From Hephaestia sp. MAHUQ-44 (GTDB taxonomy: Bacteria; Pseudomonadota; Alphaproteobacteria; Sphingomonadales; Sphingomonadaceae), in the NCBI RefSeq assembly GCF_023806085.1, contig NZ_JAMSLX010000005.1, positions 186,001 through 250,000 of the forward strand: a DNA stretch of 64,000 nt. The letters run 5' to 3'. The first letter of the stretch is position 1, and each line of letters opens with the position of its first letter. The notes under the pieces were generated by a model, which was given only the letters and a program-made list of their open reading frames with translations, had not been told where the DNA came from and searched no databases. Below are positions 1 through 64,000 of this stretch, piece after piece. A program made the position numbers and the translations under genes.

Positions 1-16
1 AACGCGCCTTAACGCA

Positions 17-2089
<2,073 letters not shown>

Positions 2090-2143
2090 GATCTTATCTC
2101 CGTGGCCGGGGCGCCATCGACGCCCCGGCAGTTTCCTGAATGC

Positions 2144-2614
2144 TTACCAGCGGTAGTGCGAGAAGGCGCGGTTGGCTTCCGCCATACGGTGCGTATCTTC
2201 GCGCTTCTTGACCGCGTTGCCGCGATTGTTCGACGCATCGAGCAGCTCGCCCGACAGGCGCCCCGCCATCGTGTGCTCGCTGCGGGCCCGCGCGGCCGCG
2301 ATCAGCCAGCGGATCGCCAGCGCCTGCGCGCGCTCGGGGCGCACCTCGACCGGCACCTGATAGGTCGCACCACCGACGCGGCGGCTGCGCACCTCGATGC
2401 CCGGCTTGATGTTGTTGAGCGCCTCATGGAACACGCCCAGCGGGTCTTTCTTGGCCTTTGCTTCGACGGTGTCGAGCGCGCCATAGACGATGCCTTCGGC
2501 GACGGCCTTCTTGCCGTCCAGCATCACCGAGTTCATGAATTTCGACAGAACCTCATCACCAAATTTGGGATCAGGCAGGATTTCCCGCTTTTCGGGACGA
2601 CGACGACGAGACAT
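2144..2614 (-). CDS. rpsG: 30S ribosomal protein S7
   Basis: Small-subunit protein that nucleates assembly of the 16S rRNA 3' domain and contacts the E-site tRNA. The 156-residue product starts [20 protein letters not shown] and has the usual bacterial S7 length and basic composition. It lies between rpsL and fusA. In well-studied bacteria S7 represses its own operon by binding the rpsL-rpsG intergenic mRNA; the 102-bp gap here (2615-2716) is long enough for such a structure, but I did not identify a specific site. Confidence 0.98.
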
Positions 2615-2716
2615 ATTGAAAGCCTTTCAAAACCTGCGATCGGATCGTGCGGGGCATTGATCCCGAAGAAAATCGTTCAGGACGATTTTTCCCGGAATAT
2701 CATGCCCCCGGCAGGA

Positions 2717-3088
2717 TCACTTCGGACGCTTGGCGCCGTACTTCGAGCGGGACTGCCTGCGATCCTTGACACCCTGGGTATCGAGAACGCCGCGCAGAAT
2801 GTGATAACGCACACCCGGAAGGTCGCGCACGCGGCCACCGCGGATCAGGACCACCGAGTGCTCCTGAAGGTTGTGGCCTTCGCCCGGAATATAGCTGATC
2901 ACTTCACGCTGGTTGGTGAGGCGGACCTTGGCCACCTTGCGCAGCGCCGAGTTCGGCTTCTTCGGAGTCGTCGTATACACGCGCGTGCAGACACCGCGCT
3001 TCTGCGGGTTCTGATCCATCGCAGGGACCTTGGATTTGGCCTTCTGCTGGTCACGGCCCTTGCGGACCAACTGGTTAATCGTTGGCAT
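2717..3088 (-). CDS. rpsL: 30S ribosomal protein S12
   Basis: Decoding-centre protein of the small subunit and the classic streptomycin-resistance locus. I start it at the methionine of [12 protein letters not shown] (3088) because that is the universal S12 N-terminus; an in-frame ATG four codons upstream gives a non-homologous extension. The 123-residue product contains the conserved loops [20 protein letters not shown] and [13 protein letters not shown] that approach the decoding site. The wild-type lysines of PKKPNS and of the RVRDLPG region appear standard, so no resistance change is evident. First gene of the operon. Confidence 0.97.
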
Positions 3089-3282
3089 GAAGCCCTTCAC
3101 CTTATGTTACCAGAAATCCTGGCGGTTACTTTGCCGCAAACACGAAACAGCACGAACGGCCCGTGGGCCGCTTGACCGGCCCTGGCCCCGTGCTTTGCCG
3201 GCAATGTTCAATGCTCTCAGTCGAATGGGCGGCACCGGAGACTCGGCTCCATCACCGCCAGCCCTTCCGCAAGCAGGCGCGG

Positions 3283-3311
3283 CCTATACTGGGGCGCCCG
3301 GTTGGGGTCAA
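3283..3311 (-). promoter_or_regulatory. Predicted sigma70 promoter of the rpsL-rpsG-fusA operon
   Basis: On the minus strand TTGACC (3306-3311) and TATAGG (3283-3288) are separated by exactly 17 bp. Transcription would start near 3276 and give a leader of about 190 nt before rpsL. The 3089-3414 interval otherwise has no convincing gene; a nearby divergent gene (bactofilin) begins at 3415. Confidence 0.6.
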
Positions 3312-3414
3312 CAGCATCGGCGGCGCCACATGCGCGACCGGCGCGAATCCCTGCCGGGTGGACGCGCCGCCGCGCCATCGTTAGCATTTAACCATAATCG
3401 CACCGGGGGGCACG

Positions 3415-3816
3415 ATGTTCGGCAAGAAGGATGTGGGAAGCGCGGCCGCGAAGCGCAACGGCTTTTCGGTGCTGGGGCCGGACGTGACGGTGACGGGCGA
3501 TATCGAAGCCGATTCGGATCTGCATATCGACGGCATCGTCGCGGGCGACCTCGTCTGCGCGAGCCTGATCCAGACCGCGGACAGCCGCATCACCGGCGCG
3601 GTGCGCGCGCAATCGGCGCGCATCGGCGGCACGATCGAGGGCAGCGTCACGGTCGACGCGCTGACGATCGAAGCGAGCGCGCGAATCAGCGGCGACATCG
3701 CGTATAAGACCGTGACGATCGAGGGCGGCGCGACCGTGGACGGCCGACTCTCACGGATCGACGGCAATGACGACACCGCCAGCGGGCCGGTGCGGCTGAT
3801 CACCGCGGCCGAGTGA
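3415..3816 (+). CDS. Bactofilin (polymer-forming cytoskeletal protein)
   Basis: Small protein of the bactofilin family, which self-assembles into filaments or membrane-associated sheets and scaffolds cell-wall enzymes or stalk and shape functions in alphaproteobacteria. The 133-residue product has a short polar N-terminus followed by the regular hydrophobic/glycine repeats of a right-handed beta-helix (for example DVTVTGDIEADSDLHIDGIV and GTIEGSVTVDALTIEASARI). No signal peptide or membrane segment is seen. It stands alone on the plus strand, divergent from the str operon. The family call is firm; the cellular role in this organism is not known. Confidence 0.9.
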   Translation: MFGKKDVGSAAAKRNGFSVLGPDVTVTGDIEADSDLHIDGIVAGDLVCASLIQTADSRITGAVRAQSARIGGTIEGSVTVDALTIEASARISGDIAYKTVTIEGGATVDGRLSRIDGNDDTASGPVRLITAAE

Positions 3817-3847
3817 CGCCCCGGCGCTGTTCGAGGAGGCGCACGCG

Positions 3848-4303
3848 ATGACCGGATGGACGCTGCCGATGGACGGGGGATGCCGGTGCGGCAAGCTGCG
3901 CTTCCGCATCACCCGGCCGCCGCTGCTGACGATGGCGTGCCATTGCACCGGTTGCCAGAAAATGAGCGGCAGCGCCTTTTCGACCACGGTGATGGCGCCG
4001 AGCAACGGCTTCGAGGTAACCGCGGGCACGCCGGTGATCGGCGGGCTCCACGGCGCGCAGAGCCGCCACCATCATTGCGACTGGTGCAAGAGCTGGGTGT
4101 TCACGCGAATCGCGCCCGACATGGGGTTCGTCAATGTGCGGGCGGGCGCGCTCGATGATCCGCACTGGTTCGCGCCGTTCGTCGAAAGCTATACCAGCGA
4201 GGCGCTGCCCTGGGCGAACACCGGGGCGCCGCACAGCTTCCCCGAATTTCCGCCGATCGACCAATATCAGCCGCTATTGGCCGCGTTCGCGGCAGCACTT
4301 TGA
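3848..4303 (+). CDS. GFA-domain protein (glutathione-dependent formaldehyde-activating family)
   Basis: Zinc-binding GFA/CENP-V fold protein of 151 residues. The metal ligands are visible as CRCGKLRF near residue 12, CHCTGCQK near residue 38 and HCDWCKSW near residue 77. The prototype catalyses formation of S-hydroxymethylglutathione, but most family members have no proven activity, so the name only indicates the fold. It begins 31 bp after the bactofilin stop and ends just before a strong bidirectional hairpin shared with the converging lpd gene. Confidence 0.85.
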   Translation: MTGWTLPMDGGCRCGKLRFRITRPPLLTMACHCTGCQKMSGSAFSTTVMAPSNGFEVTAGTPVIGGLHGAQSRHHHCDWCKSWVFTRIAPDMGFVNVRAGALDDPHWFAPFVESYTSEALPWANTGAPHSFPEFPPIDQYQPLLAAFAAAL

Positions 4304-4304
4304 G

Positions 4305-4328
4305 CCACCCCGGCGCTTGCCGGGGTGG
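4305..4328. terminator. Bidirectional terminator hairpin
   Basis: A perfect 10-bp stem, CCACCCCGGC paired with GCCGGGGTGG around a GCTT loop, lies between the convergent GFA gene and lpd. It has no long T run, so it may act as a weak intrinsic terminator or an mRNA end stabiliser for both genes. Confidence 0.6.
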
Positions 4329-4337
4329 CATATCATC

Positions 4338-5753
4338 TCAGATATGCAGCGCCCGCCCATAAGCGGCGAGGACGCTCTCGTGCATCATTTCGCTCAGCGT
4401 CGGGTGCGGGAAGACGGTGTTCATCAGTTCGACCTCGGTGGTCTCGAGCGTCTTGCCGACGGTGTAGCCCTGGATCAGCTCGGTCACCTCGGCGCCGATC
4501 ATGTGCGCACCAAGCAACTCGCCGGTCTTGGCGTCGAACACCGTCTTGACGAAGCCTTCGGCCTCACCCAGCGCGATCGCCTTGCCGTTGCCGATGAAGG
4601 GGAAATTGCCGACCTTCACCTCATAGCCTGCTTCCTTCGCCTTGGCCTCGGTGAGGCCGACGCTGGCGATCTGCGGGTGGCAATAGGTGCAGCCCGGAAT
4701 GTTGCGCACGTCCATCGCGTGCGGGTGGACGTGCTTGTTGCCCAGCGCCTGCGCGATCGCCTCGGCGGCGATGACGCCCTCGTGGCTCGCCTTGTGCGCG
4801 AGCCAGGGCGGTGCGGTGACGTCGCCGATCGCCCATAGCCCCTCGACATTGGTGCGGCACAGGCCATCGGTCTTGATATGGCCGCGCTCGGTTGCGACCT
4901 TGAGTGCCTCCAGCCCGATCTTCTCGGTGTTGGGGACGATGCCGATCGCGACGATGACATGGCTGAACTCGGTGGTGACGACCTTGCCGTCCTTGCCCTT
5001 GATCGAGGCCTTGACGCCCTTGTCGCCGACGTCGAGCTTCTCGACGCCCGCGCCGGTCATGATCGTCATGCCCTGCTTCTTGAGCGCCTTTTCGAGGAAG
5101 GCCGACACATCCGCATCCTCGACCGGCACGACGCGATCGAGCATTTCGACCACCGTCACGTCGGCGCCCATATCGTTATAGAAGCTGGCGAACTCGATCC
5201 CGATCGCGCCCGAGCCGATGACGAGCAGCTTGCTGGGCACTTCGCCCGGCACCATCGCGTGGCGATAGGTCCATACGCGCTTGCCGTCCGCGGGCGCGAA
5301 CGGCAGATCGCGCGCGCGCGCGCCGGTGGCGACGATGATGTGCTTGGCCGACAGCTCGGTCTTCTTGCCGTCCTTGTCGGTGACCGACAGCTTGCCCTTA
5401 CCCGTCAGCACGCCCTCGCCCATATGGACCGCGATCTTGTTCTTCTTCATCAGGTGCGTGACGCCCTGATTGAGCTGTTTGGCAACCCCGCGCGAGCGCT
5501 TGACCACGGCATCGATGTCCGCGCTGATCTTCTCGGCGACCAGCCCGTAATCCTTGGCGTGATTCATATAATGGAAAATCTCGGCCGATCGCAGCAGCGC
5601 CTTGGTGGGGATGCAGCCCCAGTTGAGGCAGATGCCGCCCAGATTCTCGCGCTCGACGATCGCGGTCTTGAGCCCGAGCTGCGCGGCACGGATGGCCGCG
5701 ACATAGCCGCCGGGGCCAGAGCCGAGAACGATGACGTCGTAAGATTCAGCCAC
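4338..5753 (-). CDS. lpd: Dihydrolipoyl dehydrogenase (E3), pyruvate dehydrogenase-associated
   Basis: FAD-dependent E3 that reoxidises dihydrolipoyl groups of 2-oxo acid dehydrogenase complexes with NAD+. The FAD-binding GSGPGGYVAAIRAAQLG motif is at the N-terminus, the redox disulfide CLNWGC follows, then the NAD-binding GSGAIGIEFAS and the C-terminal HPTLSE with the catalytic His/Glu. I place the start at GTG 5753 because GAGGAG precedes it at good spacing and the family N-terminus begins there; an upstream ATG adds 13 unrelated residues. The 471-residue length is normal. It is the last gene of the pdhC cluster, suggesting service to pyruvate dehydrogenase; a second lpd at 20828-22225 sits with the 2-oxoglutarate complex. 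Confidence 0.96.
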   Translation of the reverse strand: MAESYDVIVLGSGPGGYVAAIRAAQLGLKTAIVERENLGGICLNWGCIPTKALLRSAEIFHYMNHAKDYGLVAEKISADIDAVVKRSRGVAKQLNQGVTHLMKKNKIAVHMGEGVLTGKGKLSVTDKDGKKTELSAKHIIVATGARARDLPFAPADGKRVWTYRHAMVPGEVPSKLLVIGSGAIGIEFASFYNDMGADVTVVEMLDRVVPVEDADVSAFLEKALKKQGMTIMTGAGVEKLDVGDKGVKASIKGKDGKVVTTEFSHVIVAIGIVPNTEKIGLEALKVATERGHIKTDGLCRTNVEGLWAIGDVTAPPWLAHKASHEGVIAAEAIAQALGNKHVHPHAMDVRNIPGCTYCHPQIASVGLTEAKAKEAGYEVKVGNFPFIGNGKAIALGEAEGFVKTVFDAKTGELLGAHMIGAEVTELIQGYTVGKTLETTEVELMNTVFPHPTLSEMMHESVLAAYGRALHI

Positions 5754-5810
5754 GATATACTCCTCGAACGTACCAGCCGGCGGCATCGCCACCGGCGCTA
5801 TTTCAAATTT

Positions 5811-6224
5811 TCAGACCGCATCGGCCATCGGCGGGACGCGGCGTGGATTGCGATCCTCGTCGACCGCCACGAAAACGAATTTGGCCTGCGTCACCCGGTG
5901 CGATTCCTCGCTGTGGCGGGCACGGCGCCAGGTTTCGACGTCGATCGTCATCGAGGTGGTGCCGACACGCACCAGATGCGCGAACACCGATACGTCGTCC
6001 CCGACGAACACCGGATGATGGAACTTCATGCCCTCGACCGCCACGGTGACCGCGCGCCCCTTCGAATGGCGCGAGGCGACCACGCCCGCGGCCATATCCA
6101 TATGGCCCATCAGCCAGCCGCCGAAAATGTCGCCATAGGGATTGGCGTCGGCGGGCATCGCGGTAATCCGGATCGCGGGCGCGGTCGCCGGCATCACCTC
6201 ATCGCCAGCCATATCCTCAGCCAT
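5811..6224 (-). CDS. Acyl-CoA thioesterase, YciA-like hotdog fold
   Basis: A 137-residue single-domain hotdog protein that should hydrolyse acyl-CoA to free acid and CoA. The diagnostic segment DIFGGWLMGHMDMAAGVVASRH matches the YciA/BFIT subgroup, with the aspartate of the MDMAAG helix as the expected catalytic residue and AVEGMKFHHPV as the next conserved strand. It overlaps the upstream small membrane protein gene by 8 bp and sits between pdhC and lpd, so it is probably co-transcribed with them. Substrate chain length cannot be read from the sequence. Confidence 0.87.
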   Translation of the reverse strand: MAEDMAGDEVMPATAPAIRITAMPADANPYGDIFGGWLMGHMDMAAGVVASRHSKGRAVTVAVEGMKFHHPVFVGDDVSVFAHLVRVGTTSMTIDVETWRRARHSEESHRVTQAKFVFVAVDEDRNPRRVPPMADAV

Positions 6225-6426
6225 GCGCCCGCCTTCTCGCGCGCGTGATGCGGATCGCGCGGCGCAACGGGTTGATCCCCATCAACACCGTCAACACCAT
6301 CGCGACCCCGCCGATCGTCCAGATCGTCTTTGCCCCCAGCGGATAAGCCCAGGCCGATACCCACGTCACCGCCAGCGCGGCGGCGAGCCCCGCGACGATG
6401 TGAAGGAGTTCGGCCAGGACGCGCAT
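6217..6426 (-). CDS. Small two-helix membrane protein
   Basis: Unrecognised 69-residue protein with two clear hydrophobic segments, about residues 8-28 and 33-52, and a strongly basic C-terminal tail (RRAIRITRARRRAHG) predicted to stay in the cytoplasm. Its ATG at 6426 is one base from the pdhC stop and its end overlaps the thioesterase start, so it is embedded in the pdhC-lpd operon. No function can be assigned. Confidence 0.7.
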   Translation of the reverse strand: MRVLAELLHIVAGLAAALAVTWVSAWAYPLGAKTIWTIGGVAMVLTVLMGINPLRRAIRITRARRRAHG

Positions 6427-6427
6427 G

Positions 6428-7747
6428 TTACGCGATCATGCCCAGCGGGCGCTCGACCAGTTCCTTGAACAGCTTGAGCATCTGCGCGCCATCGGCACCG
6501 TCGATCGCGCGATGATCGAAGCTGCCGGTGACGCTCATCACCGTCGCCACGCCGAGCGCGTCATCGACGATATAGGGCCGCTTCTCACCCGCGCCGACCG
6601 CGAGGATCATGCCCTGCGGCGGGTTGATGACGGCATCGAACTGCTTGATGCCGAACATGCCCATGTTCGAGATGCTCGCGGTACCGCCCTGATATTCTTC
6701 CGGCTTGAGCTTGTTCTCCTTGGCGCGGCCGGCGAGTTCCTTCATCTCGACCGAGATCGCCGACACGCTCTTGTTGGCGGCATCGCGGATGATCGGGGTG
6801 ATCAGCCCCGACGGCGTCGAGACCGCCACCGACACGTCGGCACGCTTGTAGCTGATGAGCTTGTCGCCCGCATAGGTGACGTTGCACTTCGGGCTCGCTT
6901 CGAGCGTGACGCCGAGCGCCTTGATCAGCAGATCGTTGACCGAGAGCTTGATACCGCGACCGCCGAGCGCCGCGTTGAGATCGCTGCGCAGCTTAAGTAG
7001 CGCATCGAGCCGGACATCGACCGTCAGATAGATGTGCGGGATCGTCTGCTTCGCCTCGGTGAGGCGGCGCGCGATCGTCTTGCGGATATTGCTGAGCTTT
7101 TCTGCCTCGTGCGGGATCGAATCGTCAAACCAGATCGCCTTGGCCTCGGCAGACGCCGCCGCGGGCGTGGGCGTGGGCGTGGGCGTGGCGGCCGGTGCAG
7201 CCGCACGCGCGGGCGCGGCGCCGGGGGTCGCGCCCTCGATATCGGCCTTGACGATCCGGCCGCCGGGGCCGGTACCCGCAACGGCGGACAGATCGATCCC
7301 CTTGTCGGCCGCGATGCGACGCGCGAGCGGGCTCGCCTTGACGCGGTCGCCATCCGGGGTCGCGGCGGGCTGAGCCGCCGGCGCGGGGCTGGCGGCGGGT
7401 GCCGGGGCCTCGGCCTTGGGCGCCGCGTCGGCAGCGGGAGCGGGAGCGGGCGTCGGCGCGGCGGCGGGCGCAGCCTTCGGCGCCGAGACCGCCGATGCGT
7501 CTTCGCCTTCCGCGGCGAGGACCGCGATCACCGTGCCGACGGGCACGCCCTCGGCACCTTCAGCAACCAGAATCTGCGCGATCACGCCCTCGTCGACCGC
7601 TTCGAACTCCATCGTCGCCTTGTCGGTCTCGATCTCGGCCATCAGGTCACCGGCCGACACCGTGTCACCTTCCTTGACCAGCCACTTGGCAAGCGTGCCC
7701 TCCTCCATGGTGGGCGAGAGGGCGGGCATCTTGATCTCGATCGGCAT
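6428..7747 (-). CDS. pdhC: Pyruvate dehydrogenase E2, dihydrolipoyllysine acetyltransferase
   Basis: Core E2 of the pyruvate dehydrogenase complex, transferring acetyl from lipoyl to CoA. The start is ATG 7747 ([17 protein letters not shown]), which is the conserved N-terminus. Domains in order: one lipoyl domain with lipoyl lysine in EIETDKATM, a long Ala/Pro linker, an E3/E1-binding domain ([16 protein letters not shown]), a second Ala/Pro/Thr linker and the catalytic domain ending with [13 protein letters not shown], which contains the HxxxDG active site. The second linker is encoded by a short GTGGGC hexamer repeat near 7168-7190. E1 genes are not adjacent. The downstream genes on the same strand are the small membrane protein, thioesterase and lpd. 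Confidence 0.95.
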
Positions 7748-7894
7748 CGAATGGGGAATCCTTGTGTCACGCGCTGGTCTGACAATGGGCGCCGGGGCTT
7801 CCTTCGTCATCAACGCGCACGCGTCAAGACCGTGCCCTTGCGCGAAGCCGATTTGGGCGCCACCTTCGCCCCCGCAAGGGGGGAAAGTGGCGAT

Positions 7895-8347
7895 ATGCGC
7901 ATCTATCTGGTCGTGATCGACGAATCACCCGAAGCGAGCGTCGCATTGCGCTTTGCCGCCCGGCGCGCCGTGAAAACCGGCGGCGCGGTGGAGATTCTCG
8001 CGCTGCTGCCGCCCCCCGAATTCGTCCAATGGGGCGGCGTGCAGGCGACGATCGAGGAAGAGGCGCGACTCAAGGCCGAAGGGCTGGTCGCCGCGGCGGC
8101 GGGCACGCTGGTCGAGGAATCGGGGCTCAAGCCCTCGATCACGGTGCGCCAGGGCGAGGCGCGCAAGGTGATCCGTGAGATCATCGCGCAGACCCCCGAC
8201 ATCGCCGCGCTGGTGCTCGCGACCACCAAAAGCGGCGCGCCGGGGCCGCTCGTGAGCTATTTCGCCAGCTCCGACGGCGGGCTGCCGGTACCGCTGATGA
8301 TCGTACCGGGTAGCCTGGACAACGCCGCGATCGACCGGCTGAGCTAG
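7895..8347 (+). CDS. Universal stress protein (UspA family)
   Basis: A 150-residue single USP domain. It begins [21 protein letters not shown], with the beta-1 strand and Asp expected to contact nucleotide, and contains [20 protein letters not shown], a variant of the nucleotide-binding Gx2Gx9G(S/T) region. I use ATG 7895; longer open frames upstream are antisense to pdhC. Lone gene divergent from pdhC, with GGGGGAAAG before the start as a likely ribosome-binding site. Probably cytoplasmic and stress-induced by family analogy only. Confidence 0.85.
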
Positions 8348-8356
8348 GGGCGGAAC

Positions 8357-9016
8357 CTAGCGCGGCGCGAACAGCATCCACGGCTTGGGGCGACCGGTGG
8401 GCTTGGGCACGCCGTCGAGGCGGACCGCGCGAATCAGACGAACGGGCTGGAGGATCATCTGGCCGCGCATCGGCCCGCGCCCGCCCCCGGTGGGAAGCGC
8501 GAGGATGCGCCTGACCACATCCATCCCGGCGACGACCTTGCCGAACGCCGCATAGCCGCGATAGCTGCCGCGCGCGTCGAGCGACGGATTGGCGCCGACC
8601 ATGATCGAGAAATTGCCATTGGCCGAATCGTCGTCGGCGCCGTGCGCCATCGAAAGCGTGCCATCGAGATGCTTGAGCCCGGTCCGGTCGGTCGGTTCGA
8701 GCGCGAGCGGGGGCAAGCGGCGGCGCGCGTCCATCGCGATCCCGCCCTGGATGAAACCGAACGCGGCCGCGCCCTTGCGCCGCGACGCGCGATAGAAGGT
8801 CGTGCCGTCGAGCCGCCCGTCATCGACATAAGCGAGGAAATTGGCGGTAGTCTCGGGCGCATGGCGCTGATCGAGCGCGACGACGATGCGGCCCGCCGAG
8901 GTCTCGATCGCGACCCGTACGAAGCCGGGCGTGGCGCGGATCGCCGATTGGGCCGAGGCAGGCGCGGCCAGCATCAGCGCGAGCAACGCGGCGACGAGAA
9001 TCGTGAAGCGCTTCAT
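8357..9016 (-). CDS. Periplasmic peptidylprolyl isomerase, cyclophilin type
   Basis: Cyclophilin-like prolyl cis-trans isomerase of 219 residues. The start is ATG 9016, which gives a clean signal peptide (MKRFTILVAALLALMLAAPASAQS, cleavage after ASA) and places the enzyme in the periplasm. The cyclophilin core is recognisable from ETSAGRIVVALDQRHAPET, TFYRA, FGFIQGG and AFGKVVAGMDVVRRI. The C-terminus is basic and unrelated to the core. It converges on the universal stress protein with a 9-bp gap. Confidence 0.88.
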   Translation of the reverse strand: MKRFTILVAALLALMLAAPASAQSAIRATPGFVRVAIETSAGRIVVALDQRHAPETTANFLAYVDDGRLDGTTFYRASRRKGAAAFGFIQGGIAMDARRRLPPLALEPTDRTGLKHLDGTLSMAHGADDDSANGNFSIMVGANPSLDARGSYRGYAAFGKVVAGMDVVRRILALPTGGGRGPMRGQMILQPVRLIRAVRLDGVPKPTGRPKPWMLFAPR

Positions 9017-9113
9017 GCGCCACGCCGATAGCGGCTGACGCGCGCGCACGAAACCCGGTCGACGTTTCCCTTGCCCTTCCCTCTCCCCGCAGGGAGAGGA
9101 AAAGGGGCGTGAA

Positions 9114-9941
9114 TCAATCGCGCAGCAATTCGTTGATGCTGGTCTTGGAGCGCGTCTGGGCATCGACCTGCTTGACGATCACCGCGCAATACAGCGCGGG
9201 CTTGCCGTCGCCGCCCCCCATCGAGCCGGGGACGACCACCGAATACGGCGGTACCTGCCCGCGATGGATTTCGCCGGTCGCGCGATCGACGATCTTGGTC
9301 GAGGCGCCGAGATAGACGCCCATCGAAAGCACAGCGCCTTCACCCACGCGCACGCCCTCTGCCACTTCGGCGCGGGCGCCGATGAACGCGCCGTCACCGA
9401 TGATGACCGGATCGGCCTGAAGCGGTTCGAGCACGCCGCCGATGCCGGCACCGCCCGAGATATGGACGTTCCTGCCGATCTGCGCGCAGCTGCCGACGGT
9501 CGCCCAGGTATCTATCATCGCGCCTGCCCCCACATGCGCGCCGATATTGACGAAGCTCGGCATCAGCACCGCGCCCTTGCCGATGAAAGCGCCGCGCCGG
9601 ACGATCGCGCCGGGCACCGCACGGAAGCCCGCCTCACGGAATTCGCTCGCGGCCCAGCCGGAGAATTTGGAGGGCACCTTGTCCCACCAATTCGCGCCGC
9701 CCGGGCCGCCCGAAATCTCAACCATATCGTTGAGGCGGAACGACAGCAGCACGGCCTTCTTGAGCCATTGGTTGACGCGCCAGCCGCCCGCGCCATCGGG
9801 CTCGGCCACGCGCACCGCGCCGGTATCGAGTTGCGCCAGCGCCTGATCGACCGCCTGACGCACCGCCCCCTTGGTGTCGCCGCCGATCGAATCGCGGTCC
9901 TCCCAGGCGGCGTCGATCGTCGCTTGAAGGTTCTCGCTCAT
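9114..9941 (-). CDS. dapD: 2,3,4,5-tetrahydropyridine-2,6-dicarboxylate N-succinyltransferase
   Basis: DapD transfers succinyl from succinyl-CoA to tetrahydrodipicolinate in the succinylase route to meso-diaminopimelate and lysine. The 275-residue product starts [17 protein letters not shown], has the N-terminal helical domain, and then the left-handed beta-helix hexapeptide repeats ([20 protein letters not shown] and following) ending in [19 protein letters not shown]. Its ATG overlaps the stop of the upstream HAD gene by 4 bp, so the two are translationally coupled. dapB, another step of this pathway, is at 40506. Confidence 0.96.
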
Positions 9942-10603
9942 TCTTCCTCCTGAAGTGTGTGCAGCCAGGCTGCGATATCGGCCACCTTGTGGTCGACGAA
10001 ACTGCGATCCTCGCCGATACCCTGTTCGGAGCCGTTGTCGACCCACAGTGTCGTCATCCCGATCGCTTTGGCGGGCGCAAGGTTGCGCGCCATGTCGTCG
10101 GCGAACAGGCAGCGCGTCGGATCGAGATCATAGGCCGCGCACAGCCCGGCATAGGCATCGGGGTGCGGCTTAGGGACGTAATTGGTCGCGCGCAGATCGA
10201 ACAGCGCCTCGAAACTGTCGCCAAGCCCCAGCCGGGCAAGCACGCGGCGCGCATAAGGCGCATCGGCATTGGTGAAGACCAGCTTGCGCCCCGGCAGCGC
10301 GGCGATCCCGGCGACCAGCGGCGCATCGTGTTCGAGCTGGTCGAGCGCGATGTCGTGAACATCGTCGAGATAATCGGTCGGGTCGATCGCATGTTCGGCC
10401 ATCAGCCCGGCGAGCGTGGTGCCGTGGTGGTGAAAATAATCCTTCTGGATTCGTCGCGCCTCGACCGGATCGCAACCGAAATAGCGCGCGACATAGGCGC
10501 CGATCCGCTCGTCGATCCGCGCGAACAGATTGGTCGACGCCGGATAGAGCGTGTTATCGAGATCGAAGATCCAGGTGTCGATATGGGCAAGATCGGCGCG
10601 CAT
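9938..10603 (-). CDS. Pyrimidine 5'-nucleotidase-like HAD hydrolase
   Basis: HAD-superfamily phosphatase of 221 residues resembling the SDT1/PynA-type pyrimidine 5'-nucleotidases often placed next to dapD in alphaproteobacteria. HAD motif I is FDLDNTLYP, motif II is VFTNAD, the lysine motif is [11 protein letters not shown] and motif IV is FADDMARN. The start at ATG 10603 ([11 protein letters not shown]) removes an upstream extension with no homology. Its stop overlaps the dapD start. The substrate is inferred from family only. Confidence 0.88.
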
Positions 10604-10686
10604 GGCGGGCGCACGCTTAGGCGGGCGGGCGCACGCGGGCAAGGCAGGGAGTGGCAAACGCGGCCGGGCCGCCCCATCTTGCCGCG

Positions 10687-11670
10687 ATGACCGCTTTTTC
10701 ACTGCTCGATCTCGCCCCCATCGTCGATGGCGGCACCGCTGCCGAGGCGCTTGCCAATTCGGCCGATCTCGCGCGCCATGCCGAGGCGCTGGGCTTCACC
10801 CGTTATTGGGTCGCCGAGCATCACGGGATGGCGGGGATCGCCTCTGCCGCGACCGCGGTGGTGATCGGGCATATCGCGGCGGCGACCAGCCGCATCCGCG
10901 TCGGTGCGGGCGGGATCATGCTGCCCAACCACGCGCCGATCGTGATCGCCGAGCAATTCGGGACACTCGATGCACTATTCCCCGGCCGCATCGACCTCGG
11001 CCTCGGGCGTGCGCCGGGATCGGACCAGCGCGTCGCTCGCGCGCTCCGGCGGACGCTCGACAGCGACCCCAACGCCTTCCCGCGCGACGTGATCGAGCTG
11101 CAAAGCTATTTCGCCGATGACGGCCAGACCGGCATCCGCGCGGTGCCCGGCGCGGGCGCGAGGGTGCCGATCTGGATTCTCGGATCGAGCCTGTTCGGCG
11201 CACAACTCGCGGCGATGCTGGGGCTGCCCTACGCCTTCGCCTCGCATTTCGCGCCCGACGCGCTCGATCAGGCGCTCGAGATCTATCGCCGCGACTTCCG
11301 GCCTTCGGCGCAACTCGACCGGCCCTATGCGATGGCCGGGTTCAACGTCTTCGCCGCCGACAGCGATGCCGAGGGGGAATTGATCGCGAGTTCGCAGCAG
11401 CAGGCGTTCGTGGCGCTGCGCACCGGCCACCCGCGCCAATTGCCGCCGCCGGTCGCGGGGTATCGCGACAGTCTGGGCGAGCAGGGCCGGTCGATCCTCG
11501 ATCACGTGCTGCAATGTTCGGCGGTCGGCGGCCCCGAGACCGTCGCGCGTGGAATCGCCGCGTTCGTCGAGCGCACGCAGGTCGACGAACTGATGATCGC
11601 CAGCGCGATCTTCGATCACGACGCGCGCAAGCGGAGCCTGTCGATCACCGCCGAGGTGATGCGCCGGTAA
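10687..11670 (+). CDS. LLM-class flavin-dependent oxidoreductase
   Basis: Luciferase-like monooxygenase fold protein of 327 residues, related to the YhbW/MsnO8 group. Recognisable segments are [56 protein letters not shown] and [15 protein letters not shown]. It should use reduced flavin from a separate reductase; the substrate is unknown. I start at ATG 10687, just after the divergent HAD gene. It is monocistronic and converges on the M3 peptidase gene. Confidence 0.88.
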
Positions 11671-11741
11671 ACGTCACCAACCAGCCGCAAGCCAAAGCGC
11701 TCGCGGATGGTTGGATGCCGGAACGAGTCCGGCATGACGCG

Positions 11742-13607
11742 TTACCCCATCAGCGCTTCGGCCTGATCGAGCGTGTCCTTGAACACCGCGACCACCGCCT
11801 GATACGGCGCCGCCGAGGCCATATCGAGCCCGGCGCGCTTGAGCACGTCGGTGGGATAGGCCGAGCCGCCCGCCTTGAGCACGCCGAGGTAATTGTCGCG
11901 CTCCCTGGCGCCGCCCGACAGGATCGACTTCGCGAAATAGGACGCCGCCGCGATGCAGGTCGCATATTGGTAGACGTAGAAGCTCGAATAGAAGTGCGGG
12001 ATGAACGCCCATTCGGCCGCATAGGCCGGGGCGATCTCGACCCTGGGGCCGTGGTAGCGCTTCAGCAGATCGAGATACATTGCGGTGAAGGTCTCGCCTG
12101 ACAGCCCCTCGCCCGCCTCGGCCTTGTCGTGCGCGGCAAGCTCGAACTCGGCGAACATCGCCTGACGGTAGAAGGTGCCGCGGATATTCTCGAGCTGCTG
12201 GCCGAGATAATAGAGCTTTTCCTGCTTCGTCCTGGCCTTTTCGACCATGTACGCGACCAGCAATTGCTCGTTGCAGGTCGAGGCGATCTCGGCGATGAAC
12301 AGCGGATAATCCGCCTTTTCGTAGACCTGCGCCTTGTTGGCGAGCAGCGAATGCATCGCGTGCCCCCATTCGTGCGCATAGGTCGTCATCCCCGAATAAT
12401 CCTCCTTCAGATTGAGCAGGAGATAGGGGTGCACGTCATACGCGCCGGGGTTCATATACGCCCCCGAACGCTTGCCCTCACGCGGGAGCGGGTCCATCCA
12501 TTTCGCCGCGCTCGCCCTGCCGAATTCGTTCACATAATCGGGGCCGAGCGGCTTGAGCGCATCGAGCACAATGGTGCGCATCGCCGCCAGACCGACGGGT
12601 TTGTCCAGTTCTACGAGCGGCGGATAGATGTCGTAATAATGCATATCCGGCAGCTTGAGCAGCTTGCGGCGCAGCTCGAAATAACGGTGGAGCTGCGGCA
12701 GGCCGGCGTTGGTCTCCTTGACCAGCGTGCGATAAACGGTTTCGGGAATGTTGTTCGACGACAGCGAGGCAGCGAGCGATGTCGGGTATTTGCGCGCCTT
12801 CATCTCGAACACATCGGCCTTGAGATGCGACAGATAGGCCGCGCCGAACGAACTCTTGAACTGGCCGTATTGCTTCCAGAAGGCGTCGAACACCGCCTTG
12901 CGATCGGCGCGGTCGGGCGCGTCGCGGTGGAGCGTATAGCCCTGATCGTCGAGCCGCACCTCGGCCCCCGTCGACAGCGTGATCGTCGGCCATTCGATAT
13001 CCGAGGCGACGAGTTGCCCACGGATATCGCTGGGCCCCGAAAACGGCGCCGCGGTGCCCGCGAGCAGCACCTCGCCTTCGGGTGACAGCGTGTGCGGCGC
13101 CTCACGCAGCACATTGGCGAGGTAGAAATCGAAACGCTTCTTGAGCGTGTCGTTGGCGGCGATGAAGCCGGTGACCTTCGCCTCACCCACGGTGAGGATC
13201 TCGGGCGCGATCCACGATACCGCCTCGCCGAACGCGGTGTAGAGGTCGATCGCCTGTGCCTGTCGTTCCTGATTGGCGGCGATGCGGACATCCTCATCGG
13301 CCTTGAGCGAGACATAGGTGTAGATGCGCGCGATCGTGCGGCCGAGATCGGATTGGGCAACCAGCGCCTTGGCCAGCGCGTCGGCACTGGTGCCGAGCGT
13401 GCCCTGATAGGCCTTCATCCCCGGAATCGCGGCAAGCGCCTGCTTGCGCGCGGCATCCCACGCGGCGTCGTTGGGGTAGATTTCGGCAAGATCCCATTGG
13501 GCGGTATCGGCTGGCATTTTTGTATCCTGTGCCCAGGCGGGCATGGCGACCACAAGCGCGGCAAGCGCGGACGCGGCCAGAGTTTCACGGCGGCTAAAAT
13601 CGGTCAT
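11742..13607 (-). CDS. Exported M3-family oligoendopeptidase (PepF-like)
   Basis: Zinc oligopeptidase of 621 residues. The catalytic motif HEWGH, within YAHEWGHAMHSLLANKA, contains the two zinc histidines and the general-base Glu of M3 peptidases, and IAEIASTCNEQ supplies the third ligand. The start at ATG 13607 gives an N-terminus MTDFSRRETLAASALAALVV with twin arginines and a hydrophobic stretch ending AWAQ, indicating Tat export to the periplasm. Likely role is breakdown of short peptides. The gene is apparently monocistronic. Confidence 0.9.
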   Translation of the reverse strand: MTDFSRRETLAASALAALVVAMPAWAQDTKMPADTAQWDLAEIYPNDAAWDAARKQALAAIPGMKAYQGTLGTSADALAKALVAQSDLGRTIARIYTYVSLKADEDVRIAANQERQAQAIDLYTAFGEAVSWIAPEILTVGEAKVTGFIAANDTLKKRFDFYLANVLREAPHTLSPEGEVLLAGTAAPFSGPSDIRGQLVASDIEWPTITLSTGAEVRLDDQGYTLHRDAPDRADRKAVFDAFWKQYGQFKSSFGAAYLSHLKADVFEMKARKYPTSLAASLSSNNIPETVYRTLVKETNAGLPQLHRYFELRRKLLKLPDMHYYDIYPPLVELDKPVGLAAMRTIVLDALKPLGPDYVNEFGRASAAKWMDPLPREGKRSGAYMNPGAYDVHPYLLLNLKEDYSGMTTYAHEWGHAMHSLLANKAQVYEKADYPLFIAEIASTCNEQLLVAYMVEKARTKQEKLYYLGQQLENIRGTFYRQAMFAEFELAAHDKAEAGEGLSGETFTAMYLDLLKRYHGPRVEIAPAYAAEWAFIPHFYSSFYVYQYATCIAAASYFAKSILSGGARERDNYLGVLKAGGSAYPTDVLKRAGLDMASAAPYQAVVAVFKDTLDQAEALMG

Positions 13608-13725
13608 ATCGGTCCCCCGATGCTCGGCACCGGAAGGACTCCGGCGCGGCGGAATGATCGCTTCCTGCCATGCGCCGGAGTGTTTGACCAGAGTAGAGCA
13701 CCCGCCCATCGGGCTGGTCGCGAAG

Positions 13726-14307
13726 TCAGGCGATCCCTTCTTCGGCCATTGCCCTGGCAACCGCGGGGCGCGCCTTGATCCGCTCGAAATAGGCGACCAG
13801 CGGCTCGGGCACCTCGATGCCGAACGCGAACGCCCAGCGCAGCATGACGAACAGGAACGGATCGGCGACGCTGAACGCGCCGAACAGATAATCGCCCTTC
13901 ATCGTCTCCGCGAGCAGCGTGAACTGGCGCGTGATGGCATCGCCGGCGGGCCTGGTTTCGTCCTCGCCGCGGCGCTGGAAGAAGGGCTTGAAGCTCTTGT
14001 GAATCTCCGACGAGATATAGGCCATCGCTTCGAGCAGGCGGGCACGGCCCAGCGGGCCTTCGGGCATCAGCGCGGGGGTCTGTTCGGCGATCCAGTAGAG
14101 GATCGCGATATTCTCGGTCAGCACCGGGCCGCCATCGAACGCGAGCGCAGGGACATAGCCCTTGGGCGTGATCGCGCGATAATCGGCGCCATGGGCGGTG
14201 ATCTTGGTCTTGAGATCGACGCGTTCATGCTCGAACGACAGGCCGGCTTCGTGGAGCGCGATGTGATCGGCGAGGCTGCACGCACCGGGGGCATAATAGA
14301 GCTTCAT
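13726..14307 (-). CDS. Glutathione S-transferase family protein
   Basis: Cytosolic GST of 193 residues, beta-class type. The thioredoxin-like N-domain starts MKLYYAPGACSLADHIALHEAG, where Tyr/Cys/Ser near residues 5-11 match the beta-class active site; GGPVLTENIAILYWIAEQTP is the glutathione-binding turn; an alpha-helical C-domain follows. The start at ATG 14307 follows the family; upstream in-frame codons come from the groEL terminator region. Substrate unknown. Confidence 0.9.
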   Translation of the reverse strand: MKLYYAPGACSLADHIALHEAGLSFEHERVDLKTKITAHGADYRAITPKGYVPALAFDGGPVLTENIAILYWIAEQTPALMPEGPLGRARLLEAMAYISSEIHKSFKPFFQRRGEDETRPAGDAITRQFTLLAETMKGDYLFGAFSVADPFLFVMLRWAFAFGIEVPEPLVAYFERIKARPAVARAMAEEGIA

Positions 14308-14379
14308 CCATTTTCTCCCTTGTTCTGAACGACAAGGTGAGAAGCCCGAGGGCGATGTGCAAGCGGCCATCATAGAAAA

Positions 14380-14408
14380 GGGGCCGGGAGACATGCTCTC
14401 CCGGCCCC
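14380..14408 (-). terminator. Intrinsic terminator of groESL
   Basis: On the minus strand a 12-bp GC-rich stem (GGGGCCGGGAGA and its complement, 5-nt loop) is followed by TTTTCTAT, a classic Rho-independent terminator about 130 bp downstream of groEL. The sequence between 14409 and 14539 holds additional small GC hairpins but no gene. Confidence 0.8.
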
Positions 14409-14539
14409 AAATCTTCTGGCTCAGGCCAGCACCGGCAAAGCCGGCGCTGCGTCGAACGGCATCGACGGCAATGCCGCCGAGCCGCCGGCCGGCCTTGGGC
14501 AAAACCACCGCCAGCCGAGGCTGGCGATGGCCCTGCGGC

Positions 14540-16207
<1,668 letters not shown>

Positions 16208-16244
16208 CTAAGTTGACAAAATTGACAGTCTGAAGGGGGTAGGA

Positions 16245-16535
16245 TCAGCCCTCGACGATGCCGAGGATGTCGCTTTCCTTCATGATCAGCAGGTCTTCGC
16301 CATCGACCTTGACCTCGGTGCCCGACCATTTGCCGAACAGGATCTTGTCACCGGCCTTGACGTCGAGCGGCGTCACCTTGCCGTCCTCGGCCTTGGCACC
16401 AGCGCCAGCAGCGACGACCTCGCCCTCCTGGGGCTTTTCCTTCGCGGTGTCGGGAATGATGATCCCGCCGGCCGTCTTTTCCTCGGCCTCGACACGACGA
16501 ACCAGCACACGATCGTGCAACGGACGAAAATTCAT
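16245..16535 (-). CDS. groES: Co-chaperonin GroES (Hsp10)
   Basis: Heptameric lid of GroEL. The start at ATG 16535 yields the standard 96-residue protein beginning [20 protein letters not shown]; the mobile loop [19 protein letters not shown] is present. First gene of the groESL operon; a longer in-frame start would run into the operator region. Confidence 0.98.
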
Positions 16536-16573
16536 GCGCCATCCTTTCCTTGGGTTGAGCGATGATAACAGCT

Positions 16574-16600
16574 TTGGCACTCCCCGGCGGAGAGTGCCAG
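16574..16600. promoter_or_regulatory. CIRCE operator (HrcA site)
   Basis: TTGGCACTC, a 9-bp spacer, and GAGTGCCAG form the inverted repeat of the CIRCE element (consensus TTAGCACTC-N9-GAGTGCTAA). It overlaps the expected transcription start of groESL, 39 bp before the groES ATG, so HrcA repression and heat induction are expected. hrcA itself is not in the window. Confidence 0.93.
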
Positions 16601-16608
16601 CAGCACGT

Positions 16609-16637
16609 CATATGCGAACCGCCCCGCGACTCGTCAA
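16609..16637 (-). promoter_or_regulatory. Predicted groESL promoter
   Basis: On the minus strand TTGACG (16632-16637) and CATATG (16609-16614) are 17 bp apart; the predicted start near 16602 falls at the edge of the CIRCE element, which is the geometry seen in HrcA-repressed promoters. Confidence 0.65.
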
Positions 16638-16779
16638 CGGGTAGCGGCGAGGATTTTTTCGCAACGCCGGTGACCGGTCGCAGGCCCCTGTATTGCCCGC
16701 GTAAGACGGCGTTGCCTCAGGGGTCGCATTGCCCTAGCACCAGGGCAAGAGCGATGTGGCAACACGAAGGATCGACGCG

Positions 16780-18660
16780 GTGAAGCTGGTTCGAGGCGCC
16801 TGGAAATTGCTGGTGGGGATCAAGGACGCATTGGTCCTGGTCGCGATGCTGTTGTTCTTCGGGTTGCTGTGGGCGGCGCTGTCGGCGCGGCCGGCCCCGA
16901 CCGCGATCGGCGACGGGGCGTTGCTGCTCGATCTCAACGGCACGATCGTCGAACAGCCCGCCGAGGTCGATGCCTTCGCGATCGCGAGCGGGCAGCAAGT
17001 GACGCGCGAATACCGGTTGCGCGATCTGGTACGCGCGATCGACGCCGCCAGGGACGACAGCAAGGTCAAGGCGATCGTGCTCGATCTCGATCATTTCCAG
17101 GGCGGCTACCCCGCCGCGCTTGCCGAAGTCGGCGATGCGTTGGGCCGGGTGCGCGCAAGCGGCAAGCCGGTGCTCGCTTATGCCACCGCTTATACCGATG
17201 CGGGCTATCGCCTCGCCGCCGAAGCGAGCGAGATCTGGATGAACCCGATGGGCGGCACGCTGTTCATGGGGCCGGGCGGATCGCAGCTTTATTACAAGGG
17301 GCTGATCGACAAGCTCGGGGTCGACGTCCACGTCTTCCGCGTCGGCAAGTTCAAATCGTTCGTCGAACCTTATACCCGCACCGACAAATCGCCCGAGGCG
17401 GCCGAGGCCGATCGCGCGCTTTACGGCGCGATCTTCGGCCAGTGGCAGGAGGCGGTGAAGAAGGCGCGGCCCAAGGCGCAGATCGCCCCGCTGCTGACCC
17501 AGCCCGGCGCGGTGATCGCGGCCACCCAGGGCGACATCGCGCAGGCCAATCTCAATGCGGGGCTGGTCGACAAGCTCGCCGACCGGATCGCGTTCGGCAC
17601 GCACGTCGCCCAAATCGCGGGCGCCGACGACAAGAAGAGCGCGGGCAATTTCCAGACGATCGATTACGACGCTTATGTTGAGGCGCATCCGGCCAAATCG
17701 GGCGGCGCCGCGATCGGCGTGCTGACGGTGGCCGGTGAGATCGTCGACGGCGAGGCCGGCCCCGGCACCGCGGCGGGCGACACGATCGCCAAGGCGATGC
17801 TCGACGGGCTCGCCAAGAACGATCTGAAGGCGCTGGTGGTGCGGGTCGATTCGCCGGGCGGATCGGCCTTCGCCTCCGAGCAGATCCGGCTGGCGATCCT
17901 GCAGGCCAAGGCCAAGGGGCTGCCGGTCGTGATCTCGATGGGGAGCCTTGCCGCGTCGGGCGGCTATTGGGTGTCGACCGCGGGCGACACGATCTTTGCC
18001 GAACCCAATACGATCACCGGATCGATCGGCATTTTCGGCGTCATCCCGACCTTCGAGAACACGCTCAAAAAGATCGGCGTCACCAGCGACGGGGTGAAGA
18101 CCACTCCGCTGTCGGGCCAGCCCGATATCACCGGCGGCATCACGCCCGAGGTCGGCGCGATCTTCCAGGCCGGGATCGAGCACGGTTATCGCCAGTTCAT
18201 CACCCGCGTCAGCGAGGCACGCAAGCTGACGCCCGCACGCGTCGACGAGATCGCGCAGGGCCGGGTGTGGGATGGCGGCAGCGCGCACCAGATCAAGCTG
18301 GTCGACCGGTTCGGCAATATGAACGACGCGATCGCCGAGGCCGCGCGCCGTGCCAAGCTCGATCCCGCCAAGGTCCATCCGGTGTTCCTCGAAAAGAAGC
18401 CGAGCTGGATCGCCACGCTGGCCGCGCAATTCGCGCGCAAGCAGCGCGGCGAGGATGCCGACGCCGCGGGCGACCTGTTCAGCCGGCTCGCGCGCGAGCG
18501 CCGCGCGGTGTTCGCGCAGGCGCTGGGCGATATGCGGCGGCTGTCGAGCGGTGCCGCGATCCAGGCGCGCTGCCTTGAATGTACCGGCATGGGGCCGACG
18601 ACGCCCTCCCCCGCCGACACCAGCCTGATGGGCGCCGTGCTGGCGCGGCTCGCGCTGTGA
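16780..18660 (+). CDS. sppA: Signal peptide peptidase SppA, 67K type
   Basis: Membrane-anchored serine protease that degrades cleaved signal peptides. About 626 residues with an N-terminal transmembrane helix (roughly residues 12-35) and two ClpP-like halves. The C-terminal half holds the catalytic serine in SMGSLAASGGYWVSTAGDT and the N-terminal half holds the lysine region GGTLFMGPGGSQLYYKGLIDKLGV, as expected for SppA. I choose GTG 16780 because AAGGA lies 8 nt upstream and the N-terminus then matches relatives (KLVRGAWKLLVGIKDALVL); GTG 16756 is an alternative. The last 100 residues are a family-variable tail. The stop overlaps the next gene as GTGA. Confidence 0.92.
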   Translation: MKLVRGAWKLLVGIKDALVLVAMLLFFGLLWAALSARPAPTAIGDGALLLDLNGTIVEQPAEVDAFAIASGQQVTREYRLRDLVRAIDAARDDSKVKAIVLDLDHFQGGYPAALAEVGDALGRVRASGKPVLAYATAYTDAGYRLAAEASEIWMNPMGGTLFMGPGGSQLYYKGLIDKLGVDVHVFRVGKFKSFVEPYTRTDKSPEAAEADRALYGAIFGQWQEAVKKARPKAQIAPLLTQPGAVIAATQGDIAQANLNAGLVDKLADRIAFGTHVAQIAGADDKKSAGNFQTIDYDAYVEAHPAKSGGAAIGVLTVAGEIVDGEAGPGTAAGDTIAKAMLDGLAKNDLKALVVRVDSPGGSAFASEQIRLAILQAKAKGLPVVISMGSLAASGGYWVSTAGDTIFAEPNTITGSIGIFGVIPTFENTLKKIGVTSDGVKTTPLSGQPDITGGITPEVGAIFQAGIEHGYRQFITRVSEARKLTPARVDEIAQGRVWDGGSAHQIKLVDRFGNMNDAIAEAARRAKLDPAKVHPVFLEKKPSWIATLAAQFARKQRGEDADAAGDLFSRLARERRAVFAQALGDMRRLSSGAAIQARCLECTGMGPTTPSPADTSLMGAVLARLAL

Positions 18661-19220
18661 TCGCGATCCGCGCCGCCCGCCCCGAGGACGCCGCCGCGAT
18701 CGCCGCGATCTACGCGCCGCACGTCACCAGCGGCACCGCTTCGTTCGAGATCGAGGCTCCCGATGCGCGCGCGATGCGCAACCGGATGGCGGCTTCCGAC
18801 GGGCTCTATCCCTGGCTGGTGGTGACCAATGGCGAGGGCGAGGAAGCCGGCATCGTCGCTTATGCCTATGCGACACGATTCCGCGACCGGCCCGCCTATC
18901 GCTATGTCGTCGAAACCTCGATCTACGTCGCCGGGCCGGTGCAGGGCCAGGGCACCGGGCGGCTGCTCTATCGCGCGCTGATCGATACGCTGCGCACGCA
19001 AGGCTTCACGCAGGCGATCAGCGCGATCGCGCTGCCCAACGACCATTCGATTGCGCTCCACGAGGCAACCGGGTTCCGGCGCGCGGGCGTGTATCGCGAG
19101 GTTGGCTACAAGCATGGCCAATGGATCGATGTCGGGCTGTGGCAATGCGAGCTCAACGATTCGGCGGTGCCACCGATCGAGCCCAAGCCGTTCGCCGACG
19201 TGGGGGTCGTGCGGAGCTAG
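18657..19220 (+). CDS. GNAT family N-acetyltransferase (phosphinothricin/methionine sulfoximine type)
   Basis: Acetyl-CoA-dependent N-acetyltransferase of 187 residues, most similar to the Pat/MddA subgroup. The motif A region VAGPVQGQGTGRLLYRALID carries the Q/R-x-x-G-x-G/A acetyl-CoA loop, and ALPNDHSIALHEATGFRRAG is the conserved C-terminal part. Translation is assigned to GTG 18657, which overlaps the sppA stop by four bases (GTGA) and makes the pair translationally coupled. The natural substrate is unknown; the subgroup acetylates glutamate analogues. Confidence 0.87.
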   Translation: MIAIRAARPEDAAAIAAIYAPHVTSGTASFEIEAPDARAMRNRMAASDGLYPWLVVTNGEGEEAGIVAYAYATRFRDRPAYRYVVETSIYVAGPVQGQGTGRLLYRALIDTLRTQGFTQAISAIALPNDHSIALHEATGFRRAGVYREVGYKHGQWIDVGLWQCELNDSAVPPIEPKPFADVGVVRS

Positions 19221-19258
19221 AACGGCCCTTTAGTGCCGCACCGCCCCGCTCCCCCACC

Positions 19259-19897
19259 CTAGCTCTCGTTCGGGCGGCCGCGATAGGTAGGGAGCCCGAG
19301 CTTCCAGTGGATCGCGGCGGCGCGCAACCCGAAGCCTGCGGCAGCAGCGATCAGCGCCACCTCGAACGACGGCAGCCCCAGCCACCTGAGGCCGACATAC
19401 AGCGTCGCGGCGAGCGCGGCGGCGGTGACATAGAGTTCGGGCCGCATCAGGATGGACGGCTCGCCCGCGAGCGTATCGCGGATGATGCCGCCGACGCAGG
19501 CGGTGAACACGCCCATCACTGCGGCCGGTAGCAGCGGCACGCCGAAGCTCAGCGCCTTGGCCGCACCGTACACCGCATAAGCACCGAGCCCCACCGCATC
19601 GAGCCAGACGAGCGCGGCCCCATTCCACCAGCGCTGCGGCGTCACCCAGATGGCGAGCGCGACCGCGAGGCACACCAGCGCGTACAAGCGATCCTGCACC
19701 CAGAATACCGGGGCACCGATGAGCAGATCGCGCACCGTGCCGCCGCCTACCCCGGTGACCAGCGCAAAAAAGGCGAGCGTGACGAAGGTCTGCCCGCGGT
19801 GCGTCGCCGCCAGCGCGCCGGTGGCGGCGAAAACGGCGACTCCGAACAGGTCGAGCCAGGGGAGAATGGGGCCAATCTGCCAAAATGCCTGATCCAT
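19259..19897 (-). CDS. TRIC-type cation channel family membrane protein (UPF0126)
   Basis: Integral membrane protein of 212 residues with about seven hydrophobic helices in two homologous halves. The diagnostic glycine-rich signatures GVGGGTVRDLLIG and ACVGGIIRDTLAGE occur once in each half, as in prokaryotic trimeric intracellular cation channel homologues, which conduct K+. It converges on the preceding acetyltransferase gene. Physiological role in this organism unknown. Confidence 0.88.
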   Translation of the reverse strand: MDQAFWQIGPILPWLDLFGVAVFAATGALAATHRGQTFVTLAFFALVTGVGGGTVRDLLIGAPVFWVQDRLYALVCLAVALAIWVTPQRWWNGAALVWLDAVGLGAYAVYGAAKALSFGVPLLPAAVMGVFTACVGGIIRDTLAGEPSILMRPELYVTAAALAATLYVGLRWLGLPSFEVALIAAAAGFGLRAAAIHWKLGLPTYRGRPNES

Positions 19898-20003
19898 CGT
19901 GCCTTGCTAGGGCTTATTGCGCCGACGTGGAAGCAGGCCGATCGCGACGGGCCGCATGATTTTCGGGGTGGCAACGACGCCTCCGGCCCGGCAAAAGGCA
20001 AGG

Positions 20004-20657
20004 ATGCAGCGCTATCAAACTCCGATGATCACCGCGGCCGTCCTGCTCGCAATACTGGCCGGCTTCGTCGATGCGATCGCCTATATCAGCCTTGGCGGGT
20101 TCTTCGCGTCGTTCATGAGCGGCAACACCACGCGGCTGGGCGTGGGGCTCGCCACCGGCGCCGCCGCCGATGCCTGGAATGCGGGCGCGTTGATCCTTGC
20201 GTTCGTGTGCGGCGTGATGGGCGCGTCGATCCTGTCCGCCCGGTTCGCGCGGTGGCGCAAGCCGGTGGTGATGACCGCGGTCGCCGCGTGCCTTGCGATC
20301 GCGGCGGGGGCAGCGCATTTCACCTTTTCATCCTTCCCGCTGCTGCTGCTCGCCGCCGCGATGGGGGCCGAGAACGGCGTGTTCCTGCGCGACCGCGAGG
20401 TGAGTATCGGCGTCACCTATATGACCGGCACGCTGGTGCGCACCGGACAGAAGCTCGCCGATGCGCTGCTGGGGCGCGGCGATGCACTGGGATGGGTGCC
20501 GCATTTGCTGCTGTGGCTGGGGTTTGCCGGCGGGGTCGTGCTGGGCGGGACGACGCTGGGCGATCGCGGGCTGGAGGCCTTGTGGTTCGCCGCCGGGGGC
20601 GCGCTGGCGCTGGCGGCGTTGCTCGCGGTGCTGACGCGGCATGGGGATGCGGCGTAG
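20004..20657 (+). CDS. DUF1275 (YoaK) family membrane protein
   Basis: A 217-residue protein with six predicted membrane segments. The N-terminal AGFVDAIAYISLGGFFASFMSGNTTRLG is the hallmark of the DUF1275/YoaK family, whose function is unknown. The ATG at 20004 is preceded by AAGG and begins MQRYQTPMITAAV; upstream in-frame codons are not conserved in character. Monocistronic. Confidence 0.87.
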   Translation: MQRYQTPMITAAVLLAILAGFVDAIAYISLGGFFASFMSGNTTRLGVGLATGAAADAWNAGALILAFVCGVMGASILSARFARWRKPVVMTAVAACLAIAAGAAHFTFSSFPLLLLAAAMGAENGVFLRDREVSIGVTYMTGTLVRTGQKLADALLGRGDALGWVPHLLLWLGFAGGVVLGGTTLGDRGLEALWFAAGGALALAALLAVLTRHGDAA

Positions 20658-20669
20658 CGGGGGCTATAG

Positions 20670-20694
20670 TCTGTTTCAGATAGATTGAAACAGA
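20670..20694. terminator. Hairpin downstream of the DUF1275 gene
   Basis: Perfect 9-bp inverted repeat TCTGTTTCA / TGAAACAGA with a 7-nt loop, 12 bp after the DUF1275 stop. There is no T run, so it may be a transcript-end hairpin rather than a true intrinsic terminator. A GC-rich hairpin (GGCGCGGC / GCCGCGCC) follows in the same intergenic space. Confidence 0.45.
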
Positions 20695-20780
20695 GACCGC
20701 ACCGGCCCACCTAAGTGACGCCAGTGCCAGCGGCGCGGCAAAGCCGCGCCGTCGGTCGGGGCCTGGCGCCCCGCCGGCCG

Positions 20781-20833
20781 GTCTAGCCTCGTTCGCGCGG
20801 ATTTAGCGTCGCTAAATCCTGCGCCGGCTAGAC
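20781..20833. terminator. Nested inverted repeat at the end of lpd
   Basis: An outer 8-bp repeat GTCTAGCC / GGCTAGAC encloses an inner perfect palindrome of 9-1-9 bp, GATTTAGCG-T-CGCTAAATC (20800-20818). The right outer arm includes the TAG stop of lpd (20828-20830). In RNA it would fold as a stem with a hairpin arm at the 3' end of the suc-lpd transcript. Confidence 0.5.
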
Positions 20834-22225
20834 GTGTATCGCCTTCCCCGTCACCGCCATCGCGGCTTCCTTGATCGCTTCCGAATGCGTCGGGTGGGCG
20901 TGGCAGGTATAGGCGATGTCTTCGCTCGTCGCGCCGAATTCCATCGCCTGCGCGGCCTGCGCGATCATCGTGCCCGCAACGCTGGCGACACACCACACGC
21001 CGAGCACGCGATCGGTGTTGGCGTCGGCGATCACCTTGACGAAGCCGTCGGGCTCGTGGTTGGTCTTGGCACGGCTGTTGGCGAGCATCGGGAATTTACC
21101 GACCTTGACCGCACCGCGCTCCTTCGCCGCCTCCTCGGTGAGGCCGACGCCGGAAATCTCGGGCCAGGTATAGACCACGCTGGGGATCACATCGTGGTTC
21201 ACGATGCCGGTGAGCCCGGCGATATTCTCGGCCACCGCGATCCCTTCGTCCTCGGCCTTGTGGGCGAGCATCGGCCCCGGCGTGACATCGCCGATCGCCC
21301 AGACGCCGGGAACGCTGGTGCCGAAATCCGACGCGGTTTCGATCTGGCCGCGCTGGTTGGTCGCCAGCCCGATCTTGTCGAGGCCGAGGCCATCGGTGTT
21401 GGGCTTGCGGCCGATCGACACGAGCACATGGCTCGCCTCGATCGTCTCGGCGGCACCGCCCTGCGCGGGTTCGATCGTGACCATGGCCTTCTTGCCCTTG
21501 ACCGCGACGCCGGTGACCCTGGTGCCGAGCTTGAACTCGACGCCCTGTTTTTTGAAAATCTTGTTGGCTTCCTTGCGGACCTCGCCGTCGAAGCCGGGCA
21601 GGATCTGATCGAGGAATTCGACGCACGTCACCTTGGCGCCGAGCCGGCGCCACACGCTGCCGAGTTCGAGCCCGATCACGCCGCCGCCGATCACCACCAG
21701 ATGCTTCGGCACCTCCGGCAATTCGAGCGCGCCGGTCGAATCGACCACGACCTTCTGGTCGATCGTCACGCCGGGCAGCGGGGTGACCGACGAGCCGGTG
21801 GCGATGACGATGTTCTTCGCGCTGACCTTATCCTTACCGACCGTGACAGTGTGAGCGTCCTCGAAGGACGCCTTGCCCTTGAGCCACGTCACCTTGTTCT
21901 TCTTGAACAGATATTCGATGCCCGCCGTAAGCTGCTTGACCGCATCCTTGCGCTGGCCGTGCATCGCATCGAGATCGAGCTCGGGGGTGACCTTGATACC
22001 CAGCTTGGCCATCGCGCCGCCCGCCGCCGCCTCGAAATATTCGGAGGCGTGGAGCATCGCCTTGGAGGGGATGCAGCCAACGTTGAGGCAGGTGCCGCCC
22101 AGCGTCTCGCCGCTTTCCGCGCACGCCACCTTGAGGCCGAGTTGCGCCGCGCGGATCGCAGCGACATAGCCGCCCGGCCCGGCGCCGATCACGAGGACAT
22201 CATAATCGTATTGCTGGTCAGCCAT
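20828..22225 (-). CDS. lpdA: Dihydrolipoyl dehydrogenase (E3), 2-oxoglutarate dehydrogenase-associated
   Basis: Second E3 flavoprotein in the window, 465 residues, starting MADQQYDYDVLVIGAGPGGY at ATG 22225. The redox pair is in GGTCLNVGCIPSK, the NAD site in GGGVIGLELGSVW and the catalytic C-terminus in CHAHPTHSEAIKEA. It closes the mdh-sucD-sucA-sucB-lpd cluster and belongs to the mitochondrial-type E3 clade (GGTCLNVGC), whereas the copy at 4338 has GGICLNWGC; the two probably serve different complexes. Confidence 0.96.
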   Translation of the reverse strand: MADQQYDYDVLVIGAGPGGYVAAIRAAQLGLKVACAESGETLGGTCLNVGCIPSKAMLHASEYFEAAAGGAMAKLGIKVTPELDLDAMHGQRKDAVKQLTAGIEYLFKKNKVTWLKGKASFEDAHTVTVGKDKVSAKNIVIATGSSVTPLPGVTIDQKVVVDSTGALELPEVPKHLVVIGGGVIGLELGSVWRRLGAKVTCVEFLDQILPGFDGEVRKEANKIFKKQGVEFKLGTRVTGVAVKGKKAMVTIEPAQGGAAETIEASHVLVSIGRKPNTDGLGLDKIGLATNQRGQIETASDFGTSVPGVWAIGDVTPGPMLAHKAEDEGIAVAENIAGLTGIVNHDVIPSVVYTWPEISGVGLTEEAAKERGAVKVGKFPMLANSRAKTNHEPDGFVKVIADANTDRVLGVWCVASVAGTMIAQAAQAMEFGATSEDIAYTCHAHPTHSEAIKEAAMAVTGKAIHV

Positions 22226-22233
22226 TCCAAACT

Positions 22234-22315
22234 CCGTTCGCTCTGAGCTTGCCGCAGGGCGTGCTTTCTTCCGGTCGAGAAAAGAACGGTGCTTCGACAA
22301 GCTCAGCACGAACGG
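22234..22315. repeat. REP-like inverted repeat between lpd and sucB
   Basis: CCGTTCGCTCTGAGCTTG (22234-22251) is matched by an imperfect inverted copy containing CTTCGACAAGCTCAGCACG, ending near 22315. The second arm is of the kind that occurs as a dispersed palindromic element in many proteobacterial genomes. It lies between sucB and lpd on the operon transcript and could form a long hairpin there. Confidence 0.6.
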
Positions 22316-22338
22316 AAGATGGGGTGTTCGTGGGGAAA

Positions 22339-23580
22339 TTACAGGTCGATCAAAATCCGCGTCGGGTCCTCGATCGCGTTCTTGAGCGCGACGAGGAAGG
22401 TCACGGCCTCGCGGCCATCGACCAGACGGTGGTCGTAGCTGAGCGCGAGATACATCATCGGGCGGATCACGATCTCGCCGTTCACCACCACCGCGCGATC
22501 CTCGATCCGGTGGAGGCCGAGCACCGCGGATTGCGGCGGGTTGATGATCGGGGTCGACATCAGCGAACCGAACACGCCGCCGTTGGAAATCGTGAAGGTA
22601 CCGCCCTTCATCTCTTCCATCTTGAGCGTGCCGTCCTTGGCGCGGCGGCCGAAATCGCCGATCGTGCGCTCGATCTCGGCGACCGAAAGCTGATCGGCAT
22701 CACGCACCACCGGCACCACGAGCCCCTGCGGCGCGGAAACCGCGACCGAGATGTCGGCATAATCGTGATAGACAATTTCCTCGCCGTCGATCGACGCGTT
22801 GACGCTCGGCACATCCTTGAGCGCGAGGCACGCCGCCTTGGCGAAGAAGCCCATAAAGCCCAGCCGGACGCCGTGCTTCTTCTCGAACAGATCCTTGTAT
22901 TTGGCGCGCGCCGCCATCACCGCCGTCATGTCGACGTCGTTGAAGGTGGTGAGCATCGCCGCGCTGTTCTGCGCTTCCTTGAGGCGCTTGGCGATCGTCT
23001 GGCGCAGGCGCGTCATGCGGACGCGTTCTTCCTTGCGCGCGGGCGCCGCACCTGCGGTGGCCAGAGCGGCAGGGGCCGGGCTTGCGACCGGGGCAGTCGA
23101 GCCGCCCTTCTGCGCGGCGGCGACGACATCATCCTTGGTGATGCGGCCATCCTTGCCGGTGCCGGTGATGGTCGCCGGATCGACGCCGAATTCGAGCACC
23201 GCACGCCGCACCGACGGCGACAACGCAGCCGCATCGACATTGCCCGCAGGCGCCGCCGGTGCAGCGACCTCTGCCTTGGGCGCCGGTGCCGGGGCGGGCG
23301 CGGGTGCCTGGCTTCCGGCGGGAGCCGCCGGGCTGATCCTGGCCGTGCTTGGCTCAACCGACCCGATCACCGCGCCGACTTCAACCGTGTCGCCCACCGC
23401 AACCCGGTGCGCGCCCATCACGCCTGCGATCGGCGAGGGCACTTCGACCGACACCTTGTCGGTTTCAAGGCTCGCGATCGCTTCGTCGACGGCAACCGGA
23501 TCGCCGGGCTGCTTGAGCCATTCGCCCAGCGTCGCTTCGGTGATCGATTCGCCCAGAGTGGGGACTTTGACTTCGGTCAT
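22339..23580 (-). CDS. sucB: 2-oxoglutarate dehydrogenase E2, dihydrolipoyllysine succinyltransferase
   Basis: E2 core of the 2-oxoglutarate dehydrogenase complex. A single lipoyl domain has its lysine in [11 protein letters not shown]; an Ala/Pro linker, an E3-binding domain ([19 protein letters not shown]) and the catalytic domain follow, ending in [13 protein letters not shown] with the HxxxDG motif. 413 residues, normal size. It lies directly downstream of sucA (80-bp gap). Confidence 0.97.
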
Positions 23581-23660
23581 ATTGCTACCTCGTCATTCCA
23601 GCGAGCGCTGAAATTTTGCCATAATCGGGTCCCCCAGCTTCCGCCGGGGGGACGTGAAAC

Positions 23661-26588
23661 TCAACCCTTGCGCTTGCGCCGGATTTCCTCGCGGACATTG
23701 TGGCCCAGCGCATCGGCAATCAATGCGCTCTGTTCCATCTGGTGGCGCTTCATCAGCCCGGTTGCGGGCGATGCCGCCGCCGCGCGACCGGCGTAGCGCG
23801 CACGCTTGACCGGCGCCCCGGCCTCGGCAAGCGCTTCCTCGATCAGCGGCTCGGCAAAGAACCACGCCCCGTTGTTCTTCGGTTCTTCCTGCGCCCAGAC
23901 GACGTCTTCGAGATTGGACATCGTCTTCAACCGCACCGCAAGCGGCTCTCCCGGGAACGGATAGAGCTGTTCGATACGGACGATCTGGGTGTCGGTGTCC
24001 CCCGCGGCGTCGCGCGCCTCGATCAGATCGTAGGCGACCTTGCCCGAACACAGCACCAGCCGCTTCGTATCCTTGTCCGCCGGCGCCGACGGATCGGACA
24101 AAATGCGGCGGAAGTGGCTTTCGCCGACGAAATCGGCCGTCTTCGACACCGCCATCTTGTGCCGCAGCAGCGACTTGGGGGTCATGATGACCAGCGGCTT
24201 GCGGAACGACCGATGCATCTGCCGGCGCAGCAGGTGGAAATAGTTCGCCGGCGTGGTGCAATTGGCGACCTGCATATTATCCTGCGCGCACAATTGCAGA
24301 TAGCGCTCGAGCCGCGCCGAACTGTGCTCCGGCCCCTGCCCTTCATAGCCGTGCGGCAGCAGCATCACGAGCCCGTTGGCGCGCAGCCACTTCGCCTCAC
24401 CCGAAGCAATGAACTGATCGATCATGATCTGCGCACCGTTGGCGAAATCGCCGAACTGCGCCTCCCACAAGACCAGCGTCTTGGGATCGGCAAGCGCATA
24501 ACCATATTCGAAGCCGAGCACGCCATATTCGGAAAGCGGGCTGTCGAGCACCTCGAAATGGCCATGCTCGACCTGTGCGAGCGGGATATATTCGTGCTCG
24601 TCGGTCTGATCGACCCAGACGGCGTGGCGCTGCGAGAAAGTCCCGCGGCCCGAATCCTGCCCCGACAAGCGGACGCCATAGCCTTCCGACAGCAACGACC
24701 CGAACGCCAGCGCCTCGCCGGTCGCCCAATCGAAATGCTCGCCCGAATTGAACATCTCGCGCTTGGCATCGAGCACGCGCCCCAGCGTCTTGTGAATCTG
24801 GATGCTGTCGGGAACCGTCGTCAGCGTACGGCCCAGCGCATCGAACAGCTTCTTGTCGATGCCGGTTTCGACGTTGCGGCGCGCGCTTTCGGCATCGGCG
24901 GGGGCGTGCAGCCCCGACCAGCGCCCCGCAAACCAATCCGCCTTGTTGGGCAGATAGGATTGGCCCGCCTGGAACTCGCTTTCGAGCAGCGTGGTGAACT
25001 GGTTGATGTGATCGTCGACCCATGCCTGATCGACCACGCCTTCCTCGATCAGCCGCTTGCTGTAGATCTCGGCGACGCCGGGATGCTTGCGGATCGCCTT
25101 ATACATCAGCGGCTGGGTGAAGCCGGGTTCGTCGCCTTCATTGTGGCCGAAACGCCGGTAGCACCACATGTCGATGACGATGTCGCGGTGGAATTTCTGG
25201 CGGAATTCGATCGCCAGCTTGCACGCGAAGGTCACCGCCTCGGGATCGTCGCCATTGACGTGGAGGATCGGCGCCTGGACGCCCTTGGCGACATCCGAGG
25301 GATAGGGCGACGAGCGCGCGAATTTGGGGCTCGTCGTGAACCCGATCTGGTTGTTGATGACGAAATGGATGCAGCCGCCGGTATTGTAGCCGGGCAGTCC
25401 TGAAAAACCGAAACACTCCCACACGATCCCCTGCCCCGCGAAGGCGGCATCGCCATGGATCAGAACCGGCAGCGTCGCGATATGATCGCGCAGATCGCCC
25501 TGAAGCGTCTGGATCGCGCGCGCCTTGCCGAGCACGACCGGGTCCTCGGCCTCGAGATGCGACGGGTTGGCGACCAGCGACATATGGACGCTGATGCCGT
25601 CGAACTCGCGATCGGTGCTCGTGCCGAGATGGTATTTGACGTCACCCGAGCCGCCGACATCCTCAGGGTTGGACGACCCGCCCGAAAATTCGTGGAAGAT
25701 GACGTGGAACGGTTTGCCCATGACGTTGGCGAGCACGTTGAGACGGCCGCGATGCGCCATCCCGAACACGATCTCGCGCACGCCGTACTGGCCGCCATAT
25801 TTGATCACGCTTTCGAGCGCGGGGATCATGCTCTCGCCGCCGTCGAGCCCGAAGCGCTTGGTGCCGACATATTTCTTGCCGAGGAACTTCTCGTATTGCT
25901 CGGCCTCGATCACCTTGTTGAGGATCGCTTCCTTGCCCTCTCGGGTGAACTCGATTTCCTTGTTCTTGCCTTCGAGCCGTTCCTGAAGGAAGCGGCGCTC
26001 CTCGACATCAGCGATGTGCATATATTCGAGGCCGACATGCCCGCAATAATTGCGGCGTAAAATCTCGACGATCTCGCGCAGCGTCGCATATTGCAGCCCG
26101 AGATAGCCGCCGAGATAGATATTCTCGTCGAGTTCGCTTTCAGCAAAGCCGTGATAGTCGATCCGCAGATCGTCGGGCATTTCGTGCGTCGAAAGCCCGA
26201 GCGGATCGAGATCGGCGGCGAGATGGCCGCGCACGCGATAGGTGCGGATCAGCATCATCGCGCGGATCGACGCATCGGCGGCGCGGGCGATCGCATCGCG
26301 GCTGGCCGGCGCCACCGCCGGAGCCGACCCACCGCCCTTGGCGGGCTTGGGCGCAGGCTCGCTCTGGGTGGGATCGAGCGCCGCCGTCAGATCGTCGGTG
26401 GTGGCGAGCGGCCAGTTGGCCTGCTGCCAGCTCGGCCCGCTGACCGTCGCCTCCAGCCCTTCGAACCAACCGCGCCAGCCCGATTCGACGCTCGCGGGGT
26501 CGGCCTTGAAGCGCCGGTAAAGCGTCTCGACGAAGGCGGGGCTGACCCCGCCTGCAATCTCGCTGAAATCCTGACCTTCGTAACCCAT
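23661..26588 (-). CDS. sucA: 2-oxoglutarate dehydrogenase E1
   Basis: Thiamine-diphosphate-dependent E1 that decarboxylates 2-oxoglutarate, committing flux from 2-oxoglutarate to succinyl-CoA in the TCA cycle. The 975-residue product begins MGYEGQDFSEIAGGVSPAFVETLY, has the typical N-terminal E2-binding segment, the ThDP-binding region GDAAFAGQGIVWECF followed by the metal-site sequence HFVINNQIGFTT, and the C-terminal E1 signature LLPHGYEGQGPEHSSARLE. It follows sucD by 65 bp and precedes sucB. Confidence 0.97.
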   Translation of the reverse strand: MGYEGQDFSEIAGGVSPAFVETLYRRFKADPASVESGWRGWFEGLEATVSGPSWQQANWPLATTDDLTAALDPTQSEPAPKPAKGGGSAPAVAPASRDAIARAADASIRAMMLIRTYRVRGHLAADLDPLGLSTHEMPDDLRIDYHGFAESELDENIYLGGYLGLQYATLREIVEILRRNYCGHVGLEYMHIADVEERRFLQERLEGKNKEIEFTREGKEAILNKVIEAEQYEKFLGKKYVGTKRFGLDGGESMIPALESVIKYGGQYGVREIVFGMAHRGRLNVLANVMGKPFHVIFHEFSGGSSNPEDVGGSGDVKYHLGTSTDREFDGISVHMSLVANPSHLEAEDPVVLGKARAIQTLQGDLRDHIATLPVLIHGDAAFAGQGIVWECFGFSGLPGYNTGGCIHFVINNQIGFTTSPKFARSSPYPSDVAKGVQAPILHVNGDDPEAVTFACKLAIEFRQKFHRDIVIDMWCYRRFGHNEGDEPGFTQPLMYKAIRKHPGVAEIYSKRLIEEGVVDQAWVDDHINQFTTLLESEFQAGQSYLPNKADWFAGRWSGLHAPADAESARRNVETGIDKKLFDALGRTLTTVPDSIQIHKTLGRVLDAKREMFNSGEHFDWATGEALAFGSLLSEGYGVRLSGQDSGRGTFSQRHAVWVDQTDEHEYIPLAQVEHGHFEVLDSPLSEYGVLGFEYGYALADPKTLVLWEAQFGDFANGAQIMIDQFIASGEAKWLRANGLVMLLPHGYEGQGPEHSSARLERYLQLCAQDNMQVANCTTPANYFHLLRRQMHRSFRKPLVIMTPKSLLRHKMAVSKTADFVGESHFRRILSDPSAPADKDTKRLVLCSGKVAYDLIEARDAAGDTDTQIVRIEQLYPFPGEPLAVRLKTMSNLEDVVWAQEEPKNNGAWFFAEPLIEEALAEAGAPVKRARYAGRAAAASPATGLMKRHQMEQSALIADALGHNVREEIRRKRKG

Positions 26589-26653
26589 GGCCCGTCTCCA
26601 ATGCCCGGCAAGGCCGGAAGGTTGCGCCCGGCCTACATCGCCGGGCGCCCACT

Positions 26654-27538
<885 letters not shown>

Positions 27539-27673
27539 CGGTTCTCCAATTCTACCACCCCGGCGGGGCACGCCTCGGCAGGCTTGCTATCGGCCCGAGT
27601 GCGGGGTGCCGCCGCCGCGCACTCACCATGGCGGCCCCCGGCCTGCGCCGAGGACCTGCCCTGGCCCAGTTCC

Positions 27674-28723
<1,050 letters not shown>

Positions 28724-28748
28724 CTAAAGCGGGTTCCGACAGGTTCAT

Positions 28749-28767
28749 ATTGCACATCATTCGCAAT
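28749..28767. promoter_or_regulatory. 19-bp inverted repeat upstream of mdh (Fur-like, tentative)
   Basis: ATTGC-N9-GCAAT, reading TTGCGAATGATGTGCAA on the minus strand, sits about 115 bp before the mdh start and next to the GH2 gene stop. The size and GAATGAT core recall proteobacterial Fur boxes, but the centre is not palindromic. This is a guess from appearance. Confidence 0.25.
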
Positions 28768-28775
28768 AGCGATAA

Positions 28776-30644
28776 TCAATCGCCTGCCAAGCGATGCGCA
28801 TAATAATCGGCCAGCACGGCGAAGGCCTGTTTGCGCACGCCGGTTTCCGACACCAACCCCTTGCGATTCCACCCCTGCTGATAGACCGGATGCTGCCGCC
28901 GCGGGGACCGGAAGTCTTTGAAAATCCACGGCGACATGCCACGCAGAAAGGGGATTCTGGACGCCATGTCGAGCGTCGCGCGGTAATAATCGGCCTGAAA
29001 TTCCTCGGAGAATTTGTGCGTGCCGGTCGCATCATGCTCACCCGCGAGTGCGCCCGCGCCGAATTCCGACAGGACGAGCGGTTTCTTGTACGGCGAGCGC
29101 CACACGAATGCTGCCAGATCACTCAATTTATCGGGCGTGTACCAGCCGTTATAGGCGTTGACCGCCATCACATCGAGCGCCGGAATCAGCGGATCGTCGA
29201 TGGTGAACACGCTTCGCCCGCTCTCTTCCTTCCGCCCGACGAGCAATGCTGCCGAGACCAGACGGCTATCGTCGAGCGTGTGCGCGTCGTTGGCGAGCGT
29301 GGTGAGGAAGGCATTGCGCGCGGCGCTGACGGGGGTTTCGTTGCCGACGCTCCAGATCACGATCGCGGCGCGGTTGCGATCGCGCAAGATTTCCTCGGCG
29401 AGCATGTGACGCGCGGTGGCCAGCGTCTGCGGATTATCGAACGCGACGCGCCAGTAGATCGGGATTTCGCTCCACACAAGCAGCCCGAGTTCGTCGGCCA
29501 TCCGCGTCATCACCTCCGAATGCGGATAATGCGCGAGGCGGACGTAATTGCCGTGGAGCCCCTGCTTGATCTCGGTGAGGAGCGCGCGTGCCGCCGGCGG
29601 GGTGATCGTGCGCGCGGGGTTGGCACCGAATTCCTCCTCATGGAGCGCGATGCCCGCAAGATAGATCGGCTTGCCGTTGAGCAGGATCCGATCGCCCTCG
29701 ACCGCGATCGTGCGGAATCCGATCCGATCTTTCCAGACATCATCGCCCGCGCTGATCGTGACATCGTAGAGCCGCGGCGTATCAGGCGACCAGCGTTCGA
29801 GCGCACTGGGCATGGGCACGCTTGCCGCCCAATGCCCGGCGGCGTCGGCCTTGCCCTCAAGCGTGAGGCCGAGCGCGGGGATCGCCAGCACCAACGCGCG
29901 GCCGGCGGCGCCTTTGCCGTCAACCGCCACATCGACCGCGATCCGCCCGTCGCGGGTCAACCGTACCCAGGCATCGTCGACATAGGTGGCGGGCGTCGTC
30001 ACCAGCGTGATCGCGCGGGTGATGCCGCCATAGGTTTCCCAATCGGTGACCGGCGGCGGCAGATCGGTGTCGCTGCGTTCCGAATCGACGCCGATGGTGA
30101 TCTGGTTTTCGCCCGACTGGAGCAGCCCCGTCACCTCGAAGGCGAAGGTCGTGAACCCGCCCTCATGCGCGCCGACGCTTTTACCGTTGAGGTAGATGCG
30201 CGCGCGATAATTGACCGCGCCGAAACGGAGGAACTGGCGCTCGCCGGGTTTGGGATCGGCGGTGAAGCTGCGCTGATACCAGACCAGCCCGCGATAATGG
30301 CGCATCGTCGCGTCGTGGGTCAGCCACGAGGACGGCAGCGTCGCGGTGGGCGTACGCGCCATATCATATTCGTAGAGCGCGGCGGGATCGCCGCGCATCG
30401 CGGCGGCGACATCAATGGTGTCGTAGCGGCGGTGGCCGAGCCCCGGATCGCCGCCGTGGAACCCCGCCATGCCGTCGCGATACGGATCGATCGAATAATG
30501 CCACTGGCCCGAGAGGTCGAGGCTGGTCCGCAGGTCGCCGCTGGCGAGCACGGGATGAACCGGTGCGACCGGCTGCGCCTGCGCCAATGCCGGCGCCAGC
30601 ATAAACGTTAGCGCTAACAAAAATCGCTGCATCGATGCGCGCAT
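28776..30644 (-). CDS. Exported glycoside hydrolase family 2 (beta-galactosidase/beta-glucuronidase type)
   Basis: Secreted or periplasmic GH2 glycosidase of 622 residues. A signal peptide (hydrophobic residues about 8-22, cleavage near AQAQ) is followed by a sugar-binding jelly-roll domain (residues ~40-215), an immunoglobulin-like domain and a TIM barrel. The acid/base Glu436 is in WSVGNETP and the nucleophile Glu527 in VLSEFGAG, both intact. The ATG at 30644 is supported by AAGGAGG five bases upstream. The gene is isolated from other sugar genes. A LacI-type palindrome lies inside the signal-peptide codons (30606-30619). Substrate could be a beta-galactoside, glucuronide or related sugar. 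Confidence 0.88.
   Translation of the reverse strand: MRASMQRFLLALTFMLAPALAQAQPVAPVHPVLASGDLRTSLDLSGQWHYSIDPYRDGMAGFHGGDPGLGHRRYDTIDVAAAMRGDPAALYEYDMARTPTATLPSSWLTHDATMRHYRGLVWYQRSFTADPKPGERQFLRFGAVNYRARIYLNGKSVGAHEGGFTTFAFEVTGLLQSGENQITIGVDSERSDTDLPPPVTDWETYGGITRAITLVTTPATYVDDAWVRLTRDGRIAVDVAVDGKGAAGRALVLAIPALGLTLEGKADAAGHWAASVPMPSALERWSPDTPRLYDVTISAGDDVWKDRIGFRTIAVEGDRILLNGKPIYLAGIALHEEEFGANPARTITPPAARALLTEIKQGLHGNYVRLAHYPHSEVMTRMADELGLLVWSEIPIYWRVAFDNPQTLATARHMLAEEILRDRNRAAIVIWSVGNETPVSAARNAFLTTLANDAHTLDDSRLVSAALLVGRKEESGRSVFTIDDPLIPALDVMAVNAYNGWYTPDKLSDLAAFVWRSPYKKPLVLSEFGAGALAGEHDATGTHKFSEEFQADYYRATLDMASRIPFLRGMSPWIFKDFRSPRRQHPVYQQGWNRKGLVSETGVRKQAFAVLADYYAHRLAGD
30606..30619. promoter_or_regulatory. 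LacI/GalR-type operator within the GH2 signal-peptide codons
   Basis: On the minus strand TGTTAGCGCTAACG contains the perfect 12-bp palindrome GTTAGC-GCTAAC with the central GCGC-type core typical of LacI-family operators. It is 25-38 nt downstream of the GH2 start codon and forces use of TTA and CTA leucine codons that are rare in this GC-rich DNA. Confidence 0.6.
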
Positions 30645-30701
30645 CGGCCCCTCCTTGTCGTTATCCCGAACGCTATGCGGCGACGGCGGCCGCGTCCAGC
30701 C

Positions 30702-31814
30702 TCAACCGACGCCGTGGCCCTGCGCGAGATAGTCTTCGGAGCGCATCTCCTCGAGCCGCGAGACGGTGCGCTCGAATTCGAATGCGCCGTCGCCCGCGGT
30801 GTAGAGCGCGGCGGGCTCGGCATCGGCGGCAGCGAGCAGCTTCACCTTATGTTCGTACAGCGCGTCGATCAGCGTCACGAAGCGCGCGGCTTCGTTGCGG
30901 CTTTCCGGCCCCATCCGGGGGATGCCGACGAGGATGACGGTGTGGAAACGCCGCGCGATCGCGAGATAATCGGCGGCCCCGCGCGCCTCGCCGCACAGCC
31001 GCTTGAACGAGAACACCGCGACCCCCTTCAGGCTTTTGGGGACGTGCAAGGTGCGGCCGCCGGAGACCGGAATATCCTCGGTCGGCACATGCGCACGATC
31101 CTCGACCGGATAGTCGGTCAGCCGGAAGAAGGCGGCCGACAGCGCCTGCGTCGCCTCGGGCCCGTTGGGGACGAGCCAGGTGTCGATCCGGCCCAGCCGA
31201 TCGAGCCGGTAATCGACCGGGCCGTTGAGCGGCAGCACATCGGCCCTGGTTTCGAGCAAGGCGATGAAGGGCAGGAAATGCTCGCGGTTGAGTCCGTTCT
31301 TGTAGAGATCGCGCGGTGGACGATTCGAGGTCGCGACGATCGTCATGCCGCGTTCCCACATCGCCGCGAACAGCCGCGACAGGATCATCGCATCGGCCGA
31401 ATTGGTGACCACCATTTCGTCGAAGGCGAGCACGCGCGCATCCTCGGTCATCGCCGCGGCGACCGGGGCGATCGGATCGCCCGCCTCTTTCTTGCGCTCC
31501 TCGGCAAGGCGGGCATGCACCTCGAGCATGAATTCGTGGAAATGGACGCGGCGTTTGCGCTGGATCGTCAGGCAGCCGAAGAACAGGTCCATCAGCATCG
31601 ATTTGCCGCGCCCTACCCCGCCCCACAGATAGACCCCTTTCGGCGCCTCGGGCCGGCGGCCGAGCGCGCGCCACAAGACGCTGCCCCTGCGCGGGCTCGC
31701 CTCCAGCTCGGCGGCGAGCGCATCGAGCCGGCTGGCAGCGGCGGCCTGTTCGGCATCGGGGCGCAATTCGCCCGCAGCGACGAGCGCTTCGTAACGCGCG
31801 AGGACGGTGGTCAT
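30702..31814 (-). CDS. zapE: Cell division protein ZapE (AFG1-like ATPase)
   Basis: P-loop ATPase of 370 residues that in E. coli associates with the Z ring and constricts FtsZ; the eukaryotic homologue AFG1/LACE1 is mitochondrial. Walker A is GGVGRGKS, followed by MLMDLFF; Walker B is VLAFDEMVV; ATSNRPPRDLYKNGLNR is the characteristic sensor region. Its start overlaps the stop of the upstream thioesterase by four bases, and it often precedes or accompanies TCA genes in alphaproteobacteria. Confidence 0.93.
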   Translation of the reverse strand: MTTVLARYEALVAAGELRPDAEQAAAASRLDALAAELEASPRRGSVLWRALGRRPEAPKGVYLWGGVGRGKSMLMDLFFGCLTIQRKRRVHFHEFMLEVHARLAEERKKEAGDPIAPVAAAMTEDARVLAFDEMVVTNSADAMILSRLFAAMWERGMTIVATSNRPPRDLYKNGLNREHFLPFIALLETRADVLPLNGPVDYRLDRLGRIDTWLVPNGPEATQALSAAFFRLTDYPVEDRAHVPTEDIPVSGGRTLHVPKSLKGVAVFSFKRLCGEARGAADYLAIARRFHTVILVGIPRMGPESRNEAARFVTLIDALYEHKVKLLAAADAEPAALYTAGDGAFEFERTVSRLEEMRSEDYLAQGHGVG

Positions 31815-32263
31815 CGCCGCGTCGGCTTTCTGATCGTGCCCGAAAAGCTCGCGACCGTGCCGTCGCCCTGCACCACGAGCCCGCGCAGGAACAGCAGCCG
31901 CCCGGTTTCACGCAGCAATTCGACCCGCGCTTCGAGCGGCGCGCCGACCTTGCCCGCGCCGATGAACTGGACCGCGAGATCGAGCGTCACCGCGGTGCCT
32001 GCCTCGATCACCCCGAACCCGCGCGAGGCGGCGAACAAGGCGATGTCGATAAACGCGAGCAGCGCGCCGCCGTGGAGGTTGTCCTGAAGATTCGAATGTT
32101 CGTGGCGCGGCGTCATCTGCACGCGCGCGACATCGCCTTCCACCCTGAGCAGGAGCGGGCCGAGCAGGCTGTTGAAGCGGGTGGGGTCGGACAATTCCCA
32201 CGTCACCCAGCCAGGATGGTCGGGCGATTCCTGCTGCAAGAAGGAAGGCGAATTATCGGACAC
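31811..32263 (-). CDS. PaaI-family hotdog thioesterase
   Basis: A 150-residue acyl-CoA thioesterase-like hotdog protein. The segment SNLQDNLHGGALLAFIDIALFAAS holds the HGG and acidic residue of the PaaI active site. It is translationally coupled to zapE through an ATGA overlap and may be co-transcribed from upstream of 32263. Substrate unknown. Confidence 0.82.
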   Translation of the reverse strand: MSDNSPSFLQQESPDHPGWVTWELSDPTRFNSLLGPLLLRVEGDVARVQMTPRHEHSNLQDNLHGGALLAFIDIALFAASRGFGVIEAGTAVTLDLAVQFIGAGKVGAPLEARVELLRETGRLLFLRGLVVQGDGTVASFSGTIRKPTRR

Positions 32264-32342
32264 TCAAGCCCCCGTCCGTATCGAGCGACGCCGAGATACG
32301 GTTAGAGTCGCTTCTCGACACCGCTCGACGCGAACGGTTGAA

Positions 32343-33125
32343 TTACAGAACCCGCTCGGCTTCCATCTTCTTGATCTCGGCGATCGCCTTGGCGGGATTG
32401 AGGCCCTTGGGGCAGACGTTCGCGCAATTCATGATCGTGTGGCAGCGATAGAGGCGGAACGGATCCTCAAGCGCGTCGAGCCGCTCGCCGGTCATCTCGT
32501 CGCGGCTGTCGGCAAGCCAGCGATACGCCTGGAGCAGGATCGCCGGGCCCAGGAACTTGTCCTGGTTCCACCAATAGCTGGGGCATGAGGTCGAGCAGCA
32601 CGCGCACAGGATGCATTCGTACAGCCCGTCGAGTTGTTCGCGTTGCGCGGGCGTCTGGAGCCGCTCCTTGCCCGAGGGCGGCGGCGTCACCGTCTGCAAC
32701 CACGGCTGGATCGAGGCATATTGCGCGTAGAAATGCGTGAAATCGGGGACCAGATCCTTGATCACGTCCATCGCGGGCAGCGGCGTGATGCGGATCTCAC
32801 CCTTGAAATCCTCGATCGCAGTCGTGCAGGCGAGCCCGTTCTTGCCGTCCATGTTCATCGAACACGATCCGCAAATCCCCTCGCGGCACGACCGGCGGAA
32901 GGTCAGCGACGCATCCTGATCGGCCTTGATCTTGATCAGCGCGTCGAGAACCATCGGCCCGCAATCGTCGAGATCGATCTCGAAAATATCGTAGCGCGGA
33001 TTTTCGGCGGTGTCGGGATCGTAGCGATAGATTTTGAAGCGCTTGACGCGCGCCGCATCGCCGCTCGCCTTGTGCTCCTTGCCCTTCTTGATGACGCTGT
33101 TCTTGGGCAGAGTGAACTTGGCCAT
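32343..33125 (-). CDS. sdhB: Succinate dehydrogenase iron-sulfur subunit
   Basis: Complex II electron-transfer subunit, 260 residues. The [2Fe-2S] site is [15 protein letters not shown] with a downstream Cys, and the [4Fe-4S] and [3Fe-4S] clusters are bound by [15 protein letters not shown] and [17 protein letters not shown]. Last gene of sdhCDAB, 42 bp after sdhA. Confidence 0.98.
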
Positions 33126-33167
33126 GTCAGATTTCCCGTGAAATAAGAAAAAGTGCGCCCGCGCGCA

Positions 33168-34970
33168 TCAATAGACCCGCTTCTTCGGCTCGATATACGC
33201 GACGTCGTCGGTGAGCGTGTAATCGTGGACCGGCCGGTAATCGATGCTGGTCGCACCGCCCTTGCCGCCCCAGCCATCGAAGGTGATGATCGTGTGCTTC
33301 ATCCAGTGCGCGTCGTCGCGATCGGGATAATCCTCGTTGACGTGTGCGCCGCGGCTTTCCTTGCGGTTGGCGGCCGAATTCATCGTCGCCACCGCCTGTG
33401 CGATCAGATTGTCGAGTTCGAGCGTCTCGACCAGATCGGTGTTCCAGATCAGGCTGCGATCGGTGACGTGCACGTCCTGCATCCGCTGATAGACCTTGGC
33501 GATTTCGGTGACGCCCTCGCCGAGCAGTTCATCGTTGCGGAACACCGCCGCGTGGCGCTGCATCGTCTTTTGCATCTCGACGCGGATTTCCGCGGTCGGC
33601 GATGTGCCGTTCGCATTGCGGAAATGATCGAGCCGGTCGAGCGCCAGCCTCTCCGATCCCTCGGGCAGCGGCGCGTGCGGGGTGTTGGGCTTGACGATCT
33701 CGGCGATACGCTTGCCGGTCGCGCGGCCGAACACCACGAGATCGATCAGCGAGTTCGAGCCGAGCCGGTTGGCGCCGTGGACCGAGACGCACGCCGCCTC
33801 GCCCACCGCGAACAGGCCGGGGACGACCGCATCAGCATCGCCATCCTTCAGATGGACGACTTCACCGTGATAATTGGTCGGGATGCCGCCCATATTGTAA
33901 TGCACCGTCGGCGTGACCGGCAGCGGCTGGCGCGTCAGATCGACGCCGGCGAAAACCTTGCCCGTCTCGGTGATGCCGGGCAGGCGTTCGTGGAGCACCT
34001 TGGGGTCGATGTGATCGAGGTGCAGGAAGATGTGATCCTTGTCCTTGCCGACACCACGGCCCTCGCGGATTTCCATCGCCATCGCGCGCGACACGACGTC
34101 GCGGCTGGCAAGGTCCTTGGCCGAGGGGGCATAGCGTTCCATGAAGCGCTCGCCCTCGGAATTGGTGAGGTAGCCGCCCTCGCCGCGCGCGCCTTCGGTG
34201 ATCAGCACGCCCGCGCCGTAAATGCCGGTCGGGTGGAACTGGACGAATTCCATGTCCTGGAGCGGAAGCCCGGCGCGCAGCACCATGCCGCCGCCATCGC
34301 CGGTGCAGGTATGCGCCGAGGTCGCCGAGAAATAGCAACGCCCGTAGCCGCCGGTCGCGAGCACCACCGAATGCGCGCGGAAGCGGTGGATCGACCCGTC
34401 CTCAAGGCACAAAGCGATCACGCCGCGGCACGCGCCGTCTTCCATGATCAGATCGAGCGCGAAATATTCGACGTAAAAATCGGCGTCGTACTTCAGGCTC
34501 TGCTGGTAGAGCGCATGGAGCATCGCATGACCGGTGCGGTCGGCCGCGGCGCAGGTGCGCTGCGCGGGCGGGCCTTCGCCCATGTTCTGCATCATGCCGC
34601 CGAACGGGCGCTGATAGATCGTGCCCTCTTCGGTGCGGCTGAACGGCACGCCGGCGTGCTCGAGTTCATAGACCGCCGCGGGTGCCTCGCGGCAGAGATA
34701 TTCGATCGCGTCCTGATCGCCCAGCCAGTCCGATCCCTTGACGGTATCGTACATGTGCCAGGTCCAGTGATCGGGGCCCATGTTGCCGAGGCTGGCCGCG
34801 ATCCCGCCCTGCGCCGCCACGGTATGGCTGCGCGTCGGGAACACCTTAGTGATGCACGCGGTCTTGAGGCCGTTCTGCGCGCATTCCATCGTCGCGCGCA
34901 GCCCCGAACCACCGGCGCCGACCACCACGGCATCGTAGGTATGATCGATGATCTTATAGGCGGCGGGCAT
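33168..34970 (-). CDS. sdhA: Succinate dehydrogenase flavoprotein subunit
   Basis: Catalytic FAD subunit, 600 residues from ATG 34970 ([20 protein letters not shown]). The FAD is attached to the histidine in SHTVAAQGG; the active-site arginine/histidine region [21 protein letters not shown] and [19 protein letters not shown] are intact. The ATG shares one base with the sdhD stop (TGATG). Confidence 0.98.
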
Positions 34971-35356
34971 CAGGCTGGCGCTCCGGTGAAGGCGATCTTG
35001 AGGATCGAGACGATGGCGATCGCAGCCGCCACCAGGGTGAACAGGTTGAGCAGGACGATCGACGCGATCCGGCCGGGGCCGTGCTGATAATCCTCGATCA
35101 GCACCTGAAGCCCGAGACGGAAATGATAGAAGACCGACGCGACAAGCAGCACGAGCGGGACCGCCACCAACGGCGACGTCATCCACTCGGTGACCGTCGC
35201 ATGATCATAAGCGGGCATCCGCGCGATCGAGAAGATGAACCAGAGGACGAGCAGCAGATTGCCGCCCGCGGTCAGCCGCTGGTGCCACCAATGATGCGTG
35301 CCCTGCTTGGCGCTGCCCAGACCGCGCACGCGGCCGATCGGCGTTCCGTCGCCCAT
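34970..35356 (-). CDS. sdhD: Succinate dehydrogenase membrane anchor subunit
   Basis: Hydrophobic anchor of 128 residues with three transmembrane helices (about 30-50, 63-83 and 98-122). The N-terminal [16 protein letters not shown] and the helix-2 sequence [19 protein letters not shown] contain the conserved quinone and heme-ligand region of SdhD. The start ATG 35356 lies two bases after the sdhC stop. Confidence 0.93.
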
Positions 35357-35358
35357 GC

Positions 35359-35775
35359 TTACTTCCCCACCAGCAGATATGCCCAGAAGGCGATCGTCGT
35401 GAGCGCGGCGAACACCATCGTCAGCAACGCATACCGGCGATTGGTGCGCAGTTCGAACCCCGCGCCGGTATCGAGCACGAGGTGGCGGATACCGCTCGCC
35501 ATGTGCTGGAAGAACGCCCAGCTCAGCCCGATTCCGAAGATATAGCCGAGCGCGTTGAGGCTGCCGTCGGCATAAGTGAACGTATCGACAAAGATCGCAT
35601 AGGCCTTGGCCCCGGCCGCCAGCGCGGCGAGCCACCAGACGAACAGGCAGGTGCCCACCAGCGCCATCCCGTCACCCGTCGCGCGATGCAGGATCGAGAC
35701 CAGCATATGCGGCCCCCATTTCCAGATCTGCAAATGCGGTGATAACGGGCGCGTTCGCTCAAGCTGCGTGGCCAA
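35359..35775 (-). CDS. sdhC: Succinate dehydrogenase cytochrome b556 subunit
   Basis: Membrane subunit binding heme b and ubiquinone. The conserved RPLSPHLQIWKW near the N-terminus and the heme histidine region FFQHMASGIRHLVLDTG are present, with three hydrophobic segments. No ATG precedes RPLSPHLQ in a sensible position, and the first internal ATG would delete this conserved block, so I use TTG 35775 (138 residues), with GAGGGG about 10 nt upstream. First gene of sdhCDAB. Confidence 0.9.
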   Translation of the reverse strand: MATQLERTRPLSPHLQIWKWGPHMLVSILHRATGDGMALVGTCLFVWWLAALAAGAKAYAIFVDTFTYADGSLNALGYIFGIGLSWAFFQHMASGIRHLVLDTGAGFELRTNRRYALLTMVFAALTTIAFWAYLLVGK

Positions 35776-35966
35776 GACCCTGGTCCCCTCGTTCGATAGA
35801 TGGCGCCGTATTAGTCTTCGCGGTCGCCGATGCAACCCGCGAGCGCGATTGTCCGGCTGGCCCGCGCATGGCCCCACACCCTAACCCTGCCTTAACCAAA
35901 TCGCCCTAAACCTGCCGAAGCACCCCGCCACCAGGCGGGATATCTGATTCTTCGGAGACCTCGCGC

Positions 35967-37325
35967 GTGGATAAAAGCAATCTCCCGGCCCCCGGAACGC
36001 TTGCCGCCAGGATCGATCTGGCCGCGCGATTGAGGGTGTTCGATTATGATGGCTCGCTGGCCGCGGCGGGCAAGCAGGTGTGGGCGTTGATCGAACCCGA
36101 CATCCGCACGATTTCCGACGCTTATTGGCAGCAATGGCTGCGCTGCTTCGCCGATGATCGCGTGTGGGCGCCGCACGAAACCGAGAAAATGGTGGATCTC
36201 GGCGTCGTCTTTCTCAAACACCGGTGCCTCGACACCTATGGGCGCGCCTGGATCGAGTCGGTCGAACGATCGGTGGCGGCCGCCTATGGCGCGGACGTAT
36301 CGCCGATGGCGCTGCTGTCGATGATCAACGCCAGCGATCGCGCCGTGCTCGATTCGCTGATGCGCCGCGTCGATCGCAGCGATCCCCGGCTGCCGACGCT
36401 GATCGATACGGTGATGCGGCTCTCCGCGCTCGAGGGCGAAGTCACCGTCGCGCTCTACAACGCCTATCGCGAGCATAGCGCGCAGAACGGCCGTGATCGC
36501 CTTACCGCCGAATTCCGTGACGGCATCGTCACCATGGTCGACAACGCGCTGACCGAAGGCGAGGTGCTGCGTGAGCAGCGCGGCCGCGCCTCGGTGGTCG
36601 CACGCGGGATGCTGGGCAAGGCCTCCGAAGTCGCGGCGGCCGCCGAGCAATCGGCGGTGGCGATGCGCGAAGCGGCGCAAACCGCCGCCGGGCTGATCCG
36701 CGCGATCGAGGACGCCCGCAACGAGGTCGAAGCCGCCGCCGAGATCGCGACCCGCGCCTCGGGCCAGGCAGGTGCAGCAGTCGGCATGTCCGAGACGCTG
36801 TCCGACCATGCCAAGTCGATCGAATCGATCCTCGGGCTGATCCGCGACATTGCCGGGCAGACCAACCTGCTCGCGCTCAACGCGACCATCGAGGCGGCGC
36901 GTGCGGGCGATGCCGGGCGTGGCTTCGCGGTTGTCGCGCAAGAGGTGAAGAGCCTCGCCAACCAGACCGCGCGCGCGACCGACGATATCGCCGCCAAGAT
37001 CGCCGCGATCCAGTCCGCCACCCATTCGACCGTCGAGACCAATGCCTCGATCCGCGACACCGTCGCCGAGGTCCAGGAATCGGCTGACCGCATCCGCACC
37101 GCCATGGAAACGCAGGCGCAGACCGTCACCGCGATCACCGCCGCCGTCGACGAGACCGCCCTCGCTGCCGATTCCATGTCCAACACAATCGCCGCCATCC
37201 GCGAGGATACCGAAACCGTCGCCAGCGAGATCGACAATGTCGGCCACGGCTTCGATGCGCTCGACGAGCGGCTCGGGAACCTCAAACACAGCACGGGCGA
37301 TTTCGTCGCCAAGGTCGCCGCCTGA
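35967..37325 (+). CDS. Soluble globin-coupled methyl-accepting chemotaxis protein (copy 1)
   Basis: Cytoplasmic chemoreceptor of 452 residues without membrane segments. The N-terminal ~190 residues look like a protoglobin sensor: an aromatic pair at Tyr53/Trp54 and a candidate heme-proximal His85 in [16 protein letters not shown]. The C-terminal half is a methyl-accepting signalling hairpin with the canonical tip [20 protein letters not shown]. The start is GTG 35967 with GGAGA upstream. Its signalling half is almost identical in DNA to the next gene. Likely senses oxygen or redox by family analogy; heme binding is untested. Confidence 0.87.
36663..37235 (+). repeat. Direct repeat, first copy (shared MCP signalling domain)
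   Basis: This 573-bp segment recurs at 38049-38621 with an offset of 1386 bp. By eye only five bases differ, and all five are synonymous. The similarity falls off sharply on both sides. Confidence 0.9.
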
Positions 37326-37346
37326 GCGCGTAAGGAGTAAACGGGA

Positions 37347-38711
37347 ATGGATGAGGCGAACCAGATACAGGTTCAGCGGGCAGCGGCGGTCGAGGCCATC
37401 CGCAAACGGCTGCACGCTTATGATCGCGACGGCGCGATTGCCGCGGCGAGCGGCGAGATCAGCGCGCTGATCGCCGACCATTGCGAGGATATTGCCGATA
37501 TCTTTCTGAGCCTGTTCCTGAGCGATCCCGATCTCACCCAGCGCGCCAGCACGATGTCGGCCGACGCGTACGATCGCCAGCGCGCCGATTCGACCGCTTA
37601 TGTTCGCCAGAAATACGCGCAACCGCTGAGCACCGAATGGGTCGGCATGGCGCTGCGCAACGCGGCGCGCTGCCACAAGGCGGGGGTGCCGATGCACGCC
37701 TATCTGTCGGCGCTGTCGGCGGGGCACACGCGCGTCATCGAGTTGATCCGTGCATCGAGCCCGAGCGTCGCCGACGCGTGCCGGTTGACCGACGTCATCC
37801 AGCGGCTGGCGATGGTCGAGGCCGCGGTGATGGCCGAACATTACGGCCGCCGCGAACAGGAACGCGCGCGCCGCGAACGCGCCGCGCAATCCGCCGAATT
37901 TCGCGACACGATCGGCGTCACGCTGATGGCCACCGCCGAACTGGGCACGCGCGCCCGGATGCAGGCGCAGAACACCGCGACATCGGTGCGCGGGATGCTG
38001 GGCAAGGCATCGGAAGTCGCCGCCGCATCCGAACAGTCCGCGATCGCGATGCGCGAAGCGGCGCAAACCGCCGCCGGGTTGATCCGCGCGATCGAGGACG
38101 CCCGCAACGAGGTCGAGGCCGCCGCCGAGATCGCGACCCGCGCCTCGGGCCAGGCAGGTGCAGCAGTCGGCATGTCCGAGACGCTGTCCGACCATGCCAA
38201 GTCGATCGAATCGATCCTCGGGCTGATCCGCGACATTGCCGGGCAGACCAACCTGCTCGCGCTCAACGCGACCATCGAGGCGGCGCGTGCGGGCGATGCC
38301 GGGCGTGGCTTCGCGGTTGTCGCGCAAGAGGTGAAGAGCCTCGCCAACCAGACCGCGCGCGCCACCGACGATATCGCCGCCAAGATCGCCGCGATCCAGT
38401 CCGCCACCCATTCGACCGTCGAGACCAATGCCTCGATCCGCGACACCGTCGCCGAGGTCCAGGAATCGGCTGACCGCATCCGCACCGCCATGGAAACGCA
38501 GGCGCAGACCGTCACCGCGATCACCGCCGCCGTCGACGAGACCGCCCTCGCTGCCGATTCCATGTCCAACACCATCGCCGCAATCCGCGAGGATACCGAA
38601 ACCGTCGCCAGCGAGATCGACACGCTCCAGCGCGATTTCGGCGAGGTCGATGATCGTCTGGGCAACCTCAACACCGCCGCCGACCGCTTTTCGACCAGCG
38701 TCGCGGCATAG
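37347..38711 (+). CDS. Soluble globin-coupled methyl-accepting chemotaxis protein (copy 2)
   Basis: Tandem paralogue of the preceding chemoreceptor, 454 residues and 21 bp downstream. The N-terminal sensor is clearly diverged but of the same kind, with candidate proximal His110 in [17 protein letters not shown]. The signalling half repeats copy 1 nearly base for base (38049-38621), then the last ~30 residues differ. No transmembrane region is visible. The two receptors would present different sensors to the same kinase complex. Confidence 0.87.
38049..38621 (+). repeat. Direct repeat, second copy (shared MCP signalling domain)
   Basis: Second copy of the 573-bp segment described at 36663-37235. 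Confidence 0.9.
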
Positions 38712-38802
38712 CCGCCGCGTTCCAGCGACCGGAAACAGGCATCGGATTATGACGAGCGAGCCTCCGCTTTCGCTGGGGTGACGGAACGGCTAAGCCGCGG
38801 CC

Positions 38803-39504
38803 ATGCCCAACATCCTCCTTACCGGATCGAGCCGTGGAATCGGCGCCGCGATCGCCGAGACGCTTGGCGCGCGCGATGACGTGCGGTTGATCGGCCACGG
38901 CACGCGCAGCGGCATCGCCGCCGATTTCAGCGATCCCGACGCCCCGCAAACCTTGTGGGCGCAAGCGCTCGACGCGCTCGATGGCCGGATCGACGTGCTG
39001 ATCAACAATGCCGGGATTTTCGAGGCCGCGCCGATCGACCAGCCGCATACGGACTGGGTCGCTGGCTGGGAGCGGACGATGCGGATCAACCTGACCGCTG
39101 CGGCCGAACTGTGCCGGCTCGCAATACGCCACTGGCAGGAGGCGGTCCACGGCGGCCGTATCGTCAACATCGCCAGCCGCGCCGCCTATCGCGGCGACAG
39201 CCCCGCGCATTGGCATTATGCCGCGTCGAAAGCCGGTATGGTCGCGATGACCAAGACGATCGCGCGGGGCTATGCCCGCGACGGCATTCTCGCCTTCGCG
39301 ATCTGCCCCGGCTTCACGATGACGGGGATGGCCGACGACTATCTGGAGAGCCGCGGTGGCGACGCCTTGCTCGCCGACATCCCGCTCGGCCGCGTTGCCG
39401 CGCCCGCCGAGATCGCCGATACCGCCCATTACCTCGCGCTCGAGGCCCCTGCATCGATGACCGGCGCGGTCATCGACATCAATGGAGCAAGCTATGTCCG
39501 CTAG
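38803..39504 (+). CDS. SDR-family oxidoreductase
   Basis: NAD(P)-dependent short-chain dehydrogenase of 233 residues. The cofactor loop is TGSSRGIG, NNAG stabilises the sheet, and the catalytic Ser and Tyr-x-x-x-Lys occur in NIASRAAYRG and YAASKAGM. The C-terminus ends in the usual GAVIDINGASYVR. It overlaps the 5' end of prmA by about 11 bp and may be co-transcribed. Substrate unknown. Confidence 0.9.
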   Translation: MPNILLTGSSRGIGAAIAETLGARDDVRLIGHGTRSGIAADFSDPDAPQTLWAQALDALDGRIDVLINNAGIFEAAPIDQPHTDWVAGWERTMRINLTAAAELCRLAIRHWQEAVHGGRIVNIASRAAYRGDSPAHWHYAASKAGMVAMTKTIARGYARDGILAFAICPGFTMTGMADDYLESRGGDALLADIPLGRVAAPAEIADTAHYLALEAPASMTGAVIDINGASYVR

Positions 39505-40405
39505 CTGGAAGCTGACCTTGCCGTGCACCCGCGCCGAGGCCGAAGCGATCGAAATCGATCTGGGCGCGCTCGCCGCGCTCGACCCACCGCCGGTGCTGAT
39601 GACGAGCGAAGCCGTGCTCGACGATCCCGAGAGCTGGCGGCTCGAAGCCTATTTCGAAGGCAAACCCGACAAAGCGACGATCGCCGCGGTTCGCGCGCTG
39701 GTGCCGAGCGCCGGCGCGACCAAGGCGACGCCCGAAAAGATACCCGACGCCGATTGGGTGACGCTGAGCCAATCGGGGCTGGAACCGGTGCGCGCGGGGC
39801 GCTTCGTCGTCCACACCTCGGCGCACGACATTGCCGACGCGCCGGGCGTGCGGCGCTATATGATCGAGGCCAGCCAGGCGTTCGGCACCGGGCATCACGA
39901 GACCACCACCGGTTGCCTGAACATGCTCGACCGCATCCGCCGCCGCGGCACGCGAGTCGACAATCTGATCGACCTCGGCACCGGCACCGGGCTGCTCGCC
40001 TTTGCGGGGATGCATTTGTGGCCGCGCGCTTATGCGACCGCGACCGATATCGATCCGATCGCGATCGACGTCACGGCCGAAAACGCCGACGTCAACGGCG
40101 TGCCGCTGGGGCTCGGCATGGGCAGGCTCGCGCTTGCCGTCGCCGATGGCACCGCCAACGCACTGGTGCAGCGCCGCGCCTCTTATGACCTGATCATCGC
40201 CAATATCCTCGCCGGGCCGCTGATCGATCTCGCCCCCGACATCGCCGCGATCGCGACACCGCGCGGGCAATTGGTGCTCGCCGGGCTGCTGCGGACGCAG
40301 GCCGCGGCGGTCGCGCGCGCCTATCGCCGGCAAGGGTATCGGCTGGCCGAACAACTCGATCTGGGCGACTGGGCGATCCTGCGGCTGCGCAAGCGGCGCG
40401 ACTGA
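39494..40405 (+). CDS. prmA: Ribosomal protein L11 methyltransferase
   Basis: SAM-dependent methyltransferase that trimethylates ribosomal protein L11. The SAM motif is IDLGTGTGLLAFAG; the upstream FGTGHHETTTGCL loop and the downstream IIANILAGPLIDLAP (NPPY-equivalent) are PrmA signatures. I use ATG 39494 (MSASWKLTL) with GGAGC upstream; ATG 39482 would add four residues. 303 residues, normal for alphaproteobacteria. Confidence 0.92.
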   Translation: MSASWKLTLPCTRAEAEAIEIDLGALAALDPPPVLMTSEAVLDDPESWRLEAYFEGKPDKATIAAVRALVPSAGATKATPEKIPDADWVTLSQSGLEPVRAGRFVVHTSAHDIADAPGVRRYMIEASQAFGTGHHETTTGCLNMLDRIRRRGTRVDNLIDLGTGTGLLAFAGMHLWPRAYATATDIDPIAIDVTAENADVNGVPLGLGMGRLALAVADGTANALVQRRASYDLIIANILAGPLIDLAPDIAAIATPRGQLVLAGLLRTQAAAVARAYRRQGYRLAEQLDLGDWAILRLRKRRD

Positions 40406-40505
40406 ACCGCGCGGCCGGGACGCACAAGCGCCGCGACGGGCTGTCACGGCAGCCGCGCATCTGGCATGGCGTCGCACGAAGATCGGATAAAAGGATAGCA
40501 GGCGG

Positions 40506-41234
40506 ATGACGAGCATCGGGATTTTCGGCAGCGCCGGGCGGATGGGCCGGGCGATCGCGGACCTTCTCGCCACCGAAGGCCTCACGCTGGCCGGGGGCAC
40601 CGACATTGGCGACGCGCCGGGGCCGGTCGCCGAAGCGGCCGACGCCCTGGTCGATTTTTCGAGCCCCGCCGCGCTGGAGGCCAATCTGGTCGCCGCGCGC
40701 GCCGCGCGCACCCCGATCGTCGTCGGCACCACCGGGTTGAACGAGACGCACCATGCGCTGATCGACGCCGCCGCCACCGAAATCGCCGTGCTCCAGACGG
40801 GCAATACCTCGCTCGGCGTGACCTTGCTCGCGACGCTGGTGCGCGAGGCAGCAGCGCGGCTCGGCCCCGATTGGGATGTCGAGATCGTCGAGATGCACCA
40901 TCGCTACAAGGTCGACGCGCCGTCGGGCACTGCCTTGCTGCTCGGCGAGGCGGCGGCGAGCGGGCGCGGCGAGACGCTGACCGACGTCAGCGTCATCGGG
41001 CGCGGCGGGCTGGTCGGCCAGCGCAGCGAGGGCACGATCGGCTTCGCGAGCCTGCGCGGCGGGTCGGTCGCGGGCGACCATCAGGTGATCTTCGCCGCCC
41101 CCGGCGAGCGGATCGAGATCGGCCACCGCGCCGAAAATCGCGACATCTTTGCGCGCGGCGCGGTGCGTGCCGCGCTGTGGCTCGCCGACAAGCCCGCGGG
41201 GCGCTACACGATGCAGCAGGTGCTCGGCCTATGA
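40506..41234 (+). CDS. dapB: 4-hydroxy-tetrahydrodipicolinate reductase
   Basis: NAD(P)H-dependent reductase in lysine/diaminopimelate synthesis, 242 residues. The N-terminal GIFGSAGRMGRAI binds the cofactor; the catalytic motif EIVEMHHRYKVDAPSGTA has the conserved histidine and lysine. The stop overlaps the nth start as ATGA, coupling the two. Confidence 0.96.
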   Translation: MTSIGIFGSAGRMGRAIADLLATEGLTLAGGTDIGDAPGPVAEAADALVDFSSPAALEANLVAARAARTPIVVGTTGLNETHHALIDAAATEIAVLQTGNTSLGVTLLATLVREAAARLGPDWDVEIVEMHHRYKVDAPSGTALLLGEAAASGRGETLTDVSVIGRGGLVGQRSEGTIGFASLRGGSVAGDHQVIFAAPGERIEIGHRAENRDIFARGAVRAALWLADKPAGRYTMQQVLGL

Positions 41235-41875
41235 AGAAGGCGGACGTCGTTTCGTTCTTCGCGCGGCTGGCCGAGGATAATCCACACCCCGAAACCGAAC
41301 TCGAATCGGTCAATGATTACACGCTGCTCGTCGCGGTCGTGCTGTCCGCGCAGGCGACCGACGCAGGCGTCAACAAGGCGACCCGGCGGCTGTTCGCCGT
41401 GGTCGATACGCCCGAAAAGATGGTGGCGCTGGGCGAGGACGCGCTCAAGCAGCACATCAAGACGATCGGGCTGTTCAACACCAAGGCGAAAAACGTCATC
41501 GCGCTGTCGAAGGCGCTGATCGCCGACCATGACGGGCAGGTGCCGGCGGACCGCGATGCGCTGGAGGCGCTTCCAGGGGTGGGGCGCAAAACCGCGAACG
41601 TGGTGATGAACGTCGCCTTCGGGGCGGAAACCTTCGCGGTCGATACGCATCTGTTCCGCATCGCCAACCGCACCGGGCTCGCGCCGGGCAAGACCCCGCT
41701 CGCGGTCGAAAAGAAGCTCGACCGAATCGTCCCCCAGCCCTTCCGACTGCACGCGCACCATTGGCTGATTTTGCACGGCCGCTATGTCTGCAAGGCACGC
41801 AAACCGGAGTGCTGGCGATGCACCGTCGCCGACCTGTGCGCCTACAAGCCCAAGACCCCGCCGCCCGGCGCATGA
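41231..41875 (+). CDS. nth: Endonuclease III
   Basis: Bifunctional DNA glycosylase/AP lyase for oxidised pyrimidines, 214 residues. The helix-hairpin-helix [12 protein letters not shown] is followed by the catalytic Asp in [13 protein letters not shown]; the catalytic Lys belongs to the [11 protein letters not shown] segment. The C-terminal [4Fe-4S] ligands are in [17 protein letters not shown]. Coupled to dapB by a 4-bp overlap. Confidence 0.96.
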
Positions 41876-41922
41876 AAGCGCTGGCGCCCGCGTGGATGCT
41901 TTGCTAGGCGCGTGCCCGGCCG

Positions 41923-41999
<77 letters not shown>

Positions 42000-42060
42000 A
42001 TCTCGCAAATTCGTCGATCGAGAGCGCGCGCCGCGCGACGCGGGTGGCAAAGCGCAAAAA

Positions 42061-42075
42061 GAACATATAGTGAAC
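42061..42075 (+). promoter_or_regulatory. LexA (SOS) box upstream of the rSAM-UdgX pair
   Basis: GAAC-N7-GAAC (equivalently GTTC-N7-GTTC on the other strand) matches the direct-repeat LexA box of alphaproteobacteria. It lies 7-21 bp before the rSAM ATG and overlaps a TATAGT that could be the -10 element, so LexA would block transcription. Confidence 0.75.
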
Positions 42076-42081
42076 ATTGTT

Positions 42082-43311
42082 ATGAGAAAATCTCTGCGTG
42101 ACCGGTTGGCGATTCTGTCGGATGCCGCAAAATACGATGCTTCCTGCGCGTCGAGCGGTGGCAAAAAACGCGATGCGACCACGGGCGGTATCGGCTCATC
42201 GGGCGGGACCGGCATCTGCCATGCCTATACGCCCGACGGCCGCTGCATCTCGTTGCTCAAGATCCTGATGACCAATTTCTGCATTTTCGACTGCGCCTAT
42301 TGTATCAACCGCGTGTCGAGCAATGTCGAACGGGCACGCTTTTCCGTCGACGACGTGGTGTCGCTTACCCTCGAATTCTATCGCCGGAACTATATCGAGG
42401 GCCTGTTCCTGTCCTCGGGCATCATCCGATCCCCCGATCGGACCATGGCGGACATGGCGCGCATCGCGCAAACCTTGCGCGAGACGCACGACTTCAGAGG
42501 CTATATCCACCTTAAGACGATTCCGGATGCCGCACCGGAATTGATCCGGGAAGCCGGGCGGTGGGCCGATCGGCTGTCGATCAACGTCGAACTGCCGCAG
42601 GATGCAAGCGTGCGCAAACTCGCGCCCGAAAAGCGGCCCGAAACCATTCGCGCGGCCATGGCGCAGGTGCGGCTGGAGCATGAGGCCGCCGGGGATCGAA
42701 CCCATACCGGTCGCACGCCGCCGCGCTTTGCCCCGGCCGGCCAGAGCACCCAAATGATCGTCGGCGCCGATGGGGCCGACGATGTGACCATCCTCAACAC
42801 CGCCACGCGCCTTTACAACGGCTATCGGCTGAAGCGCGTCTATTATTCCGCTTTCAGCCCGATTCCGGATGCCTCGTCGGCGCTGCCCCTGATCATGCCG
42901 CCGCTGCTGCGAGAGCATCGGCTCTATCAGGCCGATTGGCTGATGCGTTTCTACGGCTTTTCGGCCGAGGAAATCGCGACCGGCACCCATCAGGGGCATC
43001 TCGACCTCGATCTCGATCCCAAGCTGGCGTGGGCGCTCCGGCATCGCGCCCAGTTTCCGCTGGACGTCAATCGGGCCTCGCGTGAGCAATTGCTGCGCGT
43101 ACCGGGGTTCGGCGTGCGTATCGTTGACCGGATCATCGGCGCACGCCGCCATGCGCGGTTGCGGTTCGACGATCTGATCCGCATGGGGGCCTCGATGAAA
43201 AAGGCGAAGGCCTTTATTCACCTGGCCGATTGGTCGCCGCGCCACCTGATCGACAGCACCGACCTTCGGGCGCGCTTCGCGCCGCCCCCGCAACAATTGA
43301 CGTTGCTATGA
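42082..43311 (+). CDS. Putative DNA modification/repair radical SAM protein
   Basis: A 409-residue radical SAM enzyme of the family found beside UdgX-type uracil-DNA-binding proteins. The [4Fe-4S]-SAM cluster motif is CIFDCAYC, a Cx3Cx2C. The C-terminus has a helix-hairpin-helix segment ([19 protein letters not shown]) implying DNA contact. I start at ATG 42082 ([19 protein letters not shown]), the family-like N-terminus directly after the LexA box; an earlier in-frame ATG at 41992 lies inside the tRNA. Its stop overlaps the udgX start (ATGA). The reaction catalysed is not known. Confidence 0.88.
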
Positions 43312-44768
43312 GATATGCCGTCTCCCTGCCGCAACGCGACGTCTTTGCCGCCTGGCGTACAGCAGCCCGGCAGGCGATCAGCCACCGCATCGCGCCCGAC
43401 GATATCGACTGGAACGGGCAAGGCGCGCTGTTCGCGAGCGCGGCGCTGCCCGAACCGGCCGCGGGCCACGCGGCCCGCGTGCCGGCCGACTTCATCGCGC
43501 TGGCAGGCGCGGTGATCTGGCATTCGGCGCCGGACCGTTTCCCCCTGCTCTATCAGGCGCTGTGGCGCCTCGACCAACATGACGGCACACCGCTATCGCC
43601 CGCCGACCCATTGGGCCGCAGGCTCGCGCTGATGGCCGCATCGGTAAAGCGCGACATCCACAAGATGCACGCGTTCGTCCGTTTCCGTGAACTCCCCGCG
43701 GCTGGCCCCCGACGCAGCTTCGGCGCCTGGTTCGAGCCGGCGCATCACACGCTGGAGCCGGGCGCCGCGTTTTTCGTCGAGCGCTTCGCCGATATGGATT
43801 GGCTGATCGCCACCCCTGCCCTGACGGCGCGCTTTACCGATGGCGTGCTCGACTTCGACACCGGGGGCGAACGGCCCGACTTGCCCGACGACGCGACCGA
43901 AGCGCTCTGGGCCACCTATTTCGCCAATATCTTCAATCCGGCGCGGGTCAAGCTGGCGGCGATGCGCGCCGAAATGCCGAAGAAATACTGGCACAATCTG
44001 CCCGAGACCCGCTTGATCCCCGCGATGCTGGCCGATGCCGAGGCACGCGTCGAGCGGATGCGCGCGGCCGGCGCCAGCGCGCCACGCCCCGGCGCGGCCG
44101 CGGTTTCGACGCGCTATCGCGCGACCTTGCCCATCGCGGCCGATACACCGGAAACGCTCGAACAAGCGCGACGGGCCGCGCGGCAATGCCGGCGCTGCGG
44201 CCTCTGCGAAGCCGCGACGCAAACGGTGTGGGGCGAAGGCGATGCCACCGCGCGGATCATGATCGTCGGCGAACAAGCAGGCGATCAGGAGGACCTTGCG
44301 GGGCGCCCTTTCATCGGCCCCGCCGGACAATTGCTTCGGTCGGCGATGCGCGATGCCGGCCTGGCACCCGAACGAACATGGCTCACCAATGCGGTCAAAC
44401 ATTTCAAATTCACGCCGCGCGGCAAAAGGCGGCTGCACCGGACGCCCGATCGCGATGAGATCGCGCATTGCCGCTGGTGGCTCGGCCTGGAACTGGCCTT
44501 TATCCAACCGCAGATCACGCTGGCGCTCGGGGCATCGGCGGCGTTCGCGTTGACCAACGACGCGCGCCCTATCGCGGAGCGACGCGGGGGCGTCGAAACC
44601 GGCCTGCATCGTGGCCCGGTACTGATGACATGGCACCCCGCCTACATTCTGCGCACCACCGATCCGGCCATGCGTGACCGCTTGCGCCGAGACCTCGTCG
44701 CGGATATTGGCGCTGCCCGGATCAGGGCGTCCAGCAGCGGTCTGCCGAATAGTCCGATTTCGGCATAG
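43308..44768 (+). CDS. UdgX-type uracil-DNA glycosylase fused to DUF4130
   Basis: A 486-residue two-domain protein. Residues ~1-240 are the DUF4130-type domain usually linked to the radical SAM partner. Residues ~270-486 are a UdgX domain with Fe-S cysteines in CRRCGLC (294-300), the pocket motif GEQAGDQEDLAGRPFIGPAG and the defining loop KRRLH with His377. In characterised mycobacterial UdgX the corresponding histidine of KRRIH forms a covalent bond to the uracil-site deoxyribose, so this protein should trap rather than turn over. Coupled to the rSAM gene by a 4-bp overlap and likely SOS-induced. Confidence 0.9.
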   Translation: MRYAVSLPQRDVFAAWRTAARQAISHRIAPDDIDWNGQGALFASAALPEPAAGHAARVPADFIALAGAVIWHSAPDRFPLLYQALWRLDQHDGTPLSPADPLGRRLALMAASVKRDIHKMHAFVRFRELPAAGPRRSFGAWFEPAHHTLEPGAAFFVERFADMDWLIATPALTARFTDGVLDFDTGGERPDLPDDATEALWATYFANIFNPARVKLAAMRAEMPKKYWHNLPETRLIPAMLADAEARVERMRAAGASAPRPGAAAVSTRYRATLPIAADTPETLEQARRAARQCRRCGLCEAATQTVWGEGDATARIMIVGEQAGDQEDLAGRPFIGPAGQLLRSAMRDAGLAPERTWLTNAVKHFKFTPRGKRRLHRTPDRDEIAHCRWWLGLELAFIQPQITLALGASAAFALTNDARPIAERRGGVETGLHRGPVLMTWHPAYILRTTDPAMRDRLRRDLVADIGAARIRASSSGLPNSPISA

Positions 44769-44804
44769 GGCCGAGGCCATCACGACCCCAACCCTACCCG
44801 ATCT

Positions 44805-45311
44805 TTACATGTTGACGGCGGCATTATCTCCCAGTTCAGGGGCACCGCCGGTCACCGCCGCGACCAACATCTTTGCACCCGAAACCAGCGCGCCGGGGCT
44901 GTCCCAAATCTCACCGCGTTCGGGCGTGACCGTCAGAAGCCGGATCGTCGGATCGTCCTTGCCCTCCCACCACATCTTATCCATTTTCGACCACAGTTCC
45001 GTGATCTTGGCGCGATCATCGGTCACCTTGGCTCGACCCGAAACCACCGCAAAACGGTAGTTTCCGGTATCGGCCCAGGCGAGAGACACGGTGGGAAACG
45101 CTTCGAGCTCGGCGTTTTTCTCGCCGCTGACGTCGGTGAGGAAGTAGATGGCGTTTTCGTCGCGGTTGGGCCGGGCCGACATCGGCCGGCTGCGCTGCTG
45201 TTCGCCATTCCAGGTCGTCAACATGCAGATGTCGATCTTGGCCGCCAATTCCCACACGCGATCGATGATCTCGTCGGGTGTGGCAGGGTTGTCGTGTTGA
45301 CGTTCCTTCAT
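44805..45311 (-). CDS. Pyridoxamine 5'-phosphate oxidase-fold general stress protein
   Basis: Flavin-binding split-barrel protein of 168 residues resembling general stress protein 26. Recognisable are ICMLTTWNGEQQRSRPMSA, YFLTDVSGEKNAELEAFPTVSLAWAD and the C-terminal MWWEGKDDPTIRLLTVTPERGEIWDS. The ATG at 45311 has AAGGAG seven bases upstream; longer frames further 5' are spurious. Converges on udgX. Enzymatic role uncertain. Confidence 0.85.
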   Translation of the reverse strand: MKERQHDNPATPDEIIDRVWELAAKIDICMLTTWNGEQQRSRPMSARPNRDENAIYFLTDVSGEKNAELEAFPTVSLAWADTGNYRFAVVSGRAKVTDDRAKITELWSKMDKMWWEGKDDPTIRLLTVTPERGEIWDSPGALVSGAKMLVAAVTGGAPELGDNAAVNM

Positions 45312-45433
45312 GGAGGATCTCCTTTGGGGGGCCTCTTCAACGTCAAGGGCGCGGGAGCCGTTCCACGCAGGATACGCTATGGCGTCCCCGACGCAGCGAC
45401 CGCACTGGCCCCGATCGGTGCCCGTCGGGTCAT

Positions 45434-45862
45434 TTACCCACGCAGCCTGCGTAGCAACGATCGCAACCTCGAAAACGCCAGTCCCGCCAGTGTATAGACC
45501 AGCGTGGCAACGACGATCGACACGATCGTGACGTCGCGCACCGCACCATCCTCGCCTGCGCACAGCAAGAAGCGCGAAACGCCCTGCTGGCCCGGTTTGT
45601 AGGAATAGCTGTTCGAAACGATCTCGATGCCGCTGCCGCAGACGAACGGCTGGGCAACGATCGCCACGATCGGCGGATAAACCGCGCCACCCGCGATGGC
45701 CAACATCATGGCAACCAAGCCCCAGCCCAGCGCACTGGCCAACAGGTCCCCGCTGCGCAACCCCTCCAGCCTGGCCTGCAACCAGACAAGGCCCAGGATT
45801 GCGATCACGATTCCCGGCCCGATCAGCGCGCGCAAGAGAATGCTGTTGTCACCCGCCGTCAT
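45434..45862 (-). CDS. Uncharacterised membrane protein with the YKPGQQGV motif (A)
   Basis: A 142-residue protein with two N-terminal transmembrane helices (about 9-29 and 42-62), an extracytoplasmic loop of ~45 residues containing two cysteines, and a third helix (about 113-133) with a basic tail. The loop SNSYSYKPGQQGVSRFLLC is closely similar to that of the product at 46400-47116, so the two are paralogues. Its ATG overlaps the stop of the upstream lipoprotein gene (ATGA). I do not recognise a named family. Confidence 0.75.
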   Translation of the reverse strand: MTAGDNSILLRALIGPGIVIAILGLVWLQARLEGLRSGDLLASALGWGLVAMMLAIAGGAVYPPIVAIVAQPFVCGSGIEIVSNSYSYKPGQQGVSRFLLCAGEDGAVRDVTIVSIVVATLVYTLAGLAFSRLRSLLRRLRG

Positions 45863-46365
45863 CGATCGGGGCCGGGCCGCCGCGTCCCGGCCACCAGCGG
45901 CACGGTCGCGGTTTCACAATGGCAGGCATATTGTCGCCAGGCCGGAGCGTCGATCGGGCATTGGCAGAGATATTCGGCCTCGTGCCCGCATCCGGCGACG
46001 TGGAAGGCTTTATAATACCAGTCGAATCCTTCCGAATAAGGCGCATGTTTCGCCTGCCACAGCGCCAGACGCTGCGGATCGGCGAGAATATCCGCGGGTG
46101 GATCGGGGATCGGGTGTTCGCGCTTGCGCACCTCGCTCCAGCGCACGCCGTCGATCTGCGTCGCCGTCACCCGCTCGATCGGGCACGTGACGGCCCTGGC
46201 CAGCGTGTCGCGCGCTGCCTCTTCATGGCTCGCACAGGCCGCGACAACCATCGCGGCCGCGATCGCCAGCATGCCTCCCGACCGACGACCCGCCACCCCG
46301 CGACGCTCCTTGCGCAAACGGCGCGGGCGGGGCCTGGCCGCGACACGAAATCGAAACGTGCTCAT
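45859..46365 (-). CDS. Predicted lipoprotein of unknown function
   Basis: 168 codons from ATG 46365. The first ~30 residues are very basic; a later in-frame ATG (46272) gives MLAIAAAMVVAACAS, a lipoprotein signal with the lipobox cysteine, so translation may really start there (137 residues). The mature part is rich in Cys, Trp and Tyr (for example CGHEAEYLCQCPIDAPAWRQYACHCE). It is coupled to the membrane protein gene downstream. No family recognised. Confidence 0.65.
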   Translation of the reverse strand: MSTFRFRVAARPRPRRLRKERRGVAGRRSGGMLAIAAAMVVAACASHEEAARDTLARAVTCPIERVTATQIDGVRWSEVRKREHPIPDPPADILADPQRLALWQAKHAPYSEGFDWYYKAFHVAGCGHEAEYLCQCPIDAPAWRQYACHCETATVPLVAGTRRPGPDR

Positions 46366-46399
46366 TGCATCGCCTCCCCCGCGAGCCCCATGGTTCCGG

Positions 46400-47116
46400 T
46401 CATAGGTCCGACAATATCGCCGCCCGGCTGGCTTGATATTCGGTCTCCGAGATCAGCCCGGCATCGCGCAGCGACACAAGGTGGCGGAGCCGCTCCTCGA
46501 CCTGCCCCCGGCGCGGGTCCGGTGTCCGCATGGGGCGGCGCACGATATCGGCATCGACGCGCAGCCGATCGGCAAGCGCGCTTCCGCGCGCATCCGCCGT
46601 TCGCGCATCGGCGCCGACGTGCCCACCGGTGGCCCTGCGCGGCTTCAGCAGCCGGCGGAGAACCATCAGCACCAGTGCCGCAGCCAGGAAGATCAACGTG
46701 TAATAGACGGTCGCGGCGCCGATCGTCCGCAAGGTGATATCGCGCGAGCTACCGTCCGCACCGAGGCAGAAGATGACGCGCGCGACGCCCTGCTGCCCCG
46801 GTTTGTAGGAATAATTGTGCGACAGGGCCTCGACCGTCCCGTCGCAGACATAGGGCGCAGCGACCGTCACCAGCGGCGGATGGATCGCGCCGCCCGCGGT
46901 CGCCACCATCAGTCCGCAGAAGGCGCAGACCGGCACCACGAGCAGCATCGCACATCCGAACCGCGCGACGGGCCGGGGCAGGCTGTGAAGCGCACCCCCG
47001 CCGCCCCCGCCGCGTCGCACCACGCGCGCGATCAGCACCACGACCAGCGGGATGATCAGAAACGGCAGCCAGCCGGCGATGAACATCGCCAGCGTGAAGA
47101 TCGTCGCATCGTTCAT
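46400..47116 (-). CDS. Membrane protein with YKPGQQGV loop and C-terminal SHOCT domain (B)
   Basis: A 238-residue protein: transmembrane helices at about 6-30, 52-76 and 131-152, a loop with two cysteines containing HNYSYKPGQQGVARVIFC, then a cytoplasmic linker and a C-terminal SHOCT domain (RLRHLVSLRDAGLISETEYQASRAAIL). The membrane part is paralogous to the product at 45434-45862, which lacks the SHOCT tail. SHOCT domains occur at protein ends and are thought to mediate oligomerisation. Function unknown. Confidence 0.75.
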   Translation of the reverse strand: MNDATIFTLAMFIAGWLPFLIIPLVVVLIARVVRRGGGGGGALHSLPRPVARFGCAMLLVVPVCAFCGLMVATAGGAIHPPLVTVAAPYVCDGTVEALSHNYSYKPGQQGVARVIFCLGADGSSRDITLRTIGAATVYYTLIFLAAALVLMVLRRLLKPRRATGGHVGADARTADARGSALADRLRVDADIVRRPMRTPDPRRGQVEERLRHLVSLRDAGLISETEYQASRAAILSDL

Positions 47117-47158
47117 CGCCTGCCGCCCCCAGACCTGCCGCTCATCGGATCGCGCCGG

Positions 47159-47833
47159 TCACAGACCCGACAATATCTCGGCGCGCTTGGCCTGATATTC
47201 GGTTTCGGAAACCAGACCGTCGTCGCGTAACGATTGAAGCCGACGAAGCCTGTCCTCGGCACCGGTGGCTGCCGCATCGTCTGCAGGGTCCGCACCGGTG
47301 CTCGCCGTCGCCCGCCCGCCGACCATCCCGTCGCCGTTCAGGTCGATCCCGGTCATGGCTTCAAAAGCGACAATCGCCTCGTCCGTTGCGGGCTGCCCGT
47401 TGACGCTGATGCTTGCCGGCATTCCGAACACAACCCCAGATCGCGGCGCGTGCGCGCCGGCACCGGTTGACGCGGCCCGCTGATCAGCACCATTGAGCCG
47501 GCTCGCGACCTGCGCCGCCTGCTGGGCGCCGCGCTCCGAACCCGAAGGGACCCGATCCCACAGGATCACATATTTGTGAGGATCGTCGCGTTCGGCGAGA
47601 ACCGGCAGCACGACGCCGGGCATCGGCCATTGGGCCAAGCGAACGATGCTCGCCTTTCGGACCGCCACACTGGGCTGGCCGGGAATCGTGACGACGAGAT
47701 GCATCACGCACATGCCGCCGCCGCCGCTCTTATGGGGTGGCATGCTGGCCGATACGACCTGCGCTGTACCCTCCACCGGATCGGCAAGGTTTGGCTTGCC
47801 AAGCGCGTCGATCAGATTTCCGAAAAAGCCCAT
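47159..47833 (-). CDS. SHOCT-domain protein with a calcium-loop-like segment
   Basis: A 224-residue cytoplasmic-looking protein. The N-terminal half resembles small beta-barrel proteins (QVVSASMPPHKSGGGGMCVM). A segment TGIDLNGDGMVGG resembles a single EF-hand-type Asp-rich loop. The C-terminal SHOCT domain (DRLRRLQSLRDDGLVSETEY) is nearly the same as that of the adjacent membrane protein, suggesting the two products associate. Three bases separate it from the upstream LprI-like gene. Confidence 0.72.
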   Translation of the reverse strand: MGFFGNLIDALGKPNLADPVEGTAQVVSASMPPHKSGGGGMCVMHLVVTIPGQPSVAVRKASIVRLAQWPMPGVVLPVLAERDDPHKYVILWDRVPSGSERGAQQAAQVASRLNGADQRAASTGAGAHAPRSGVVFGMPASISVNGQPATDEAIVAFEAMTGIDLNGDGMVGGRATASTGADPADDAAATGAEDRLRRLQSLRDDGLVSETEYQAKRAEILSGL

Positions 47834-47836
47834 GAA

Positions 47837-49132
47837 TCACCTGTTGTCGGCGATGGCGGCAATGCAGAAACGTTCGGGCGCCGCAATATCCGGCCCCGAC
47901 AGCGTTTCATCGCCGCAGCGGTTGTGCGTCGACCACAGAATCGTCCCGCGATCGGCGGCCATGGCATAAGGGCGGTCGCCCCGCGCGGTACCGGCGATGC
48001 GGCGTTCCACCCGCGTCGCCATATCGAGCAACGAGACGCCGGTATCGGCGGCATAGACCAGCCGCGAGCGCGGATCGTCGATCACGAAATGCGCCAGTTC
48101 CCACCCGCCCCATCCGACCAGATAGGAGACAGCGCCCGGCGCGCGCGGGCGGACGTGGAGATCGATCGTGGCGTGGCCGTGATCGGCCGCCCAGACGAGA
48201 AAGGCGTCATTGCCCTGCACGGGTTCGATGACGGCATCGTCGGTGGCAAGCGCCTCGTCATCCACCGCCAGATCGGTGCTGATAGGTTGGAAGCGCCCGT
48301 CGAGGGCACCCGACGGATCGCGCACGCGCTGGCTACCCTTGATCGACGCCTTGTAGATGGCGGTCGTGCCTTCCTCGCCATCGCCGCTTCCGCCCCACAA
48401 AGCGACGCGGACGAAGATCGTGTCGCCCTGCCACGCCAGCGCCTTGATCGCGGCGACAGCGCCATCGGGATAAGGCGGCGCGCCTCGATGCGGTCGCGGG
48501 GTTGCCGGCACCAGCTTGCCGTCGGCGACCCGGTACAGCCACAATTGATCGGGCAGATCGAGGTCCTGACTGGGCAGCAGGATGGCGACATGCTTGCCAT
48601 CGGGCGCGAGCCGCATCGCCGTGATCGGCACCTGATCGTCCGCGACGAGTTCGGGACGCGCGCGGACGATCGGCCGCAGGTCGATCTCGCGCACCGCCTG
48701 CGTCGCAATCGGCGCGGCAACCCCGTCCACCAATGCGCGACGACGATCGAGATAGACGGTCATCAGGCAGAGGCGGGCCGGTTCGCGCAATCCGGCCGAA
48801 GGTGCGGTCAGTTGGGCGAAGGTCCGATCACCGACGCAGCGGCAGTCGCGCTCGACCAGCCAATCGCGCTGGGTGGCCAGCAGCGCGGCGCGCGCGGGGC
48901 CCGAGGCCGCATCGCGCGCCGCGCGATAGGTTCGCGAGAGCGCCAGATCCTGCCAGCGCAGCGTCGCATCGGCGCAGATGAAGCGATCGATCGCGCGTGT
49001 GGCCTTGCCGCAATCGAACCCGGCCGGGACCGTGGCCGGTGGCGGTGCGGCGGACGAGACGCCCCCCACCCCGGCCATGGCAAACACCGCGAGCAGCAAA
49101 CCACCCAACCCCATGCCCGCCCTGCTAATCAT
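47837..49132 (-). CDS. Secreted protein with LprI/DUF1311-type N-terminal domain
   Basis: About 431 residues with a signal peptide ending near SSAAPPP. Residues ~40-135 match the lysozyme-inhibitor LprI/DUF1311 pattern: paired cysteines in FDCGKATRAIDRFICAD, LSRTYRAARD, TQRDWLVERDCRCVG and CLMTVYLDRRRAL. The remaining ~290 residues look beta-rich with repeated D/G-containing strands, possibly a propeller. ATG 49132 overlaps the preceding gene by 8 bp; ATG 49114 has a better ribosome-binding site (AGGGCGG) and would still keep the signal peptide. Role may involve lysozyme tolerance, inferred only. Confidence 0.7.
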   Translation of the reverse strand: MISRAGMGLGGLLLAVFAMAGVGGVSSAAPPPATVPAGFDCGKATRAIDRFICADATLRWQDLALSRTYRAARDAASGPARAALLATQRDWLVERDCRCVGDRTFAQLTAPSAGLREPARLCLMTVYLDRRRALVDGVAAPIATQAVREIDLRPIVRARPELVADDQVPITAMRLAPDGKHVAILLPSQDLDLPDQLWLYRVADGKLVPATPRPHRGAPPYPDGAVAAIKALAWQGDTIFVRVALWGGSGDGEEGTTAIYKASIKGSQRVRDPSGALDGRFQPISTDLAVDDEALATDDAVIEPVQGNDAFLVWAADHGHATIDLHVRPRAPGAVSYLVGWGGWELAHFVIDDPRSRLVYAADTGVSLLDMATRVERRIAGTARGDRPYAMAADRGTILWSTHNRCGDETLSGPDIAAPERFCIAAIADNR

Positions 49133-49922
49133 GGACGATGATCCGCGGATCGTCGCACAAATTCTGGATCGCGATCGGAAGCGGATCGCTGCAGCAATCC
49201 TCTTCTTTCTCTGCGAAAAGCACCGAGATTTCATAGGCGCAGATCCCGGCGCCGCCGGGGATGGTCATGGTCCGCTGGCGCCCCGGCGCCAGCCCGCCAT
49301 AACCGAACGTGTCCGAATCGAGTTCGATGGAATCGAGGTCGCGCAGTGCAAGCTGCACGAGGCGGCGGCGGGTCTTGTTGGTCACCGCCACTTTCAGGTC
49401 GTCGGCGGGCGCGGCCCGCGCGGCGGTGCCGCACAATGCGAGCAACGGCGCAGCGGCCGCGGCCACCCCGTCGAGCGGATAACGGGCCGCGACACCGCCG
49501 ACGCTGACGGTCAATTGCCCCGTCGACGCCAGGATCGCTTCGAGCGGCGCATCGAGCGTCACCTGGCCCTTGAGGTGCAGGAGATCGTCCATTTCCTGTG
49601 CCTGAACACGGGCCGGGAAGGTTACCGTCGCGCGCCCGGCGCTCAAGCTGACGGACAATTTTGCCCCGGTAGCCGCGCGCACCGGTGGGTGGACCAGATA
49701 GGCCGATACGATCGCGGCGCGGCGGTCGCAAATGAACACCAGTGATGTATCATCGCTGTCGGGCACGCCGTACACGAGGCGTGACTGTTCGGCGCCATCG
49801 ACGCCGTACCAGCGTGGCTGATCGTCCTGTGCCAAGGCGGGCGCTGCCCACAGCGCCGTGGCCATGGCGAGCAACGCGCCCGATGCTGAAACCCTGCAAT
49901 CGTTCGTGAATCGCACAATCAT
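49125..49922 (-). CDS. Secreted protein of unknown function
   Basis: A 265-residue exported protein with a signal peptide ending in ALAQ (about residue 32). The mature N-terminal half has beta-strand character and a central cysteine (LVFICDRRAAIVSAYLV); the C-terminal part contains a Cys-Cys pair (EKEEDCCSDPLP). It is the first gene of the minus-strand cluster running to about 45434, with overlaps or tiny gaps between members, so the group is probably one operon transcribed from the 49923-50325 interval. Confidence 0.68.
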   Translation of the reverse strand: MIVRFTNDCRVSASGALLAMATALWAAPALAQDDQPRWYGVDGAEQSRLVYGVPDSDDTSLVFICDRRAAIVSAYLVHPPVRAATGAKLSVSLSAGRATVTFPARVQAQEMDDLLHLKGQVTLDAPLEAILASTGQLTVSVGGVAARYPLDGVAAAAAPLLALCGTAARAAPADDLKVAVTNKTRRRLVQLALRDLDSIELDSDTFGYGGLAPGRQRTMTIPGGAGICAYEISVLFAEKEEDCCSDPLPIAIQNLCDDPRIIVHD

Positions 49923-50219
49923 CTTGTCTGTCTCCAGCCGCGATGGTGATTAACGGCCTGCCCATGCCTCACGAGATGTCTCGCGCACATGGACAGGCCG
50001 AACGGGGCAACCGGACAGAGATGGAGGGAAGCCAGGGTGGCCCGTTCTCTCTGTGTCGGTCGACGGATGGATCGTCGGGTCGCTAGCGACGCATCCGTCC
50101 CCGTATCAGAAGCCGAGCGCGCACCCCGGGCTGTCCGGTATCGGGCACAACAATCGACGCTGACGCATGAGACTCTCCCCTTTGCAGCGGTGATGCCACG
50201 GGGCGCGGAAGCCTGTCTC

Positions 50220-50254
50220 GGACCAGACGGCACGCGAGATGGACCAGACGGCAC
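50220..50254 (+). promoter_or_regulatory. Direct repeat upstream of the AraC regulator (candidate operator)
   Basis: GGACCAGACGGCAC occurs at 50220-50233 and again at 50241-50254, exactly 21 bp apart, which is the spacing of tandem AraC half-sites. It is 72-106 bp before the AraC-type gene and about 300 bp from the divergent secreted-protein operon. The rest of the 49923-50325 interval has no gene that I can support. Confidence 0.5.
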
Positions 50255-50325
50255 TCGATCGATAGGGTGCCGGAACGACACCGTACTATCGCGTCGGACA
50301 TCGCGGCACAGAACGGAAAAAGAGC

Positions 50326-51291
50326 ATGAACTCGGCTTACCTATCGCACCGATTGTCCACCGCCTCGGTGCCGATGCGCGACCGTCTGTCAATGTGGCGC
50401 GAAGTGTTCGGGCAAGCGATGGCCCGGCTCGATATCGAAGCCGTTGGGGATGCACCCTTTCATGCCGAAGGCACCTTATGCGCGCTGCCCGGCGCGGCCT
50501 ATGCCTCGGTGCTCGCGTCGCCGGTTCGGGTCGCGCGGACACGCGGCCTGATTGCAGCGGACAGCGCCGAAATGATCTATCTCATCACCGCCGATGCGCC
50601 GGTGGAGGTCGTCCAGAACGGACAGGAACGGGTGCTCGCGACCGGCGATGCGATCTTCCTGCGCGGCGGCGAGGTCTCCAGCATTCTGTCCGATGGACCA
50701 AACCGCTTCACCAACATCGCCGTCGCGCTCAACGACCTTCGCGCGCTCTATGCGGGTGCCGACGATCTGGCGATGCGCGTTGTCCCCCGTCAAAGCGATC
50801 TGCTGGGGCTGCTCCACGGCTATGTCGACATGCTGCGGATGCGCGGCGATGCAGCCCTGAAGGGCGCCGAACCTCTCGCCGCCGGGCATATCCGCGACCT
50901 GATCGGCGCCATCGCCGCCCAGGACGACGGCGCGGGGATAGAGGAAGCCGGCGTAAAGGCCGCACGGCGGCGCGCGATCAAGGCCGACATCGCGGCGCGG
51001 TTGTGCGACTCCCGGCTCAATATCACCGCGGTTGCGGCCAAGGCCGGGATCAGCCCGCGCTATGTCCGCCGTCTGTTTCAGGACGAGGGCAGCAGCTTTT
51101 CGGCGTATATTCTCGGCCAGCGGCTCGAACGCGCGCATCGCCTGATCCTGCATCCCGGCCCCGCGCCGCGGACGATCGCGGCGATTGCCTATGCGTGCGG
51201 CTTTGGCGACCTGTCCTATTTCAACCGCACCTTCCGCCAGCGCTTCGCGATGACCCCATCGGATCTGCGCGGGGGAATGGGCGCCGCCTAA
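50326..51291 (+). CDS. AraC-family transcriptional regulator
   Basis: A 321-residue regulator. The N-terminal ~180 residues are a cupin-like sensor domain of the AraC-binding-like type (SMWREVFGQAMARLDIEA, ATGDAIFLRGGE). The C-terminal two helix-turn-helix units include ITAVAAKAGISPRYVRRLF and TIAAIAYACGFGDLSYFNRTF, ending RFAMTPSDLRG, which is diagnostic. It is divergent from the secreted/SHOCT operon and is the obvious candidate to control it. Ligand unknown. Confidence 0.92.
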   Translation: MNSAYLSHRLSTASVPMRDRLSMWREVFGQAMARLDIEAVGDAPFHAEGTLCALPGAAYASVLASPVRVARTRGLIAADSAEMIYLITADAPVEVVQNGQERVLATGDAIFLRGGEVSSILSDGPNRFTNIAVALNDLRALYAGADDLAMRVVPRQSDLLGLLHGYVDMLRMRGDAALKGAEPLAAGHIRDLIGAIAAQDDGAGIEEAGVKAARRRAIKADIAARLCDSRLNITAVAAKAGISPRYVRRLFQDEGSSFSAYILGQRLERAHRLILHPGPAPRTIAAIAYACGFGDLSYFNRTFRQRFAMTPSDLRGGMGAA

Positions 51292-51322
51292 ACGCCACCC
51301 CATCCGCGCTGGAAAGACGGGC

Positions 51323-52049
51323 TTATCCGCTCCCCTTGTGCCGCAGCTTGGCGATGATCGCGGCGACGCCCGCATCGATCCCGCCGCGGAGATCGCCGCG
51401 CCGGAACAGCGGCAAAATCGCACCTTCCATGATCTCGGTGCAGGTGGCATCGGGCAACGCGCTTTCGAGCCCGCGCCCCACCGCGATCCGCGCCTTGCGT
51501 TCGGCCGGTGCGACCAGCAGCACGATGCCGTCGTTGTGCGCGCGCCGCCCGATGCCCATCCATTCGCCAAAGCGGTGGTATATGCCGCGATGTCTTCGCC
51601 GCCGAGCGTAGGCACCGTGACGACGACAAACTGGTGCCCGCTCATCCGTTCGAACGCGGCGAGCCGGGTCTCGAGTGCACCTTGTCCGCAACGGACAGAA
51701 TAGCGGCGGCATCGGTGACGCGGCCCTGCATGGGCTGCAACGCCGCAGCCGATTGTACCGGTGTCGCGGTGACCGCGACGATATCCGGCGACGGCGCGAC
51801 CGGTGTCGGCGGCGCAACCCGATTACCAAGGCTATCGGCCGGTTGGGCACCACTCTCGGCCGCCCATTGCCCGCCCTGATGCGTGCCGCGCCAATGCAAG
51901 GCGCCTGCGGCAACGATCGCGAAGGCTCCGATGGCGATGAGCGGATAGCAGAGCAGTTCCGCCTTTCCGAACCCGCGTTTCATCACCGCGCCGAACAGGA
52001 TCAACCCCACGCCGCCGATCAGAAACAAGAGACCGCCGCCGTCGATCAC
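51323..52049 (-). pseudogene. TPM-domain membrane protein, disrupted by two single-base deletions
   Basis: Reading from ATG 52049, the protein has two hydrophobic N-terminal segments and enters a TPM domain (GRVTDAAAILSVADK), then goes out of frame near 51676-51682. The next frame carries TRLAAFERMSGHQFVVVTVP and TLGGEDIAAYTTALAN, then breaks near 51552-51558; the third frame continues GIGRRAHNDGIVLLVAPAER and finishes GGIDAGVAAIIAKL, ending at 51323. Restoring one G at each place gives an uninterrupted TPM (YgcG-like) domain. Either a decayed gene or two sequencing errors. Confidence 0.82.
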
Positions 52050-52077
52050 AGCGGCGCGGCCTCCGCCGGCATCGCCA

Positions 52078-52758
52078 TCAGGATTTCAAATAACGATCGC
52101 CGCACGCCTTCATCACGTCGATCGGTGGGCCCAGCCGCACCGCCTGCGCCATTCCGCGCATCGCGCGCCCGGCCAATTCAGCGGGATTGATATCGCTGCC
52201 CGCCTGCAATTCCTCCAGCACCGATTGATCGAGCTGGCTGTTGAGCTTGATGTATGTTTCAGCACGCGCGTCGGGCGCCACCTCACTCCCTGCGAAAATC
52301 TGAAGCAGCACGGTCGACAGCGTGTAGCACATCATGCGCGTATCGCGGTTGTCGGGGGGAAGCGCCTTGAACGTACCCGCCTGCGTTTCCGGAAAGGCTT
52401 TCGCGCACGCGGCGGCATAAGGCGCGGCATTCTTTTCGGCGACGAATTTGCTTTGCAGGGTTTTGCCGCGCGCGCCGATCTGTTCCACTTTGGTCGGCTC
52501 GCCCACGCCGTTGAGCGACGCGCCGAGCAGGATGAAATGCGCGGCATGGCCAGCCTGGTCGACCGTGAGCGGGCCCGTGCCATCCTGTTCCTGCGCGAGC
52601 GCCAGCGTGGCGCCGTAACAAAGCGCGGCGCTCTCCTCCATGTCGGCCGGGAGCGTGATCTCGGCGGCGCCGCACCCGCTGAGGATCAGGCTCGCAGCGG
52701 CCGATATGCCGAGCGCGGTCCCCCGGCGCGACGTTTTGCGATACCGACCATGACGCAT
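52078..52758 (-). CDS. Predicted lipoprotein, uncharacterised
   Basis: A 226-residue protein from ATG 52758, preceded by GGGGGAG. The signal contains a basic start (MRHGRYRKTSRRG), a hydrophobic core and lipobox LILSGC with Cys29. The mature part is helical (SAALCYGATLALAQEQDG, AGRAMRGMAQAVRLG) with a few cysteines. The enormous open frame extending past 55 kb in the same phase is an artefact of GC bias. It starts 29 bp before the stop of the TPM pseudogene region's 5' end and may have been co-transcribed with it. No family recognised. Confidence 0.7.
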   Translation of the reverse strand: MRHGRYRKTSRRGTALGISAAASLILSGCGAAEITLPADMEESAALCYGATLALAQEQDGTGPLTVDQAGHAAHFILLGASLNGVGEPTKVEQIGARGKTLQSKFVAEKNAAPYAAACAKAFPETQAGTFKALPPDNRDTRMMCYTLSTVLLQIFAGSEVAPDARAETYIKLNSQLDQSVLEELQAGSDINPAELAGRAMRGMAQAVRLGPPIDVMKACGDRYLKS

Positions 52759-52992
52759 CTCGATCTCCCCCCAGATAAACCGCACGCTTGTATCGCCTGT
52801 GGTTGCCATCGCCGACGCCGCCGCGTCTTGGACGGAGCGGAACACAATACGGACGAGCCGGCACAAGAGCGCAGAGATCGCAACTGCTTCGACAACAAGG
52901 CGATAATCGCTTATATGCAATTGGTCGGTGTTCGTCTGGCCAACCCCTTTCAGGACAAACCAGATGGGTCGATCGACACCCGAGGAGAGCGA

Positions 52993-53985
52993 ATGACGGG
53001 CGCCAGACTGGTCGCGATCTGCGGCATCCTCCTCTTGTCGACACCCTCCTTGCCCGCGCTGGTGGCCGGGGCGGAACGCGCGCCCGGTTATGCTGCCGCA
53101 GGCCCGGTGTTCGACTTGCCCGCCGGGATGAGCGTGGATCGGCAGGAGGTGCACGTCGCGCTGCATTCGGTGCGGCTGCTCTATGTGTTCAGGGCCACCA
53201 CCCACCGGACGGTGCATTTCAGTTTCCCCCTGCCCGCCATGCCGGTGGATGCCAGCCCCGATGCCATCGGACTTGGGGACGCGACGGCGGCGACAGGCCT
53301 CGACGCCGATGTTCGACCGCCCAATTACCTGAACCTTGCGGTGCGCGTGAACGGCACCCCGCGGACACTCGCCGGCCATGGTCGTGCGCTGTTCAAGGGC
53401 CACGACGTGACGCGACGCTTGCGCGATGCCCGCGTGCCCCTGCTGTACCCACTCGACGGCGAGGCGCCGTGGCGCCACCTTCCGCCACAAACGCAGGCGA
53501 TGCTCAAGGCAGACGGCCTGATCGACACCGATGCGGCGCAATGGCAGTTTCAGACCATTTTTGAATGGGATCAGGCATTCGAGCCGGGCGAAACCCGGAT
53601 CGAGATCGGCTATATTCCGGTCGCCGATTATTGGAGCGACATCACATCGAACCACTTCCCCGAGATCGCCCCCGGCGGCTCGGCGACGCGGGCCTATTGT
53701 ATCGACGATGCGCTTCGTCGCGCCTTTCTCCGCAACCCCAATTACGAACTCTATACCGTCACCCATGGCGTGACACGATCGGGCGGGTGGCACGGCCCGG
53801 TTGGTCATTATCGTCTGGTGGTCGACAAGAACTCGGTCAGCAATATGGTTGCGTTCTGCCCGGCGTCGGCAACCAAGACCTCGCCGACGACCTTCAGTTG
53901 GACGGCCACCAATGTCACGCGCGACGATGCCATCAGCGTGCTGTTCTTTGTCGATCCAGCTGACGCGGCGTCCAACGCACACTAG
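52993..53985 (+). CDS. Secreted DUF4424-like protein
   Basis: A 330-residue exported protein from ATG 52993, with GAGGAGAG upstream and a signal peptide ending near LVAGA. The sequence FDLPAGMSVDRQEVHVALHS followed by VRLLYVFRATTHRTVHFSFP and LPAMPVD resembles the N-terminal part of DUF4424, a family of periplasmic or secreted beta-rich proteins. FEPGETRIEIGYIPVADYWS and YCIDDALRRAFLRNPNYELY follow. Family match is by eye and moderate; function unknown. Confidence 0.65.
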   Translation: MTGARLVAICGILLLSTPSLPALVAGAERAPGYAAAGPVFDLPAGMSVDRQEVHVALHSVRLLYVFRATTHRTVHFSFPLPAMPVDASPDAIGLGDATAATGLDADVRPPNYLNLAVRVNGTPRTLAGHGRALFKGHDVTRRLRDARVPLLYPLDGEAPWRHLPPQTQAMLKADGLIDTDAAQWQFQTIFEWDQAFEPGETRIEIGYIPVADYWSDITSNHFPEIAPGGSATRAYCIDDALRRAFLRNPNYELYTVTHGVTRSGGWHGPVGHYRLVVDKNSVSNMVAFCPASATKTSPTTFSWTATNVTRDDAISVLFFVDPADAASNAH

Positions 53986-54007
53986 CGCGCCGCGTCTCGC
54001 CAACCCT

Positions 54008-54062
54008 CGCACCATCTTTCCCGCTTCCGTCACGACCGCGCAATTCATGGATCCTAACCCTA
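54008..54062 (-). mobile_element. Degraded end of the 57952 MITE-like family
   Basis: The reverse complement of this segment follows the left end of the element at 57952 for about 55 bp with roughly nine mismatches (shared core GCGCGGTCGTGACGG and GCGGGAAAGATGG). No matching second end is present nearby, so it appears to be a solo remnant between the DUF4424 gene and the alcohol dehydrogenase gene. Confidence 0.65.
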
Positions 54063-54141
54063 ATATTGAGGCGCCACGACGCCTATCTTCAGCACGTCCG
54101 GGCGCCCGCAGAGGCGTTCTCTTGCTTCCGAGGAGATCCGC

Positions 54142-55197
54142 ATGACCACCAAAGCCTATGGCGCCTACGCCGCCGATCGTCGTCTCGAACCGTTGACGAT
54201 CACCCGCCGCGCGCCCGGCCCGCACGATGTCGTCATCGAGATCGCTTATTGCGGTGTCTGCCATTCGGACCTGCATCAGGTCCGCAGCGAATGGGGCGGC
54301 ACGCATTACCCGTGCGTCCCCGGCCATGAGATCGTCGGCCATGTCCGCGCGGTGGGCGACGAGGTGACCGATTTCGCGGTGGGAGAAACGGTCGGTGTCG
54401 GCTGTATGGTCGATAGCTGCCAGGCATGCCCGTCGTGCGATGAGGGGCTCGAACAATATTGCACCGGATCGGGCTTCGTCGGCACGTATAACGGCCCGAC
54501 ATCCGACGCGCCGGGCCATACGCTCGGTGGTTATTCGCAGGCGATCGTGGTCAATGACAGGTTCGTGCTCAAGATCCGCCACCCCGAGGCACAGCTTGCC
54601 GCGGTCGCGCCGCTGCTGTGCGCCGGGATCACCACCTATTCGCCGCTGAGGCACTGGCAGGCTGGGCCGGGCAGGAAGATCGGAATCGTCGGGATCGGCG
54701 GGCTCGGCCATATGGGGATCAAGATCGCGCACGCGATGGGCGCGCATGTCGTCGCCTTCACCACCTCCGAGAGCAAGCGCGACAGCGCCCGTTCGCTTGG
54801 CGCCGATGAGGTCGTCAACGCACGCAACGCCGCGGAGATGGACGCACATGCCGGCAGTTTCGACATGATCCTCGATACCGTCGCCGCGAGCCACGATCTC
54901 GACGCCTTCGCCAAGCTGCTCGCTCGCGACGGGACGCTGGTGCTGGTCGGCGTGCCCGAACACCCGCACCCCTCGCCCAATATCGCGCCACTGATTTTCA
55001 AGCGCCGCGCGATCGCCGGGTCGCTGATCGGGGGTATCGCCGAGACGCAGGAAATGCTCGACTTCTGCGCCGAACACGGAATCGTCTCGGACATCGAGAT
55101 GATCCGTATCGAGCAGATCGACGAGGCCTACGACCGGATGCAGCGCAGCGATGTGAAATACCGCTTCGTCATCGACAATGCGACGCTCGACGCCTGA
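54142..55197 (+). CDS. NAD(P)-dependent zinc alcohol dehydrogenase (YahK/CAD-like)
   Basis: Medium-chain zinc alcohol dehydrogenase of 351 residues. The catalytic zinc ligands are in CGVCHSDLHQ and CPGHE-type VPGHEIVGHV; the structural zinc cysteines are in CMVDSCQACPSCDEGLEQYC; the cofactor Rossmann motif is GIGGLGHMGIKIAHAMG. The subgroup reduces a broad range of aldehydes with NADPH. The start ATG 54142 follows GAGGAG. Monocistronic. Confidence 0.92.
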   Translation: MTTKAYGAYAADRRLEPLTITRRAPGPHDVVIEIAYCGVCHSDLHQVRSEWGGTHYPCVPGHEIVGHVRAVGDEVTDFAVGETVGVGCMVDSCQACPSCDEGLEQYCTGSGFVGTYNGPTSDAPGHTLGGYSQAIVVNDRFVLKIRHPEAQLAAVAPLLCAGITTYSPLRHWQAGPGRKIGIVGIGGLGHMGIKIAHAMGAHVVAFTTSESKRDSARSLGADEVVNARNAAEMDAHAGSFDMILDTVAASHDLDAFAKLLARDGTLVLVGVPEHPHPSPNIAPLIFKRRAIAGSLIGGIAETQEMLDFCAEHGIVSDIEMIRIEQIDEAYDRMQRSDVKYRFVIDNATLDA

Positions 55198-55369
55198 CGC
55201 GGGAACCTCCGGCGGCGGCACGCATCTGATCGAGCAGGGCGGGCGCTCGCGCACGCGGGCGCCAGACCCTATATGGTGATCTGACGCGGGGCCGCCGGCC
55301 ACGAGGGCCTCAACGACACTTGCCCGCGCCGCGCGAGATCATCCGCGCGCACGAGCAAGGAGACAGCCA

Positions 55370-56896
55370 ATGGGGCACGATTCCTCGGCACCGACCGGAC
55401 CCGATTTCACGCAAGGCATCCCTCTTGCCGAGATCGCGGACGGCGGCATGGTGGCGGGCCATGTCGGCGGTGAGGCCGCATTGCTAATCGCGCGGGGCGA
55501 CGATCTGTTCGCGGTTGCCGCCACCTGCACGCATTATGGCGGGCCGCTCGCCGAAGGGCTGCTGGTCGGCGAGACGATCCGATGCCCGTGGCACCACGCC
55601 TGCTTCAACCTGCGCACCGGCCACCCGCACGCGCCCGCGCTCGACGCCCTCAAACGCTGGCGGGTGGAGACGCGCGACGGCACCGCTTTCGTGCGCGAGG
55701 AACTGCCCGAACACCGGCCTTCTGCATTGGCCGACACCGCGCTGCCCGCATCGATCGTCGTCGTCGGGGGTGGCGCGGCAGGCAATGCCGCGATCGAAAC
55801 GCTGCGGCGAGAAGGCTATCAGGGACCGATCACGCTGATCAGCGCCGACGCCGCTTTGCCGTGCGACCGGCCCAATCTGTCGAAAGACTATCTCGCCGGA
55901 TCGGCCGCACCCGAATGGATTCCGCTGCGTTCAGCCGATTTCTACGCCGAACAGCGGATCGACGTTCGGCTGGCGTGCCGCGTCACCGCGATCGATCCGG
56001 GGCGGAACAGGCTGACGCTCGACGACGGCAGCACGCTCGATTACGGCGCGTTGTTGCTCGCGACCGGTGCCTCCCCGGTCCGGCTGACGATCCCCGGCGC
56101 CGATTTGCCGCATGTCCACGTCTTGCGGACGCTGGCCGACGCCGACGCGCTGATCGCCGGGCTCGACGGGGCGACGCGCTGCGTGATCGTCGGCGCGAGC
56201 TTCATCGGCCTCGAAGCGGCGGCCGCGCTCAGCACACGCGGGATCGAGGTGCATGTCGTCGCACCCGACAAGCGGCCGATGGAACGCGTGCTTGGCGCGG
56301 CGATCGGTGACGCGGTGAAGGCGCTCCACGAAGCGCATGGGGTGGTGTTCCATCTCGAAACCACGCTCACCGCGATCCACCCCGATCGGGTGACGCTGTC
56401 GACCGGCACCGATCTCGCCGCCGATCTGGTCGTCACCGGGATCGGCGTGCGCCCCGATATCGCGCTCGCCGAGGCGGCCGGGCTCGCCACCGATCGCGGC
56501 GTATCGGTCGATGCCTTTCTCACAACAAGCGCGCCGGGCATCTACGCCGCGGGCGATATCGCGCGCTGGCCCGATGCGCGCACCGGCGACAATATCCGCG
56601 TCGAACATTGGGCGGTCGCCGAACGGCAGGGCGCCACCGCCGCCCGCAATATGCTCGGCCGGCACGAGCGCTTCGCGGCGGTGCCGTTCTTCTGGTCGCA
56701 ACATTACGACACGACGATCAACTACGCCGGTCATGCCGAGGGCTGGGACCGGATCGAGATCGACGGCGATCCCGCCGCGCACGATTGCACCGTCACTTAT
56801 TGGCAAAGCGGCACCCGGCGCGCGGTGGCGACGATCGGGCGCGACATCGCCTCGCTCGACGCCGAAGCGGCGTTCGAGAAGGAGGTATCGGCATGA
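55370..56896 (+). CDS. Rieske-ferredoxin/FAD-dependent oxidoreductase fusion (AIFM3-like)
   Basis: A 508-residue fusion. Residues ~15-115 are a Rieske [2Fe-2S] domain with ligands CTHYGG and CPWHHACF. The remainder is a rubredoxin/ferredoxin-reductase-type flavoprotein with FAD site VVVGGGAAGNAAIETLR, NAD site CVIVGASFIGLEAAAAL and YAAGDIARWP. Similar Rieske-reductase fusions occur across bacteria and in animal AIFM3; the electron acceptor is unknown. It overlaps the next gene by ATGA. Confidence 0.9.
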   Translation: MGHDSSAPTGPDFTQGIPLAEIADGGMVAGHVGGEAALLIARGDDLFAVAATCTHYGGPLAEGLLVGETIRCPWHHACFNLRTGHPHAPALDALKRWRVETRDGTAFVREELPEHRPSALADTALPASIVVVGGGAAGNAAIETLRREGYQGPITLISADAALPCDRPNLSKDYLAGSAAPEWIPLRSADFYAEQRIDVRLACRVTAIDPGRNRLTLDDGSTLDYGALLLATGASPVRLTIPGADLPHVHVLRTLADADALIAGLDGATRCVIVGASFIGLEAAAALSTRGIEVHVVAPDKRPMERVLGAAIGDAVKALHEAHGVVFHLETTLTAIHPDRVTLSTGTDLAADLVVTGIGVRPDIALAEAAGLATDRGVSVDAFLTTSAPGIYAAGDIARWPDARTGDNIRVEHWAVAERQGATAARNMLGRHERFAAVPFFWSQHYDTTINYAGHAEGWDRIEIDGDPAAHDCTVTYWQSGTRRAVATIGRDIASLDAEAAFEKEVSA

Positions 56897-57267
56897 CGAC
56901 CCCCGCTTTCCCGCCCGCGCATCTCAAGCTCAAACGCGCCTACGAGCCCGCCGTGCCCGAAGACGGCGTGCGCGTCCTGATCGACCGGCTCTGGCCGCGT
57001 GGGGTGAGCAAGGCCAGCGCCGCGCTCGACGAATGGATGAAGGAGATCGCGCCGAGTACCGAATTGCGCAAATGGTTCGGCCACGATTCCGCGCGCTGGG
57101 AAGAATTCCAGCGCCGCTACCGCGCCGAGCTTCAAGCCCACGCCGAGGCGCTGGATCGCCTGCGCGCACTCGCCGAAAAGCACGTCGTGACGCTGGTCTA
57201 CAGCGCGCATGACGCGGCGCATAACGATGCGGTGGTACTCCGCGAGGTGTTGACCGAAAAAAGCTGA
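56893..57267 (+). CDS. DUF488 family protein
   Basis: A 124-residue protein starting at ATG 56893, overlapping the preceding oxidoreductase stop. KRAYEPAVPEDGVRVLIDRL and WPRGVSKASA are the diagnostic first half of the DUF488 family (YeaO type), and VTLVYSAHDAAHNDAVVL the second. Function unknown; frequently adjacent to oxidoreductases. Confidence 0.88.
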   Translation: MTTPAFPPAHLKLKRAYEPAVPEDGVRVLIDRLWPRGVSKASAALDEWMKEIAPSTELRKWFGHDSARWEEFQRRYRAELQAHAEALDRLRALAEKHVVTLVYSAHDAAHNDAVVLREVLTEKS

Positions 57268-57272
57268 GGGGA

Positions 57273-57941
57273 TCAGCCCATTCCGCCGAGCGCGTTCACC
57301 GAGAAGGCCAGGATGCCCATGTTGAACACGAACGCGGCCATCGACTGGATCAGCGCGACACGGCGGATATGCGCGCCGGTGATCGCGATATCCGAGGTCT
57401 GGAACGTCATCCCCAGCGTGAAGCTGAAATAGAGGAAATCCCAATAATCGGGGGTCGGCGTTTTGGGCATGTCCAGCCCGCCTCGATCTCCGCCGCCATC
57501 GCCGCCAAGATAATAAAGATGCGCATAGTGCAGCATGAACACGCTGTTGGCGAACAGCCATGCCAGCGCCAGCGTGATCACGATCAGCGCGATCGCGGGC
57601 CAGTCGAGCGTCGATTTGCCGGCGATCAGCGTGCCCACCGCGACCAGGACCACCAGCGAGATCAGCACCGTGAGCACAAGCAACCCGCCACGCCGGGCAT
57701 CGTTGGCCGCCGCCGTGCGCCGCATCGTCGCGGCATCGTCGTTGAACAGCGACGCCAACGCGGCGAGAAAGGCGAGCGCCGCGGCATCGAACCCGATCAG
57801 CGGCGCGATCCGCGCGGACGCGCCGAGCACGCTCGCGACCATCGTTCCGGCGACGAGCACCACCCCGAACAGAACAAAGCGCGCGGGCGCGATCCGTTTG
57901 GCGATCGCGGCGTCGGCCGCGGTGCGGGACCGCGCGTTCAT
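57273..57941 (-). CDS. DUF1345 family membrane protein
   Basis: A 222-residue protein with five or six hydrophobic segments. The C-terminal DYWDFLYFSFTLGMTFQTSD is the hallmark of DUF1345. The start ATG 57941 is only ten bases from the end of the MITE-like element, so its promoter would have to lie inside or beyond that element. It is convergent with the DUF488 gene. Confidence 0.85.
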   Translation of the reverse strand: MNARSRTAADAAIAKRIAPARFVLFGVVLVAGTMVASVLGASARIAPLIGFDAAALAFLAALASLFNDDAATMRRTAAANDARRGGLLVLTVLISLVVLVAVGTLIAGKSTLDWPAIALIVITLALAWLFANSVFMLHYAHLYYLGGDGGGDRGGLDMPKTPTPDYWDFLYFSFTLGMTFQTSDIAITGAHIRRVALIQSMAAFVFNMGILAFSVNALGGMG

Positions 57942-57951
57942 CGCGCGCGCC

Positions 57952-58219
57952 TAGGGTCAGGACCCATTGATTGCGCGGTCGTGACGGAGGCGGGAAAGAT
58001 GGCGCGAGAAGGCGCGCGTGCGGTCCATAGCAGCGCTATGGACCAATCGAGCAACGCGCTCGCGGCGCTTTCCCGCCCCGCCCTTCGGGTGTCCCCCTGC
58101 GGGCCCGTGGCAGCGTCGAAGCGTCTCGACGGGGGAAAACCCCCGCCTTCGACGCTTCTCCTCACCACGAACCCGCAGGGCGACATCACGATCCTCGCAA
58201 TCAATGGGTCCTGACCCTA
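57952..58219. mobile_element. MITE-like element with 22-bp perfect terminal inverted repeats
   Basis: A 268-bp non-coding element between DUF1345 and fdhF. Its ends, TAGGGTCAGGACCCATTGAT and the exact complement, are perfect inverted repeats for at least 22 bp and similar for about 40. The terminal TA at both sides suggests a TA target duplication as in IS630/Tc1-mariner elements. Internally there are further hairpins (GGTCCATAG/CTATGGACC and GCGTCGAAG/CTTCGACGC). No transposase gene. A degraded copy of one end is at 54008-54062. Confidence 0.78.
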
Positions 58220-60484
58220 AGCGGCCATCACGCGCACGGGGATCGCCTTGGCGGCGGGCGTGCCGCTGGTCCGGTCGTAATGGTCGAGCGGCAGCAGCGG
58301 ATTGAGTTCGGGGAAATAGCCCGCGAGCGACCCGCGCGGCATCGGATAATCGATCACCGTCAGCCCCTCGACGCGCCGCGACACCCCGTCGTCGCTGATC
58401 GTTTCGGCGACCACGCGCGCCTTGGGGGCCAGCCCCCGTTCGGCGCGATCCTCAGCGTTCATGAACAGCACCATGCGATCGTTATACACCCCGCGATAGC
58501 GATCGCTGTAGCTGTAGATCGTGGTGTTGAACTGATCGTGCGAGCGCACCGTCGCCAGCCGCAGCATCGCCGGATCGGCCACGCTCGGGTTCACCTCGAG
58601 CCCCGGCAGGATCAGGAAATTCGCCTTGCCGTTGGGGGTCGACCAGACGCGGCGGCGCGGCGGGATATCGAGATGGAAGCCGCGCGGGGCTTTGATCCGT
58701 TCCGAAAAGCCGGTGTAGATCGCGGGATAGACCTGGGCGATCGCCTCGCGGATCAGGTCGTAATCGTCGCTATAGCTTTCCCACCGCACCTTGCTGTCGG
58801 GCAAGGTCGCGCGCGCCATCCGGCACACGATCTCGACCTCGGGCAGCAGATCGGGGCTGGCGGGTGCGAGCACCCCGCGCGAGGCGGTGACGTTCGAGAA
58901 CGAATCCTCGATCGTGATGAACTGCTCGCCGGCCGCGGTGCGGATTTCCTCCGACCGCGCGACCACCGGCAGGATCAGCGCGTCGCGGCCGTGGACCACA
59001 TGGCCGCGGTTGAGCTTGGTGGTGATCGCGACCGTCAGCGCGAGCCCGCGCATCGCGGCATAAGCGCGCTCGGTATCGGGCACCGCGCGGACGAAATTGC
59101 CGCCGAGGCCGATGAACACCTTCGCCGTCCCGTCGAGCATCGCCGCGATCGATTCCACCGTGTGATGGCCATGTTCGCGCGGCGGCTCGAACCCGAACAC
59201 CTCACGCACCCGATCGAGATAGGCCGGGGTCGGTTTTTCATCGATGCCGACGGTGCGATCGCCCTGCACGTTCGAATGCCCACGGATCGGCGAGATACCC
59301 GCGCCGAGCTTGCCGAAATTCCCCTTGAGCAGCAGCAGATTGGCGATCTGCTGCACCAATTGTGAGCTTTTCCGGTGCTGGGTGATGCCCATGCCATAGC
59401 AGATGATCGTCGCGCGCGAGGCGATGTAGATCGCGGCACAGCGGCGGATCTGCTCCTCGGCGACCCCCGAGACCGCGACGATCTCCGCCCAATCCTGCGC
59501 CATGATATCGGCGCGCAGCGCCTCGAGCCCGGCGGTGTGCTCGGCGACGAAATCGTGATCGATAATCGCCTCGCCTTCGGCCTCGCGCTCGAAGATCACG
59601 CGCATCAGCCCCTTGAGGAAGGCAAGATCGCCGCCGATCCCGATATGGACGAACTCGCTCGCGATCGGGGTCGATCCGAAGGTCGCCATCTGGACGATAT
59701 CCTGCGGCTCGGTGAAGCGCATCAGCGCGCGTTCGGGCATCGGGTTGACGACGACGATCGGCACCCCGCGCTTGCTGGCCTCGACGAGGTTGGTCATCAT
59801 CCGCGGCGCGTTGGTGCCGGTATTCTGGCCGATCACGAAGATCGCCTCGGCGTGTTCGAAATCCTCCATGATGACGGTGCCCTTGCCGACGCCGATCGCA
59901 TGGGGCAGCCCGCGGCTGGTCGGCTCGTGGCACATGTTCGAGCAATCGGGGAAATTGTTGGTCCCGAATTCGCGCACGAAGATCGAATAGAGGAACGCCG
60001 CTTCGTTGGGCGTGCGGCCCGAGGTGTAGAACTCCGCCTCATGCGGGCTGTCGAGCGCGCGCAGATGCGCACCGATCAGCGCGAAGGCGCTGTCCCAATC
60101 GCACGGGACATAGTGATCGGTCGCCGCGTCGTAGCGCATTGGTTCGGTCAGCCGGCCCTGGATTTCGAGCCAGTAATCGGACTTTTCCATCAATTCGGTG
60201 ACGGTATGCTGCGCGAAGAATTCGCGCGTGACGCGGAATTTGGTCGCCTCATGCGCGAGCGCCTTGGCGCCATTCTCACAGAAATCGAGCGTCTTCTTGC
60301 GGTCCGCATCGGGGAAGGCACAGCTTGGGCATTTGAAGCCGCCCGGCTGGTTCATCGAGACCAGCGCGCGCGAACCCTTGGTGACGACGCTTTGTTCGAG
60401 CAGCACCTTCGCGGTCGCCGCCGCCGCGCCCCAACCGCCCGCGGGGCGATCGTAGGTTTTGTAGCGGGGCCGGTCTCCAGCCAT
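58217..60484 (-). CDS. FdhF/YdeP-family molybdopterin oxidoreductase
   Basis: Molybdopterin-dependent enzyme of 755 residues. The N-terminal region keeps cysteines (FKCPSCAFPDADRKKTLDFC) of the YdeP/FdhF-type group; EFYTSGRTPNEAAFLYSIFV, DCSNMCHEPTSRGLPHAIGV, FVIGQNTGTNAPRMMTNL and the C-terminal MoCo domain (VYNDRMVLFMNAEDRAERGL) follow. Members are annotated as formate dehydrogenase-like or acid-resistance proteins but their substrates are mostly unknown. The TAG stop (58217-58219) is formed by the terminal TAG of the MITE-like element, so the insertion may have shortened the original C-terminus. Confidence 0.88.
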   Translation of the reverse strand: MAGDRPRYKTYDRPAGGWGAAAATAKVLLEQSVVTKGSRALVSMNQPGGFKCPSCAFPDADRKKTLDFCENGAKALAHEATKFRVTREFFAQHTVTELMEKSDYWLEIQGRLTEPMRYDAATDHYVPCDWDSAFALIGAHLRALDSPHEAEFYTSGRTPNEAAFLYSIFVREFGTNNFPDCSNMCHEPTSRGLPHAIGVGKGTVIMEDFEHAEAIFVIGQNTGTNAPRMMTNLVEASKRGVPIVVVNPMPERALMRFTEPQDIVQMATFGSTPIASEFVHIGIGGDLAFLKGLMRVIFEREAEGEAIIDHDFVAEHTAGLEALRADIMAQDWAEIVAVSGVAEEQIRRCAAIYIASRATIICYGMGITQHRKSSQLVQQIANLLLLKGNFGKLGAGISPIRGHSNVQGDRTVGIDEKPTPAYLDRVREVFGFEPPREHGHHTVESIAAMLDGTAKVFIGLGGNFVRAVPDTERAYAAMRGLALTVAITTKLNRGHVVHGRDALILPVVARSEEIRTAAGEQFITIEDSFSNVTASRGVLAPASPDLLPEVEIVCRMARATLPDSKVRWESYSDDYDLIREAIAQVYPAIYTGFSERIKAPRGFHLDIPPRRRVWSTPNGKANFLILPGLEVNPSVADPAMLRLATVRSHDQFNTTIYSYSDRYRGVYNDRMVLFMNAEDRAERGLAPKARVVAETISDDGVSRRVEGLTVIDYPMPRGSLAGYFPELNPLLPLDHYDRTSGTPAAKAIPVRVMAA

Positions 60485-60570
60485 GATCAGACTCCGAAAC
60501 GTTACCGAACAGGATCATGATAAAGCACGGTATGCCAACGTTGGCGACCCGCATTGGCTCCGGGAGGCCG

Positions 60571-61158
60571 CTACAGCCCCAATTCGCGCAGTGCCGCGCG
60601 GACACTCGGCAGCAAATCAGCCTCGAACCACGGGTGCTTGGCGAACCACGGCTGGTTGCGCGGCGACGGATGCGGCAGCGGCAGATAGCCCAGTGGCAGA
60701 TACTCGCGCCACGCGGCCACCGTGGCGGTCAGCGTCGGCTTGCGGCGCGCGCGCAGATAATAGGCTTGCGCATAGCTTCCGACGAGCAGCGACAGCGCGA
60801 TATCGGGCAGTTGGGCGAGCAGCTTGGCGTGCCACAGCGGCGCGCATTCGGGGCGCGGCGGATTGTCGCCCGAGGCCGCCTTGCCCGGATAGCAGAACCC
60901 CATCGGCACGATCGCGACCTTGGCGGGATCGTAGAATTGCGCCGGGCTCAGCCCCAGCCAGCCGCGCAGCCGATCGCCCGAGGGATCGTTCCACGGCACT
61001 CCGGTGTCGTGCACCTTGCGCCCCGGCGCCTGGCTGATGATGCACAGCCGCGCGGTGCGCCCCGCCTGCACCACCGGCCGTGGGCCACATGGCAGATCGG
61101 CCGCGCACACGCGGCACGCGCGAATGTCGTCGAGCAATTGCGCCAGCGGATCGTGCAT
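60571..61158 (-). CDS. Uracil-DNA glycosylase superfamily protein
   Basis: A 195-residue member of the UDG fold superfamily. ARLCIISQAPGRKVHDTGVP matches the pocket motif (position of the GEAPG/GQDPY loop) and LPLPHPSPRNQPWF the leucine-loop HPSPRN motif. CRVCAADL near the N-terminus leaves only two obvious cysteines. Closest to the family of small UDG-like proteins with unproven substrate. Ends 9 bp before the HAD gene's stop. Confidence 0.85.
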   Translation of the reverse strand: MHDPLAQLLDDIRACRVCAADLPCGPRPVVQAGRTARLCIISQAPGRKVHDTGVPWNDPSGDRLRGWLGLSPAQFYDPAKVAIVPMGFCYPGKAASGDNPPRPECAPLWHAKLLAQLPDIALSLLVGSYAQAYYLRARRKPTLTATVAAWREYLPLGYLPLPHPSPRNQPWFAKHPWFEADLLPSVRAALRELGL

Positions 61159-61167
61159 GGTCCGCGC

Positions 61168-61869
61168 TTACGCTCCTCCCGCCGGATGGTCAGCCGCATA
61201 GGCACGCGACGACACCTCATCGAGATGGTGGAGCAGATCGGCCGGATCGTCATAGACGCGCAGCGCCCAGCTTCGTTCGAGTTCCTCGCGGCCATAACCG
61301 CCCGAGAGCAATCCCACCCCGAGCGCGCGGCACCGCGCCGCCGCAAGCATATCCCACACGCTGTCGCCGACGACGATCGCATGATCAATCGGCACCCCGA
61401 GCCGCCGCGCGGCCTCGACGAACAGGTCGGGGTCGGGCTTGGCGAAGCGCACCTGATCGCGCGTCACCACCACATTCTTGTCGGAATCGACCCCGAGCGC
61501 ACGCAGATTGACGCTGGCGGTCTCGATCCGCCCGCTGGTCGCGATCGCCCAGGGCACACCCATGCCGGTCAGCGTGTCGAGCAATTCCTTGGCGCCCGGC
61601 AGCGGAACGACATCACCGGCGAGGCGATGATATGCCTCGGCATGACGCGCGCGCAGCCGCTGGATCATGGTCGCTTCGATCGGCCGGTCGATCTCGCGTA
61701 GCAATTGATCGGCGAACAGCCCGCCGCTCATCCCGATTTTGCGATGGATGCGCCAGACCGAGAGCGCGATGTCCTCCGACCGCAGCGCCTCGTGCCACGC
61801 CAGCACATGCTGATACACGCTGTCGACCAGCGTACCGTCGAGATCGAAGAGGAAGGAATTGCGCACCAT
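61168..61869 (-). CDS. HAD-superfamily phosphatase, phosphoglycolate/beta-phosphoglucomutase-like
   Basis: A 233-residue HAD hydrolase. Motif I is FDLDGTLVDSV; motif II AIATSGR; motif III/IV FAKPDPDLF and VVGDSVWDM. The cap domain is of the helical C1 type. Probably transcribed with the UDG-like gene 9 bp downstream. Substrate unknown. Confidence 0.87.
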   Translation of the reverse strand: MVRNSFLFDLDGTLVDSVYQHVLAWHEALRSEDIALSVWRIHRKIGMSGGLFADQLLREIDRPIEATMIQRLRARHAEAYHRLAGDVVPLPGAKELLDTLTGMGVPWAIATSGRIETASVNLRALGVDSDKNVVVTRDQVRFAKPDPDLFVEAARRLGVPIDHAIVVGDSVWDMLAAARCRALGVGLLSGGYGREELERSWALRVYDDPADLLHHLDEVSSRAYAADHPAGGA

Positions 61870-61977
61870 CGCAGGTCATCCGCCGCCATGACCTGCCAGC
61901 CAGGCCCATCGCGGCGTCTAGCAGATGCCCGACGCATTTCCCACCGGCGCGCCCCGCGCCGAAACGAACATGCCGGA

Positions 61978-62117
61978 AATGAAAAGGCGGGGCCGCAGCC
62001 CCGCCCTTATTTGGTGCAGTCAAGCTGCTTGTTAACAGCTGGCCCGCGATCTCTGAGATCAAACTCGTCTCACGCGAATGAAACGAAGTCAAGAGCCAGC
62101 CGCAACCAAGAGTCAAT
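61978..62117 (-). ncRNA. tracrRNA of the type II-C CRISPR system, possibly a long natural single-guide form
   Basis: Reading the minus strand 5' to 3': a 12-nt segment ATTGACTCTTGG (62117-62106) identical to a site in the cas9 promoter; a repeat-like segment starting GTTGCGGCTGGC; a hairpin around TTCGCG; the anti-repeat ending GGGCCAGCTGTTAAC (62045-62031); the nexus hairpin CAAG-CAG-CTTG (62031-62021); AAATAAG; and a GC terminator with T4. GCTGGC of the repeat-like part pairs with GCCAGC of the anti-repeat, and GTTG with TAAC/CAAT around it. The 3' half as tracrRNA is well supported; the 5' half as a guide-bearing tracr-L analogue is a hypothesis. The 5' end is unknown. Confidence 0.75.
61982..62006 (-). 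terminator. Intrinsic terminator of the tracrRNA
   Basis: On the minus strand an 8-bp stem GGCGGGGC / GCCCCGCC with a TGCG loop is followed by TTTTCATTT. It also shields the HAD gene at 61869 from the tracrRNA transcript. Confidence 0.88.
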
Positions 62118-62271
62118 GGCAATCGCCGAAGCAGTTACGCATGCCCTTGAGCCGGATGCGGGGTTGGATTTTCCGCCTCCTGCACAATGATGATTCATAG
62201 CTTTCCGGCTACTAGCGGCCTCATCCGCGGTATGGGCTCGCGGTCAGGCTACGCATCCTTGTGTTGCACCC

Positions 62272-62300
62272 CTTATCAACCGATATATGCCGATTGTCAA
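62272..62300 (-). promoter_or_regulatory. Predicted minus-strand promoter toward the tracrRNA
   Basis: Minus-strand TTGACA (62295-62300, perfect -35) and GATAAG (62272-62277) are 17 bp apart. The start would be near 62265, giving about 150 nt before the guide-like segment; a second, closer promoter may exist but none is convincing. Its -35 overlaps the -35 of the predicted cas9 promoter. Confidence 0.5.
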
Positions 62301-62322
62301 TCTCCAAGAGTCAATATTTTAT
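62294..62322 (+). promoter_or_regulatory. cas9: Predicted cas9 promoter
   Basis: TTGTCA (62294-62299) and TTTTAT (62317-62322) with a 17-bp spacer match a sigma70 promoter in five and four of six positions. Transcription would start near 62329, leaving a leader of about 120 nt before the cas9 ATG. The -35 lies in the perfect palindrome GATTG-T-CAATC (62292-62302). The spacer contains the 12-bp sequence shared with the tracrRNA 5' region. Confidence 0.5.
62304..62315. promoter_or_regulatory. Candidate target of the tracrRNA natural guide, inside the cas9 promoter
   Basis: CCAAGAGTCAAT is identical to 62106-62117, the bases directly 5' of the repeat-like part of the tracrRNA on the minus strand. 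Here it lies between the predicted -35 and -10 of cas9. On the guide-identical strand the flank on the PAM side reads GAGATTGAC. Confidence 0.55.
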
Positions 62323-62337
62323 GAGCCTCAACCACTA

Positions 62338-62389
62338 CATGGTGATCAATCTGATGGGAAGCAGCGCATGGTGGTCAATCTGCTAGGGA
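62338..62389 (+). repeat. Imperfect tandem direct repeat in the cas9 leader
   Basis: CATGGTGATCAATCTGATGGG (62338-62358, split here only by size) recurs with about three mismatches as CATGGTGGTCAATCTGCTAG and GGG from 62367, a 29-bp offset. The shared core TCAATCTG also follows the cas9 -35 in relaxed form (GTCAATCT at 62297). Its role is unknown. Confidence 0.55.
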
Positions 62390-62448
62390 GGGGCGAGAAG
62401 CTTGCGCAAATACGATTGAATAATAGTCTGTTCGCGGGGGAGAACAAT

Positions 62449-64000
62449 ATGCGGAGACTCGGACTCGACATCGGCACCAACAGCATCGGCTGGTGTCTCA
62501 TCGAAGACGATGAGCGGATCATCGACATCGGCGTGCGCATCTTCAGCGATGGGCGCGATCCCAAATCGGGCGCCAGCCTTGCGGTCGATCGCCGCGAGGC
62601 GCGGGCGATGCGGCGGCGCCGCGATCGCTATATCGGGCGGCGCTCGGCGTTTCTCGACAGCCTTGTCGATTATGGGTTGATGCCCGCCGACAGCGACGAG
62701 GCCAAATTGGTCGCCGAGCGCGATCCCTATGCGATCCGCGCCCGCGCGCTGACCGAACGGCTGGAGCCGTATGAGATCGGCCGGGCGCTGTTCCACCTCA
62801 ACCAGCGGCGCGGGTTCAAATCGAACCGCAAGGCCGATCGGCGCGTCAAAGACAATGAGGACGGCAAGATCGCGAGCGGCGCCAAGGCGCTCGATCAGGC
62901 GATGGCCGAGAGCGGCGCCGACACGCTCGGCCAGTTTCTGGCCGGCCGCGACCAGAAGCGCGTCCGGCTCGACAGCGACGCCCAAGGCTATGATTTCTAC
63001 CCGCAACGCCGCCATATCGACTATGAATTCGGCCGCATCTGGGAAGAGCAAGCGACGCACCATCCTGCCCTGCTGACCGACGAGGCGCGCGCCGCGCTGC
63101 ACCGCATCCTGTTCTTCCAGCGCCCGCTCAAGGAAGCGGTGGTCGGCGTGTGCACCTTCGTCCAGACCGAACGCCGGCTGCCCAAGGCGCATCCGCTGTT
63201 CCAGCAACGGCGGCTCTATGAAGAGGTCAACCAGCTCGAGATCACCACACCGGGCGAGGCCCCGCGCAAGCTGACGCTCGACCAGCGCGATGCGTTGATC
63301 CTCGAACTACGCGGCAAGCGGAAGGTGGCGTTCTCCACGCTCGCACGCCGCCTCAAGCTCCAGCCGGGCGAGAGCTTCAACAAGGCGAGCGAGACGCGCA
63401 CCGATCTGGCGGGTGACGAGGTCCATGCCGTGCTTGCCGACAAGAAGCGCTTCGGCAAAGCCTGGGCGCATCTGCCCGCCGAGCGCCAATGGACGATCAT
63501 CGCGCGACTGATCGACGAGGAAGACCCCGACGCGCTCCATATGTTCCTGACCGAGGAATGCGGGCTGGACGACGAGGCCGCGCGCAACACCGCCAAGGCG
63601 CCGCTGCCCGAGGGCCATGGGCGGCTGGGCGAGACCGCGACGCGGCGCATCCTCGACGAATTGCGGCGTGAGGTCATCACCTATGACGAGGCGGTGCGGC
63701 GCGCCGGCTGGCATCATTCGGACGACCGCACCAGTAAGAGTCTGGACTGCCTGCCTTATTATGGCGAGTTGCTGGCGCGCGACATTCCGCCGGGCAGCCA
63801 ACTCGCCACCGATCCGCCCGAGAAGCGGTTCGGCAAGATCACCAACCCCACGGTGCATATCGGGCTGCGGCAGCTCGAAAAACTGGTCAATGCGATCATC
63901 GCCATCCACGGCAAACCCGACCAGATCGTTGTCGAACTCGCGCGCGAATTGAAGCTCAACGAGAAAGACCGCGCCGAGCACGATCGCCGCATCCACCGCG
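62449..64000 (+). CDS. cas9: CRISPR-associated endonuclease Cas9, type II-C (5' part; continues past window end)
   Basis: RNA-guided DNA endonuclease, here the first 517 codons. The ATG at 62449 has GGGGGAG six bases upstream. RuvC-I is at the very N-terminus, MRRLGLDIGTNSIGWCLIED, with catalytic Asp7. The arginine-rich bridge helix is RREARAMRRRRDRYIGRRSA (49-66). A compact REC lobe follows, with LNQRRGFKSNRKA at 117-129. RuvC-II is IVVELARELKLN with catalytic Glu496. The position of RuvC-II matches small type II-C enzymes, so the full protein should be about 1050-1100 residues, with HNH and PAM-interacting domains beyond the window. No frameshift in the visible part. It is the first gene of its strand, with cas1/cas2 and the array expected downstream. 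Confidence 0.95.
   Translation, partial: MRRLGLDIGTNSIGWCLIEDDERIIDIGVRIFSDGRDPKSGASLAVDRREARAMRRRRDRYIGRRSAFLDSLVDYGLMPADSDEAKLVAERDPYAIRARALTERLEPYEIGRALFHLNQRRGFKSNRKADRRVKDNEDGKIASGAKALDQAMAESGADTLGQFLAGRDQKRVRLDSDAQGYDFYPQRRHIDYEFGRIWEEQATHHPALLTDEARAALHRILFFQRPLKEAVVGVCTFVQTERRLPKAHPLFQQRRLYEEVNQLEITTPGEAPRKLTLDQRDALILELRGKRKVAFSTLARRLKLQPGESFNKASETRTDLAGDEVHAVLADKKRFGKAWAHLPAERQWTIIARLIDEEDPDALHMFLTEECGLDDEAARNTAKAPLPEGHGRLGETATRRILDELRREVITYDEAVRRAGWHHSDDRTSKSLDCLPYYGELLARDIPPGSQLATDPPEKRFGKITNPTVHIGLRQLEKLVNAIIAIHGKPDQIVVELARELKLNEKDRAEHDRRIHR

What the first reader, a model, noticed from the sequence alone, without database searches (positions are those of the whole stretch)
61978..64000. 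Type II-C CRISPR-Cas locus with a divergent tracrRNA at the window edge
cas9 (Asp7, Glu496 and bridge helix intact) begins at 62449 and runs off the end. The tracrRNA is recognised from anti-repeat, nexus hairpin CAAG-CAG-CTTG and terminator with T4, all on the opposite strand. From the anti-repeat the CRISPR repeat is expected to resemble GTTGCGGCTGGC or GTTAACAGCTGGCCC at its 5' end.
Basis: partly seen in the sequence, partly recalled or inferred. Interest (0 to 1): 0.75.

Follow-up and report, generated by a model that had tools for sequence, protein, structure and literature searches.

The report
Self-repressing guide RNA of Cas9
Beside a bacterial Cas9 gene lies a guide RNA that appears built to aim Cas9 at the upstream region of its own gene with an 11-letter match, probably a built-in dimmer switch like the one described for a different branch of CRISPR systems.

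Summary
The locus is real and intact. cas9 (62449, 1055 aa), cas1, cas2 and an array of nine full repeats plus a degenerate one run past the window edge, and the repeat pairs with the anti-repeat at 62031-62060. By gene content it is an ordinary type II-C system. This is the anatomy of a natural single-guide RNA (tracr-L), described for type II-A. Relatives bear it out: 25 of 90 alphaproteobacterial loci have such a guide/target pair, with differing guides that match their own cas9 upstream region (at least 10 of 11 in 20 of 57 own pairs, 18 of 3192 swapped pairs). NGG follows 17 of the 20 targets, and complementarity stops after 11 nt. One of seven further alphaproteobacterial loci fits; none of nine loci from other classes does. 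Transcription and repression are not shown, and the window's own target is followed by GAG, not NGG. New variant of a known kind.

The parts
62449..64000 (+). cas9, start to window edge (continues to L002:7616, equal to window 65616; 1055 aa)
62305..62315 (-). target site upstream of cas9: ATTGACTCTTG on the minus strand, identical to the guide; 133 nt before the cas9 start
62302..62304 (-). PAM position 3' of the target: GAG (relatives mostly NGG)
62107..62117 (-). 11-nt guide segment ATTGACTCTTG of the proposed long tracrRNA
62095..62106 (-). repeat-like element GTTGCGGCTGGC, truncated copy of the CRISPR repeat start (11 of 12)
62087..62092 (-). TTGACT, possible -35 box of the short tracrRNA (inferred)
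   Evidence: seen in sequence; TTGAC at this place in 25 of 29 loci; no full promoter consensus found by scan
62031..62060 (-). anti-repeat of the tracrRNA
62021..62031 (-). nexus hairpin CAAG-CAG-CTTG
61982..62005 (-). terminator stem and T4
   Evidence: the scan lists the stem on the + strand; the minus-strand tail of four T is under its limit

Best explanation
Besides the short tracrRNA the region encodes a long form that starts upstream of 62117: an 11-nt guide, a truncated CRISPR repeat, the anti-repeat, nexus and terminator. [quoted passage not shown] Eleven base pairs suffice for binding but not for cutting, so Cas9 represses its own operon. Shown: the anatomy, the exact match, coordinated change of guide and target across relatives, the NGG flank in relatives, the stop at 11 nt. 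Inferred: transcription of the long form, loading, repression, absence of cutting, and that the site lies in the active cas9 promoter.
For: 11/11 match in the window; with NRG behind it the word occurs once in the own genome, at that site. RNA from the guide on folds with the repeat-like element paired to the anti-repeat, 0 of 200 shuffles as stable, z -3.88. In 57 loci with a (loosely scored) repeat-like element the own match is 11/11 in 13 and 10/11 in 7; swapped guides reach 10 or more in 18 of 3192. In the 22 strictly scored loci: 10 with 11, 5 with 10, 3 with 9, 4 with 7 of 11; other 11-mers of the same zones reach 10 or more in 50 of 2224. NGG follows 17 of the 20 best targets, background 6.9%. 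Positions 12-20 match in 59 of 207 cells. Window and L008 share two coordinated changes in guide and target. Sister Cas9s L061/L064, L063/L123, L008/L011 have unlike guides, each with its own target. Later-drawn L244 fits 11/11 with GGG. A related II-C Cas9 (EHCas9) uses NGG by experiment (PMC10281378 passages).
Against: No expression or repression data. The window's own target has GAG, and for EHCas9 both G were needed for cleavage. The nearest Cas9 row, L090, has no such guide/target match. Four of 22 strict loci have no matching site before cas9. No promoter consensus was found in 61960-62480, and a weak terminator-like stem is flagged on the tracrRNA strand at 62087-62064, between element and anti-repeat.
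Confidence: 0.85

Rival explanations
1. The guide plus repeat-like element is a one-spacer mini-array: it is cut out as a short crRNA and works in trans with the short tracrRNA, not as one folded guide. The outcome, Cas9 on its own upstream region, is the same.
For: In five loci (L162, L061, L058, L016, L013) the core of a full repeat is still recognisable in the element.
Against: In the window and in most loci tested only the first 12-14 nt of the repeat remain, and the element lies in cis with the anti-repeat, 46 nt away in the window, with a stable joint fold.
Confidence: 0.12
2. The window's copy is a decaying relic: the lineage had a self-aimed guide, but here the PAM is lost (GAG) and the system no longer represses itself.
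For: GAG instead of NGG; the flank looks one base shorter than that of L008; nearest Cas9 row L090 has no such pair.
Against: The 11-nt match is still perfect in the window; S. pyogenes Cas9 tolerates NAG at a lower level (PMC11417352 passage).
Confidence: 0.2
3. The shared word is a repeated binding site of a regulator protein or a chance duplication, not a guide and target.
For: Both copies lie in intergenic DNA that should hold promoters; some intergenic regions do hold other inverted repeats (L058, L081, L128).
Against: The words differ between loci, stand directly before the repeat-like element, and the far copy is followed by NGG in 17 of 20. Swap and same-zone controls are far lower.
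Confidence: 0.02

Closest known systems
tracr-L natural single-guide RNA of Streptococcus pyogenes type II-A (Workman et al. 2021; original not held, seen through passages of PMC8616872 and PMC11417352)
   Same: Long form of the tracrRNA with an 11-nt match to a PAM-flanked site in the cas promoter region; NGG PAM; short and long forms from two promoters in II-A, and here a likely short-form -35 box between element and anti-repeat.
   Different: Here cas9-cas1-cas2 without csn2 (II-C), Alphaproteobacteria; targets on either strand; guides change between sister lineages; function not tested.
EHCas9 type II-C system (PMC10281378, passages)
   Same: Type II-C gene order, tracrRNA upstream of cas9, closest homologues in Alphaproteobacteria, NGG PAM by experiment.
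   Different: A long, self-aimed tracrRNA is not mentioned in the passages seen.
CRISPR/Cas-associated scaRNA of Neisseria meningitidis type II-C (PMC13431127, passages)
   Same: A regulatory small RNA of a type II-C locus.
   Different: Described as a post-transcriptional regulator of efeUOB; no guide to the cas9 upstream region in the passages seen.

Membership tests
type II-C CRISPR-Cas | cas9, cas1 and cas2 only, without csn2 or cas4 | tested here: met
   cas9, cas1, cas2 in order; 73 nt between cas2 and the array
type II-C CRISPR-Cas | Cas9 falls in the II-C clade of a Cas9 tree with II-A and II-B references | not tested
   the tree holds relatives only; the PADLOC Cas9 models name II-A, II-B and II-C together
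type II-C CRISPR-Cas | 36-bp repeat array with a matching tracrRNA | tested here: met
natural single-guide RNA (tracr-L) | repeat-like segment 5' of the anti-repeat on one RNA, able to fold together | tested here: met
natural single-guide RNA (tracr-L) | short guide (11 nt in S. pyogenes) matching the cas promoter region | tested here: met
   11/11, window 62107-62117 and 62305-62315; that the site is in the active promoter is inferred
natural single-guide RNA (tracr-L) | target next to the PAM of the system | tested here: inconclusive
   GAG in the window; NGG in 17 of the 20 best loci; PAM of this Cas9 not known, spacer searches found no protospacer
natural single-guide RNA (tracr-L) | long form transcribed and repression of cas genes by Cas9 | not testable with these tools
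   no expression data
natural single-guide RNA (tracr-L) | occurs in type II-A, the range described so far | tested here: not met
   gene content is II-C; a review says tracr-L is not found in other subtypes (PMC8616872 passage). So: works like tracr-L, outside its described range

The most novel reading that the evidence does not exclude
Self-aimed single-guide RNAs arise and are replaced again and again in alphaproteobacterial II-C systems. A stray CRISPR repeat comes to lie in front of the tracrRNA, the 11 nt before it come to match a PAM-flanked site before cas9, and the repeat shrinks to the 12-14 nt that a single guide needs. Complementarity is held at 11 nt from both sides: enough to bind, too little to cut. 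Each lineage has its own fast-changing guide/target lock, and II-A and II-C reached the same 11-nt solution.
Probability: 0.5. Interest if true: 0.85.

Novelty: new variant of a known kind. Interest (0 to 1): 0.75.

Why it matters
If true, control of Cas9 by its own tracrRNA is not a peculiarity of type II-A but also evolved, or was kept and rebuilt, in II-C. The many natural guide/target pairs are a ready experiment on how long a guide may be to bind without cutting. They reveal PAMs of uncharacterised Cas9s directly from genome sequence and suggest how single-guide RNAs arise from CRISPR repeats. In II-A, loss of this control raises Cas9 and immunity at a cost in fitness (PMC12216829 passage), so these loci would be handles on spacer uptake in Alphaproteobacteria.

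Tried and rejected
PAM from spacers: the arrays L033 and L029 had no match in 50,697 phage records; L033 against 295 same-genus genomes gave other arrays and three solitary repeats, no protospacer among the matches I looked at.

Another target for an unmatched guide (L075): one site with one mismatch in its genome; by my estimate about five are expected by chance, so nothing was concluded.

Rfam: no match reached the gathering score at this locus (one search lists only a tRNA elsewhere in the window); weak matches over the tracrRNA region (SorY, Collinsella-1; E 6.7 and 9.2, far below their gathering scores) were taken as chance. The upstream hairpin region of L136 has no match.

A first scan for repeat-like elements in the phylum draw used a score that a 12-nt element cannot reach; it was repeated with a 12-nt test, which gave the counts used.

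Rows dropped or added by hand: of 144 loci, 22 showed no TAACAAG motif upstream and 3 had no upstream DNA; these 25 were not examined further. L014, L028 and L087 were dropped. L055 and L010 scored 9 of 11 there but match their own reverse complement, so they are not in the 25. L012 (match with a 1-nt gap) and L101 (8 of 11, GGG flank) were added by eye; L064 is counted at 9 of 11 although its 18-nt match ends 2 nt before the element. The list of 29 repeat-like loci used was chosen by eye, and L138 in it is doubtful. L027, L082 and L143 (short frames) and further fragments were left out of the tree. The score of 14 is loose (reached by 34% of shuffled zones). The group test compared only 29 labelled rows and shows nothing about scatter; 'scattered' is by eye.

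Literature: ten searches (listings of 32 and 52 capped at 20 of 52 and 20 of 133) listed no paper whose title or abstract start describes self-repression by tracrRNA in II-C. Workman et al. 2021, two follow-ups and Shmakov et al. 2023 (recalled) are not held, so an earlier mention cannot be excluded. Papers were seen only as passages: PMC8616872, PMC11417352, PMC12216829, PMC10281378, PMC13431127, PMC10013973, PMC7606464.

Full report
The locus. The window is G000:C9:186001-250000. The next bases (L002; window position = L002 + 58000) complete the locus: cas9 of 1055 aa, cas1, cas2 and an array of nine full repeats and a degenerate one. Families: Cas9 (TIGR01865, 589 bits), type II Cas1, Cas2, HNH_4 and RuvC_III. 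Only 73 nt lie between cas2 and the array. In crRNA sense the repeat is GTTGCGGTTGGCCCTCGATCTCTGAGCTGCTAACCC, on the minus strand; the anti-repeat (62031-62060, minus strand) pairs with it at -45.1 kcal/mol.

What was missed. On the tracrRNA strand, 46 nt before the anti-repeat, stands GTTGCGGCTGGC (62095-62106), 11 of 12 identical to the start of the array repeat. The 11 nt before it, ATTGACTCTTG (62107-62117), recur on the same strand at 62305-62315, 133 nt before the cas9 start. Followed by NRG, this word occurs once in the 3.5-Mb genome, at that site. RNA from the guide on folds with the element paired to the anti-repeat, then nexus and terminator stem: -57.7 kcal/mol, 0 of 200 shuffles as stable, z -3.88. 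This is the plan of a single-guide RNA and of tracr-L of S. pyogenes.

Relatives. Cas9 relatives came from 295 genus, 397 family and 396 order genomes (24, 23 and 32 with a match, the own genome and some others counted in more than one draw) and from 80 named loci, the best of 486. Of 144 loci, 119 (98 distinct) show the nexus motif TAACAAG on the minus strand upstream of cas9. A scan without assumption on length, for words shared between the zone before the anti-repeat and the rest of the cas9 upstream region, gave exact words of 11 or more in 17 of 98. In 14 the word is the stretch before a repeat-like element (or its complement); in three (L058, L081, L128) it is another inverted repeat (read).

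Controls. Of 95 regions, 57 have a repeat-like element at a loose score, which 34% of shuffled zones also reach. The 11 nt before it match a site in the same upstream region 11/11 in 13 and 10/11 in 7; guides set against other loci reach 10 or more in 18 of 3192 pairs. In the 22 loci with a strict score, 10 have 11, 5 have 10, 3 have 9 and 4 have 7 of 11; other 11-mers from the same zones reach 10 or more in 50 of 2224. The bases behind the 20 best targets played no part in the match: 17 are NGG; the others are GAG (window), AGC (L099) and GGA (L061). NGG background is 6.9%, P about 2e-17 if loci were independent, which related loci are not fully. Several flanks run on as NGGNATTGA, with targets in both orientations.

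Eleven and no more. Over 23 pairs, positions 12-20 from the PAM match in 59 of 207 cells, near chance; in the 13 perfect pairs position 12 matches once. Positions 1-11 were selected for matching, so only the upper edge is informative there. S. pyogenes tracr-L is described with the same 11 nt (PMC8616872 passage; PMC11417352 passage).

Coordinated change. The window has ATTGACTCTTG and L008 (same contig as Stakelama marina L098) ATTGGCTCTTA as guide; the targets carry the same two differences. In a Cas9 tree of 90 loci the 25 tracr-L loci are scattered by eye; L061/L064, L063/L123 and L008/L011 are supported sisters with unlike guides, each with its own target (L063 and L011 at 10/11, L064 at 9/11). 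The nearest row to the window, L090, has a short intergenic region and no such pair.

Later draw. Of 299 genomes of the phylum, 29 had Cas9. Of 21 loci examined, 16 have an array. Among the seven alphaproteobacterial ones, L244 has the element (11 of 12); its guide AAGCGAGACTA matches a site before cas9 11/11 with GGG behind. L246 has a 10 of 12 element-like stretch but no shared word over 7 nt, and the other five have at most 8 of 12. The nine loci from other classes have 43-140 nt between cas9 and anti-repeat, at most 8 of 12 and no shared word over 8 nt, that one being a run of A. In this sample the feature is alphaproteobacterial.

Origin. In five loci (L162 14, L061 12, L058 11, L016 11, L013 10 of 14) the repeat core is still recognisable in the element; in the others with a usable array repeat it is not above shuffles (four loci had no array held). 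TTGAC lies between element and anti-repeat in 25 of 29. I infer that the element began as a stray CRISPR repeat and shrank.

Doubts. The window's target has GAG. For EHCas9, nearest to Alphaproteobacteria, NGG was needed for cleavage (PMC10281378 passages): this supports NGG for related enzymes and weakens the window's own site, though S. pyogenes Cas9 tolerates NAG at a lower level. No promoter consensus was found, and a weak terminator-like stem is flagged between element and anti-repeat. Four strict loci have no target. Nothing here shows transcription or repression.

Known or new. A 2021 review says tracr-L is found in some II-A systems and not in other subtypes (PMC8616872 passage). Ten searches of the held library listed no II-C case; the central paper and a survey of CRISPR-derived regulatory RNAs are not held. 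I rate it a new variant of a known kind.

Noticed in passing
54-72 nt 5' of the repeat-like element on the tracrRNA strand in L008, L064, L112, L121, L123, L136, L146, L149, L162, L164; further ones at 104-146 nt in L112, L116, L136, L139, L149, L162: Hairpins with a conserved loop around TCCACA or TCCAAA and stems of varied sequence. Found in 12 of 29 loci with a repeat-like element (5660 bases scanned) and in 4 of 61 without (11958 bases); in 80 named loci 12 of 24 such hairpins lie within 700 nt upstream of cas9. Perhaps part of a longer leader of the long tracrRNA; unexplained.
   Followed up: partly
L192 (G286:C1:1222045), L193 (G022:C1:1298349), L194 (G258:C4:117629): Solitary CRISPR repeats of this type in three same-genus genomes without a Cas9 match; L193 has a degenerate second repeat start. 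Six neighbouring frames in L192 and L193 show one phage-family match of unknown function and ordinary enzymes or membrane proteins. Orphan remnants or repeat mimics.
   Followed up: partly
L025/L028, L050 (G219:C1:1372038-1373021): A cas9 with only query residues 1-186 and 607-739 matched in a 412-aa frame, so internally deleted, while tracrRNA and a short array remain.
   Followed up: no
L002:9603-9640: The degenerate repeat of the window's array lies at the end away from cas2, while the crRNA sense runs towards cas2: the presumed leader end and the 5' end of the crRNA transcript seem to be at opposite ends.
   Followed up: no
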